Positions 1 to 64,000 of a stretch of 64,000 nucleotides of DNA are shown here, piece by piece. The position numbers were made by a program, and so were the translations under genes. The DNA is taken from positions 1 through 64,000 of the forward strand of contig MU385747.1 in assembly GCA_022497155.1 (NCBI GenBank). Reading direction: 5' to 3'. Within the stretch, counting starts at the first letter, position 1, and each line of letters opens with the position of its first letter. Below the pieces are notes generated by a model, which was not told the DNA's origin, searched no databases, and worked only from the letters and a program-made list of their open reading frames with translations. The stretch comes from Whalleya microplaca (lineage: Eukaryota > Ascomycota > Sordariomycetes > Xylariales > Xylariaceae).

Positions 1-81
1 AGGTCAGGTGACCTCCCTGTAAGCCTCCCTAGCAGCTGACAGCAGGTCAGCAGGTGACAGCAGGTCAGCTAGCCACAGCTA

Positions 82-107
82 TCAGCAGCAGCAGCAGCAG
101 CAGCAGC
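82..107. repeat. (CAG)n tract
   Basis: About eight and a half uninterrupted CAG units. The reverse-complement tract is at about 21609-21629 in the second copy of the element. It is rich in CpA, the preferred RIP target, yet unmutated. Confidence 0.9.
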
Positions 108-680
108 TGACAGCCTCCCTTGCTGCTGAAGGTGGCATTCAAGTGATGAGGTGTATCAGGGTGTATAAAAAAGTGTTATCCGATATCGTCGTCCATACAA
201 ATTATATACGTATTAATAGCTGGCTACATCTAGCCATATACTAAAAGCACAATTAGCTTATTACCGTTACTTATATAAAATAAACAGGTTTATATATAAA
301 AACATACGGTCTAGTATCTCTGGTGTTATCGCGCTTTATGTTCCTAATATCTTATATATAAAAAAAAAAAAAAAAAAAAAAAAATTCGTAAATCGTAAGT
401 AACAAGTGACGTAGATATAATATAGATAAAGTAGCTAGTTATCGATTATATAGCTTAGTTCGATTTATATAAAAAACAGGTGGCTATCGGACAAAATAAA
501 ATAAAATAGTTCGCGTGCGACATATCGGATAAAAATAAAGTAAGCTTAATAAAGTAAAATATACTTTAAGTAGCTGTTGCTAGTAAATTTTATGCCTCCG
601 TAACGTGTAGTATAAAAAAGGACTGTTTTACTCGATTAATTAGAAGGTAAAAAAGTTAAGGCCTATCTGGGGGAGCTAAA

Positions 681-969
681 TGTTTTAGGATAGGGTGTCG
701 GGATAAATCGAAAGTAAAATATTAAGTTAAAATAAGTGTATATTAGCTGCCAGAGCTATATGTGTGTAACTATCTAGTGATATCTGTAATAAAAAAAGTG
801 AAGGAGATATAGGGGAAAAGGTCAGCTAAATACAGGTATATAATCTACTATAAAATGCCCTATAGAGTGCCCTGTGGATACCTTGTGGAGTGCTTTATAA
901 CGTAGCTCTAGGGGGCTTCTAGTGGCTCCTAAGCTGCTATTAATACCCGTAATCCCCTGCCCCATTACA
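681..969 (-). repeat. LTR (289 bp) of the CAG-tract element, minus orientation
   Basis: On the plus strand it begins TGTTTTAGGATAGGGTGTCG and ends with CCCCTGCCCCATTACA. It is the reverse complement of the LTRs at 20765-21051, 22111-22397 and 23032-23333, which begin TGTAATGGGGCAGGGG and end in a CCTGTCC-AAGACA motif. Confidence 0.85.
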
Positions 970-2756
970 TTATATAAATTAATAGCGGCAAGTTATAATT
1001 TACTAACTATATAAGTCTTTTAATTAAATTAAAGTTTTTAGTTTTATTATTTACTGATATATTAAAGCCGAATTACGTAATTTTAGTTTTTTATATAAAT
1101 ATTTAATATTTAAAAACGTATAATTACGTAATAATATTTAACTAAATACTTATATTAATAACCGTAATAATTAAGTCTTTATATTTTTTAAAGCTAATTC
1201 TTATAATTAATTAAGATAATAATTAGATATATATTTTAATATTTCGGATAAATACCGGCAGAAGTGCTATAATAATTTAGGTAGCGTTACCGGATATTAT
1301 AGATATATTATTAATCGATATATTTCTAAGGCTATTTTAGGATTTATTAGGCATAAAGACTAGCTATAATATATTTGGTATAAAATTAAACTAAAATTAC
1401 TGTCTTTATTATTACTAATTAATTATTTCGGCTAAAAAGATATAAATTATTTTATAAGGCTTTCGATTTATTTTACCCGCTTTATTAAATAAGTATTGGA
1501 ATAATGCTTTACTAAATCTTATATAATATTTAATTAAATTATCTTATAAAACTTTAAATTTTTTTGCCGCATTTTTAAAGATTTTTTTTTTTTAATATTC
1601 CGAAATTAAAGCTAAGGCTAGTTAATTAGGTATAATACTTTTTAGCTTATTAGCCTAGGTTTATTTCGGCGTTTTTAAAACTGTTAAAGGTAAAAAGTTT
1701 AACTTTAGTAATATTTTATCGATTGTTTTTTTTATAAATATATTGCTGTTTATATTTTTATGCTTTTTTAATATTAAAACGTTAATTTTATTTTTATTTT
1801 TATACTAAAATAATTTAATTATTACTTTATATATAGAATTCCCGCTTTTATTAATAGTTAGTTTTTCCTAAAGGTAATTTTATAGGTTTATAAATTTATA
1901 AAAAGTATTACTTTTTAGGCCTTTTATTTTAATATTATTAATTTTTAAATTTATAGCTAGTGTTATTTCCGGGTTACGATTTTATAAATTAGCTATTAAT
2001 CGAGTAAAATTATAGTTTTATTTAAATTTTATATTTTTTTCGATTTTGCTATATTTATAGAAATAGTAATAAGCTAATTTCCGAATTTAAGTACCGCATA
2101 CCCTTATTTTATATAAAAATTATAGGCAGACTTAAATAATATTCTTTTTATTTATTTTACTTTCGGTAATTATATATTTAAGGAATAAGATATTTTTAAT
2201 TTCGGGAATAGCTTAAAAACTTCTGATAAAATATCCTTTAAGTTAATTATTATATCGTATTATATTATCGCGGCTTAATAATGTTATTAGGAAGTAGGTA
2301 ATAAAAAAGTGGCCTAATTTTTTACAAAAGAAATAAATATTTTAATTATATCCCTGGAATAATGTTGGTTATAATATATATCGACTGTTTTAATTTTGTC
2401 GGCTATTATATCTTTTATATTTTTCTTTTTTATTTAAAGGCCCGGCGTAATAAATATTAAAAAATATATTTCTTGTTTTACGTTTTTAAGTATTTTATTA
2501 AGCAGAAGTTTTTTTTATAAGGCGTAATATTTTAATTTTAGTAATATTAATCGAAGTTTTTTTATAAATATAATAAAATTTTTGTTAGTTTTAAGCTATA
2601 TAATAAATATCTGTTTTATAAATTTAATTAAGTTTTTTATTTTATCTGACTAAAAAAATAAAGTCTTTTTTTTAAAATAACCTTAGGCTATTTTAGGCTT
2701 ATTAATAGTAAGCGGAACTAAATCGAATATTAACGATTAACCGATTTATTTTTATA
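970..2756. other. Unidentified RIP-degraded sequence left of element A
   Basis: AT-rich sequence with stops in all frames and no motif I can name. Together with 17602 onward it is the target into which element A inserted, so it is probably an older repeat. No gene seen. Confidence 0.6.
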
Positions 2757-2947
2757 TGTGAAAGGCCGTTACGTTAAAATATAATTTTATAATATTAAAT
2801 AAGTGTTTATTTTCTAACTAAAGAAAAAAAGAAAATTAAAAAGGTATATCGGCATAACTCGAAAGCATTTATATTAGCTTTCGAAAGTTATACTATTATA
2901 TCGGCTTATAATCGCCGATATTTCTTATTACAGTATAGCTTATTATA
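2757..2947 (-). repeat. 3' LTR of element A
   Basis: 191 bp. On the plus strand it begins TGTGAAAGGCCGTTACG and ends in AGCTTATTATA; it matches 17411-17601 and, inverted, both LTRs of element B. It contains an interrupted palindrome with arms like TATCGGC and GCCGATA. Confidence 0.85.
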
Positions 2948-5900
2948 TTACCCCCCCCTTTATTTTTTGCGCGATTATATCGCGTTTTTTATACCCGAAC
3001 GTAAGATATATATAAATTCCCGTTAATTATCGGCTTTTTTAGCTATTAATTATTTATTTTATTATTAATTAAAGCCGGTTCGGGAAATAATAAAAAGGTA
3101 TTTTTATAAAAGAATTTTTTTATTATAAAGGTTTTTAATTTTGCGTTATTATTAGTTAATTGAGTATAAGGTAGGCGTGCGTAAAATTAAAGTTCGATTT
3201 TTATTTCTAATTAGTTTTTTATTTAATAATTAAATTTATTTTTAAATTAATAAGTCGATTTCTATTTTTAATTAGTTTATGCGCGTAACTAATGTAATAT
3301 ATAATTAGTTTTTATAATTAGCTACGCGATTAATTTTTTTTTAAAGTTGCTTAAATATTCCGGGCCTTTTTTTCGAAATTTTTTTTTCTTTTTTCTTTTT
3401 TTAAGCTATCTATAAATAAGGATTTATTTTTTTAATTATTTATTTTATTTTTTTGTTTTTTAATTTTCTAATTTTTTAATTTTTTAATTTTTTAATTCTT
3501 TTATTTTTTTATTGTTTAAGTTACTAATATACTTTCCCGTAATGTTCTTATAGCGCGCTTTTTCCTTTTTGCCGCTATTTTTATTTATTTTCGCTTTTAC
3601 CGCTGCCGCTATATTTTTATTTCGTTTTTTTTCCCGTTTTACCGCTTTTAATAGGCTGCCCGTTTACGCTACTTTTGCGGCTTTTTTTCTTTTTATATAT
3701 TATATCCCGTATTACTTTTATATCGGCCGTATAGCTAAAAACTTTTCTGCCTTTTATTCCGACTAAACTTATAAGTTTTTTTTTTTTTTTTTTAGTTTTA
3801 AAACATTTTAAATATAATATTAACTATATTTAGCTATTTATAATATATAATATATAAAATATATTAAAAATTATAACTGCTTTATTATAAATTATTTTTT
3901 ATTTTTTCCGTTTAAATACCGCTTTTTAATCCTGTTTTATAGCTATTTATAAATATCGAGATTTGCTTTTTCGTTACTACTTTAATAAAAGCTTATCGAG
4001 TTTATAATAATTCGAATTTTAATAGGTTATTTTTTCCCGCTTCTTTATAATATCCCCGTTATTTATTTTTTTTATTTAGTTTTTATCGCTATTTAAAAAT
4101 CGGCTAAAACGTAAGCGTAACACGTTATTAATACCGCCGTATATTTTAAATATATTAAAATAAGCGTTATAGCCTTAAGCCGGGCCGGGATTTAATAATA
4201 ATAGAAGTAATATATAAGTTTTTACTTTATTTTTCCGTAATTTTTTTTTAGTTTATATATTATATAAAAATAATTTATAGCCGTATTTAAGGAAATCGCT
4301 TATTTATTTAAATATATTGCTAATAATATTAGCGATATTATAGCTATTATACGTTTTATAGTAAGTAATACCGGGCTTATTACTTACGCGCGTATTTCCG
4401 TTTCCGGTTTTTTTTTTCGGCCTATTTTACCCACTCTTACTATTATTATAAATTTTTCGTTTAAATATAGCTCGCGTAACTTTTGCTTGCGTGTTTTTTT
4501 TACTTTCGTTAATATTTTTTACTATAGTTATAACCGCCTTTTTAAATTTTTTCCCGTAAAAGTAAAAAAAAAAAGTAATAAATATAAATAAAAAAAAACG
4601 ATAAAAAAAACGAGCTAAATTATTAGCTCCCGGTTAATATAAATACGCCGCTCGGTTAGGTTTATTACATTTTTCGGTCGGTTTTATAGTAATTTTAGTT
4701 ATCGGTTTATTAAAAAAAATTACATAAATAAAAGTAGCTATTTATTACTTATTTAAAAATAACGTTTACGCTATTTATAATAATAAAAAATTTATAATTT
4801 CCCGTAATATTTTTTTGTTTTATTTATATTTTTTTATTTCTATATTTTATTAGTAACTTATTAGTTTTGCGAATGCCGCGCGAGCGTAACTTTTGCTTTT
4901 TTTTTATATTAATTTTCTTAAGCTTATTATTTATTTTTATATCGCCGTAATTTTTTTTAAAACGGTTTATTATTTCGGTATTTTTTAAATTCTCGAATAG
5001 TTTTTATATTAAAGCTATATAATTTACCTACTTTATTAGCATTTGTTTAATTTTTTTTTGCTTTTTCCGTTTAATAATTATTCGAATAATTTTTTCTATT
5101 TATTATTTTATTTTTTCCTTTCTTTTTTTACTAATTATAAAAGGAGATTATATATTTTTATTTTTTTAAAAAGGCAGGGGATTATTTTTTACGTAATAAA
5201 TAAGCTTAATATAAAACCGGTTATATATATTTTTCGGTATATTTAATTTTATAATTTAGGAGTTAATAATACGCGTTATTTTATATTTAATATATAATTA
5301 TACTAATTTTTATAAAAGTTAAAATATAAAAATATTTTAAGCGTTAATTATATTTTATTTTTTATTCGGAATTATTTTATAAAAAATTGCCGCTTATTAG
5401 TTACGTTTTTTTATTATTATTACGTAATTATTATTACGGTTTATATAAATTTTATCGCTTTTTTTAAATATTAAATAAAAGTTTTCGCTTATACGCGCGG
5501 TTCGAAAATAAGTCCCGGGATATATTTTATTATTAGAATAAGTTTTATATAATATTTATAGAATATAAAAAAAAGACTTAATTTTATTATAATAATATTT
5601 CGGTTATTAATTATAAATATCGCTTCCGGTAATAATAAGTTTTATTCGAATTAAGTATATAATATAAACGTTTAAAAATATACTAATATTTTTTAGTTCG
5701 CTTATTTAATAATTTTATCGGTTTCCGGATAAAATATAATTAATAAACGCTATTTTATTTTTACTAATAAATAAAGCCGTTTTTAAAACCGCTTTATTTA
5801 ATTAAATCTTTTATTACTAATTATAATATAAAAAAAACTATAATATTTTTAATAATAATTTATAAATTATTTGGTATATATTTTTGTTTTTATTGAAATT

Positions 5901-6261
5901 ATAGCCTTTAATACGACTTATTTTTTTAATTGATTAAAAATTACTATTATAAAAGTAAAGTTTTATTTAAAAATAGCTAATAGGTCGGTTATAAAATCGA
6001 TAAATAACTTATTATAAAATTAATTCGGGATAAATAATAGTTTTAAAAGCCTTTTTTTTTAGTTACGTTATATCGTTTTTTTTATAAATATCGTAATTTT
6101 TATAAAAACGTTTTATAAACGCCGATATTTTAAGCTAATAAAACGTTTTCGAAAGTATTATTAGTGTATTTTTTTTTCCGGGTATTTTATTAAATATAAA
6201 TTATAAGTATTTTATATTAAGGCAGTATAAAATAGTTTTTAATTAAAGATTTAAATACGCT
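2948..6261 (-). pseudogene. Element A: distal integrase part and long 3' spacer, RIP-dead
   Basis: This is the 3' part of element A, downstream of the nested insertion as read on the minus strand. It corresponds to about 29,990-33,300 of element B: the end of integrase, then roughly 2.2 kb with no recognised domain. An AATTTTTT octamer repeat at 3460-3499 is matched by the longer array of B at 32752-32803. Short plus-strand open frames at 3569-3766 and 5043-5246 are antisense to the element and of skewed composition, so I do not call them genes. Confidence 0.7.
3460..3499. repeat. AATTTTTT octamer minisatellite in element A
   Basis: About four to five units. The inverse-orientation counterpart in element B has about six, so the array differs in length between copies. 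Confidence 0.75.
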
Positions 6262-6465
6262 TAGTTACGGTTCACACGGACCACCTGTGGTATATGGCCC
6301 GTGCATATATTAGTTACTTACCGGGGTTAGCCCGGCGGGGTCCTCTTAAACGAATTTCCTTAGCGCATACTTAAAAAATTCGTTTCTTTTTTTCTTATTT
6401 TGCGATTTTAATATAACAGCTAGTAATACTAAAGCCTTGCCTCTAGCAATTACTACATACTGTAA
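6262..6465 (+). repeat. 5' LTR of the nested gypsy element
   Basis: Begins TAGTTACGGTTCACACGG (a RIP-altered TG terminus) and ends near CTGTAAT. It matches 13427-13630 along its whole length, with differences mainly of C/T and G/A type. Confidence 0.88.
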
Positions 6466-6699
6466 TAATTGCAAGATTAACCCCTTATAGTTTCGGAAAG
6501 GCTTAATTTCCATTAATTAATTAATCGATTAACTAATTAATTAACTACTAGTATTATGGCTTTTGTCGCATACTTGGAATATTTTTATATTTTTTCCGGA
6601 AGCTTATATCTGTCTAGCTATATTAGGCTTAAATCACCTATACCTTTAATACCCATTACCTGTTATAGCAAAAATAAAAGAGGAGCGCGCGAAAGAAGC

Positions 6700-8530
6700 G
6701 CGCTTAAAGGTTTAATTCGATCCGGAAAAATATAATTAGGCTTTTTTCTATAAGGACAAACGCCCGGGACGCGATAGCCTTTTAGCCCGACGCTTAATAA
6801 TCGGACCGATCTAACCTTACTATAGTTATAACTCGAGTATTATTAAAAGACGCACTATTAAAGGAGACGATAATAATAATAATAACTTAAAATTTATTAT
6901 TTTTTAAACCCCGTTCGAAAAGTTTAAGCAGCTAATTGTTACCGATAAATTAATAACGACCCGCTATAATTTTATTTTAGCGTAAATCGATAAAAATACG
7001 CGTAAGCGTAAGAATAAATTAGCTAAGTTTTTTATAAAAAGCAAGTTCTCGGGATTTCTTTTCGCACCTTTATTTTTTTTAGGAAAAGAAGTATAGTCCG
7101 AAATAAGCGGAACGATTAACGAAAAAACCTTCGAGAAAATGGCGCGATAGTACCCTAAAGCCCTTTTTTAGAAAGTAAAACTAAAAGTTTTTTTAATAAT
7201 AACTAACTATAAAACCTACCGTTATTTATATTGTATTACGGAAAAATAGGATATTAATTTTAGGGTTATAAAAGATTGGATATTTGTTTTAAGAAAGAAG
7301 GGAGAAGAGATAAAAAAAGAGCTGCTAAATTAGCTATAACTCTAGGATTCGGAGGTAATAGAGCTTACAAAAAAGTTAAATAATGCTAATTAGCTCGTTA
7401 TTAATTTTATTACGGAACTATCGAACTATTAATCGGATATACTCTAGTCCGAAATTTAAAACTTGTAATAATAATTAGCAGTCGCTAATTAAAAAAAAGA
7501 AAATCTAACGAAATTACTTTAAGAGGCTAATGTTACGATCGGAAATTTACGTTAACAGCTGGCCGGGAGTAGAGAAACCGAGAAACTTTATCGACGTTTA
7601 AGGGACGCTAACTAGGTTATTACTAACTTTATAATAAGTTAGTGTAATATCCCGATATAATAATATATTTCTGTTTCTATTTTTATTTTCCCGCCGCGTG
7701 TGAAAAACGTTATTATTGCGAATTAGAATACTTAAGCCGTTATGCGAGGCGAGACCCCGACATTAGCGTTTTTTAATCTAAAAAAGAAAAAACGGTCGGC
7801 TAAAGTCGATATACCTAAGTTTTATAATAATATTTTTAAGGATACCGTTTTTTTTATTATATAGTACCGAAAATAAAATAATCGCTTAAAGGCTAACGCT
7901 AATTAGTTCGATTCTAACGAAACCCGTATAATAAATATTAAGTCTAATATTAAAGAAAAGGCTATTAAAGAGTTTTAGTAATACTTAAAAAAAGATTACC
8001 CGGATAAAATTATTATATCGGTAGCTTTAATAAAATATATATATATTTAATATTAAAATATAAACGAGAATAAAAAAGCTAAAATAATTTTTATTAATTT
8101 AATTATAAATAATAGTTTAACTAAATTTTATATTTTTAAAAACGAGTTTATAAAAAAAATAGGTAAGTATATATTACCGAAAGCGGAATAAAAAAACGAG
8201 TTTTATACGAAGCTATAATCCCGTATTTAAAACGTTATAGCTAACTAATATATTAACTCTAGTTATAACTTTTCCCGCTTTATTTAATATTATAACTAAA
8301 TTGTATTTAATTTTTAATAAAACGAAAAACGTCGGCAGAAAATAAACGCGTCTTCCGGTAGAGCCGGTTATAGTAACGTATAAATATAAGCGTAAACTAA
8401 TATTAAGCGAAAAAGCGGCGGACGCGGTTACAGAAACGGACCCCCGCGGGCTGGCGCGGGTGTTACGGCTGGCCGGGGTAGCAATCTATCTATTTTAGGA
8501 GACGTAATTTTAATAAATTAAGTTCAGATA
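6700..8530 (+). pseudogene. gag remnant of the nested gypsy element
   Basis: The position between the 5' LTR and the protease, and the charged, coiled-coil-like translation broken by stops, fit a capsid/nucleocapsid polyprotein. A C-Y-x-x-x-P-G zinc-knuckle-like stretch occurs at about 8460-8500, just before the protease region. I recognise this by position and general character rather than by a strong motif. Confidence 0.55.
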
Positions 8531-8799
8531 TATTTTAAATCGGGTTTTGCCGAAATATAGCAGTTAATTAATAATAAATAGTATTTTAATTATTATTAAT
8601 ATAGATATATTACGGCTTATTATTTATACCTGCGATACGAGCGAAACTATAGCGGTATAAATTGGGATACTTTAGTTGCCTTTATTTATATATATTATAG
8701 ATAGCGTAAAAAATTCCTATCGGTTGGTAACGCGGGCTAAAATAGCGGATCGGGAAACGTATAACCTTAAGCGAAATAGACTCCCTTTTAGGGGTAATA

Positions 8800-11700
8800 T
8801 TAGCAGGGGTAATTAATATATTAATAGACTATTTAAATCGATATTTCGGTAGGAACTAATTTCTTATAAAAAGTTTTATTATAACTAATGGAATTTTTAT
8901 TACTATTAAAAATACTTTTGCCGATATAAAAGTAAATAAATATATTTTTGTAAGTTTTAAATTTGCTAAATTAATTAAGCGATACTTAAACTCTAAAATT
9001 ATAACGGGGTTCCGATTATAGACAGTTAAAGGTTATAACTTAAAAAGCTTATAAATAATTATAAAAACGCTAATTGTAGATTAGCGCGTTTAAGAATAAA
9101 TTTTGCGAGAGGTAGCCTTTATTATATTAAACCTGGGATACGATATATTAATCGGTCGCTATTAGTTTTATAATTATAACGTTTTTCCGGATATTTGCCG
9201 GAGGAATTTAATTTTTCTAAAAGTATAATATATTAATATCTTTTTGGGTTTTTCGGAAGTACGGCTTAATATATATAGTAATTTTTTACCGGATATTTAA
9301 TAATATTTCGAAAAATTAAAGGATAAACTTTACTAAAATAAGGTATTGCTAGTTTTCTATCGATATAACCGCCTTTCAGTAATTATAAAAGCGGTTCCTA
9401 ATAAAAAAAAATCTTAGCAAATAAAAAAACTAAAGTTTTAGTTAAATAATATAAACTTAAATCTTACGGCCCCAGCTAAATTAAACGCCGTACGCTAAAA
9501 AGTAACTAAGCTAAAATCGCTAAAAGTCAAACGACCAGTAAAGGCTATACTTATACGGGCGAAATATCGACCCGAATATATTTATTTATAGCTAATCTTC
9601 CCTACTAAAAAAGGCAAGCTTTAAAATAATATCCGGAAAATATATTATAAAATAGCCGATATAAAAAAAGCTTTAAAACCGCCGCCAAAAAAATTTAAGC
9701 CCTTTTTTAAAAAAGCTAAATAATTTTACAATAGATATAAATCCTACCGTTTAATACGGGATGCTTTTTTTTAGTACCGATATTGCTTTATCGTAAATAT
9801 AGCAGTAATTTTTGCGGCATCTTTTTTAAAAGCCGCTAAAAAATTATATATCGGCGTAATAAGTTTATACGAAATCGATAAAAAGATTAAAAAGAAATAG
9901 TAGGCTTTTGATAGCCTTCCGGATAAAAAGGAGGAAAAGTTCCGGCAGAAGTTTTAAGAAATAGTCTTAATAAAATATCGATATTTTTTACGGGCTTTTA
10001 ATAAAGTAGACTCCGATTAGCTCTTTTTTAATCGGCCGTACGACTATTATATTAAATTTAAAAATAATAAGGGGCAATAAAATTTAACGTATAGCCTATT
10101 ATATAAAATATTTTTAAACGAACTAAAAGTAGTTTATATTTATATTATCGAAAACTTATAAAAAAAATTTATAAAATTAAGCGTTACGCCGTAAGTAGCC
10201 CCGGTTCTTTTTATACTTAAGGCAAATAGTGGTTTTTAGTTTTACGTAAATTATCGAAAGCTAAATATATTAATATAAAAAAATCGATATCTACTGCTTT
10301 TAATTAAAAAAACGCTAGCGTATATTTCGAAAGCGAAAATATTTACGAAAATTAATATCCGGCAGGCGTTTAACCGCATTCGGATATATCCGGATAATAA
10401 AAAGTTAACGACGTTTCGTACGCGATATAGGGCATATAAATATAAAGTTTTTTTTTTTAAACTAACTAATAGCTTTTCGACTTTTTAAAAATATATTAAT
10501 AAAACGCTATTTAACTTTTTAAATATTTTTTATAGCGCGTATATTAATAATATTTTAATATATTCCGATTTGTTAAAAAAGTACGAGATATATATTATTA
10601 AGGTTCTAAAAAGGCTATAAACGGCAAGGCTATAAGCTGATTTAAAAAAGTATAAATTTTATATTATTTAAACCAAATTTTTGGGGTTTATTATTAGAAC
10701 TAACGGCATTCGGGTAAACCCCGAAAAAGTTACTATAATATAAAACTAAAAACAATCTACTATAATTAAAAGTATATAGTTATTTCTAAGGTTTTATAAT
10801 TTCTACCGCAAGTTTATATTTAAATATAGTCGGAAAATAAAGCCCTTAATAAATTTTATAAAAGTTAACGTGCCTTTTGTTTAAGACGTTAAATATAAAT
10901 TAGCTTTTGAGATATTAAAAGACTTTATTATCTTAGCCCCGGTTCTAGCCTATTTTAATTATGCTTGCGAAACGAGAGTAAAAACGGATATTTTAAATAG
11001 TGTTTTAACAGGCTCGCTCTCCCAAAAAAGGGATAATAGTAAATAGTACCCGGTCGCTTTTTTTTCGGAAATTATATAAAAAGCGGAACTAAATTATGAA
11101 GCTTATAATAAAGAGATATTAGCTATAATGCGAGCGTTATAATATTAGCGTCCGAAATTAGTAAGAGCTTAATACCGAAGCCCGTTTCTAATAGTAATAG
11201 ATTATTAGGTATTAAAATATTTCGGTATTAAGTAAAAGCTAAATTTCTAATAGGCAGATTAAGCGGAGCTGCTAATATAATATAATTTTGTTATTATATA
11301 TAGGTTTAGTCGAGAAAATATAATAGCTAACGCGCTTTTATAAAAATAAAAAAAGTTATGTACTTAAAAAAAAAAAATAAAGATTTAATAATACCTTACT
11401 TTATTTAAGTTAATAACCCCTATAAATTTAAGTTACTTAAATATAAGCGAGCTTTTATTAAGGTTACTATATTTATATTTTAAAATCTTTATTTTAAATA
11501 AAGTAGAAATGCCGTTATTACTGGCCCCCCTATCGGGAGTAGCGTTAGTAAACGAGATTTTACAATAAAATAAAGAGAACCTTAATTTAAAATTATACCG
11601 GAAAAAGGCTAAGGTAAACTTTACCGAATTTTAGCAACTAATAAATAAGCTGGTTATTTATAACTTGCGATTAATAGTTCCCGAAAAAGATAACTTGTAA

Positions 11701-12720
11701 ACGCGTTTAATTCGCGAGATATATAAGCGCCTAAATACGGCATATTTAAAAAAAAATAAAACGCATAAGCTACTTACGGGATAATACTAATAGCCGGGAC
11801 TATTTATAAACGCTATAATATATATAAATAATTATTTAAAGTGCTAGTTAATTAAAATTTTATATAATAAAACTTTTAGTAAGCTTTACTTATTACCGGT
11901 ACCCGATTATATTTAGTAATATTTAGTTATAGATTTTAAAGTAATGCCGAAAAATAAATATAAATATAATAATATATTTATAATAATAAATCGTTTTAAA
12001 AAATGTGCCTAAAGTGTTGCTTATATTATAGAGGCGATAGCGTTAAACATAATATTAATATATTATAAAGGACTATTTCGGGTATTTCATACGCCTAATA
12101 ACGTTATTAATAATTGAGGCCTTTAATTTATCTCTGCTTTTATAAATAAGTTAGCTTATATTATAAATATTAATTAAAAGTTAGCGTTATTTAATTATTA
12201 TAAAACCGTAAGTTAAGTTAAGGTTATAAATGTATATTTAGATTAGCGCTTACGCCTTTTCGTAAGTTATTATTAAAATAATTAGTCGCGGTTATTGCCG
12301 GCTATAAATTATACGCAAGTATTATTACTATATAAATCGATAAGGTTATTCCTTTATAAAATAAAAATAAAGTTTATTATACTTATAAATTTCGATTAAA
12401 GTTAACGGATAGTAAATTTTAATAGTTTTTCCGTAAAGGAATGCCTTTTTCGGAAAAAGGCTTAAAAATGAGCCAAAATATTAAATAGTTTTATTATTAT
12501 AGCGCGATCTATTATAAGGCAGGCGTAAGAGCGTATAACTAAATAAGCTAATAAATACCGAAAGGCACTTAATTTCGGAATAAGTAATAAGGTATTTATT
12601 ATTAAAAAACGGCAGGCTTAAGTTATAAATCGGCTATTAGATAAACTAAACTTCCTTTTAACTCGTTAATATTTCGAGATAAAAAAAAAGTTATTAAACG
12701 ATATTTATTGGCTTAAAGTC
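8800..12720 (+). pseudogene. pol remnant: protease, reverse transcriptase, RNase H, integrase
   Basis: Domains appear in Ty3/gypsy order. Protease: codons at 8923-8937 read D-I-K-V-N, which RIP (C to T, G to A) would produce from a D-T-G-A-N active site; an L-G-Y-D-I-L-I-G-R motif follows at about 9130-9165. Reverse transcriptase: Y-I-N-N-I-L-I-Y-S-D at 10540 onward, a degraded Y-x-D-D box. RNase H: about 10,970-11,300, with P-V-A-F-F-S and E-L-N-Y-E-A-Y-N-K-E. Integrase: about 11,740-12,500, including I-D-F-K and F-I-S-A-F-I-like blocks. Stops are mostly TAA or TAG where Gln or Trp would be expected, so the protein cannot be made. Confidence 0.88.
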
Positions 12721-13426
12721 CCCCTAACCTAACATATTATAATACTATATTACGCTAATAAGCTACGGCGCTATTATAATAATCCGCTTCCGGGATAAAA
12801 AACTAAAAGCTTTAAAGGCGAAATAGTTTAGCCCGATAAAAAAAAAAGTTTATAATAAAACAGGTTATTACGTCGTAAATATACTACCGAAAGTTATAAT
12901 ATTAAATAAACTAAAAAAAATAAAATATTAATAAAATATAATATCCGGCCGAAAATTTTAAAAATATATCGGGATAATTAGCCGCCTTTTATAAAGCTAA
13001 CCCCGATACGGCTAAACCTCTTATACGCCTTCTTAAATAAATACAAGCAGTAAAAAAAAAGCGGTTTAATAACTTACACCTTAATAATAATAAGCCCGTA
13101 GCTATATAACAGTTATAGCGGAAACGGAAACAGGCCTAAAGCTTAAGTAATAAAAACAAGATCTTTTTTTTTTATTTTTATTATTAAAAAAAAAAGCACA
13201 GGATAACCGCATATATAACTAGATTTACGCGATAACGCCTTTAATAATTATAAAAAAGCTTTATTTAAGCGCCGCGATATAAAGGCCCGTTAGTATAATA
13301 ATAGTATAAATACCCGAAACAATCCTTTTTCTAGCTAAAAAACAACCAAAATTAAATCGATCAATTATTCCCTAAGGTCCGAGGTTTAAGTCTTAAGGCA
13401 AGCCTTTCTTTTTTTAGAAAAGGAGG

Positions 13427-13630
13427 TAGTTACAGTTTATACGGACCACCTATAGTATATAACCCGTACATATATTAGTCACCTACCGGAATTAGCCCGG
13501 CGGGGTTTTTTTAAACAAATTTCCTTAACGCACACTTAAGAAATTCGTTCCTTTTTTCCTTATTTTGCGATTTTAATACAATAGCTAGTAATACTAAAGC
13601 CTTGCCTCCAGCAATTACCACGTACCGTAA
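13427..13630 (+). repeat. 3' LTR of the nested gypsy element
   Basis: Begins TAGTTACAGTTTATACGG directly after a purine-rich tract and ends at CCGTAA, followed by the duplicated target TACGCT. Confidence 0.88.
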
Positions 13631-16600
13631 TACGCTTGCGAAAATATAATCGACTTTTATTATCGATATTATATTCCGATAACGATATTTTTACGTTTAA
13701 ATTTTTAAGGAACGCTCGGTTTTTTTAGGCTATTATTTTTATTGCTTATATATAGCTCGGGTTTTTTATTACCTTTATATCTTATAATAAATATAAATTT
13801 TTATATTCGAAAATTTTTTTATTTTCCGGGATATTTTATTTATATAATTAAATATATTTTATTTTAATAGTTCCCGTTTATTTATATTTTTTAAGTTATA
13901 TATAAAGTAATTATTTTTTTTATAATAATTAAAATTTCCGTTTTTTATATTTTTTATTTTATATTTTTTATAATAGGTTTTATTCGCGTTATAAAAAAAC
14001 GTCGGGTTTAATATTTAAGCGTTTAACGCAAAATTTTAATCGGAAATTAAAACGTATTAATTTTTTTAACTAACGTATTTATTATTCGGAAAGTTTTTTA
14101 AAAATTATAAAATATTTTAGATTTTTATAATTAAATAAAATTATAAATATTAAAATTACGTTTTATAATTTTGCGTTTTATATTTATAAATAATTTATAA
14201 TTATTAATAGTTTTTTGTTATAAATTTTATAATTAATTTTTGCCGGGGTTAAATATTTAAAATAATAAATTACGGGTAATAAAATTTCCCGCTTATTATA
14301 TTATAATAGGTATTTTTTATAAGCTTATCCCGAATAGTTTATTTCGATTATTATTTCTTATTCGGGGTTTTATTATATTAAGGCCGGTTTTTTTAAAAAC
14401 GTTTATTTAAGGTTTTCGAATATTAGATTTTCTAAAAGCCTTTATCGAAACGGTACCTTTTTTTTTATAAATGCCGATAAAAAAGTAATAAGATTTATAT
14501 AGTTTTTAATAAAATCCCGGTAGAAATTTATAAATCTTAAAAAATTGCGGATTTTTTAAGCGTTTTAGGAGGTTTTTATTCCCTAATTACTTATATTTTA
14601 ATCGGATTTATATAGATTTTCTTTTTTATTTCAATAATAAATCTTAAATATTTTATAGTAGTTATTATAAATTTGCATTTATTTATATTTAAATTTAAGC
14701 CCGCTATTTTTAAATATTTTAATACTTTTTTTATTTTATCGATATAATTTTTTTTTATTTTAAAAAAATAAATTAATATATCGTTTATATATATTAAATA
14801 AAAAATGTTTAGGTATTTTTTAGCGTATTATTTACGTAATATTAAAACGTTACGGAAGTATTTATTAAGCCGAAAGAGGTTATAAATTATTTAAATAACC
14901 TAAAGCGGGTATAAAAAGCTATTTTTTATTTATTTTTTTTCCTAATTTTGATTTTATAAAAAGCCGATTTAATATTTATTTTAGAAAATTATTTTATTTC
15001 TACAAAAGTTTTAAGCGTTTTTTATATAAGCGGAAACGGGTATTAATTTTATTAAATAATATTATTTAATATTTTATAATTGTAATAAAAATAAAGTTTG
15101 CCGTTCGGTTTTTGGATAAAAAATATAAGGGCTTTTATAAACGAGCTATTTATATAGATATATTTTTTATTTAATAATTTAATTAATATTTTTTATAACG
15201 TTAATAATTTTTTCCGGGATATATTATATAATAGGCTTTAAAAAGTAGATAATTTTTTACCCGTTTTATTATAATTTAAGTTAATTTTATAATCGGCTTT
15301 TAGGCGGTACGGTAGAAAATTTTTGCTTTTTTTTTTAAATAACTATTTTTAGCTTTTTAATTAGGGGGGGAGATTTTTTCGAACATTAGTTTTTTTTTTT
15401 AGGCGCTAAAGCTTTATTAATATTTATTAATGTAATAATAAATATAACCGTTTATTAAATTATTACTTATTTTTTTAGTTTTTTTTATTTCCGAGCTTTT
15501 TTTATTTTTTTTACGAAATATATTATATTAATATAAAGCGCTTCCCGAGTTTTGCGGACTTTTATAGTTTTTAAAGAGTATTTTTTTTTTATATTTTTAA
15601 GTTTCCGGTAATTTTTATATATAATATATATTTATATGTTATATATATTACCCGGTTACGTTTTATTTAAGGCTTTTTTAATATTATAAAGTAATTTAGT
15701 TTTAATATAATATATATAAATATTTTTAACTTATATTTATTAAAGTTAGCTTTTATATAAGTTATTTTATAAATTATATTTAAAACGTTTAATTTCTTTT
15801 TATAAATAGCTTTTTTTACCGTTTTTTCCCGGATAAATATATGCGGTAATTTTAGATATTTTATTATATTTTTGTTAATAATAATATAATATTTATATTT
15901 TAAATTTATAAAAGTTTTTATATATAGTTATTAATTTAAATATATATTAATTATAAAAAATTTTTTATTTATAAATTATTCGGTTATATTAATTTTCTTT
16001 GCCGTTATATTAAGTTTTTAAGCGCGACTTTATTTAGGAGCTACTTATTTTTTTATTTTTTTTAGTGTTTTTTCGGCCCTGTTTTTTTTAATTTATAGCC
16101 TATTATTATATTAACCTTAATATAAATAAGTAATTTTATAAAATAATAGGTATATTTTTTAAATAGGTAGCCTTTTTTTTTATATTATAAATATTTTTTA
16201 CGTTTTATTTAAGCGTTTTATTTTTTATTTATTACTTATTTAGCCCGCTAGTTTTTTATTAACGTAATTATGCCGGTTATTAATATATTACTTTTATAAT
16301 TAATTTTAAAATAATTAGAAATAAAAAGTAGTAAGTCCGGAAGGGGTAATTTATCCGGCGTAATTTTGCCTTTTAAATTATTCCCGCTATAATAAAATAG
16401 CGATTTTTTAAATCGGGCTGCGATATTTATTATTTAGTAAATTTAGTTTTAATAAATATTCGGTAACGTTATTAAAATTAACGCGTTTTTAAATTTGTTA
16501 TTAATTATTTTTTTAATAAATATAAATTTCGCTTTATTATTTTATATATTATTTTTTATTTTTATTAGTAGTCGCTCGAAATTAGTATAAAAGGATATAA

Positions 16601-17410
16601 AAATTTAATTAGCGGATTAGCGGTATTTATATAATTTGTTTTCCGTTTTAATAGCTTTATTATAGTTTTTATAAGCGTTTAATAAATATTAAAAAAAATA
16701 TTAGGTTATATATTTTATTAGGTTTTTTTATAATATAATATAATTTTATTATATATTATATATTATTTTCGAGCCGTTTATAAATGTTATATTATTTATT
16801 TTAGTTTTTTTTTATAAATTCCGTGTTTTTTTAAAGCTTGTATTTTATTAATATTTTTTATGCGGGATAACGGCTACGTTTGCTTCCGAATTTTTCGGGC
16901 TATAGTAATAGTTTGCGTTTAAGTACCGGGATTATAATAATTATTAGGGCGGGTGTTAAAAATACTTAAGGGTTTTTTAGCTAAGGGTTTTTTAACTAAG
17001 GGTTTATATTTAATTAAGCTAGCTATTTTTAAGGTTTTTAAAAATTCCGAGGGTTTTATACGGGAGTACTTTTTATTATATTTACGTTTTATATAGTTAA
17101 TAAGTCGAGATTTTTTTATAGCTATATTTTTAAGATTATTTAGCGTTATAATAATTTGTTTTATTATTTTTTTAGTTTTTATTTATAAACTACTCGTTTT
17201 AATTATTATTTTTTCGAATTATTTTTTAATACTGTTTTTAATATTGCGTATATTTATTTAAGGCGGGTGTAAATCTGGTGGACCTAAGTATTTAATGTTT
17301 CCGTATATTTCGCTAACGGTATTTCCGGATTATTAAGGGGTTATTTTAAAGCTTTTTTTGATATTTTAATTTATTTTAATATAGTTCGGAGGTTAGTAAG
17401 TTAGAAAATA
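13631..17410 (-). pseudogene. Element A: gag-pol remnant, minus strand, RIP-dead
   Basis: This is the 5' and central part of element A. On the minus strand, integrase-proximal and RNase H sequence lies at about 13,640-14,500, reverse transcriptase at about 14,500-15,100 (Y-I-N-D box at 14780-14791), then protease- and gag-position sequence up to the LTR at 17411. The order mirrors element B at 26,209-29,987. Every frame is interrupted; CA and TG are almost absent. Confidence 0.82.
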
Positions 17411-17601
17411 TATAAAAGGCCGTTACGTTAAGATATAATTTTGTAATATTAAATAAGTGTTTATTTTTTAACTAAAGAAAAAAAGAAAATTAAAAAGGTA
17501 TATCGGTATAACTCGAGAGTATTTATATTAGTTTTCGAGAGTTATACTGTTATATCGGCTTATGATCGCTAATATTTCCTATTACGGCATAGCCTATTAT
17601 A
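17411..17601 (-). repeat. 5' LTR of element A
   Basis: 191 bp; begins TATAAAAGGCCGTTACG and ends GCATAGCCTATTATA on the plus strand. It matches 2757-2947 in direct orientation. Confidence 0.86.
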
Positions 17602-19250
17602 TATACGGCCGATCGGGCGAAATCTATCGGATATTACGGCTATTATAATTTATTAAGCCGACTATAATATCCGTTTATATATATATAACGTTTTGGGCTT
17701 TTTTATAATTTAGTTTAAAAAGCTTATTATATAATTTTAAGTAAAACTATATAATCCGTTTAATAATTTTTAATCGATTTTTTGCTATAAACTATTAATA
17801 AAAATAGCGTTTTATTTTTTAATTTTCCCTTATTTCCGGACGTTCTTTACCCGAACCAAATGATTTAAAATATAATAATAAATTTCTATCGGTCCGAATA
17901 ATCTATTTTTTTTTTTAGGTTTTTTAACTATTTTATAAAGGTTTTTATTTATTTTAAGTTACTAATTTTAAAATATCGCTTTAAAATTACCTTTGCTTTT
18001 TTTTAAATAATAATACTTTTTAATAAAGTTTCGATTTGTCGCTTATTAGTTTAGTTGTTTATTTAATATAGCATTTCTTTAATTTTAATATTATTTTCTA
18101 AGCTATATTTATTAAATATATATATTATATTTTCGATTTAATTTATAACATTATTTCTATCGAATAAAAGCTATAAGTAGTTTTAAAAGTTTAGTAACGT
18201 AGCCGTTATTATAAACCTAGTTTTTCCGGTTATAATAAGTCGCTTTTAATCGGAAGCTATATTTTAATTTATAGGCTTTTTATTAATTTATACGTTTTTT
18301 ATTATATTAAAAAATAAAGTTTTTTAGCTAGTTATTTTTAATTAAGTGTTTTAATTATATAATACCGAATCTTTTTTATTTTAATAGTACCCTTAATTAG
18401 TAGTAAGGTTAATAATCCCTTAATTATCGGTTAGTCGGGGGGATTTTTTTTTAGCTATATTTAATATAATTTAAGATATTTTATTATTTAGTTATTTTGA
18501 TTTTTTAGTTATATTTAATTTTAGGGGAATATATTTTATTTTTTTAATTATATTAAATTATAGTTTTATAATATTTTAGATATAAAATTATAACTGTTTT
18601 TTAGGACGCTAATAATAGCTTTAAAAGTTAGGAGACTTTTAAAAAAGATCTCGATAATAAGTTGCTAATTTAGCTATTATATTATATTAATTAATTAATT
18701 ACGTAATAAAATTACTTATAAGCTAATTAAAAGCTCGGATATTATTTTCGTTACTTAAATTTTATTTTAGTTTATTTTATAAGTTTAAATTATAATACGT
18801 TTTTATATATTATTTACTATATATTTTATAATTTTTTAATTTTTCCTAATTTTTCGTATTATTAATTTTCTTATATTTAATTTATTTTATTAGAACTTAT
18901 GTTTTTTTGTATTTTTATATTACTATATTCTCGTGTTTTTTATTCTTTATGTTTTTTATATCTTTATATTTTTATATTACTAGCTTATTAATATATATTA
19001 TAGGTTTTTTATAAGTTTCTTTATTAATTTATTTATTTTTAGCATTATTTTTTTAGTTTAAATAATTATTTACCGTTAGTTCTTTTTTTTAGTTAGTGTT
19101 TTTTTTTTATAAGTTCGGTTAATTTAATAGTTTTAGGGCTTTTATTAAAGTCCTTTTTTTTGGTCCTATTTTATTACTGCTTTTATTTGGACTGTTTTTT
19201 TCGATTAATTAAAAAAGCGAAGAAGTTAAAGCTTATCCGGGGGAGCTAAA
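17602..19250. other. RIP-degraded sequence between element A and an orphan LTR
   Basis: AT-rich and without open frames. The last 60 bases (about 19,190-19,250) resemble the internal sequence next to the LTR at 681-969, including the PBS-like stretch GCTTATCCGGGGGAGCTAAA. This suggests an element running leftward from the LTR at 19251-19477. The remainder is unidentified. Confidence 0.55.
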
Positions 19251-19477
19251 TGTCTTGGAACAAGGTATTAGGGTAAAGGAGGTGCCACTTTATAGCTTAG
19301 CTAATTAGAAGTAATTAAGGCGACGAAATAAAAGTGTCACTTATAATAGCGATTGATCGAAAGGAGAGATATATTTATTATCGGCGATAAAGCTGTTTAA
19401 ACTGTATATATTTTATCTAAAAGTAAAAGAAAAAAACAAGCGATATATATGTGCTACGGCACACTAGCCCCATAACA
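19251..19477 (-). repeat. LTR (227 bp), second LTR subfamily, minus orientation
   Basis: On the plus strand it begins TGTCTTGGAACAAGG and ends CACTAGCCCCATAACA. It is the reverse complement of 34138-34364. The 3' end of the LTR (about 25-27 bp around ACCCTGACACCCTGTCCC) and the adjoining PBS-like sequence are shared with the 287-bp LTR family, although the rest differs. The flanks CTAAA and GTAAA are similar, so a solo LTR is possible, but the adjoining internal sequence favours the remnant of a larger element. Confidence 0.78.
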
Positions 19478-20764
19478 GTAAAAACGATTTTAGTATTTTT
19501 TTATTTCTTTTTTTTGTCCGCTAAAAGCCCGGCTTTATTAAATTTTTAAACTCGTTAAATAATAAAAGTAATATTTTTTTCCAGGTTCCGATTACTTTTA
19601 AAAAAAGTTCTAGTATTAATAATTTTATAATAACTTTTATGCCGTTTCCGATAATCCTTTCCGGTACTTATAACGTTATAATTCCGAGTTTTACCGATAT
19701 TTTTATCCGTAAGAAAAAAAGTACCTTATACCTTAATATTATTTCTATTTTTCGCGCTAATTTTTATATTTATTATATTCGTATTTTAAAGCTTAATAAA
19801 GTCGCGTTTTATAAATATTTGAAAGTATTTCGGGGCTCCCGCTATTATAAATATAGCTCGGGTTATTTTTGCCGCTTAAAATAAAATTTCTTAAATTTTT
19901 TTTAAAAAATTTAATAAGCTAATATAAGTTTTTATAACCCCCCCTAGCTTTTTTATACCGCTTGCCGTTACGTTTATTTATATAATATTACCGACTTTAT
20001 TATAAGTTTCTTTAGTAATTTTAAAACTAATAATATATTAATTTTCTTTATTTTTTATAGCATTACCGGGCTTTTAGTAAAAATTTTAACGAACTTACTA
20101 TATATGCCTATAATAATAGTCCCATTTCTATTAGCGTTAATAAAAAGCTTTTCGCTATTAGCCCGGAAGTTTTCTCGATTTTTATTTTTTAGCTTATTAT
20201 AAGCTTTTACGCTTTTATAATTCCTAATTTATTAGTTCTTTCGGTAGCTCGCCCTCTTATCGCTTTTATAATTCCTAACTTATCGGTTCTTTCGTAAATT
20301 TACCTTATAAGCGCAATCTCTACCTTAATTACTGCCAGTTTATCCGGTTCTGTTTTTTCGGCTTTTTAGTTAAAGAAAAATCGTTTAATTTATATTATAA
20401 AGCTTTTAAAAAAGCTCGCAAATTTTTTAAGCCTAAATTAAGTTATTTTTCCGGGTTTTATTATATATTAAGCTTTGCCTATTTAATAAAAATCTTTTAT
20501 TTTTATATTCTTTATCGGTAAGGCTTATAAGCCCAGTTATTAGGGAATAAATTTACACTCGGTATTTTATTAGTTTTAAATTAAAATATAAGCTTATTAC
20601 TTATTATTAAAATAGTCTTTTATTATTTTATTTTTTTTATAAAAGCTTATAAAATTATTAAATATATAAGCTTAAGCTAAACTCGCTCCTTTTATTCCTT
20701 AATAATTTATAATTATAACTTTACTATTTTAAAAATTTAATAAAACTTTAAAATATTCGAATAT
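19478..20764. other. Unidentified RIP-degraded sequence
   Basis: AT-rich sequence between an orphan LTR and the complete CAG-tract element. An 81-codon plus-strand frame (19639-19884) has a biased, Ile/Tyr/Lys-rich translation and no recognisable domain, so I do not call it a gene. Confidence 0.55.
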
Positions 20765-21051
20765 TGTAATAAGGCAGGGGATTACGGGTATTGACAGCAG
20801 CTTAGAAGCCACTAAAAGCCCCCTAGAGCTACGTTACAAGGCATTTTACAAGGTATCTATAGGGCATTCTATAGGGCAATTTATAGTGGATTACATACCT
20901 ATATTTAGCTGACTTTTTCCCTTACATTTTTTTCACTTTTTTATTACAGATATTACCAGATAGTCATACATATAGCTCTGGCAGCTAATATACATTTATT
21001 TTTGACCTGATATCTCACTTTCGCTTTACCCTGACACCCTGTCCCAAGACA
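20765..21051 (+). repeat. 5' LTR of the CAG-tract element
   Basis: 287 bp. Compared with 22111-22397 it carries many G-to-A and C-to-T changes (for example TGTAATAAGG against TGTAATGGGG), so it has been RIP-mutated more than its partner. Confidence 0.88.
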
Positions 21052-21608
21052 TTTGGCTTACTTCCGGATAGGCCTCAACTTCCTTACCTTCTGATTAATC
21101 GAGTAAAATAGTCCTTTTTGTTATACTATAAGTTACGGAGGCACAGAATTTACTAGCAATAGCCACTTAAAATACATCTACTGTCGAGCTTACTTTATTT
21201 TCATCCGACAAATCGCACGCGGATCATTTTATTTCGTCCGATAGCCACCTGTCTCCCATACAAATCGAACCAAGCCATATGCTCGATCGATAGCTAGTCA
21301 CTCCAGCCATATTACATTTACGTCACTTGTCACCTACGATTTACGAATTTTCTTTTATATAACAGGATACTAGGAATACAGAGCGCGATAACACCAGAGA
21401 CATTAGACCGTATATTTTTATATATAAACCTGTCCATTTTATATGGGTAACGGTAATAAGCTGATTGTGTTGTTGGTATATGGCTGGATATAGCCAGCTA
21501 TTAACAAGTATACAATTTGTATGGATGACGATATCGGATAACACCTTTATATACCTTGATATACCTTATTACTTGAATGCTACCTTTAGTAGCAAGGGAG
21601 GCTGTCAG

Positions 21609-21629
21609 CTGCTGCTGCTGCTGCTGCTG
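21609..21629. repeat. (CTG)n tract
   Basis: Seven uninterrupted CTG units; reverse-complement partner of the tract at 82-107. Confidence 0.9.
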
Positions 21630-21970
21630 ATAGCTGTGGCTAGCTGACCTGCTGTTACCTGCTGACCTGCTGTCACCTGCTGACCTGCTGTCACCTGCTG
21701 TCAGCTGCTAGGGAGGCTTATAGGGAGGTTACCTGACCTGACCTGCTACTGCTGATAGCTGTGGCTATCTAACCTGTTGAAAGCCGTGGCTAGCTGTGGC
21801 TAGCTGACCTATTGTTACCTGCTGTTACCTGACTTGCTGCTGATTAGCTGTAAGCTATGGCTACCTGACCTGACCTGCTGCTACTGATAGCTGTGGCTAG
21901 CTGACCTGTTGTTACCTGACCTCCTGCTGCTGCTGCTGCTGTTGCTAATAGCTGTGGCTATCTGACCTGT
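21630..21970. repeat. Imperfect minisatellite of GCTGACCTGCTGTCACCT-like units
   Basis: Units of roughly 18-21 bp combining GCTGACCTGCTGT, TACCTGCTG and GATAGCTGTGGCTA are repeated many times. The array continues in inverted form at 1-75. Unit order differs between the copies, as expected of unequal exchange or slippage. Confidence 0.8.
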
Positions 21971-22110
21971 TACCCTGAGGTCCTTGGGGTGAAAAATTTT
22001 TTTTTTTTTCAGATCTGAAGGTCAGGCATTTAAGTGTGGGGCGTGTTTTCATTTTTCTTTTTTTTAGATTTTTCAGCTGCGTGAACGCTAGCTAAAAAAT
22101 CAGGGAGGGA

Positions 22111-22397
22111 TGTAATGGGGCAGGGGATTACGGGTATTGACAGCAGCTTAGAAGCCACTAGAAGCCCCCTGGAGCCACGTCACAAGGCATTCCACAGGGT
22201 ATCCACAGGGCACTCTACAGGGCAATTTACAGTAAATCACATACCTATATTTAGCTGACCTTTTCCCTTACATTTTTTTCACTTTTTTACTACAGATATT
22301 ACCAAATAGTCACACATATAGCTCTGGCAGCTAATATACACTCATTTTTAACCTAATATCTCACTTTCGCTTCACCTTAACACCCTGTCCTAAGACA
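22111..22397 (+). repeat. 3' LTR of the CAG-tract element
   Basis: 287 bp, preceded by AGGGAGGGA. It has internal short direct repeats of the type CCACAGGG. Confidence 0.88.
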
Positions 22398-23031
22398 ATA
22401 TTTATTTAAAAAGCTTTTTAATAAATCTATTTGCTAACATTTAATTTATAGCTAAATAAGCTATTTCGAAACTTCTTTTAGTATATTTTTAACGAAACTA
22501 TATATTTTAAATATCGATATAACGGAACTTAATATTAATCTTAAGTTTTTTTTTAATAATAAACCTAATGGCTTATTAATTGTTATAAAAAATCCTCCAC
22601 AGCTTTCCAAAATCTAAAGTAATATTTTAAAATAACTGTTTTAAAACTATACTTTTTTAACTATATATTTAAAAGCTATAACTTTAGCTTTAATTATTAA
22701 GGTAAATATAGTACTTTGCTTAATAGCTTTTTATATAATAGTACCCCCGAAAAAAAACATAATATACCTATAAGAAAATCTTCGAGATTCCGTATTATTT
22801 ATAAAAAAAACGTTACCTATAATAATTAAAGCTTACTTTCTAAAGCTTTTACCTTTATACTTAATACCTTAAAAATACGTAACGTATAAATAACGGATTA
22901 CTTAATTTATTACTGCTATATATTTCGAGCTTAGGTTAATAAAGAAATAAGAGAGTTATATTATTATATAAACTATATTAAGGCGTATTATAATTACAGT
23001 ATATAAAATCGATTTTATATATTTTTAATAT
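22398..23031. other. Unidentified RIP-degraded sequence
   Basis: AT-rich, no open frame and no recognised motif. It is probably part of the same older sequence as 23334-26019, separated by the solo LTR. Confidence 0.5.
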
Positions 23032-23333
23032 TGTAATGGGGCAGGGGATTACGGGTAGTGACAGCAGCTTAGGAGCCACTAGAAGCCCCTTAGAGCCACG
23101 TTATAGGGCACTCCACAGGGCACTCCACAGGGTATTCACAGGGCACTCCACAGGGCATTTTACAGTGGATCACATACCTGTATTTAGCTGACCTTTTCCC
23201 TCACATCTCCTTCACTTTTTTACAATAGATATCACTAGATAGTTATACACACAGATAGCTTTGGTAGCTATATACACTCATTTTTAACCTGATATCTCAC
23301 TTTCGTTTCACCCCGACACCCTGTCCTAAGACA
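23032..23333 (+). repeat. Solo LTR (302 bp) of the CAG-tract element family
   Basis: Begins TGTAATGGGGCAGGGG and ends CCTAAGACA. It is about 15 bp longer than its relatives because of an additional CACAGGGC-type repeat unit near 23,111-23,163. The flanks are ATAT on the left and GTAT on the right, consistent with a RIP-altered target duplication. No internal sequence adjoins either side, hence a solo LTR. Confidence 0.83.
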
Positions 23334-26019
23334 GTATTTCTTAATTTATCCTTTCGAAATTTGCCCTTTATATTTAAAAAACTCGGCGTATAATAAAAAA
23401 ATTACTAAAAATTAACTATTATTAGCTAAATTAAAACGTAAGATAATTTTATCGATATAAGAATTATAAAATAAAATAATCGACTTTCGCTATCGATTTT
23501 TTAATACCTTAATCCCTAAATATTAAAAAATCTTTTTTTATTTCTTAATTTTATATATTTTTTTTATAGCCGTAATTAACTTAATAGCTTTTGCTTAATA
23601 CCGACATTTAAATAATAATAAAAAATCGTTTATATAAAAAATTATAAAAATTCTTCTTTTTTTTATATAAAAAAGACAAAGCTTTTTAGGAGAAATAATA
23701 AAGCTTAATATTTTAAAAGTAATAGCGAATTTGTTATATTATAATAAAAATAATTCTTTTAAGTTATATAAAACTTATAAAATTTTAACGCATTTTTTAC
23801 TAATTTTAAAGCTATTAGAAAACTTATATATTATAAGCTTTAATTTATTACGTAAAATATTTAAAAACGCGTTTTTAATGTTATATTAAAAAACCTTAAA
23901 ATCGAATTTTATAACAAACGTTATTATTAGCCTAAAGGATTTTACTGCGAGCGTAATAGCGTATATACTTTAAATTATTCCTTTTTTCTAAAAATTCCCG
24001 CGTATTATTATTTTAATTTTATAAAGCTTTAAATATTTATTCTTATTAAATTTATAAATAAATACCCATTTTAAAAGTAATAAATAATATTTAACACGCT
24101 TTCGATTAATAACTTTTTAAACTCCTAGGCGCAAAAAATTTCTAATCTCCTTTTTGGCGTTTTTTCTAAAATAATTTTCTAAAAAGTAAATATTAAAATC
24201 TCTTTAGGTTTTTAGGGAAACTTTAAAAAAATTATCTCGGTATATATATAACTTATTTAATATAGCTCTTAAATAATCCGCCTTATTTTAATATATTACT
24301 GTTATAATTATTATATATAATATTTTATATTACCGATTTTTTTCTTAAATAGCCTATAATTAATTAGATATATAAATATTTAAAAAGTCTAATTAATTTA
24401 ATTTACTAGATAAAATAATTTCGTTATTTCTATAAAATAATATAATAAAAGCTATAAATTTTTACCCTTTATTTTTAATACTTTAATTAGGATTTTCGGG
24501 ATTTTTACCTTTTATCCGCCTGCTTTTTTTTATAACAAATAAATAGATCTTTCGATTTTATTTTTTTGGCCCTAAATAATTACCGGCTTATTATTAAGCT
24601 TTATACCGGCAATTTATATCGTCTTTCGGCTGCTCGCTTAGTTTTTAACGATTACGCGAGTTTTTAATACTAAGCTTCTCGGCAAAATATATTTCCTTTA
24701 AAGACTAAAAATCTTTATTATTTACTAATAATCGAACGACAATTATTAATTCGGCATTACTATAATTTTTTATACTTATTTCGGCACTTATTTTTTAGCT
24801 AAAGCTTAATTATAAAACTTACTTAAAGCTAGGCTCTAAGGTTTTACGGAAAATTAAAAATTTATACGGCTAATTTTCGGTAAAATCGTTTTTTAATAGC
24901 TTAATAATAATTAAATTACTAACGATTTTTTTAAGCACGCTTACCCCTAACTTTTAATCCTATATTTTTTTTAAAATTTCGGGTTTTATAACAAATTTAT
25001 CCTTTATTTAATTAATTTAATTAAATCCCGACTTTATTCCCGGGAGCTTAAAGCTTTCTTATATATTTAATATTTTTATAATTTATAATAATTATCTAAT
25101 ACTTTCTATTTTTATTAATTTATCGGCGAAAATTTAAAGTATTAGAAACTTTTGCTTTTTTTATTTTAATAAGTAATATAGATTTTTATTAAACCGAACG
25201 TTCCTTATAGTAATTACTTAATTTAAGCTCGGGATTTAAATACGGTATATATTAAAAGCCTTATAGCTAATTAAATATCCGATATATTCCTTAGGTTTGA
25301 TTTTAAATAATCTTTTATCTTTTCCGGCCGTACGTTCCGTTTTAAACGGGTAAGCTTAATAGCTATAAACGTATATACTATTTTAATTAGGCTATAAATC
25401 GCTTATTAACGTTTATACGATTATTAGATTATATTATTTAAAATACTATCTAAATTACAAATTAAATATTTCGTAAAAAATACGTAAAACTTTATTTTAA
25501 AATAGTAAAATATTATATAAATAAGCTATAACTTATACGCTTTTTAGCTAAAACTTTTAAAAAAGCCTAGCTTTTATTTTTATTTTAATTAATTTATCGA
25601 TAATTTTTTAATTAGCTCGCTCGCTACCTTTTATAGGCTTTTTAATATATAATAAAAGAAATTTAAAATCTATTTTTTTTTTAGGCTTAAAGCTAGTAAG
25701 CAATATATTCCCTAAATTTAATTATAGCTTTTTCGTTATCGCTATAAATTTTATAAATCGGTACTTTATATTACCTATAAATCCTAATTTCGAATTGCCG
25801 CAAAATCCCGAAAATCTATAATTAAGCCTTATTTTTTAGCGGGATAGCAAAAATTATTCCGCTATATTTATTTTTTATTATAAATATTTATTCCGATTTT
25901 TTATACTTTTTTTTAAAATCGAAAAAATCCTATAAAATCTTTTAGAAAAGATAAAGTAAAAAATGCTTTAATCGGCATTGTAATATTACTTAACGAGCGT
26001 AAGTTATAACGTAATAAAA
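23334..26019. other. Unidentified RIP-degraded sequence left of element B
   Basis: 2.7 kb of AT-rich DNA without recognisable protein motifs in any frame. It is presumably a decayed transposon, because only repeated DNA is normally subject to RIP. Confidence 0.55.
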
Positions 26020-26208
26020 TGTAATGGGCTATGCTGTAGTGGGGAATATCGGCGATTATAAGCCGATATAACAGTATAACTCTCGAGAGCTAGTATAAAT
26101 GCTTTCGAGCTATACCGATATACCTTTTTGATTTTCTTTTTTTTTTAGTTAGAAAAAAACACTTATTTGGCATTATAAAATTATATTTTAGCGTAATAGC
26201 CTTTTATA
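26020..26208 (+). repeat. 5' LTR of element B
   Basis: 189 bp; begins TGTAATGGGCTATGCTGTAG and ends CCTTTTATA. It is the least mutated LTR of the A/B family in this window and has hairpin-forming segments. Confidence 0.88.
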
Positions 26209-29200
26209 TATTTTCTAATTTATTAATTTCTAAGCTGTGTTAAAATAAATTAAAATATTAAAAAAAACTTTAAAGTAACTTTTTAATAATCCGGAAATAC
26301 TGTTAGTGAGATATATAGAAGCATTAAATATTTAGGTCTATTAAATTTATACCCGCCTTAAGTAAATATATATAATATTAGAAGCGGTATTAAAAAATAA
26401 TTTAAAGAAATAACGACTAAAATAAGCGGCTTATAAATAAAAATTAAAAAAATAATAAAATAAATTATTATAACGTTAGGCGGTTTTAAAAATATAGCTA
26501 TAAAAAAATCTCGACTTATTAATTATATAAAACGTAAATATAATAAAAAGTACTTTTGCGTAAAACTCTCGGGATTTTTAAGGATTTTAAAAACAGCTAG
26601 TTTAAATAAAGGTAAATTTTTAGCCCGGAAACTTTTAGCTAAAAAACCTTTAAGTATTTTTAATATTTGTTTTAATAATTATTACAGCTCCGGTATTTAA
26701 ATATAAGTTATTACTATAACCCGAAAAGTTCGGGAATAAGCGTAGCCGCTATTCCGTATAAGAAATATTAATAAAATATAAGTTTTAAAAAAATACGGAA
26801 TTTATAAAAAGGGATTAAAATAAGTAATATAATATTTATAAGCGGCTTAAAAATAATATATAATATATAATAAAATTATATTATATTATAAAAAAACCTA
26901 ATAAAATATATAACTTAATATTTTTTTTTTAATATTTATTAAACGTTTATAAAAACCGTAATAAAGTTATTAAAACGGGGGGCGAATTATATAAATACCG
27001 CCAGTTTATTAATTAAATTTTTATATTTTTTTATACTAATTTCGAGTAATTATTAATAAAAATAAAAAATAATATATAAAATAATAAAGCGAAATTTATA
27101 TTTATCGAAAAAGTAATTAATAATAAATTTAAAAATACGTTAGTTTTAATAGCGTTATTAAATATTTATTAAGATTAGGTTTATTAAATAATAAATATTA
27201 TAGCTTAATTTAAAAAAATTGTTATTTTATTATAACAAGAATAGCTTAAAAAGCGGGATTGCGCCGGGTAAATTATCCTTTCTGGGCCTATTACCCCTTA
27301 TTTTTAGTCGCTTTAAAACTAATTATAAAAGTAATATATTAATAACCGGTATAATTACGCTAATAAAAAGCTAGCGGGCTAAATAAGTAATAAATAAAAA
27401 ACGAAACGTTCGAATAAAGCGTAAAAAATACTTACGATATAAAAAGAAAAGTTACCTATTTAAAAAATATACCTATTGTTTTATAAAACTATTTATTTGT
27501 ATTAAAGTTAACGTAATAATAAACTATAAATCTAAAAAAAATAAAGCTAAAAAAATACTACAAAAATAAAAAAATAAATAGCTCTTAAGTAAAATTGCGT
27601 TTAAAAGTTTAATATAATAGCAGAAAAAATTAATATAACCGAATAATTTATAAACGGGAAATTTTTTATAATTGATATATATTTAAATTAATAATTATAT
27701 ATAGAAATTTTTATAAATTTAAGATATAAATATTATATTATTATTAGCGAAAATATAATAAAACGTTTAAAATTATTATATATATTTATCCGGAAAAAAA
27801 TAGTAAAAAAAACTATTTATAAAAAGGGATTAAACGTTTCGGGTATAATTTGCGAGATAATTTATATAAAGGCTATTTTTAATAAATATAAATTAAAAAT
27901 ATTTATATATATTATATTAGGTTTAAATTATTTTATAATATTAAAAAAGTTTTAAATAAAACGTAACCGGGTAATATATATAATATATAAATATATATTA
28001 TATATAAAAGTTACCGGAAACTTAAAAATATAAAAAAAAATACTTTTTAAAAATTATAAATATCCGCGAAACTTAAAAAGCGCTTTATATTAGTATAATA
28101 TATTTTATAAAAAAAATAAAAAGAGCTCGGAAATAAAAAAAGCTAAAAAAACAAGTAATAATTTAATAAACGGCTATATTTATTATTATACTAGCGGATA
28201 TTAATAAAGTTTTAGCGTTTAAAAAAAAACTAACGTTTAAAAGAATTTCCTTTTTTAGTTAAAAGGCTAAAAGTAGTTATTTAAAAAAAAAAAAGGCAAA
28301 AATCTTCTGCCGTATTATATAAAAACCGATTATAAGATTAACTTAAACTGTAATAAAGCGGGTAGAAAATTATTTGCCTTTTAAAAGCTATTATATAATA
28401 TATCCCGGGAAAAATTATTAGCGTTATAAAAAATACTAATTAAATTATTAAATAAAAGGTATATTTATATAAATAATTTGTTTATAAAAGCCCTTATATT
28501 TTTTGTTTAAAAACCGAATAGCGGATTCCGTTTTTATTATAATTATAAAATATTAAATAATATTATTTAATAAAATCGGTACCCGCTTTTATTTATATAA
28601 AAAATATTTAAAACTTTTTCGGGAGTAAAATAGTTTTTTAAAATAAATATTAGGTTAGCTTTTTATAAAATTAAAATTAGGGAAAGAAATAAATAAAAAA
28701 CGGCTTTTTATATTTATTTTAAGCTATTTAAGTAGCTTATAACCCTTTTTAGCCTCATAAATATTCCCGTAACGTTTTAATATTATATAAACGGTACGTT
28801 AAAAAATACCTAAATATTTTTTATTTAATATATATAAATAATATATTAATTTATTTTTTTAAAATAAAAAAAATTATATCGATAAAATAAAAAAAATATT
28901 AAAATATTTAAAAATAGTAGGCTTAAGTTTAGATATAAATAAATATAAATTTGTAATAATTATTATAAAATACTTAAGATTTATTATCGAAATAAAAAAG
29001 GAGGTTTATATAAATCCGGTTAAAATGTAAGTAATTAAAAAATAAAAGCTTTTTAAAACGTTTAAAAAAGTTTATAGTTTTTTAAAATTTATAAATTTCT
29101 ACCGGGATTTTATTAAAAACTATATAGATTTTATTACCTTTTTATCGGCATTTATAAAAAAAGAAATACCGTTTCGATAGGGGCTTTCGGAAAATCTAAC

Positions 29201-31120
29201 GTTCGAGAATTTTAAATAAGCGTTTTTAAAAAAACCGGCTTTAATATAATAAAACCCCGAACGAAAAACAGTAGTCGAAATAAATTATTCGGGATAAGCT
29301 TATAAAAAATGCCTATTATAATATAATAAGCGAGGGATTTTATTATTTATAACTTATTACTTTAGGCGGTTAATCCCGGCAAAAATTAATTACGAAATTT
29401 ATAATAAAGTGTTACTAATAATTATAAACTATTTGCAAATATAAAATACGGAATTATAAAACGTAATTTTAATATTTATAATTTTATTTAATTATAAAAA
29501 TTTAAAATATTTTATAACTTTTAAAAGACTTTCCGAGCGATAAATATATTAGTTAAAAAAATTAATACGTTTTAATTTCCGATTGGAATTTCGCGTTAAA
29601 CGCTTAAATATTAAACCTAACGTTTTTTTACGGCATAAATAAAACCTGCTATAAAAAATATAAAATAAAAAATATAAAGGACGGAAATTTTAATTACTAT
29701 AAAAAAAATAGTTATTTTATATATAATTTAAGAGATATAAATAAACGGGAATTATTAAAATAAAATATATTTAGTTATACGGATAAAATATCCCGGAAAA
29801 TAAGGAAATTTTCGAATATAAAAATTTATAATTGTTATAAAATATAAAAGTAATAAAAAACCCGAGTTATACGTAAGTAATAAAAGCGATAGCTTAAAAA
29901 AACCGAGCGTTTTTTAAAAACTTAAATATAAAAATATCGTTATCGGAATATAATATTAATAATAAAAGTCGATTACATTTTTATAAACGTATTTAAATTT
30001 TTAATTAAAAACTATTCTGTACTATTTTAATATAAAATATTTATAATTTATATTTAATAAAATATCTGGAAAGGGAAAATATATTAGTAATATTTTCGAA
30101 AGTATTTTATTAGCTTAAAATATCGACGTTTATAAAACGTTTTTATAAAAATTACAATATTTATAGAAAAAAAACGGTATAGCGTAATTAAAAAAAAAGC
30201 TTTTAAAACTATTATTTATTCCGAATTAATTTTATAATAAACTATTTATTAATTTTATAACTAACTTATTAGCTATTTTTAAATAAAACCTTACTTTTAT
30301 AATAGTAATTTTTAATCGATTAAAAAAATAAGTTATATTAGAGGTTATAATTTCGATAGAGGCAAAAATATATGCCGAACGGTTTATAAATTATTATTAA
30401 AAATATTATAGTTTTCCTTATATTATAATTAGTAATAAAAGATTTAATTAAATAAAGCAGTTTTAAAAACGGCTTTATTTATTAGTAAAGATTAAATAGC
30501 GTTTATTAATTACGTTTTACCCGAAAACCGATAGAACTATTAAACGAGCGAACTAAAAAATATTAATATATTTTCGAATATTTATATTATATATTTAATT
30601 TAAATAAAACTTATTATTACCGGAAGTAATACTTATAATTAATAACCGAAATATTATAATAATAAGGCTAAGTCTTTTTTTTATACTTTATAAATATTAT
30701 ATAAAACTTATTTTAATAATAGAATATATTTTAAAATTTATTTCCGAATCGCGCGTACGGGCAAAAGTTTTTATCTAATATTTAAAAAAAGCGATAAAAT
30801 TTATATAAGCTATAATAATAATTACGTAATAATAATAAAAAAACGTAACTAATAAGCGGCGATTTTTTATAAAGTAATTCTAAATAAAAAATAAGGTATA
30901 ATTAACGCTTAAAAATATTTTTAGATTTTAATTTTTATAAAAGCTAGCATAATTATATATTAAATATAAAATAACGCGCGTTATTAATTTTTAAGTTATA
31001 AAATTAAATATATCGAAAGAAATATATAACCGGTTTTATATTAAGTTTATTTATTACGTAAAAAATAATCCCCTACTTTTTTAAAAAAACGAAAATATAT
31101 AACCTCCCTTTATAATTAGT
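26209..31120 (+). pseudogene. Element B gag-pol remnant
   Basis: The gag and protease part (about 26,300-28,000) is inferred from position. Reverse transcriptase is clear: Y-I-N-N-I-L-I-Y at 28831 onward, followed by a leucine- and lysine-rich stretch and the block preceding RNase H (F-Y-R-D-F-I-K-N-Y at about 29,100). RNase H is at about 29,270-29,530. Integrase is at about 29,700-30,850, and a C-terminal part ends near 31,120. The catalytic Asp pair of the reverse transcriptase reads Asn-Asn, the G-to-A change expected of RIP. Confidence 0.84.
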
Positions 31121-33308
31121 AAAAAAAAAAAAAGAAAAAAAAATAACAAATAAAAAAAATTATTTAAATAATTATTAAATAAAAAAAGCAAAAAAAAACT
31201 AAATAAGTATTAATAAAATAAATAAATTATATAGCTTTAATATAAAAACCGCTCGAAAACTTAAGAAATACCGAAACAGTAAACTATTTTAAAAAAAATT
31301 ATAATAATATAAAAACAAATAATAAACTTAAAAAAATTAATATAAAAAAAAGGGCAAAAGTTACGCTCGCGCGGTAATTATATAACTAATAAAATACTAA
31401 TAAGGTATAAAAATAAAAAAATATAAATAAAATAAAAAAATATTATAGGAAATTATAAATTTTTTATTATTATAAATAACGTAAACGTTATTCCCGAGTA
31501 AATAATAAATAACCCTTTTTTATTTATATAATTTTTTTAGCAAACTAATAATTAAAATTATTATAAAACTAACCGAGAAATATAATAAATTTAATCGAGC
31601 GATATATTTATATTAGCCGGAAGTTAATAATTTAGCTCGTTTTTTTTATTATTTTCTTTTTTTTTATTTATATTTATTACTTTTTTTTTTTACTTTTATA
31701 AAAAAAAGTTTAAGAAAATAGCTATAATTATAGCAAAAAATATTAACGGGGGTAAAAAAAACGCGTAAGCGAGAGTTACGTAAGTTATACTTAAGCGAAA
31801 AATTTATAATAATAATAAAAGCGGGCGGGATAAGCCGAAAAAAAGAACTAAAAACGGAAGCACGCGTATAAATGGCAAGCCCGGCATTATTTATTATAAA
31901 GCGTATAATAGCTATAATATCGCTAATATTATTAACGATATATTTGAGCGAGCGAGCGATTTCCTTAAATATAGCTATAAATTATTTTTATATAGCGTAT
32001 AAACTAAAAAAAATTACGGAAAAATAAAATAAAAACTTATATATTACTTTTATTACTATTAAATTTCGGCCCGGCTTAAAGTTATAACGCTTATTTTAGT
32101 ACGTTCGAAATATATAACGGCGTTAATAACGCATTATACTTACGTTCCGGCTAATTTTTAAATAGTAATAAAAACTAAATAAAAAAATAAATAATAGAAA
32201 TATTATAAAAAAGCGGGAAAATAAATAACTTATTAAAATTTAAACTATTATAAGTTTAATAAACTTTTATTAAAGCAATAGCGAAAAAGCAAATTTTAAT
32301 ACCCGTAAGTAATTATAAAACGGGATTGAAAAGTAATACTCGAATAAAAAAAGCGAGAGGTAATTTATAATAAAACAATTATAACCTTTAGTATATTTTA
32401 TATACTGTATATTATAAATAATTAAATATAATTAATATTATATTTAAAATACTTTAAAACTAAAAAAAAAAGAAAAAACTTATAAATTTAGTCGGAGTAA
32501 AAAGCGGAAGGGTTTCTAGCTATACGGCCGATATAAAGGCAGTATAAAATACGACGCATAAAAAGAAAAAAAGCCGTAAAAATAGCGCGAACGGGCGGCT
32601 TATTAAAGGCGGCAAAGCCGGAAAGGGAATAAAATAAAAATATAACAGCAGCGGCGAAAGCAAAAATAGGCGAAAATAGCGGTAAAAAAAAAGACGCGTT
32701 ACGGAAATATTACGGGAAAATATATTAGTAACTTAAATAAAAAAATAAAAGAATTAAAAAATTAAAAAATTAAAAAATTAAAAAATTAAAAAATTAAAAA
32801 ATAGAAAAATAAAATAAATAATTAAAAAATAAGTCTTTACTTATAAATAGCCTAAAAAAAAGGGAAAAAAAAGAAATTTCGAAAAAAAGGCTTAAAATAT
32901 TTAAGTAACCTTAAAAAAAATCAATCGCATAATTAATTATAAAAACTAATTATATATTACGCTAATTACGCGCGTAAATTAATTAAAAACGGGAATCGAT
33001 TTATTAATTTAAAAATAAATTTAACTATTAAATAAAAAATTAATTAAAAGCAAAAATCGAGCTTTAATTTTACGCGCGTTTATTTTATACTCGATTAACT
33101 AATAATAACGTAAAATTAAAAACCTTTATAATAAAAGAATTTTTTTATAAAAATACCTTTTTATTACTTCCTAAACCGGCTTTAATTAATAATAAAATAA
33201 ATAATTAATAGCTAAAAAAGCCGATAATTAATAAAAATCTATATATATTTTATATTCGGGTATAAAAAAAGCGATATAATCGCGCAAAAAAAATAAAGGG
33301 GGAAATAA
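31121..33308 (+). other. Element B: long spacer between integrase and 3' LTR
   Basis: About 2.2 kb found in the same place in element A (inverted, about 2950-5150). The first part translates to a Lys/Asn-rich, coiled-coil-like string with stops, and a basic stretch occurs near 32,560-32,700. It may once have held an additional reading frame or long 3' untranslated sequence; I do not recognise it. An AAAAAATT octamer array lies at 32752-32803. Confidence 0.6.
32752..32803. repeat. AAAAAATT octamer minisatellite in element B
   Basis: About six tandem units, the inverse of the array at 3460-3499. Confidence 0.8.
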
Positions 33309-33499
33309 TATAATAGGCTATACTATAATAAGAAATATCAGCGATTATAAGCCGATATAATAATATAACTCTCGAGAGCTAGTATAAATGCTCTTAAGCT
33401 ATACCGATATACCTTTTTGATTTTCTTTTCTTCTTTAGTTAGAAAAAAAACACTTATTTAGCATTATAAAATTACATTTTAACATAACGGCCTTTTATA
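33309..33499 (+). repeat. 3' LTR of element B
   Basis: 191 bp; begins TATAATAGGCTATACTATAA (RIP-altered TGTAATGGG) and ends CCTTTTATA, followed by the target duplication TAAAA. Confidence 0.88.
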
Positions 33500-34137
33500 T
33501 AAAAACACTTTACTTATTTTATATTATTAATTCTTACATTTTATATATTTATTACTAAAGCTTTTAGCGCTATTAGTTTTAAATAACCTAACTAAATATG
33601 CTATAAAGCTTTAAAAAAATTTTCGGGCGCGCGAGATTTTTAAAAAGTCTTTACGGCTTATTTCTCTTTATTACAAAAAAAGCTAATATTCCTATTACGC
33701 TTTATTTAATTTTCTTAAATAAAATAGTACTAATTATTATAAACTTGTTATAATATAAAAAAGCTCGTTATATTTAATAAAAACTAAATTATATTTTCGA
33801 AAAAGCTTTTTAAATATAACGTTATAATCTATAATACCGTACCGTAATAAACAATCGAATTTATAATACTAGATCCTTATATTTTTTAAACAAACTTCCG
33901 AAATAATATTTATATAAAATCCCTTAATAAATACTATATTAATAAGCTTAAAATCTTAAAACTCTTTTCTTCCCTTAACTTAAAAAATCTTAAAGAAAAT
34001 TCTTTTGTTTCGTCTAGTAATAAGGAAGCTCGAAATGCCTATTTCTATTACTTTATTATCTTAAATAAGTCGGAAACTTTTTAAAACTATTAATGCCGCG
34101 CTATTAACTAAATAAAAAGCTTTATAATTATCGATAA
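33500..34137. other. RIP-degraded sequence, possibly a coding remnant
   Basis: AT-rich. One plus-strand frame near 33,580-34,100 reads for long stretches with only RIP-type stops and contains a patch around S-S-S-N-K-E-A-R-N-A-Y, loosely like non-LTR retrotransposon proteins. The similarity is too weak to assign. Confidence 0.35.
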
Positions 34138-34364
34138 TGTTATGGGGCTAGTGTGCCGTGGCATATATATATTGCTTGACTTTTTCTTTTACTCTTAGAT
34201 AAAACATACATAGCTCTAACAGCCTTGTCGCCGATAATAGACATACCTCTCCTTTCGATTAATCGCCGTTATAAGTGACTCTTTTGCTTCGCCGCCTTGA
34301 TTACCTCCGATCAGTTAAGCCATGAAGTGGCACCTCCTTTACCCTGACACCCTGTCCCAAGACA
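34138..34364 (+). repeat. LTR (227 bp), second LTR subfamily, plus orientation
   Basis: Begins TGTTATGGGGCTAGTGTGCC and ends CCTGTCCCAAGACA. It is the inverse of 19251-19477. It is less RIP-mutated than its neighbours and no internal sequence is recognisable on either side, so it is probably a solo LTR. No clear target duplication. Confidence 0.8.
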
Positions 34365-36046
34365 ATAATAATATATTCCGAGAGTAAATATTTTTCGAAT
34401 TTTATTATAATATAAAAGCCCGGTAATTCTTTAAGTTTAAAATCCTTAATAAAATCGATCACTATTTCTATAAAGCGGTTAAAAACTATTAAATTTTAAG
34501 ATCTTTTTTTAAGCTTTTAACCCTTTCGATTACTTTTATTTCGTAAGCCTTATTTTACTTATTATCCTTAAAAATAAATCCTATTTGCTAGATTTTTTTA
34601 TTTAAAAAGCTTAAAACGCTCCTTAATCTCGGCTATATAAAACTTCTTTAAGATATTAATAATTTTATCGCTTTTTTTAATAATAACATATTATAAAATC
34701 GCGTATAATTTAAATATTTAACGGTATAAACGCTTTTTAACTAATAAATAAAGATATAATTACCTATTTTAAATTCCGGAATTATTATTAGGTTTATTTA
34801 AAAATTTACTATCGGTAAATCTTTATTTAAGGTTTAAATTATTAGGCTGTTTTCCAAACGTAATAAAAAGGCCTAAAACTTTATTTCGAGCCTTTAGCTA
34901 ATTTTTATATAATAAAATTCCGAACTAATCTTTATATTAAGCTAATATAATTAATCGATTCCTTAAATAATTATTTCTAATTATATTACCGAGCTTTTTT
35001 ATTACCTAATTAAGGGCTAAACGAGCTTTTACTATATTAAGGAAATTTTTAACCGCTAGTATTCCGTTAACTTTAAAAAACTTATAAGCTTAAGCGTTTA
35101 TAAAAGCTCGATATTATTTCGCGTATTATTTATTAGGCTTAACCGAGCTTTTTTTAGCCCTAATTAATATTTATCGATAAATTTTTAATACTATAATTCG
35201 AGTGTTTATTATCGAAAGTATTAAAAAGCTTTTTAAGGCTTTAATAATATTTTAAACCGTAATTATTTTTTTAAAGCTTATAGTTATCGCTAAAGCTTTT
35301 AAATTAAAATGAACTATTTTAAATACCCAATTCCAAATTATATTATAACGCCTATAATTGTTATTCTAATTAATAGCGGTAACGCTATAAACTTTTGCCT
35401 AATTTTTAAAACTTTTTATCACCTTTTTATCGGTAGGCTCGGAAAGCTTTTTTAGGGCCTATAAACAGCTTAATTCTAACAAAGCTTACTATTTTTACAG
35501 GCTTTTGTTATAAGGTCGGAAGATTTTTATAACCTTTATAGCCCTAACTTCTTTAAACGTAAGTACTGCTAAAGGGAGAACGTAAGATTTATTACAATCG
35601 GGAACGTTTAGATTAACTAAATGCTATATTTTACAAATTTTATAGTTAGCCTTTAATTAAATATATCACTTAAGCCAGCTATAACTGTCCTTAAAAAACG
35701 TAATAACAAAAATTAAATCGGTTATTAAAAATATAATATTAAGCTTATTTATAGTTCGAAAAGCTATTATAAAAAGAAAAAAAATATAAAAAATAAAATA
35801 ATTTAATTTTAATAAGTAATTATTAAAAAGTACCGGCCTTAAGCGTTAATCGGGCTTATAACTATTATAGTTATAATATATATAAAGATTATTTAAGTGC
35901 TGCCGTAATTACTCTAATTAAAATTATATAAAAATCTAAAATCCAAAAGATCTTCTAGTTATAAAAAATCTCTTTTAAGCCTATGGATCTCGGAGCAATA
36001 TTACTCCGAGATCTATAGGCTTAAAGGAGATCTTTAATACCTATAT
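34365..36046. other. Unidentified RIP-degraded sequence at the right edge of the block
   Basis: AT-rich and without supported coding frames. It contains the 60-bp palindrome at 35970-36029. CA and TG dinucleotides reappear from about 36,080. Confidence 0.5.
35970..36029. repeat. 60-bp near-perfect palindrome
   Basis: Two 30-base arms meet with no spacer at 35999/36000. The arms differ at three positions, all C/T or G/A. The core is AGCCTATGGATCTCGGAG against its inverse. It could form a long hairpin, or be the remains of a fold-back transposon end. It sits at the junction between the AT-rich block and normal DNA. Confidence 0.85.
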
Positions 36047-36295
36047 TATCGTGACAATAAAATATAGCTAACTAGTATTTATCCTATTAGAATAAAGCTA
36101 AAAGACCGGATTAGGTCGATGGGTAACAGTGTCAATATAGGACAAAGTAATGAGGAGTATAGTGACTTGATAGTGCAAGGTAAAGCTATAGGAAGGTGGC
36201 GGAGCCATCTGATATATATACATGTATAGGCGGATCAGCCATACGTAGGCCCGTACCACCCTCAGCCCTATAGGGCGTATCGTAACAGACAGGAG
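36047..36295 (+). repeat. Short dispersed repeat, copy 1
   Basis: Starts with TATTATCGTGACA and contains a core (about 36,138-36,255) shared with two other places: GTAATGAGGAG, GCAAGGTAAAGCTATA, then AGCCATACGTAGGCCCG. The related copies are at 40690-40835 and 61776-62030. Too short to encode a protein; probably a MITE or SINE-like element. Confidence 0.7.
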
Positions 36296-37071
36296 CTTCA
36301 TCTGCAATGGGTTGGGAAATAGCATCCTGATATCTACCTATTCACTTTCAATCCTATCCAGGCTGCCAGGCTTGGAGTTGTCAGATAACAAAATGATCGA
36401 AGCCAGTAGAGAGCATACTTACGCTGCAGATGACATTCAACCGTTGCCACTTTGCATGAACGAGATCAAATAGTTAGCCCGTATTTTATTTGAAAAAGAT
36501 CTAGCTTAAATATTCTGTAATTATTAGGCTACGTATTGACCAATATTGGTGATACCACAAGCTTCAGGTGCTTGCAGGTCATAAAACAATCCTCAAATAT
36601 GTATGTAGTATGTAGCAAAGCTTTCCAAGAATATAAGCCCTTGTCTAGCATACAAATCAAGACAGGGGTGTGATTCCTACCTTAAAGAGTAATTTGTACC
36701 CTGGTTTGGACCGATATTCAAGGGGGCCTTACACGTCGGTTGTGGCCCAGCTACAATAATCCTACCAATAGGTATAGGTTGAATTGCCAAGAGCAAGAAG
36801 TCTAGACTATGGTGGATGTTTTGATAATGTTTGCCTTGGCTACCCAATGAAACGTATGATGCCCACGCTGCCGCCTACATGACCTGAATATTTTCTTTTC
36901 CTAATATAACTATAGAACTTTTCTCGTCCTCAATTGTCCTCGTATTTTTTCCATCACTCTTTTGGAAACGTCACTGTTGAGACAAGTTCTTGAAACAAGC
37001 CTGCCAGCTGTCAGCCCCAGTAAGGGCCCTACCAATTCTCCGCAGGTATTCCGTCAAAGCGGCCAAAAAGC
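36296..37071. other. Intergenic region upstream of the Cys-rich gene
   Basis: Normal composition. No open frame of note. A possible small intron (donor GTAAGG at about 37,020, acceptor CGCAG at about 37,045) could lie in the 5' leader of the next gene, but nothing decides this. Confidence 0.5.
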
Positions 37072-37833
37072 ATGGCATCAATCACAACGACGATTCCTAC
37101 CGGCCTGATAAAGCGATGGTGTCTAGGCTCCTTAGAATCCTTCGACGGCGAGCGCTATGAATGCGCGAACAAGACTTTGGGGACCAAAGAATCCGATTTC
37201 CAGACCTTCTGCTGCAACGGTGAGATCCTTAATGTCGAGAAGAGCATCTGGATACCTGGAGGATGGGGCAACGACTCCTCAATGAACCTATCAGACATGG
37301 TTTGCTGTGGGCTTGGGGGACACCAAGCAGGAGGCCTGCACCCGCTGCCCACAGCATACACGGAGTGTTCAGAGGGATCACCGACACCGTTGGCAAGCCT
37401 GGCTTGTACAAATACTGAGAATGCGGTCCCATTTCTAGTTACGTATACCAGCGCAAGCTTCGGTGATAACACGGTGGGGGATTACGTACCTACCGAGACG
37501 CCGAGTTGTTTCTGGGCGTACAAAGTTGATGTTGCAATGGAGACTATCACCTTGCCGGTACCTGATATCACAACATTGCCGCCTGCTACAACGGACGTGT
37601 TTGGGCTTCCCATCACAACAACGAGGCCGAGTAGATCGGACAGTGGGATTACTAGTTCAAGGTCTAGCGCCAGTCCCGGAACTACAATCTTTTCGGGAAC
37701 AGTACCAGAGAGGAGCAGCGGGATATCCAGCGTGTCAACACTGACATCTTCAAGTATCGCCACAGCCCACGCGGGTATACAGAAAGGGCTTATGTGTATT
37801 TGTTTAGGTCTTGTAGCCCTAAGCCTCTTTTAA
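37072..37833 (+). CDS. Cys-rich, Ser/Thr-rich protein with hydrophobic C-terminus (possible GPI-anchored surface protein)
   Basis: 253 residues, single exon, ATG in a good context (AAAAAGC before ATGG). The N-terminal half is Cys-rich: Cys17, Cys31, a Cys47-Cys48 pair and a Cys78-Cys79 pair, with several Asn-x-Ser/Thr sites. Residues about 160-230 are dominated by Ser, Thr and Pro, as in the stalk of fungal wall proteins. The last 20 residues are hydrophobic (G-L-M-C-I-C-L-G-L-V-A-L-S-L-F), which fits a GPI-attachment signal or a tail anchor. A clear N-terminal signal peptide is not visible, so either the true start lies in an upstream exon or export is unconventional. The antisense strand is also open for up to 105 codons, but the Cys spacing and tail support this strand. 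The protein is not assigned to a named family and its function is unknown. Confidence 0.72.
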   Translation: MASITTTIPTGLIKRWCLGSLESFDGERYECANKTLGTKESDFQTFCCNGEILNVEKSIWIPGGWGNDSSMNLSDMVCCGLGGHQAGGLHPLPTAYTECSEGSPTPLASLACTNTENAVPFLVTYTSASFGDNTVGDYVPTETPSCFWAYKVDVAMETITLPVPDITTLPPATTDVFGLPITTTRPSRSDSGITSSRSSASPGTTIFSGTVPERSSGISSVSTLTSSSIATAHAGIQKGLMCICLGLVALSLF

Positions 37834-39150
37834 GCTTAATCCGATGAAAATATCACTTCGCCATGTGAAGAGGTGTAAATAGAAGGTGCTTTATTAGCTT
37901 CTGCAGGGAAAATGCCATCTAAGATTAATCTTGAACTATGGCTCACGATCATGCTATTGTGACCCTTTTTAATAGCTGCGCGTCCATTGATGTAGTACGC
38001 TTGAGGGGCTAGATCATCGACCCGTAAGAGTTACGTCGTCACTTTCAGCTGCAGTTAATATCAAAGGTTCCAACAGCCCACATGCCTTTCACATTATTAT
38101 TGAGAGGTATTTGCCATGTTAATTCCATCTATAGTAGATACTTGCTGCACAACTTCGTATTCAACAGCTCGAAAGAGGTGGCAAGCTTCGTCATGGACGC
38201 TCCACATGTCTTCCTCTAAGGTCAACAAAAAGGCAACGAATGTTCCAGCACTGTGGCCAAATTACTGAAGTCCGTCGCTTTTTTCTCTTGGCTTACAGGT
38301 ACCTTATCTCCAGCTGACCTAGCTTGCTGATGATGCCCGAGCGCTCAACAGTTAGGTACCCTCGCATTCGCTAAGACCGAGAAGGCAATCCCAGATGAAG
38401 CAACAATCATGACATTTTACTATAATTTTCTACCCGACAGGTCAGCACGGTCTACAGACTACTGACTCATTCGACGCCACAATACCGAATATCAGGGAAC
38501 CCCTTGCATAACACGGGTGGTCCCGAGGCTAACGGCAATCATCACGATCCGGAGCATGCAGAAGTTTGCCTCAAGTCATCAGGCCCCAACATCATGTCAG
38601 CCGCATGTGGACAAGAAAACTTTTCAAATATTTGGTGGCGTTATCAGTTTTTGACCGCATCATGGCAAACTCTTGTGGACAACGACCAACAACAGGTCCG
38701 GCAGGACGGAGACGAAATTGTTATGAGCACTCTCATGAGCCCCAACGTAACTACGGTGCTGTCATCCCTTGAATATTTACGTGCTGAATCTACACCAACA
38801 TCATTTGCTTCAACTCACCGGTAGCCCATATTGACGCATGCAGCCGTTTGCTCCATGTCATCTTGCAAAATCAGGCGTTGGGAAAGACATTCAGGCTTAT
38901 GTTTGTCAATTCGATGTCGTCTTTCACTATCACGCGTCGAGAAGGACGCTCATGTTTTGGTGTATTGACCAACATCGCTTTTATACACAAAGAACTTTAG
39001 GGTAGGGTAGATCGCCAACATCATTTTGAGACACAAAGAAGACCCCATATATATGAGGATGTCTTACCATCTAGACATGGCATACTCTGTCCATAATATC
39101 CACCTCCCCTCTCATGTCCGAGATATCTCGACCAGCCCAGTTCTCTCACA
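37834..39150. other. Intergenic region
   Basis: No gene supported. Two diverged tandem duplications lie just upstream of the hydrolase gene: about 38,868-38,985 (unit of about 65 bp) and about 38,969-39,047 (unit of about 44 bp, ACCAACATC and ACACAAAGAA in both). A TATA-like ATATATATGAGG is at 39047-39058, about 100 bases before the hydrolase start. The open frame at 38504-38824 has no recognisable features. Confidence 0.55.
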
Positions 39151-40571
39151 ATGGCTGACCCCAATCCTTTCTTTGGGTTATATGACGTGGAGCTACAGGA
39201 GCATTCTAAGAAAGAAACCAATGACCTCCCGAAGCAACTGAAGAATGGAGAAAGTCGTTTCTCTTGGGAGTTCCAGCAAAGAAGGCGGAAGGCCAACGCC
39301 GACAAAACCAGGGACGATATCGAGGCAGGCTATGAAGGCCTGAATTACAGGGGTTTTTCCATCCCACGCACATCCGAGCCAGATAATGTAGCCACGAAAA
39401 TCACGAAACTGGAACCACCTAAGGATATTGACCTTGCAGTTGTGTGGCCGAATAGCATCGAAACTAGCCAGGAGAAGGTCCCGTGCTTCTTCTTCATACA
39501 CGGCGGAGCTCGTGTGGGGTCTTCTCGCTTCGTCGGTCTGGGTGTCAACGGCCACAGGTGGGCGGAAGAGTTCAATGCTGTCACAGTCAGCGTCGAATAC
39601 CGCCTTGCGCCGAACCAGGGGGTGGGTGAGGATCCCGTGAACGATTGCTACGAGGCTCTAGACTGGGTCTTCCAGCAGATTCCCCGAGATGGTAATCATA
39701 CGTCCACTATTGAGAATTCTCCCCCTCTCGGACTTGTTCACCCTGAGAAGGTGTTTGTGTGGTTAGTTTAAATTATCCCCTACTACTAGATGTCAATACC
39801 TTCCGTGGACTCCTAGCCGCAGCCTTTGTATGGTATACTAACGGTGCATGTAGTACGTACAACTACTATTTTCATACAATTCCCTTCATTACTTATATTT
39901 TCAAGTTTGATCACCACTCGACATATTATAGGAGTCAAGTAATCAGTTATTGGAAGCTATGCTAATTCAAAATAGATGGTACTTCATCCGGAGGGGGCTT
40001 GGCGGCTTCCCTAGGGATGAAATGGAAAGATGACACAGACAAGCATCCACTAGGCGGCATCTTCATGGAAGCACCTCAGCTAGCCGACAGAAACATGACA
40101 GACTCCAAACAACCGTTTGACGATGGCAACATGTTCATCTGGAGGGATGCACTACTCGGTTGGAAGTGCTCCCTTGGAGAAGATCGCGTGGGTAGGGACG
40201 ACGTCACCAAGTACGAGGTTCCAGCTCTTGCACAACCGAACGACCTTCGAGGACTTCCGCCCGTATACCTCGACGTCGGTTCTGTCGAGCCTTTCCGAGA
40301 CGAGGTTGAATACTTTGCTGATTTACTCAGCCGAGCCGGTGTCCGCTATAGCTGTTATGTCTTCGAAGGTGGCTTTCACGGCTACTTCGCTGCTGTTCCC
40401 GACGCTCTCATCTCGAGATTGACTCAAGCGGCTCGGAAGATGGAGCTACATAGCCTCATCGATTGTGGCAACGGCAAGAAGGAAGAATCGATTGAGGAAT
40501 ATGAGGAGCTGAAGAAGGAGCTCGAAGACCTGCGCGGCAGGCCAATGGTTACTGTGAAGAAGTCTTACTAG
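39151..40571 (+). CDS. Alpha/beta-hydrolase fold-3 (HSL-like) esterase, interrupted by a complex intron
   Basis: Exon 1 is 39151-39760 and exon 2 is 39976-40571, encoding 401 residues. The start (CTCACAATGGCT) is a strong fungal context. Family marks: oxyanion-hole H117-G-G-A; E149-Y-R-L-A-P; nucleophile elbow G205-T-S207-S-G-G; acidic residue E308 in V-E-P-F-R-D-E; and catalytic H338 in G-G-F-H-G-Y-F. E308 takes the place of the Asp more usual in this family. The class hydrolyses short-chain esters, amides or lactones; the substrate is unknown. No signal peptide is visible, so it is probably cytosolic. The C-terminal 40 residues are Glu/Lys-rich and likely helical. The exons cannot be joined in frame by one GT-AG intron; a split-donor twin intron restores the frame and creates Tyr204 from T plus AT. 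The alternative is a pseudogene with a splice or frame defect, but both exons are otherwise intact. Confidence 0.85.
39761..39975 (+). other. External intron of a candidate D1-type stwintron
   Basis: After removal of 39762-39853, the G at 39761 is joined to TACGT at 39854-39858, giving the donor GTACGT. The branch point is GCTAAT (39961-39966) and the acceptor is AATAG ending at 39975. The spliced external intron would be 123 nt. Exon 1 then ends in phase 1 (39760) and exon 2 starts with AT at 39976, restoring the G-x-S-x-G frame. Confidence 0.68.
39762..39853 (+). other. Internal intron of the candidate stwintron
   Basis: 92 nt with donor GTTAGT, branch point ACTAAC (39837-39842) and acceptor GTAG ending 12 nt after the branch A. 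It lies between the first and second base of the external donor. Splicing it alone would leave a stop codon in frame. Confidence 0.68.
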
Positions 40572-40689
40572 CATGGGCTACATTTTCTTTATAGTTTGAT
40601 GCTTTTGTTGATTTAGGTTGCTTGGTAAAGTTCAAACTGTCTAGGTAATTGAAATCAGTGTGTTGTTTCCCACATGTGTTTCCATCGAA

Positions 40690-40835
40690 ACAGGGTGCAT
40701 GGTTGTGTCAACACAGGATTTAGTAATGAGGAGCACAATGACTTCTTGAGAGTAAGGTAGAGCTATAAGGGGAATCTCATCCTTATGTATGTACAGGCGG
40801 AGGCTATATATAGGCCGATACTCATCCTTGCAATC
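40690..40835 (+). repeat. Short dispersed repeat, copy 2
   Basis: Shares GTAATGAGGAG, a GTAAGGTAGAGCTATAAGG-like stretch and TGTACAGGCGG followed by TATAGGCCG with copies at 36047-36295 and 61776-62030. It lies just downstream of the hydrolase gene and lacks the terminal TATTATCGTGAC seen in the others. Confidence 0.65.
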
Positions 40836-42490
40836 CCATTCAATACCTTGACTACATAGAGCCTCATGTCTCTCTCAAGCTGCTGTTCCTAGTAACGTTC
40901 AAGTGACTGTCTTCGTACCTAACGGATGATACAGCTAGGAAACCTAAGCAGCGAGGGGAAATAGCTTTCATCGTAGCCAACAGCTGCATTGTATATGTTC
41001 ATCAGCTGATGCTTTCTTATTCCCAAGCACCTCCTGGCGAACCATTCTGACATTATATGCTGTTAATGGGAGGTACAAATGTGAGAAATAAGCTTGAAGC
41101 TTGTACAATACAACGTCTAGCAGAATTCGGAAATGTTGAATTGCCTAACCACCGTATCTGTATAACCATGCTTACTACTCTGTATGGAATTATATTCGAA
41201 TCTCAATCTTAATGTCGATTGCATTCCTAGTATCGTAGAGGGGCTGACTGAACAGAATTTGAAACTCAATACGAGCAAAATAGAATGAATTAAGCGGATC
41301 ACTTTACAAATTATACGACATTATTGTAGCCATTCCGAACCTTCTAGTCAACGCTGAGCATAACTACGAGAATCGAAGTAACGAGTTAAAACATATCAGC
41401 GAAGCACTTCTCTAATATATCTTAAATATTAATGCATGGGCGTATTCGCCAGCTTCACGCTTCTCAAATAAAAAAAAGTGCATTCGATCTCCCTACCCCT
41501 TTAATCCACCAGTATCTTCCAGGGCAGAAAAGGGGGCCCCTTATCACAGACACAAGTGAGAAGCAACGTAGCCAACCTAAGTATCAGCACAACCCAATAG
41601 AACCGGGAAGCTATAGGCCAGGTACTTCATATAAAGGCACGTACATAACTATGAGACCCCAGTCGCCACGCGGTACCATGCATCCAATGCACCTAGCACG
41701 CATCCATCGGTCCTACATACGCTCGCGCTCTCTCACTAGACTCCCTAGTGGCCGACGCCGCCGCAGCGGTGCGTGCGTGCTTACATACGCATGCTACGCG
41801 ACGGAATGCCGGCATGCGCACGCGCTGCATCGCTACGCTACATACCTACAGTAGTAGAAACGGACCTCATGCAGATATGCACGCCCCGTGTGGGTACATG
41901 CAATCCCTCGTCCCTCGACTCCCTCAGGTGAGAGAGCTCGTGCACGGGTCAAGTAGCAATAATATTGGCCGTCCGGTGAGCATGATAGGTAGTAATATGC
42001 TATTCTGTTGCGTACACATACGGTCGTAGCATGGCCCATATCTAGGCACGTACATTCGTCGCGCCGTGAAATTCTCACCAACCCTTCCATCCTCAGGTAT
42101 GTAGGTATGTATATATGTACATGTACGTAGTAATGCGGCAAAGCCATCCATACATACGACCCCGAACTGACGCCAAGGAGAAATCCGAGATCAGCGAGGG
42201 CCATGGCCGAATTTCATTCATTCCTTCGTCTCATCTCGTCTCATCTGCCCGTTAAATTGACTGCGCTGGTTACTTACTAGGTTCGTTACACGTGCGCCCG
42301 CCCACGGCCCCCAAAACGCGCTCCCCTCGATCTGATAACAGCACCTACCTACCTACCAACAGCACGTTATCTCGAGGCTGGGCGGGCGAGCGAGCGAGCG
42401 AACAGGGACGGGACCCGGGTCCCCTGAGTGGGATGTGTAGAGGCCGGGGAAAAACCTGCTCTAGCTTCTTGTGCATGCATAGGCAGATGC

Positions 42491-42516
42491 TTACCTACCT
42501 ACCTACCTACTTACCT
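42491..42516. repeat. (TACC)n microsatellite
   Basis: Five to six tetranucleotide units with one interruption. The reverse-complement tract is at 42761-42790. Confidence 0.9.
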
Positions 42517-42760
42517 CCATGGCGTGTGTCCGCGCGCACACATACATACATCCACGCGCGGAGGCTCGTCGGGATCCCGAAGCACGCAAGCAAGCCCCCC
42601 GGCATGACCAGAAACGAACTCCTGCGACTCCCCGCACTTTGCCAATGTAAGTAATCGCGGCACGCATGCGAGACACACTCACTGCTCTTTACAGACAGAC
42701 ATGCGGGCAGAGCAGGCAGGTGTCCGATAAAGAAGATACGCATTACTGCTACACAGAGAC

Positions 42761-42790
42761 GGTAGGTAGGTAGGTAGGTAGGTAGGTAGT
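42761..42790. repeat. (GGTA)n microsatellite
   Basis: Seven uninterrupted units, GGTAGGTA and so on, followed by GT; inverse of the tract 270 bp upstream. Confidence 0.92.
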
Positions 42791-42941
42791 GAGAGACACG
42801 GCACGGTCCACCGATCCGTGTGCTTCCTCTGCTGCTGTGTTACTTCATGCGTACAACCTAGGTATGTAAGAGTGAGGGGAGTGAGGGAGTGAGTGAGTGA
42901 GTGCACGGGCCTCCTCACCTACTGCTGGTTGTTCATTTGCT

Positions 42942-42963
42942 GTCTCTCTCTCTCTCTCTCTCT
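42942..42963. repeat. (TC)n microsatellite
   Basis: About ten uninterrupted dinucleotide units. Confidence 0.9.
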
Positions 42964-43463
42964 AATTCATACATAAGTAATAAGCAGGCAAGCTTGCAAG
43001 TGGCGGGGAGGAGGGAGGAAGGGCGTGCAGGACGATGGCATGCGATGGTGAGGGGTAGGTAGTACCGCGGCCTGGTTTCACGACATGGCAATACATATGG
43101 GATGCCTTTGCTGACCAAGGCACCGTGCATAGTCCTGTGTAAGTGCGCGAGACGTGTAGCCCTGCCTCCCGAATTACTCGTAGCATAGTATATTACTTGC
43201 AGTATACACATCCACATTATACATATCATCATCTATTTCCCAGGGCTCACCAGTGTTTTCTCGTCTACCGCGAATCAGAAAGCATCTGTGGTTAAGAACC
43301 ATCGTCTCTGTAGGTCGCAATGTGTGCGCGCTCGAAAAGCCAGACGAATCATCTACGGAGATCAGGCCATATAGTTCTTTGTATGACGTTGTATCGCCGT
43401 GCGTATGATTACTGCCTAGACGGATGGCGCTAGGTGTATTATATGAGTAAGCTCGACGTCCAG

Positions 43464-43482
43464 CCCCCCCCCCCCCCCGGGG
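43464..43482. repeat. C15-G4 homopolymer junction
   Basis: A run of 15 C followed directly by GGGG. Its length may not be accurate in an assembly. Confidence 0.85.
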
Positions 43483-44380
43483 TTCAGAGACTCCAACAGG
43501 ATCTGTCATACCCACCGTCTCGGGCCGGTATATAAGCCAGGAAGCATGATAGTGGCTCAATACCTCCGGGCTAAGTCCAGTACCCCCATCTTCTGTGTAA
43601 TAGCCGTCTTGCTCGTATGCGTAATAGAAAGCCCTACTGCCTACTTCCTACGTCAAGTATGTATGTATGTGGCTTACCTACAAGGTGATCTATCTAGATA
43701 TACGTCGGATCGAGACAGCCCTGAGACAAGCAGACACAGAGCCATGGCAGCCGTACATAATCCTCCTCTTCCAAGCCTTCTCTTTTTCCTGTCTGGCAAC
43801 TCGACATACCTGGCTACGTAACGGCGTGATGTGATTGGCTGGTATCCGTCTCTTTCCCCCACCATTACTAGATGACTTGCATATATAACCGCTGATACTC
43901 CTATTCCGGAAGTTGGTCTGGGATGCTGCGGCACATACCTACAGACATGCGTAGATACATACGTATATATTTCGTTAACTCGTGCACGCCATCAACGCCC
44001 GTAGGTCTCACGAACTGACGTGCAGACGGGACCAGCAGGATGATGCCATCTACATGGGAATAAATTCAGGATAACTCATGAATCATCATCATGCCACCCC
44101 GATCCGGCGTCGGTGATGTGCGCTTGCTTGCTTGCTTGCTTGATGGCTCCCTCGTGATAGAATATGTTGAGGCTGGGCTTTCGTATATGTATGTTTGCCT
44201 TGCCCTGTTGGGGGCTGGCTGGTACGATCTAGTCCGATGTTGGCAGTAGACAGACTTACAGATATCAGGCTAATAAAACAGCAAGACTCGCCGCCTCAAC
44301 GGGATCGGGCATTTAAAAACGAAAGCGGAACTGGTAAGTATGTAGTATGCGTTCATCGCTTACTTATTACACATACGTAC

Positions 44381-44404
44381 ATGTATGTATGTATGTATGT
44401 ATAT
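44381..44404. repeat. (ATGT)n microsatellite
   Basis: About six units of ATGT/GTAT. Confidence 0.88.
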
Positions 44405-45637
44405 GTCTACTTGCCTACCTAGGTATGTACATATACGGAATAGAGGGGAGTCGAGGGAGGGGAATGCATCTGCTTGGCATCTAGCCTTACGAGACGACGC
44501 AGAAGACATCTAGAATAACCTAATACTTATTAAACTGCAAAGCCTTCGTACTACCTATAGATATGATCGACGTTCCGGGAACTTCCGCTATGCGAAGCCT
44601 CATTCGTCTACTGCGAGTATGTCCTAGGTATGCGTCCCTGGGCCTCTATCGAATGCTCTTGCGAAACGTGAGCGATGCGACGACAAGGACCGACCGACCG
44701 ACCGACCGATAGATACAGTTCGTAGGGTGGCAGTGGATGGATGGCATCTCACTCATGTCAGCAGCAGCCCATCCCGACGAATGCTATTTCGGGCGTGGTA
44801 ATGCTGAACTAGCTCAGAAATTAACGCATGCACATATATGTAAACCGTAATCCGTACATGCATAGGGACGAGCATATGGACATACTCCGTACATACAGAC
44901 TTAACCTACATAAGTGCGTACATACATAGTATACTCCTATGCATGCACTGCGCACAATTGGCACCTCACCACGTTACTTTTAGCCCCCGTACAGAGGCAA
45001 CTGCCGGGAGGGAAGCGATAGCGCGGACCTTAGAGCGCACACACCTACATAATACTTATGTACATAGCCCTGGTGTCTTTCATGTGATTGGCGATGCAGA
45101 CGCCTGAGCCTTCGATAGCGTCAAATGTGTCTTATCTAGTTATGAAAAGACAGAAGAATTGTGGGTGAGAGCCCTGGCTGGTGTGACGGATGCCAGCCTC
45201 GCTATTATAAGCGCCAACAACATAACCGGATAGGATAGTTGTGACGCACACGCCGAGTTTTAGAGGGGTTGGGTATGATTAGGGGCAGTGATGAGGGATC
45301 TCAAGTGATGTTGGTGGTGATAGTGATATGTATGTACACAGTGATCACTTACCTAATACACGGCGCGTTGGTTCCCTATCATACTATCATAGCCGAAGAA
45401 CATGCCGATGCCTCGTCGTGTGATTGGTGCGAAAAGCGAAGCAGAGAACCAACACGCTATGTCCTTGCAACCCGTCCGCTAAAATAGAGCCCGTTGTGGT
45501 GCAGTGGGCACACATCTGCAAGGCACTAACTCCCTATATGGTATAGACGGGTAACTAGACTGTATGTATGTATGTACATGCATACATAGTAAAACCTGCC
45601 GGGTTACTGTGGCTGTTTGCTGGAATACACGTAGAAA

Positions 45638-45673
45638 CATCCATCCACCATTCATCCATCCATCCATCCATCC
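45638..45673. repeat. (CATC)n microsatellite
   Basis: CATCCATC units with a short interruption at 45645-45652, then five units. Confidence 0.88.
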
Positions 45674-46567
45674 CACCTCACGTCCATTTGACTCACATTA
45701 TCCATGCCAGGGATTACTCTGTTACTTACTTTTTTTACAAGGTCCAGAAGCAGGGCTAGCAGGATCACGGAAATGCAGGTCTCAGATGGGAGGCATGTGC
45801 GTGCATCTCTGGCCTGTTTGATGACCATGTATGTACACACGCAGGTACACACACACATCCTTCGCAATCGTTAGCACCAGCCACAGCTGCACAGTATCTG
45901 TTTTGTTTATCCATCGATCTATGTATGTATCTTGATGGAGATCCATGGATTGATGTTTTGAAAACTTTTTATCCTTCCTCATGATGGTGGATCCCCCCCC
46001 TCAAGATACATATTACCTACATGCTACATAGATATGGTACGTCTACTGCGGCGGATATAATTACCGCGACATCAGCCGCTTCCATCCGTTCTGGCGCTGC
46101 CTTAATGTAAGTAATTCCAAACGAGGCAGGACAGGGGAGGGGCCCGAGGGGGGTCGCAAAGGAACATTGAACATCCTACCCAAGACGGCGGTGCGATCTC
46201 TGTTTCGCTGCCTATGTAGGATGGAATAGAAAGGAAGAAGATAGATAGATGATCTCAATATAAGGTAAGTGGAATTGAGGTATTAACAACATATTGTCCT
46301 CAAACTAATCCGTATCATGAGATGAAAAAAGGGGAGAGTAAGCAATTGGCGAATGAGAGAAATGGCCGCGACCTCACACTCAGATTGAACAAGTTACTTA
46401 CTTACTTATCATTCATTAGGAGGCAGCAGGTTTTAGACATGCATATAACCAATTGCCTGTATCTCAAGCCTCAGGGAAGCCCTACGAGCGCAACTAGTAC
46501 TGCGACCGGGAAAGTGACCTGCATCCAGCAGCCAGCAGCCAGCAGCGCACGGATCTGGGCTGGGGGC

Positions 46568-46590
46568 GTGTGTGTGTGTGTGTGTGTGTG
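46568..46590. repeat. (GT)n microsatellite
   Basis: About eleven uninterrupted units. Confidence 0.9.
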
Positions 46591-47271
46591 AGAGGAAGCA
46601 AGACAAAAACATCGCTAAGGGAGCCTGTGAGAGCCCCTGAAACAACGTCCCGGGCGTCGGTCTGCAACCCTATCAAACCCTAAACCGGGCCCTGTTGCGA
46701 CGGCTGGCGTATGTATGTACAAAGTATGTGCACTATGTATGTACCTGGGCACTACGTAACTGTCTGTAGCCCAAAACCACTATAGACACATACATACATA
46801 CATACGTACACGCAAAACAATCATCTCAGGTTGCTTGCGCTTCGTACAACGCTTCATTGTGAACAGTCCCAATGTGACTCGTCTTGACTCGAAGAGAAGT
46901 ACGACACGGGAAGAGAGAGAGAGAGAGGAAAACCCCAAACATATGTAATAAACTCATCATCTATCCGTGTGAATGTGTTTTTTTCCTTTTACGCAGCGCT
47001 TCTCGCGCCAAGCGAGATTGACTCAACTCACCTTTTCACCAATCCAGTCTCCGCGAGGGAGTTTTTCACGAATCCTATAAAACCTAATCTCCACATCGCG
47101 GAAACGCGTGGGCTTGTGTGTATGGACGTATTCGTATCTATTTGATATGTGTATGTGTGTTAGTTGTATGGTACGGATGTTGTCTATTGTGTGGTTGTCT
47201 CTCTGTATATGTGTGTGTAAGTGTGTGGCTGGTTTGGGCATGAAGTAATTTCGGCCAAATATTGGCATCCC

Positions 47272-47303
47272 GCACACACACAACACACACACACACACAC
47301 ACA
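47272..47303. repeat. (CA)n microsatellite
   Basis: CA units interrupted once at 47282-47283. Confidence 0.9.
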
Positions 47304-49293
47304 ACATTGACGAAGGATTGAAAAAACTTTTCTCTGGGATCTGCTTTTTATTTTATTTTATTATTGAAATTTCTTTCTGTTATTATTATTAGTGAGGGGT
47401 ACGTATATGCATGTACGTACCGGTCAAGAATGCGGGTTAGGGATGCTGAAGATTTGTCTGTGTGTCCCTTGTTCTAGATTTCATGAGTAATTACATAGAG
47501 TATGGATTGAGATATGCGAAATGATTAATGTCTGTTTGTGTTTACATACATCTTGCGCAACCCAATCCAATCTAATTACGAAGCATTCTAATAATCTACG
47601 GTGGCGAAAGCAGACAGATAGACAGACAGACGATTGAGGAAGTCGGTAGAAGGAAGAAGTTGGGCTGAGCTGAGTAATCTGGAGATCGTGTATGTCAGAT
47701 TATGTATGAATGAGATCTGGCAACACGCGACGCCGTAATCACCAGATTACGATATCTACCACTATCAACCCTGTCCCGTAAATGTAAAGCATCAACTCTC
47801 ACACAGCTACACAGCCTTTCCGCAATCCGTATAATCTAACATGTTATCTACATGCGTATTTCCTCCTTACGCAAAGCCCAGCGCATGAAGTCATCGCCTC
47901 ATAACTCAGCTCTCTTATACCTAAGCCAGCTGGGTCCAGGCTCAGGGTGGTCCACCCTCACAGGCCCCCTTGTATGTAGATTTATTATTACGCATATCAC
48001 CCAGAGCCTTGCATGAATAACGACGTCGATGGCCTCAAATCGCAAATACCCACACCGCTCGGCGAGAGATCCGAAGAGAGATGCAGGGCACCGGGATCCG
48101 TGAATGAGGTCATGCATGAGGGAGCAAGCCCGGTCCACGACGCCGGGACCAGCAGGGCATTTAACATTCAAGTCACGATAGTTACACATATAATTACTTC
48201 AAGAACTATCTACGGATTACATAGTCACATGTTTGCAAAAGACAAAGTTTAATGATAAGAGTGTTTTCTTCATTGTGATGATTTTTTTCTGAAAAGCTAG
48301 TGAACTAATAAGTGGTAATGAAAGGGGTATCTCCCAGCCAGCCAGTAGTGCACCCAACCCCGACCCAATCTCACACAGAACGCTCGAGATTCCTTCTATA
48401 ACAAAAATGCGGTCTGGGGCCCAACAACAACATCAACAAAAAAACAAATCTTCGCCGCAAAATAGATATCGACGCTAACTCCTTCCTAACACAGAGTAGG
48501 TTCTCTCTTCGCTGGCAAGAAGCTTTCTTGCTCGCCAACGGTAATAGTAGTAATAAAAAAAAACATGAAACTGGGGCGCAACTCGGGCCTGTGGCGAATC
48601 CATCGCGAGTTAAAACAACAAGTAGTAACTATCCATTAATAAAAGTACGCGGTTGGGGCGAAGAACGACAAGGGGCCCAGCAACCGGATTATGCATTTCC
48701 CGTCCAAAGCAAATATACCATGACCCGCGTAAATGATTCTCTAAAAAGGCCTGTTGCGCGCGATCTCTATGTCGCGCGACCAAGGCGTGTTTGCCCTCGC
48801 CAGTAGTAACGAAAACTTTTGAGTTCCTGATAAAATAATAATAATAATCCCGTGACGTTGTTTGCGTGATCCGCGCTCGTATCATCGTCATTCCTGCTTG
48901 CGCGGTGAGCCTCGCTCCTCTCTTCATCTGCTGGGGTATCTCAAGAGAAAATGAAAAGACGAGACAGGAAAAATCCGGGCCCTTCTCCCCTCGATGCATG
49001 GTTTGGTGTTGCCCTGAGGCTGGTGTAATATGACAGATAATGGAAATCCTAGAACGGGAAATCCTGGTATCGATGTGTCACTCCGGAAATGACAAAATGA
49101 CCCCCAAAGGACGGGAAAAATCAGTTCCTAGTTATACACGGTGGCTGTATGCCATTCCTTTTTTGGTGTGGTTTCTAATAAGTGGTAGGTGTGGTGATCC
49201 TCAGAGTCACGAGTGTCCATTATGAGGGTGGGAGAGGATGAGGCTTGGTAGGAGTGGGAAAAGCCATCATGTTAGACCGAAGAGTGTGATCAT

Positions 49294-50553
49294 TTATTTC
49301 TTCGGGTGCTTCAGGATGTCCTCGCAGTTGGCATCAAAGCGGTGGTTCCACAGGCGAACCTGTTGCATGAAGTTCTCGGTCCGCTGGAGCTCGCGGTCAC
49401 GACCAAACAGAGTCTTGACAAACTCAACACCAGCATTCTGGTTGAGGTTGCTGGATGCATCCTTGTCATTTTTAGACCTCAGCATGGGAGCTTCACACTT
49501 CTTGAGGAGGTGGCGGAGCTTGTCGGTCAGGCGCTCACCGCCCTCGATGAAGTCCTCGACCATCTCCTGGTTGGCCTTGGCCCGGATCTCTGGCATGGCC
49601 TCCTCGGAGCGCTTTAACTTGCCGGAGAGCTGGATGAGAAGCAGCCACATCTCGCCGGCCATGTCGGAGATGGGAGTGGAGGGTCCATGGTGGTAGACGG
49701 TCCAGTCGTACACCCACTTGCCCAAAGAGTTGGAGTCGAAGACACTTCCCAGGAGCATGATGGGCTCTTCCGTGGGGTCCCAGTTCTTCAGCGAATATCC
49801 GGGAGGGATACGGTGCATCTTGGCGTCAGCTTCCGTCGCCTTGCGGGGAGCAGGGGCGGCAGGGGCCTTCTTCCGGTGCGCGCTGGAGGGCCGCGCGGTA
49901 GCAGAACGCGGGATAGGCGTCGACGTCGACGAGCGACGAGCGTGCTGTTGCGGGTGGTGGCCGACCCTGGTGGCGGAGCGAGCCGGTAGCTCATCGTAGC
50001 GAGGGTAGTCTTCTCTCTCCCTATCGTAGAACGACGGCATTGCCTGTGTATAGTAGTAGTAATCAGTGCCATGTCCCGGAGCAGCAGCAGTGTAGAAAGA
50101 ATCCCTTCGCGTGCGACCCCTGTGGTTGGACTGCGCAAACAAGACATATCTGACGTGGTCGACATCGATCACCTCATCGTCGTCGGAGTCCCCATAAGGG
50201 GCCCGAAAGTACGATGCGGAGTTGCGGCGCTCGCGCTTCGGCGGTATCTGGAACTTGTGCGACCCTTTTGAGAAACTGTGCTTTCGCGAACTCACATTCG
50301 GGCTTGGGCCGGTAGCGTACTCGCCGGTGCTTGTGTATCGCGGCGAGAAGGCGGTCGAGGGGCGGAAGTGCTCGTAGCCGGCGGTGCTCGCATTGCGGGT
50401 GTGGGTGTGCGCTCGCGTAGCCGGTCGCTGGGGGGTCTGAGCTGGGTGAAAATGGTAGTGACGAGGTGACGGCGTTGGTGAGGGTGAATGTACGTCGTAG
50501 TAATATCCACTCTCACCTCGATGAGGAGTGCTATACGGTGATCTGTAACTCAT
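49294..50553 (-). CDS. Conserved fungal protein of unknown function (gp1-like, disordered N-terminus, folded C-terminal domain)
   Basis: 419 residues from the ATG at 50553-50551 (context AAGATGAG). The frame stays open upstream to 50,826 but has no ATG there; the CAA-rich upstream sequence looks like 5' leader, so I chose this start. The first 240 residues are low-complexity, rich in Ser, Pro, Arg, Tyr and His, with Tyr runs and an acidic D-S-D-D-D-E patch near residue 125. From about residue 245 a dense, probably helical domain starts with R-I-P-P-G-Y-S-L-K-N-W-D-P and continues through G-S-V-F-D-S-N-S-L-G-K-W-V-Y-D-W to the C-terminus. From memory, proteins with this domain are widespread in Pezizomycotina and often carry the uninformative name 'vegetative cell wall protein gp1'; I know of no proven function. 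No signal peptide or membrane segment; no introns. Confidence 0.85.
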   Translation of the reverse strand: MSYRSPYSTPHRGESGYYYDVHSPSPTPSPRHYHFHPAQTPQRPATRAHTHTRNASTAGYEHFRPSTAFSPRYTSTGEYATGPSPNVSSRKHSFSKGSHKFQIPPKRERRNSASYFRAPYGDSDDDEVIDVDHVRYVLFAQSNHRGRTRRDSFYTAAAPGHGTDYYYYTQAMPSFYDREREDYPRYDELPARSATRVGHHPQQHARRSSTSTPIPRSATARPSSAHRKKAPAAPAPRKATEADAKMHRIPPGYSLKNWDPTEEPIMLLGSVFDSNSLGKWVYDWTVYHHGPSTPISDMAGEMWLLLIQLSGKLKRSEEAMPEIRAKANQEMVEDFIEGGERLTDKLRHLLKKCEAPMLRSKNDKDASSNLNQNAGVEFVKTLFGRDRELQRTENFMQQVRLWNHRFDANCEDILKHPKK

Positions 50554-50900
50554 CTTCCTTGGCTCTTGCGATATCCCGCTCGATATCCGAAGGTACAATT
50601 CGTCGGTCAGATCAGCTCCTGTGGGGTGTTGTTGTGATTGTCGTCGTCGCCCCCTCACGATGTCGGTAGGGGGTTGTCGATCGTGTTGATCTTGTAGTGG
50701 TAGTTGTTGTCGTCGCTGTTGTTGCGATTTGATCGGGGCGGAGGGTTTGTTAGATTTCTTCAGTGTCAGAAATTGGAAAAAAGACGGGCGCCTGTGTCGT
50801 GACGCTGGAGGAGATGACACCTGTCACCTTGGTATGTGGTCGGTTGGAAGAGGAGAGGAGAACCGTCTTCTTGGAGAGAACATGTCAAGATATGGTGTTT
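50554..50900 (-). other. Probable 5' leader of the gp1-like gene
   Basis: Rich in CAA, CAG and CGA on the minus strand, as in many fungal 5' leaders. A minus-strand ATG at 50883-50881 opens a 19-codon upstream frame (starts M-F-S-P-R-R-R, stops at TGA near 50,826) that is in phase with the main frame. It may be an upstream ORF. A CAG at about 50,823-50,821 could serve as an intron acceptor. Confidence 0.5.
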
Positions 50901-53900
50901 ATATCCCCCTGCGGATTGGGCACCAAAAGTCGAGGATGAGTCGACTTTGTGACTGGTGAAAGTATTGGAAATTGCTGGACGCTTCTGTGTCCAGGCAAAT
51001 ACAATTGGATTGGGGAGAGGTGAGATTGTGTGATTGATAATAAATATCGTGTGTTTAGAATGAGTCAAATGGTATGGCAAAAGCCAAAGTTGAGGGAAAG
51101 AAATCACTCTTCGGAGGTGTGTTGGGCAGGCGGGAGTCCTTTTTAATAATAACGGGAAGGTTGGGCTTTGGTGTGCGTGCGCTGAACCTGCCTTAGGGAC
51201 AGTAGTACCTAGCAGAGGCAGGAGCAGTCGAAATTTTTTATTTTTTTAATTTTTTTTTCTTTTGGGACGGGGGTAAGGGGGTTACAAATGACAAGGGGGC
51301 ATCCCTGTCGAGCCTAATCCTAGACCCCTGGCGTGTTGGAATCCCAAGACGGAGGGTGGGTGTGGGCAAAATAAAAAAGGTACCCAAAGAGGGTCGATTA
51401 GTCACTCTGACGAAGCCGCAAGAGCCGGGTACCACACCAGGTACTTTTGGTACCCGTCTTTTGGTATTTTCGTCGTCTGGGCAGTTTGGTCAAACGGCTT
51501 GCAGGGCAGGTGCAGCATGGCAGTTATGACACAGCCACAACAGTCCGAGAAGCTTCCGCTCGCACTTTGTTTCAGCGCCCAATTGCCAAAATCGCCCCAA
51601 TCGCCCCAATCGCTCCAATCTCCCTAATCCAGCCGTGTCCAGTCAATCCAGGCAGGTACGCTAGGTACGCAAGCAACTGGCAGGAGTCGCCGCAGGACTG
51701 GCTATTTCGTTATTCTCCCACTGGTCGCCTGGCGGCCCCCTTCGCCCTTCTTGTTCAGCTGCGATTGTTGCGATTGTCGTAATAAACCGTAGATCAGTCC
51801 GCCAAGCATTGGCCAATTCGCTGACTGCCAATGCACAGGCTGCTGCACCAGTAATCAGTCTTGCCGAATGAGTCGGCCGCGTTCGCAATCCGATCAATTA
51901 TAGGACCCGGAATAGCAGGCAGTTTAAAATAAAATCAAAAGACCGCTTTATGGCCCCGGATCCTCCAATGCCGTGAATACGATGGCGAATACCGTCCACA
52001 ACACGCAATTCACAGCCACTCTCTCTCTCACTCTCGCTCCCTCTTTCTCTCTTCCACGTATTGCTGCTGTGCTGTTATGTATTATTATTAGCCACTCGAC
52101 TATAACACGTTTATCGGCTCAGTTTCGTCGCCAGATTTCCATTTTCCGAACGTCGTCATTGATATTGAGTCCCCTGGCAACAATGAAAATTTCTTTCACT
52201 TGTTGAATGATGATATCCCGGGATGCCGGGGTCGTGCTGGGATGATTTCAAGGTCCAAGGGGGCCTCCACCGTTGCAGGAAAATTGTCCAGCTCTTTAGC
52301 GAAATTGGACCGGGTGCACTGACACGGATGCGCAGATGTCAATCCCAGTGATACGGGCCGTGTCAAATAGAAGAAAGAAAAAATTTTCCTGGCTCCAAGG
52401 ATTGTCAATGGCCCATCGGCAAAAAGATTGATAAATAATAAAAGACAGACTCGAGCCGAGGGTTGAAAGGCTGACGGCTAGAACCTTGTCCCAATGTTTG
52501 AGGCGTCTCCTAGCGGAGCGGAGGTTGGTGATTGATATATATCCAGTGATATATCTAGGTACTATACCTCTCTCAATCGACGTCTCGGATCTCTTCGCGA
52601 TCGGGTGTAAAAGTGAGAGGCCGGGTCGCTTTAAATAAATACTTGGTACCACAGGGAGACACTTTGGAGTCCTCGACCTAGTGGTGATGAAGAATTGTGA
52701 ATTCTTCGCGTTGGTAGTTGGTTCACGTTGGTTCACCAAGCACAGCGGAGCGGATGCCGCGATCCTAGTGGCAGACGGGAACCAATTTATCATGAACCAG
52801 CCGCCAAATGATATGTGCCTCAGCTCCAAATGCAAGTGCGTCAAACGGTTCCGGATGTAAAATTGGTAGTTGTAACACTTGGATCGAAAGTCTGTCCACG
52901 TAACAATCTACCTAATCTATACGTCGGTGACAGGTCTCCAACGGGTGCCAACAGGACGGATGCGAAGTGCCAGAGCGATCTATTAGTCGCTCGTCGCATG
53001 AGACGAGCACTGACGTTTCTGTTCCGGTCGCCCGTCAAATACGAAATAACACAATGGATAGCAGAGGAGGGAATTGATTTTACAAGTTCGAGGATAAGAT
53101 CTCAACTTATCACATTTAGTATTGTACAAAACGGGGTACAGATTCGATTCAATGGAATCGAAAAGAGGAGAAATAGGCAGTTCCTGCGGGACGTGGACAC
53201 ACCCTGACCTAGGTATTTACATACTACGTGCATGTGAAGCGACACCTTCTACCGATATAGTATAGTCTGTATAGTTAATATGCGTGAAATACCTGAAAAT
53301 ACTACCACACTTCGGTTCAACCTTCGAAGGCGACAGTCTTGCGCGGTTTCTGATCCCTTCCCTTCCGGCCTCCCCCGCCTCCAGTTTCTCTTACTATGTA
53401 CATGTACTACGTAATATTGTACCAACTGGTCATAAGTTGTCATTAAGTATCGAGATTATTGAGATAATTCAGCTTATCGAGATGGTTACAGATGCAGAGT
53501 TACCAACTCCAACTTTGACAACCACCACCTTTACATTTATCCAACCTGCCTCCATATAGAAGCTCACGCGGAGCATGCCGCATAGATACCGGCTATCTGA
53601 CGCCTCGCTCTCGATGATTCGCTTCTCATCGGTTGGTTCTGCTTGTGGAATACAGCCTAGCAGCGCAAAAACGGGTGGGTGTGAGCTCTCTTACACACCA
53701 TCCAGGTTTACAGCGTGCCATTCAGCGCTTGCGAAAAAGAAGGGCTGGTGTATCCCAACCAGGGCTGTTATATCTGCCAAAAGAAGAAAGGCCGAGGACC
53801 GCAGTCCTTATGTCATACCCAGACATACTAGTACCTGTAGTATAGATGCAGCACCCACGTTGCCAGTGGGAGGAATGCGTTGATTCGAGCAAACGAACTC

Positions 53901-56900
53901 CTCCGTGCAGCGTAGTTCGTTCGGGAGGAGGGTCATCTGCATCCTAATGCATGAATGCATGGCGGGGGAGGACTAGAAAACGTGGAGGTCGCCGCAAAGC
54001 CCCTCCTCTTTTTCCCCCCTCTCTCTCCTGGCCCCATTCTCCCCCAATCACTTATTCGCCGTCCATCATCTATGATATCGATAGACTCCCAGCTATATGG
54101 AAGTTGTTGGCTGTCAGTGGCTGCTTGCGATCTCTTCTCAGCTTTGCTTATTGTCCACAGGTCAACCTGCAGGTCTGGTGCTGCAGGTCAGCCGAGGAGG
54201 TCGTGTAACTTACTATACATAGTACATCTACATGTTCGCCAGCCACCTCGACGCCAATTGCTCCTATGTGCATGCGCAGATGCGGTACACCAAGAGGATC
54301 GTTTCAAGTCGGAACAGGGAATTAGATAACCAACTTGTAAGAGGTGCGGCACGAATGGGGTGCATCTCTTCAGCCGACGGTCTATATGCCATCCGTTCCT
54401 GGATAGGATCGGCATTCCAATTGGCTGCTCAAGGGCTTTCAGCCTCCGTCGCACTAGTTTAAGTGCTCGCATCTAGCAAGTGGTCATAGATAGATAGATA
54501 TCATATCAACTACGTAGTATTCGTCTGATATACCTATCTTTGTCGCACGTAGCACATTGTGGCCTTGTCACGCCACCTCGGTGTAAGTGACAGGATTTGA
54601 GTCTGGTTGGTCAATTATTCAAAATCCTTCACACAAGAAACAGAAAGTTTGTCTTACAAGTTATCTTGTTTCGGCGTTATTATCTCAGCTCAACCAGTCT
54701 TTTTCGCCATTGGTCAGGCATGTTTTGATTCTTATCAGCGAATCCGAAACTCTACCTAAGCCATATGTGACGAAGATCGGTGATTAGAGTGTGTGCTATT
54801 CTGAGAACAATTGTTCCGGTGTCTCATTGAGCTCGGTTGATTGAGATTTCGTCACCAAGCCATGGGCATCCTAACGTCGACATGTTTAATCCATATTATA
54901 CCCAGTACGGTAGACGTAATCGGTATGCACAGACGAGTTCGTCGAACGTACATACATATGGATTCTTGCGAATACACCTGCCACCCCCTGGCCCCTGCTT
55001 GATATAGGATCACGTACCTATTATTTAAACTATGCTACGCACTTGCAGTCGAGATCAAAGGCTTGTGCGGCTCACACCACGCGAGAGTGGAGTGGATCTT
55101 ACATACCATTCCCCTTGTTCAGCACCGGCAGGTCTAGTTTTCAGAATTCGAAGCTACCGAGTATGCAGCAGGAGTTCAGCTGGTTTGCCCTATAGCGCAG
55201 TCCTTTCTATGCATATCGAGTATATAGTAGCTAGCTAGGTATGGAGCCCATATTCAGGCCTGCCTCCATGTGGTACTCCATACAGTACGGGTGACTGTCC
55301 CAGCTCACGATCAAGCCTCATGGCATCTTCTGCAGCCATCAACTGGGCGGAGATTACTCCCACCGCCGCGGGTCAGTCCAACGGTGGACCGACTTACTGG
55401 CGTGTGCATCGAATCCATGTACGTATGTATAACCCACAGACTGGTGGATCCTCACCGACCACACCTTGACGGCTCGACAGGGCCTCAATCCAATCCGATA
55501 CTACGTAAAGAATTGTACCCCTATTTCGGGTGGCTTTCTTCCTTGTCCCGCGCACCACTAGTCCGATACCTATCTCATTTCAATACGACCAGAGCGAGAA
55601 AAAATTTTCTCCCAACGTTTCATTTCTCTCCCTTCCTACTTCGAAATGTCTTAACTGCGACGGATGAGAGGGTGAGGGAACGTACAATGCGTAGACAGAC
55701 GGGGAGTCTAGACACAGTCAGCCTACCATCACAATGACTCATATGAGCAGACGTCCTTGGTCCGTTCATGTCCTGATGCCCTGCGCGAAGCTGTTTGCTG
55801 CAGTGATGTCCAATATCTGTGGGCTGAAGTCGAGCCTGCAAATTGTTTGGTCAATGGGGACGGCTTCAGCCCATGCTATATGCAGAGGTGTACAACCCGA
55901 TTGGAGGATGCGCAGGCCTACAGACGCAGGCGCCTTGTTTAAAGCCACAGGATCCTGCGAAATGGAGCGCTAGTGTTATGATCCCTTACCCAACGGTCGA
56001 TAGCTCGACCACTCGTGAGAAGCACAGCTGCTCCACCGAGCTTCCTTTTCCTTTTCCAAAGACCATCAACAAAAAACAACTCTCGACTTCAACCACAACA
56101 GGACACCTCGCCAGACAACTCCGGGACGACAGCCAAGCAGATCCTCCCTTTCTGCTACTCACCGACTGTTCAGGAACAATAAGGCGGTCGCCGGATATAC
56201 ATGATGTACCTGATTGTCCTTCATCGTTAATGCCTTATATGCAAATATGAGCCTGCCCCCCTGGTCAATTAGCTGTGACGTAGCGCAGCGCACAGAAAAA
56301 TAATGCGAAATTCTCAATTGATATTTGCGAAACTACCCCTCGTGCCCCTCGTCCTACCCCTCCTGCTATGCGTCAAGTAATAGTAAACAGGGAGAGCTGT
56401 AATAAGAGAAGTCTAGTCAGTTCCTTGCGCATTGAAACGCGCTACGGAAGAGAGAAAGTTAGGTCTGTATTCTCTAGTCTACCTCTTCGCAATCGCGATC
56501 GCGCAGCCCAAGGGCACATACTATCTCAAATTTGTAGACTAAAACTGACGATGGCGTCAAGACAACTCATCACGATGGTGGTAAAAATAAGGTCCCTCCG
56601 ACCTATCAAGAACGTCCCGGCTCCACCATCAAGGTAACTGAAAGTGATGATCCAACCACACCTTGCGACCTAACGGTTTCGACCGCACGTGTAGATGTAT
56701 GTGACGAAAGCTCTAGCTGTGATTTTCTCTTAACTAGGTAGACTTCTTGTTGATAAGATGGTGTATATCCTCTGCGTTGTCCAACCCGGCCATCCTGGTC
56801 GGGGCCTCACCTGGCCCTCCTTTTCACCTTCGTACCGCGGGGTTCCGCCGTCTTGATTCGACGTTGGGTTCACGAATCGAAGGGTTGGGATATCGGCAGT

Positions 56901-59900
56901 CAGTATTAGTAGCCAGCGGACTGGATAGCGTCGATCGAAAATGGTACGATGCCCTGCTTTTCGCAGGCTGCCTCCATCCACTCTTCCTCTCCAATACGGG
57001 TTATCTATTGATTAAACTTTACTCTTGTTTGCACAGCACGAAGGGAGTCGCTCTATGACCCCCCAAGAGGTGCCCAGGTAATACGGGCCGTTGGACAACA
57101 AACCATTTCACGCCCAATACTCTTCTGCTTGCCCTGAAATACGGCCTACCCGAGATCGCAGGTAGAGTCAAGTGTGTGTGTGTGTGTGTGTGTGTGCTTT
57201 CCAAAGGATCAAGCGTCATTGTCTGTAACCCAATCCGAAAATGCATGGCCCTACGACCCATGACTCCCCATTGGGAATATCAGGAGAATTTTAGAATAGC
57301 GACCCAGAAGCCTGGGTAGGTAGCGTTGACGTGTCACCACCCAACGCCAGAAGAATCCCATAGGCGCTGCCCATCATGGCTGTGTGACTATAATTTACTC
57401 TATATACTAGCACAGTAACAATCTAGTCCCATCTATTTTCGCATGTGACAGGCCTGTCGACCAGTGAGTATGTATGCCAGTCGAGCAGGGGAGTTGCCGC
57501 TCCACTATGTTCCGGAACATTGCCCCTTTCGACGTCTGGCGTCTTTTTGCTACGGGCCATGGCAAATGCCCAACTCTTCAACTCTTTTTCCCACCAAACC
57601 CAACCCGACGTCATCGTGCCAGAACGACGACCGGATCCGGGTAACCTTGGAGACTTTCTTCGCCTTCTTCTATAGATGACACATGACTTCGCGGGATGAT
57701 CCCGCGATGGCGAATCAGAAGCCGGCGACGGGGCGCGTGGGCGCGTGGCGGACGAAAGATGCCCCTTGCAGTGCGACGTGCGGAAACATTCACATCTATT
57801 AACGCCCCCCAACATCGGTTTCTCGAGTTCGAAACCATGACTCTTCCACAGCATTCATCCGACCCTAGACAGCGATGCCTCATCAATATCTCCAGCGGGT
57901 AGTTCCTAGACGCGATAATTTTGCCTGCCGGGCCTCAACCCCAGTTGGATGACTCACCGCGACCGAACGGACCGACTCGATTCGCTCGTTATCCGGGACC
58001 CAAGGGTGAACCGGCAAATGGGAGATGCCTCTCCCCCCAGCCCCAGCACCATCGCGATTATCGCCACAGCAATTGCTGGATGACTCTTTAGTAGGTTACA
58101 CAGGCATATTTGGAATTACGACAAGGACAACGACGACGGGGATGGTGGCGGTAGTTTCAAATATGGAGAATTACTCGCTGAACGCGACCGTGAACATTCC
58201 CACCGCGATGGCGCGGACGGTTTCACGCTGGGGCTGAAGCCCTTCAACCAGGCAGCAGCATCGCACCGCTGCGACGCTGGGCGTCCAACGGGGATTTGTC
58301 GAGCCCCCGAATCCCAGATCTTGGTCTGATCGCGTGGGGACTGGGTGTGCGCGGCGCGCTTGGTCGGCCATACATATGCAAGCGAGTGAGCCTGTATTGG
58401 TCCGCCCCGAGGCTGCGTCACCGCATCAGCCTGCCCGCCGCCTCATCCTCTCCCCAGCCATCCGGATTCCTGCTGGCTGCCAGGCTCGCTTTGCGTCGTT
58501 ATTCGCGGAGCCTCCCCCAACAACATCGCAGTCCGTGAGCGATTCGTGAGCAGTGTTGTTGGTGAGACGTCTCATTTGCCTGTTGGTGATCTGCCGTGAT
58601 GCGCAGCCTCGAGTCATATTGTGCTGGTGCAACTTGGGATGACTTGGATATCTGACTCACTACATCCACCCCTCCTCTGTTTTCGCACTTGTCACTGATG
58701 ATATGGCTCAATATCAGATTGACCGGAGATGACTGGCATCGCGGTTCGACAGTGTAAGTGCACTGGGTCGTCTTCTAGGGATAGTTTCCTGGAGGTGGCT
58801 GTGCTTGCGTGGTCTTCGACAACATCAACGGTAGGTCAAGTGACCTCGCGTCTTACATGGAGGTTGATTCTCTGCATGGGATGGAGTCATCTGATCAGCC
58901 TCGTTTCACATCTGGTCCGTTTCCGTGCTTGCTAGTAGCATGCATCGAGGAGCCATGGGAATATAGTAGGCGATGACTCCCACGAAGGGGGATGTTGGCC
59001 AAGTCATGTTAGACAGACTTCACTAGGTACCGTTCTACGGGAATCAAACATTTGACTATTAACGATAGGCTCGTGGACAAGCTGCTCTGGCAATATTGCA
59101 ATCAGTTGATTGAGTCAAAGGATAATTAACTACTTCACCGTGGTGATGACATACCCGAATTTATGAAATGAGCTTAATGTCTAGTCACTCAGGTTTAGTC
59201 AGGTGCATAGGTATATTCAGATAGCCATAGATGAAATGTCTAGTTTGCCAAGTCTAAAGGTTGTGTCCATCCATATCGGTTGTATCTATTGGATTTCAAC
59301 TCTGATGGTAGTTCTTATGTATATCTTCACAAGCCAGATATTAAGTCTCTAAACGCTATTTCAAACCATAAGCCACATATAAATGAGAAAGCCATGCATT
59401 GGATTAAATCAGCTTCAAGTGTGCCTTACTGTTTCGCCACCCGTTGCGTGTTGACCAACGCCACCTCTTACAATCTGATAGTTATGTATCGCGGATGCAC
59501 GGCTTTCTGGCTTTCTCTCAGGGTCTAAAGCCCTCGTCAGCTTCGTAGTCATTACCATCGTTTGCCTCGCATGAGAGAAGTGTAACAGCATAATATATTT
59601 ACTTCACTACAGGGCCTTGTTGTCAGATTTATTCCGAGAATTGTGATGCAAGCTCTGTGTCTAATTCATCTTGCTATCTTGTTTGTGGTGAATCATCTAT
59701 ATTACTCATTCTACGCATTAGCTTATTGTTTGGAATAGTTATGCACCACGCCTTTACAAACATTTCTTCTGTCGTACAACGTCATACGGATGTTGTCGCT
59801 ATGAGCCTGTTTGTCAACTGGACTATCATGTCAGCAATATACCTGCGTAACTCGCATTTACTAACCAGGTGGCCAGTTGAACACCATTTCCCAAGTTCAA

Positions 59901-60470
59901 TAACCATATGGTAATGTGTGGAAAGAGGTCCCAAAGGATGGTCTACATTTAATAATAATCCAGATTGTATTTCTTACATGTATTTTTTATAACTTAACAA
60001 AGTGAGTTTGGCAACTCTCCCTAAACCAACGTAGCACAAGCAATCGCCTTGCCAAACCCCTTGCTCTTATACATTTTCTTCATGTTCTTCCACATCCCGT
60101 AATTCATCCTCAGCCCTCTACCTTCAGTTATGCGGAGGTGCAACAGCCTATCTAGTCACTCAAAATACCAATGCTATCCCAGGGAGTTGCTGCCCAATTG
60201 CTATGACTCAAGATAACAATCATGATACCTAATGGGCCTCGTGTAAGCTAGGGCAGTGACAATATCCCTGAAAGAGCCTTTAAGATCATAGGTAGAGACA
60301 CCTGTCAACAAAGGGACTTAAAAGGCAGTTAACGGGTAATTCTCTTTCTTCATCGGCCTCTTATTGTCAAAGAAGTTTATTTGTGTCTCGGATCAGAAGG
60401 AGAATATAAGGATCCATGCACAAAGCTACAATGAAATGGACATAAAGCCCTCTAAATACATCACCTGGAC
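50901..60470. other. 9.6-kb gene-poor region
   Basis: Ordinary base composition, but no open frame above 182 codons and no domain that I can defend. The tracts are simple: CGCCCCAAT units at about 51,590-51,620, TCTCTC near 52,020 and a TG tract at 57171-57196. Several short frames (52296-52844 minus, 55270-55737 plus, 55757-55942 plus) were examined and not accepted. Confidence 0.6.
57171..57196. repeat. (TG)n microsatellite
   Basis: About thirteen dinucleotide units. Confidence 0.9.
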
Positions 60471-60474
60471 TGTT

Positions 60475-60613
60475 AACTATAAAACCATCGATACGGCAAC
60501 AGGTCCTTTGCTACTATCACAAGTACAACACATCTACAACTCACAAACTACTAAGAACATCAAACATTCTAAGAATATCACATTCAACCTACCATAACCA
60601 ATACTCATTCAAC
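60475..60613 (+). promoter_or_regulatory. TATA-like box and CA-rich leader of a small ORF
   Basis: CTATAAAACC at 60477-60486 is followed by about 125 bases dominated by A and C (ACAACACATCTACAACTCAC and similar), ending in CAAC before ATG. This is the usual look of the core promoter and 5' leader of a well-expressed fungal gene. Confidence 0.55.
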
Positions 60614-60712
60614 ATGCCTGGACTCTTCGATCTTTCAGACCCCTCAGACGGCCTTGGCTACACAGGTGGTGCCACCAACACCAATGAAAGTGGAAGTTGC
60701 TCGACTATGTAA
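60614..60712 (+). CDS. 32-residue peptide ending in a CaaX-like motif
   Basis: The frame runs from ATG (context TTCAACATGCC) to TAA and encodes 32 residues beginning M-P-G-L-F-D-L and ending S-G-S-C-S-T-M. The last four residues, C-S-T-M, resemble a CaaX prenylation signal with Met at the end, which favours farnesylation. Fungal lipopeptide (a-factor-type) pheromone precursors are also short, start with M-P or M-S in several species and end in Cys-x-x-Met. The two middle residues here are not aliphatic, which weakens the match. No transporter, protease or mating-type gene is seen nearby. A convincing promoter and leader precede it. It could instead be the first exon of a longer gene, or a chance frame. 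Confidence 0.45.
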   Translation: MPGLFDLSDPSDGLGYTGGATNTNESGSCSTM

Positions 60713-61065
60713 CTTAAGATTAACTGGCTGTCCTCAACAACATAGACACCAAATAAAATCTACGCACGGATGGATCTCAGGGGCGGGCGAAGTATCTGAT
60801 TTATTATCGAATGAACTGCCGGGACCACCACTGGTTATATATTGTCGTCCATCCTAAATAAACTCCTATTGTCTAAAAGCTTTTGTTTCCATATTCTAGT
60901 GAAGTAAGAATATTACACATGGTTGATCTCAGAATATCTTGCTGAGCCAGTCATAATAATTTTAGAGCACGAAGCCTGGCTATCGCGATCCTGAAGCTAA
61001 GTATCACAGTTACAGTGTATGTAATCAACATTTAGGTGCTGCCGTCATGACTTTAGTTGTCAAAT
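60713..61065. other. Downstream region of the small ORF
   Basis: Probable 3' untranslated sequence; no other features seen. Confidence 0.4.
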
Positions 61066-61665
61066 CATAATTATGCGAAGTGGCTAAAATCACTGTGTTA
61101 TTGGCTAAAGTCACTGTGTCCCACACAATAGTGGGTATACATACGCCGCAATACATATCTAGTAATAAGTCAATGTAGCTTTTCTACCATCTCAAACTAC
61201 AACTTTTCTTAACACCAACAATAATGCTTATAACTGAAGCTATTACTATAGCTGAACCTGCGGACAGTGAATGGATTGATACCTTATCCATTAACGGCGC
61301 CGGTAAGGAGTAATAGTTCGAGGAGGTCGGCGACAGGGAGGTCAGGGGGGAGGCGTTGAAATGCGTTACTAAAAAATCGGATTTGCTGCCAAAAAATTTG
61401 ATTCCCTGTTGAGTAGTTAAATGAGATTAGGTAAGCAGAGAAACTTCTCTGTTTGAATTTTATTGCCGTTTTGAAGGAATTGGAGTGCCTTAAGTGTGTT
61501 AAACTGAAGGTTGTTGAAAAAAGAGGTCGGCAGCGCCGTGTTAGGTAGGGTATATACATTGACTCACTAACAAATAAGTACCGCGGGGTATGTACACACA
61601 CTATTGTGTGGGACACAGTGACTTTAGCCAACAACACAGTGATTTTAGCCACTTCGATAATTATG
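61066..61665. mobile_element. 600-bp non-autonomous DNA transposon (MITE-like) with long terminal inverted repeats
   Basis: About 85-90 bp at the left end (from CATAATTATGCGAAGTGGCT) is repeated in inverse orientation at the right end (ending AGCCACTTCGATAATTATG). Each inverted repeat contains two tandem 18-mer-like motifs, TGGCTAAAATCACTGTG and TGGCTAAAGTCACTGTG. The interior (about 430 bp) has a 128-codon minus-strand frame that starts within the repeat and has no transposase motif. A clear target duplication is not visible. It fits a non-autonomous inverted-repeat element; the superfamily cannot be told from this sequence. Confidence 0.82.
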
Positions 61666-61775
61666 CCCATGTCTACAATCTATAACAGCTTAGAGGATCG
61701 CTTTTAAGCAATAGGGCTTTCAGAGCAACAATTTCTCCGAGATCCATTTGCTGAAGGCACTATAACTAATGCCCC

Positions 61776-62030
61776 TATTATCGTGACACTTTGTGTCGCA
61801 AAAACAACGTCATTATTGCGCTGCGGCAATAATGCCTAATATATCACTGAGACACATTATATATAGACAGCAGAGTTGGGTAGATAGTTTCTCGTCCCCC
61901 AGGCATCAACATATTCATCACCAGTGCAAGGTGAAGCTAAAAGGATCCAGAGCCCCTTTTTATATGTACAGGCGGCAGCCATACGTAGGCCCGAGTTCAG
62001 CCTTATCAGTGCATCTTAGATGACACGATT
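61776..62030 (+). repeat. Short dispersed repeat, copy 3, with possible terminal inverted repeats
   Basis: Starts CTATTATCGTGACAC and ends near GACACGATTATAG (62018-62031), which are approximate inverse copies of each other. The core GTGCAAGGTGAAGCTA, ATGTACAGGCGG and AGCCATACGTAGGCCCG is shared with 36047-36295. This suggests a MITE of about 255 bp. Confidence 0.68.
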
Positions 62031-62031
62031 A

Positions 62032-62908
62032 TAGCTCAATAAGGACGGTTTTATTGCCTGTAACAAAGTTTCTTCGCAAATAGGAATTAAAGTCCCCAAG
62101 CTTGGTCTGATGTTGTTATCGTAATAAACGTCAGAGGACTGCCGCAGTTATCCTGATAACCTCTCTTGGAGTATATCGGCGTGTGGGGTTAGGTCTTCTA
62201 GTGTGCGGAGTAGTACACACGCATATCTAACATCGCCGAGATGTTCAGGTTATAATGTCTTTTTCTTAGTTTTTTACTAGGTACACATTTCAAACATGAG
62301 CGAGAGATCATTACCATAGGAGGCGGCCAGGAGCTAGGACATCCGGAGGGGACTCAGAGGAGAGCAAGAGATCACCGGGGACTAGACAATTGAAATATAT
62401 ACTTTGATGCTGCGAGTCATTGAATTATATTCATGGAAATGTGGCTCTTAAGCGTGTCTCCTCTACGGGTTGGGCTTGAATGAGGGAAACAAGGAACTAA
62501 GGCCAATGACTTATTTTCCGGTTCATATATATGGCAATAGAGCTGTTCAGTGTGGATGGTTCATCAGATCAACCTGATAATGGGTTATCTAGATAGAGAT
62601 TACACCGACATGACTTCTATATCTGTGATGATACATGTGCACGAGAATTTCATATTGGCAAGATGATACAAGCGAACGCTCAATAAACATCAACCCTATT
62701 CCAAAAATCATTTTTCATGCATCTACATCTAATCATACCGTTCGTGATATCCTATACCATGCTATAACCAATCTACATGCAGTCATCACACCGACATATC
62801 CTCGTATCCACATATGAAATTCATACCCAATCCTTAGCGCCTAGAACGCCTGATCAAAAGCTCGATGCAAATCTATAGTGTCGCCACACAGATTTTATCG
62901 AATGGACG
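62032..62908. other. Intergenic region downstream of the membrane-protein gene
   Basis: Normal composition, no supported gene. It holds the 3' end of the minus-strand transcript. Confidence 0.5.
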
Positions 62909-64000
62909 TTATTTGCTTGGTTCGTCTGGATGATGTTGCCGAGCTGCCGAAGTCTCTGAGCTGTCCATCGTGCCATAACTTGTTCTTTTCGAGTGCTGAG
63001 GTCTCCGTGAAGGGCCATGCCATCTCTTCCGCTTGGGGACAGGAAAGCGAAATTCTGGTAAAATCTTTCTGGGGCCCAAAAGGGGTTCACCTTCTTCGAC
63101 ATCTCCTTCTCTAGGATATCTCCGCCCCTTGCCTTTTGCCAAAGGGCCAGGCCGGGCTACGAAGCCGTATAGAATATAAAGCAGCAGGCTGAGACCAAGA
63201 GCAGCAATCCCTATGTATGACATTGGGATCCCACCAAGGCCGTACAAAGTATCGAAGATAGCACCGGTCGACAGAGCGGCTGTAATGGCGGCAATCGCTT
63301 GGTAGGCGCATTGCATTCGGCTGCTGCGCGTAACCCGTTCTTCCACGATCATCCCCGCAAGAATGAATGTAAAGATGAGTAACGGTTGATACACAATGTA
63401 CCAGAATATTGTTTGCCAAAGAACGTCCGTGGTTGAGGGGTATCCAGGTACCTTCGGGAGGACAAGTAGCAAGACGATATGCAGTAGACTTGAAAAGCCA
63501 GCAAGAGGCACCGCAATGACAAACCACGGCGACGGAAGTGCCTTATAAATGTCCCTATAGGCTCCCATAAAGTCATTCCCGTCATGTTCCGGTTCATTCC
63601 TTCGGCGTAATTTGCTGCGCTCTGCGGCATCCTTGCCCTTCGCACCTACTGTAGAAGTTTGGGTACCTTTATCGCATGTTGTCGCATTGGGCTCTGGCGG
63701 TTCAGCCTGTCGTCTCCTGAAAAAGCCCAGACATCTGAGTATTAGCGCCTTGATCTGTCGGAAAAGACTGATAAGACCCAGCACAAGAGTGCTGCACACA
63801 TAATTCGCCACCGAGCTGAACGGCGCCACGAAAAACGCGAGTGCAACAATCTGACCAAAACTCCAGTGGTTCGCCTCGAAGCCGCCCAGGCGCAGTGTGT
63901 CAACGAAACGCATTACGACCCATGCGAACATTGCCATAGTGCAGAACACCTCAGACAGAACCGAGTTTATGAAGTCAGCGTACATGCGCAGGACTATCCA
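62909..64000 (-). CDS. Multi-pass membrane protein, partial (N-terminus outside the window)
   Basis: 358 residues are read from the ATG at 63985, but the frame continues open to the window edge (W-I-V-L-R before that Met), so the start is probably outside. Six hydrophobic segments are visible, counted from that Met: about 12-29, 45-75, 153-177, 191-215, 226-246 and 255-276. A charged loop (about 78-150) with basic clusters separates the second and third. The tail after 280 is hydrophilic, with a basic patch (K-R-K-R near 315) and ends D-E-P-S-K. The pattern fits fungal integral membrane proteins of unknown function; I recognise no transporter signature or catalytic motif. No intron is seen in this part. 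Confidence 0.82.
   Translation of the reverse strand, partial: WIVLRMYADFINSVLSEVFCTMAMFAWVVMRFVDTLRLGGFEANHWSFGQIVALAFFVAPFSSVANYVCSTLVLGLISLFRQIKALILRCLGFFRRRQAEPPEPNATTCDKGTQTSTVGAKGKDAAERSKLRRRNEPEHDGNDFMGAYRDIYKALPSPWFVIAVPLAGFSSLLHIVLLLVLPKVPGYPSTTDVLWQTIFWYIVYQPLLIFTFILAGMIVEERVTRSSRMQCAYQAIAAITAALSTGAIFDTLYGLGGIPMSYIGIAALGLSLLLYILYGFVARPGPLAKGKGRRYPREGDVEEGEPLLGPRKILPEFRFPVPKRKRWHGPSRRPQHSKRTSYGTMDSSETSAARQHHPDEPSK

Follow-up and report, generated by a model that had tools for sequence, protein, structure and literature searches.

In the 64,000-nucleotide stretch of Whalleya microplaca DNA analysed here (the window), positions 39761–39975 of a putative esterase gene very likely constitute a functional [D1,2] stwintron, the removal of which would require two ordered splicing reactions. 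Evidence for this comes from the motifs and their spacing, from the reading frame and homology register of the product, and from other [D1,2] stwintrons of the genome that are likewise consistent in frame; from the sequence we infer that the gene is expressed and that both reactions take place, in that order. The stwintron is a further example of a kind of intron already known in related fungi. W. microplaca is placed in the Xylariales, Xylariaceae (NCBI taxonomy), and the statement in the initial annotation that D1-type stwintrons occur in filamentous ascomycetes agrees with the available text of PMC9024468 and PMC12403724, in which they are abundant in the Xylariales: over 1,500 [D1,2] stwintrons are reported for the Hypoxylaceae in the former and 288 sequence-similar stwintrons for 14 Xylariales in the latter. 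Of greater importance than the single esterase case is the family of similar stwintrons found in the Whalleya genome.

The proposed nested intron and its host gene

The gene and its interruption are composed of the following features:

39151..39760, + strand: exon 1, from the ATG to the T of split codon 204; the oxyanion-hole HGG is at residues 117–119
39761..39975, + strand: candidate [D1,2] stwintron, 215 nt, phase 1, fitting model A (PMC9024468); exact removal gives a 401-aa frame
39761..39761, + strand: base G1, a G, with which the split external donor begins
39762..39853, + strand: predicted internal intron of U2 type (92 nt) with donor GTTAGT 39762–39767, branch point ACTAAC 39837–39842, acceptor TAG 39851–39853
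39854..39975, + strand: remainder of the external intron; TACGT 39854–39858, branch point GCTAAT 39961–39966, acceptor TAG 39973–39975
39929..39931, + strand: alternative external acceptor, which also fits model A; its use would lead to an immediate TGA stop
39976..40571, + strand: exon 2, which completes Tyr204 and carries the GTSSGG nucleophile elbow, Ser207, Glu308, His338 and the stop codon

By their sequence, exons 1 and 2 are the two halves of a predicted HSL-type (Abhydrolase_3) esterase, and 39761–39975 is the only intron seen in its gene. Searched separately, exon 1 (an open frame of 203 codons) matches positions 2–67 of the Abhydrolase_3 profile (E 1e-8) and exon 2 (197 open codons) positions 77–209 (E 1e-14); the N-terminus of the exon 1 product aligns with the homologue P0122. 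The spliced product is a 401-aa protein with V203-Y204-G205, its junction reading KVFV-Y-GTSSGG. The proposal that T plus AT, read as Tyr204, restores the whole hydrolase is thus upheld by both the length of the product and the register of the protein family.

On recomputation, every coordinate and motif claimed for 39761–39975 in the initial annotation was found in its place. All five motifs and spacings of model A (PMC9024468, Methods 2.1) are present. The 5' hybrid motif is GGTTAGT at 39761, GTTAGT being one of the 24 model A donors; the internal 3' part consists of ACTAAC, 8 nt and TAG, followed directly by TACGT; and the external 3' part (GCTAAT, 6 nt, TAG) has the published spacing. The external intron totals 123 nt (G39761 plus 39854–39975). 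On both strands of the 64-kb window the only model A start is 39761, for which two ends fit, 39931 and 39975; acceptor 39975, not 39931, preserves the frame. The earlier assignment to the D1 type stands, since every sequence-level [D1,2] feature is present and the genome contains other [D1,2] stwintrons which pass a frame test.

We propose that the spliceosome would initially excise the internal U2-type intron, 39762–39853. G39761 would thereby be joined to TACGT, creating the external donor GTACGT, and a second reaction would excise the external intron by way of acceptor 39975. In the resulting mRNA T39760 would be joined to A39976, and the product would be the 401-aa HSL-type esterase.

None of the incomplete or incorrect products reaches Ser207 on translation. 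It had been suggested that retention would yield an inactive protein, the intron lying between the oxyanion-hole motif and the catalytic serine, and the retained form, of 206 aa, does end before that serine. Removal of the internal intron alone gives 240 aa, the extra residues being intron-coded. Distal missplicing keeps one G, which shifts the frame and results in 203 aa, and the form using external acceptor 39931 is likewise of 203 aa.

When the 215 nt were shuffled 40,000 times with their dinucleotides preserved and set back between the true flanks, a model A stwintron of any kind arose in 10 cases, and an in-frame product retaining EKVF and GTSSGG in none (0/40,000). The internal-intron pattern with donor GTTAGT was no more frequent genome-wide than in the reversed control (3 versus 4 matches; 2 versus 5 over a longer range), and because of this the case for the stwintron rests on frame and homology rather than on the motif alone.

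Homology, the deposited protein and alternative readings

The register of the junction was examined in an alignment of 13 sequences: the product, the deposited W. microplaca protein P0121, eight fungal-named proteins, the metagenome protein P0123, one bacterial protein and a paralogue on contig C12. In 12 of the 13, that is, all except P0121, a hydrophobic stretch directly precedes G-x-S-x-G in a single register. Tyr204-Gly205 falls in a register common to the product, the uninterrupted paralogue and nine homologues (these are comparisons of protein sequences, with DNA for the paralogue only). Ser207 and His338 are invariant in this alignment and Glu308 is at least 90% conserved; from the fold we take these three residues to be the catalytic triad. 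The paralogue (L002:1462–2649, minus strand) is a single uninterrupted frame of 395 codons with 44% identity over exon 2. In the AlphaFold model of P0122 (mean pLDDT 85.4, with blocks of about 94 in the strand region; 14 aligned sequences), residues 205–215 form a strand, equivalent to residues 196–206 of the product when mapped through the invariant Gly (G214 of P0122 = G205 of the product).

The deposited protein (P0121; Alpha/Beta hydrolase, Whalleya microplaca, 378 aa) is identical to the translation of the window outside the splice region. It fits the following single intron, which we deduced by matching P0121 to the enumerated introns and not from deposited exon coordinates:

39692..39975, + strand: single intron fitting P0121; donor GTAATC; codons 181–204 removed, one Asp left

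P0121 is without the 24 residues which hold the strand preceding the nucleophile, and very probably it has been mis-spliced on paper. The result is very probably a correction to the gene model, and one more instance of automatic annotation hiding [D1,2] stwintrons, as the available text of PMC9024468 warns. The models of other W. microplaca genes that contain [D1,2] stwintrons may carry the same kind of error.

The initial annotation had held that every single GT-AG intron tried here shifts the frame or makes a stop. When GT-AG and GC-AG introns were enumerated, no single one retained both EKVF and GTSSGG, so this much of the claim stands; in-frame introns do exist, at the cost of trimming exon 1 or exon 2, and 39692–39975 is one of them. 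Non-standard splice pairs were also considered. Five are in frame: the stwintron itself, which here counts as GG-AG (39761–39975), and in addition one TT-AG and three GT-AT introns, and for these last four we know of no spliceosomal basis.

That the gene is read through one canonical intron at 39692–39975 (donor GTAATC, 378 aa) is in our opinion very unlikely, although the intron is in frame and agrees with the deposited protein. It deletes residues 181–204, which 12 other aligned sequences retain in some form, the strand of the P0122 model included; it lowers the Abhydrolase_3 score from the 105.3 bits of the stwintron product to the 89.6 bits of P0121; and its donor is without G5 and absent from the 24 model A donors. 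Apart from the nested arrangement there are four two-intron solutions, two of which insert 27 or 28 residues while two use a 2-nt microexon. The latter are the nearest two-step rivals, one adding a residue and one having the donor GTGGTT. The first of these would consist of ordinary introns at 39762–39931 and 39934–39975 flanking the microexon GA (39932–39933). Its 402-aa product is in frame and both introns contain branch-point-like motifs, but it calls for a 2-nt exon together with a 42-nt intron whose donor, GTCAAG, is outside the model A list, and it adds a residue (WN for Y) to the register common to all other full aligned sequences; we find it barely credible. Of the two-step solutions [D1,2] nesting alone has G5 in both donors and separates EKVFV from GTSSGG by a single residue.

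One might also regard the gene as a pseudogene bearing an insertion, with no productive splicing, in view of the fact that the closest protein found outside the W. microplaca genome is just 44% identical and that a block rich in AT and marked by RIP lies some 3 kb away from the gene. Yet both exons are entirely open (203 and 197 codons), Ser207, Glu308, His338 and HGG are intact, the esterase gene itself is without the RIP signature (index −0.22), and 39761–39975 possesses every splice signal in order, which makes such decay extremely unlikely.

A family of similar stwintrons in the genome

The whole W. microplaca genome (48.1 Mb) was also searched with the internal-intron pattern. With a GTANGT donor it was matched 27 times at short range, as against 11 in the control, and 74 times at long range, as against 18; the regions of all 101 pattern rows were examined, giving 102 distinct match starts. 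Among the first 81 matches BLAST recognized clusters of 10 and 7 members, which a profile HMM merged into one family. In 5-fold cross-validation, for which the 37 core sequences were picked with a profile that had been built on sight of all matches, 45 of the 102 matches scored above 15 bits, compared with 1 of 297 motif-preserving shuffles. [D1,2] stwintrons similar in sequence are thus scattered through the genome as a family of 45 members or more, examples being L068:1548–1762 (+), L056:1387–1600 (−), L097:151–362 (+) and L054:1397–1601 (−).

Ends were assigned by hand to 34 of the 45 members before the frames were inspected, and for 26 of the 34 the flanks measured 1,000 nt or more. In the frame test, which compares the phase of the longest open frames on either side, exact removal of GGT..AG left 22 of these 26 in phase, where one third would be expected (p = 1.0e-7), the failures being L061, L086, L082 and L050. 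With both frames of 60 codons or more the count was 18 of 20. Since removal of a simple GT..AG intron leaves one G and shifts the phase, this agreement supports the [D1,2] assignment for the family. The 57 non-family matches included 11 with short flanks and 25 which by a script rule had no external branch point and acceptor; 15 of the 21 left were in phase (p 4e-4).

The members with assigned ends differ in the distance between the external branch point and the acceptor. A spacing of 19–20 nt fits 18 of the 34 (for example L024, L056, L066, L068, L077, L088 and L097) and one of 6 nt fits 13 (for example L045, L074, L082 and L103), several of the latter clustering by similarity. L054 fits both spacings, and four members have 5, 15 or 16 nt. 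In the first BLAST cluster a spacing of 19 nt fits all 10 members; in the second, 4 of 7 fit 6 nt, while L070 has 5, L072 has 15 and L064 is without an assignment. The available text of PMC12403724 (figure 4 legend) gives 19 nt as the Hypoxylaceae value. Several members have a 5' element of the GTATAAAA type and a 3' element of the TTTTGATAC type, which by eye, unscored, resemble the published near-terminal inverted repeats (NTIRE); a spacing of 19 nt can house the 3' NTIRE, whereas one of 6 nt leaves no room for its 10 nt. The palindrome WTTCTAGAAA, published for stwintrons (PMC8469720, available text), is present at 8 or more of 9 core bases in 7 of 45 family and 4 of 57 non-family matches and in 29 of 900 shuffles, a weak signal.

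We would tentatively suggest, while thinking it somewhat doubtful, that [D1,2] stwintrons have multiplied in W. microplaca in a hitherto unreported burst, leaving 45 or more copies that fall into two subfamilies, the first of 19-nt spacing and capable of carrying NTIREs and the second mostly of 6-nt spacing, and that the unique copy in the window arose long ago by this process and has since diverged, provided that the second group propagated as it is now. The two possible branch points of L054 are what an intermediate between the subfamilies would show. Propagation of the 6-nt group in the form that it has today would mean that stwintrons can duplicate without the NTIRE stem, and such NTIRE-independent duplication, if true, would constrain the proposed RNA-intermediate mechanism. 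With unique stwintrons and a repeated family present together in one more genus, there are new copies on which the multiplication of nested introns, and the need for an RNA stem, can be tested. No paper naming both "stwintron" and "Whalleya" was found in the literature searched, beyond which supplements or other papers may mention them; "Whalleya" is absent from the main text of PMC9024468, PMC12403724 and PMC8469720.

At L009 (C1, about 355–358 kb) three matches to the family model occur on the minus strand within approximately 1.2 kb (2497–2613, 2194–2350 and 1454–1537); a single gene may hold several introns of the family here.

Relation of the window copy to known stwintrons and its surroundings

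From its sequence 39761–39975 looks like a member of the published "uniquely occurring" class. It shares with the uniquely occurring [D1,2] stwintrons of the Hypoxylaceae, as described in the available text of PMC9024468, the five-motif architecture, the model A spacings and the seamless junctions; its phase 1 is the commonest phase there, and distal missplicing likewise leaves a G and shifts the frame. Its host, on the other hand, is W. microplaca, a species absent from the main text of that paper. With the sister stwintrons described from the Hypoxylaceae and Xylariaceae (PMC12403724 and PMC8469720, available text) it has in common the [D1,2] type and its position as the sole intron seen in the gene, for which there are 25 published cases, but its branch point lies 6 nt from the acceptor and theirs 14 or 19 nt. 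It is also unlike the Whalleya family in sequence and without notable terminal pairing. In the [D5,6] stwintron of a reticulon-like gene, according to the available text of PMC9024468, the internal intron likewise interrupts the external donor, there after base 5 and here after base 1.

Membership of the window copy in the sister family was considered and rejected, its score against the family profile being 0.8 bits. A sequence-only model (R1) had no match in the 64-kb window at E values up to 10, although of 16 held-out loci of the family it recovered 15, all but L043, and of 12 non-family loci it matched none. A DNA search of the genome with 39761–39975 returned only the self-match; this carries little weight because a true family member also retrieved only itself. 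The 6-nt spacing and a longest end-region pairing of 7 bp, G-U included, do not correspond to an NTIRE, and the best match to WTTCTAGAAA is 6 of 9. Folding of 39761–39975 gave no special RNA structure (z = +1.34; 187 of 200 shuffles folded more strongly).

Positions 1–36000 of the window form an AT-rich block, with about 21–25% GC per 12 kb versus 48% to the right, and show a strong dinucleotide signature of the RIP type (the composite index is 0.79 to 1.0 there versus −0.26 to −0.36). Further long open frames occur at 49294–50823 (minus strand, 509 codons) and at 37024–37833 (plus strand, 269 codons), the latter being Ser/Thr-rich near its C-terminus.
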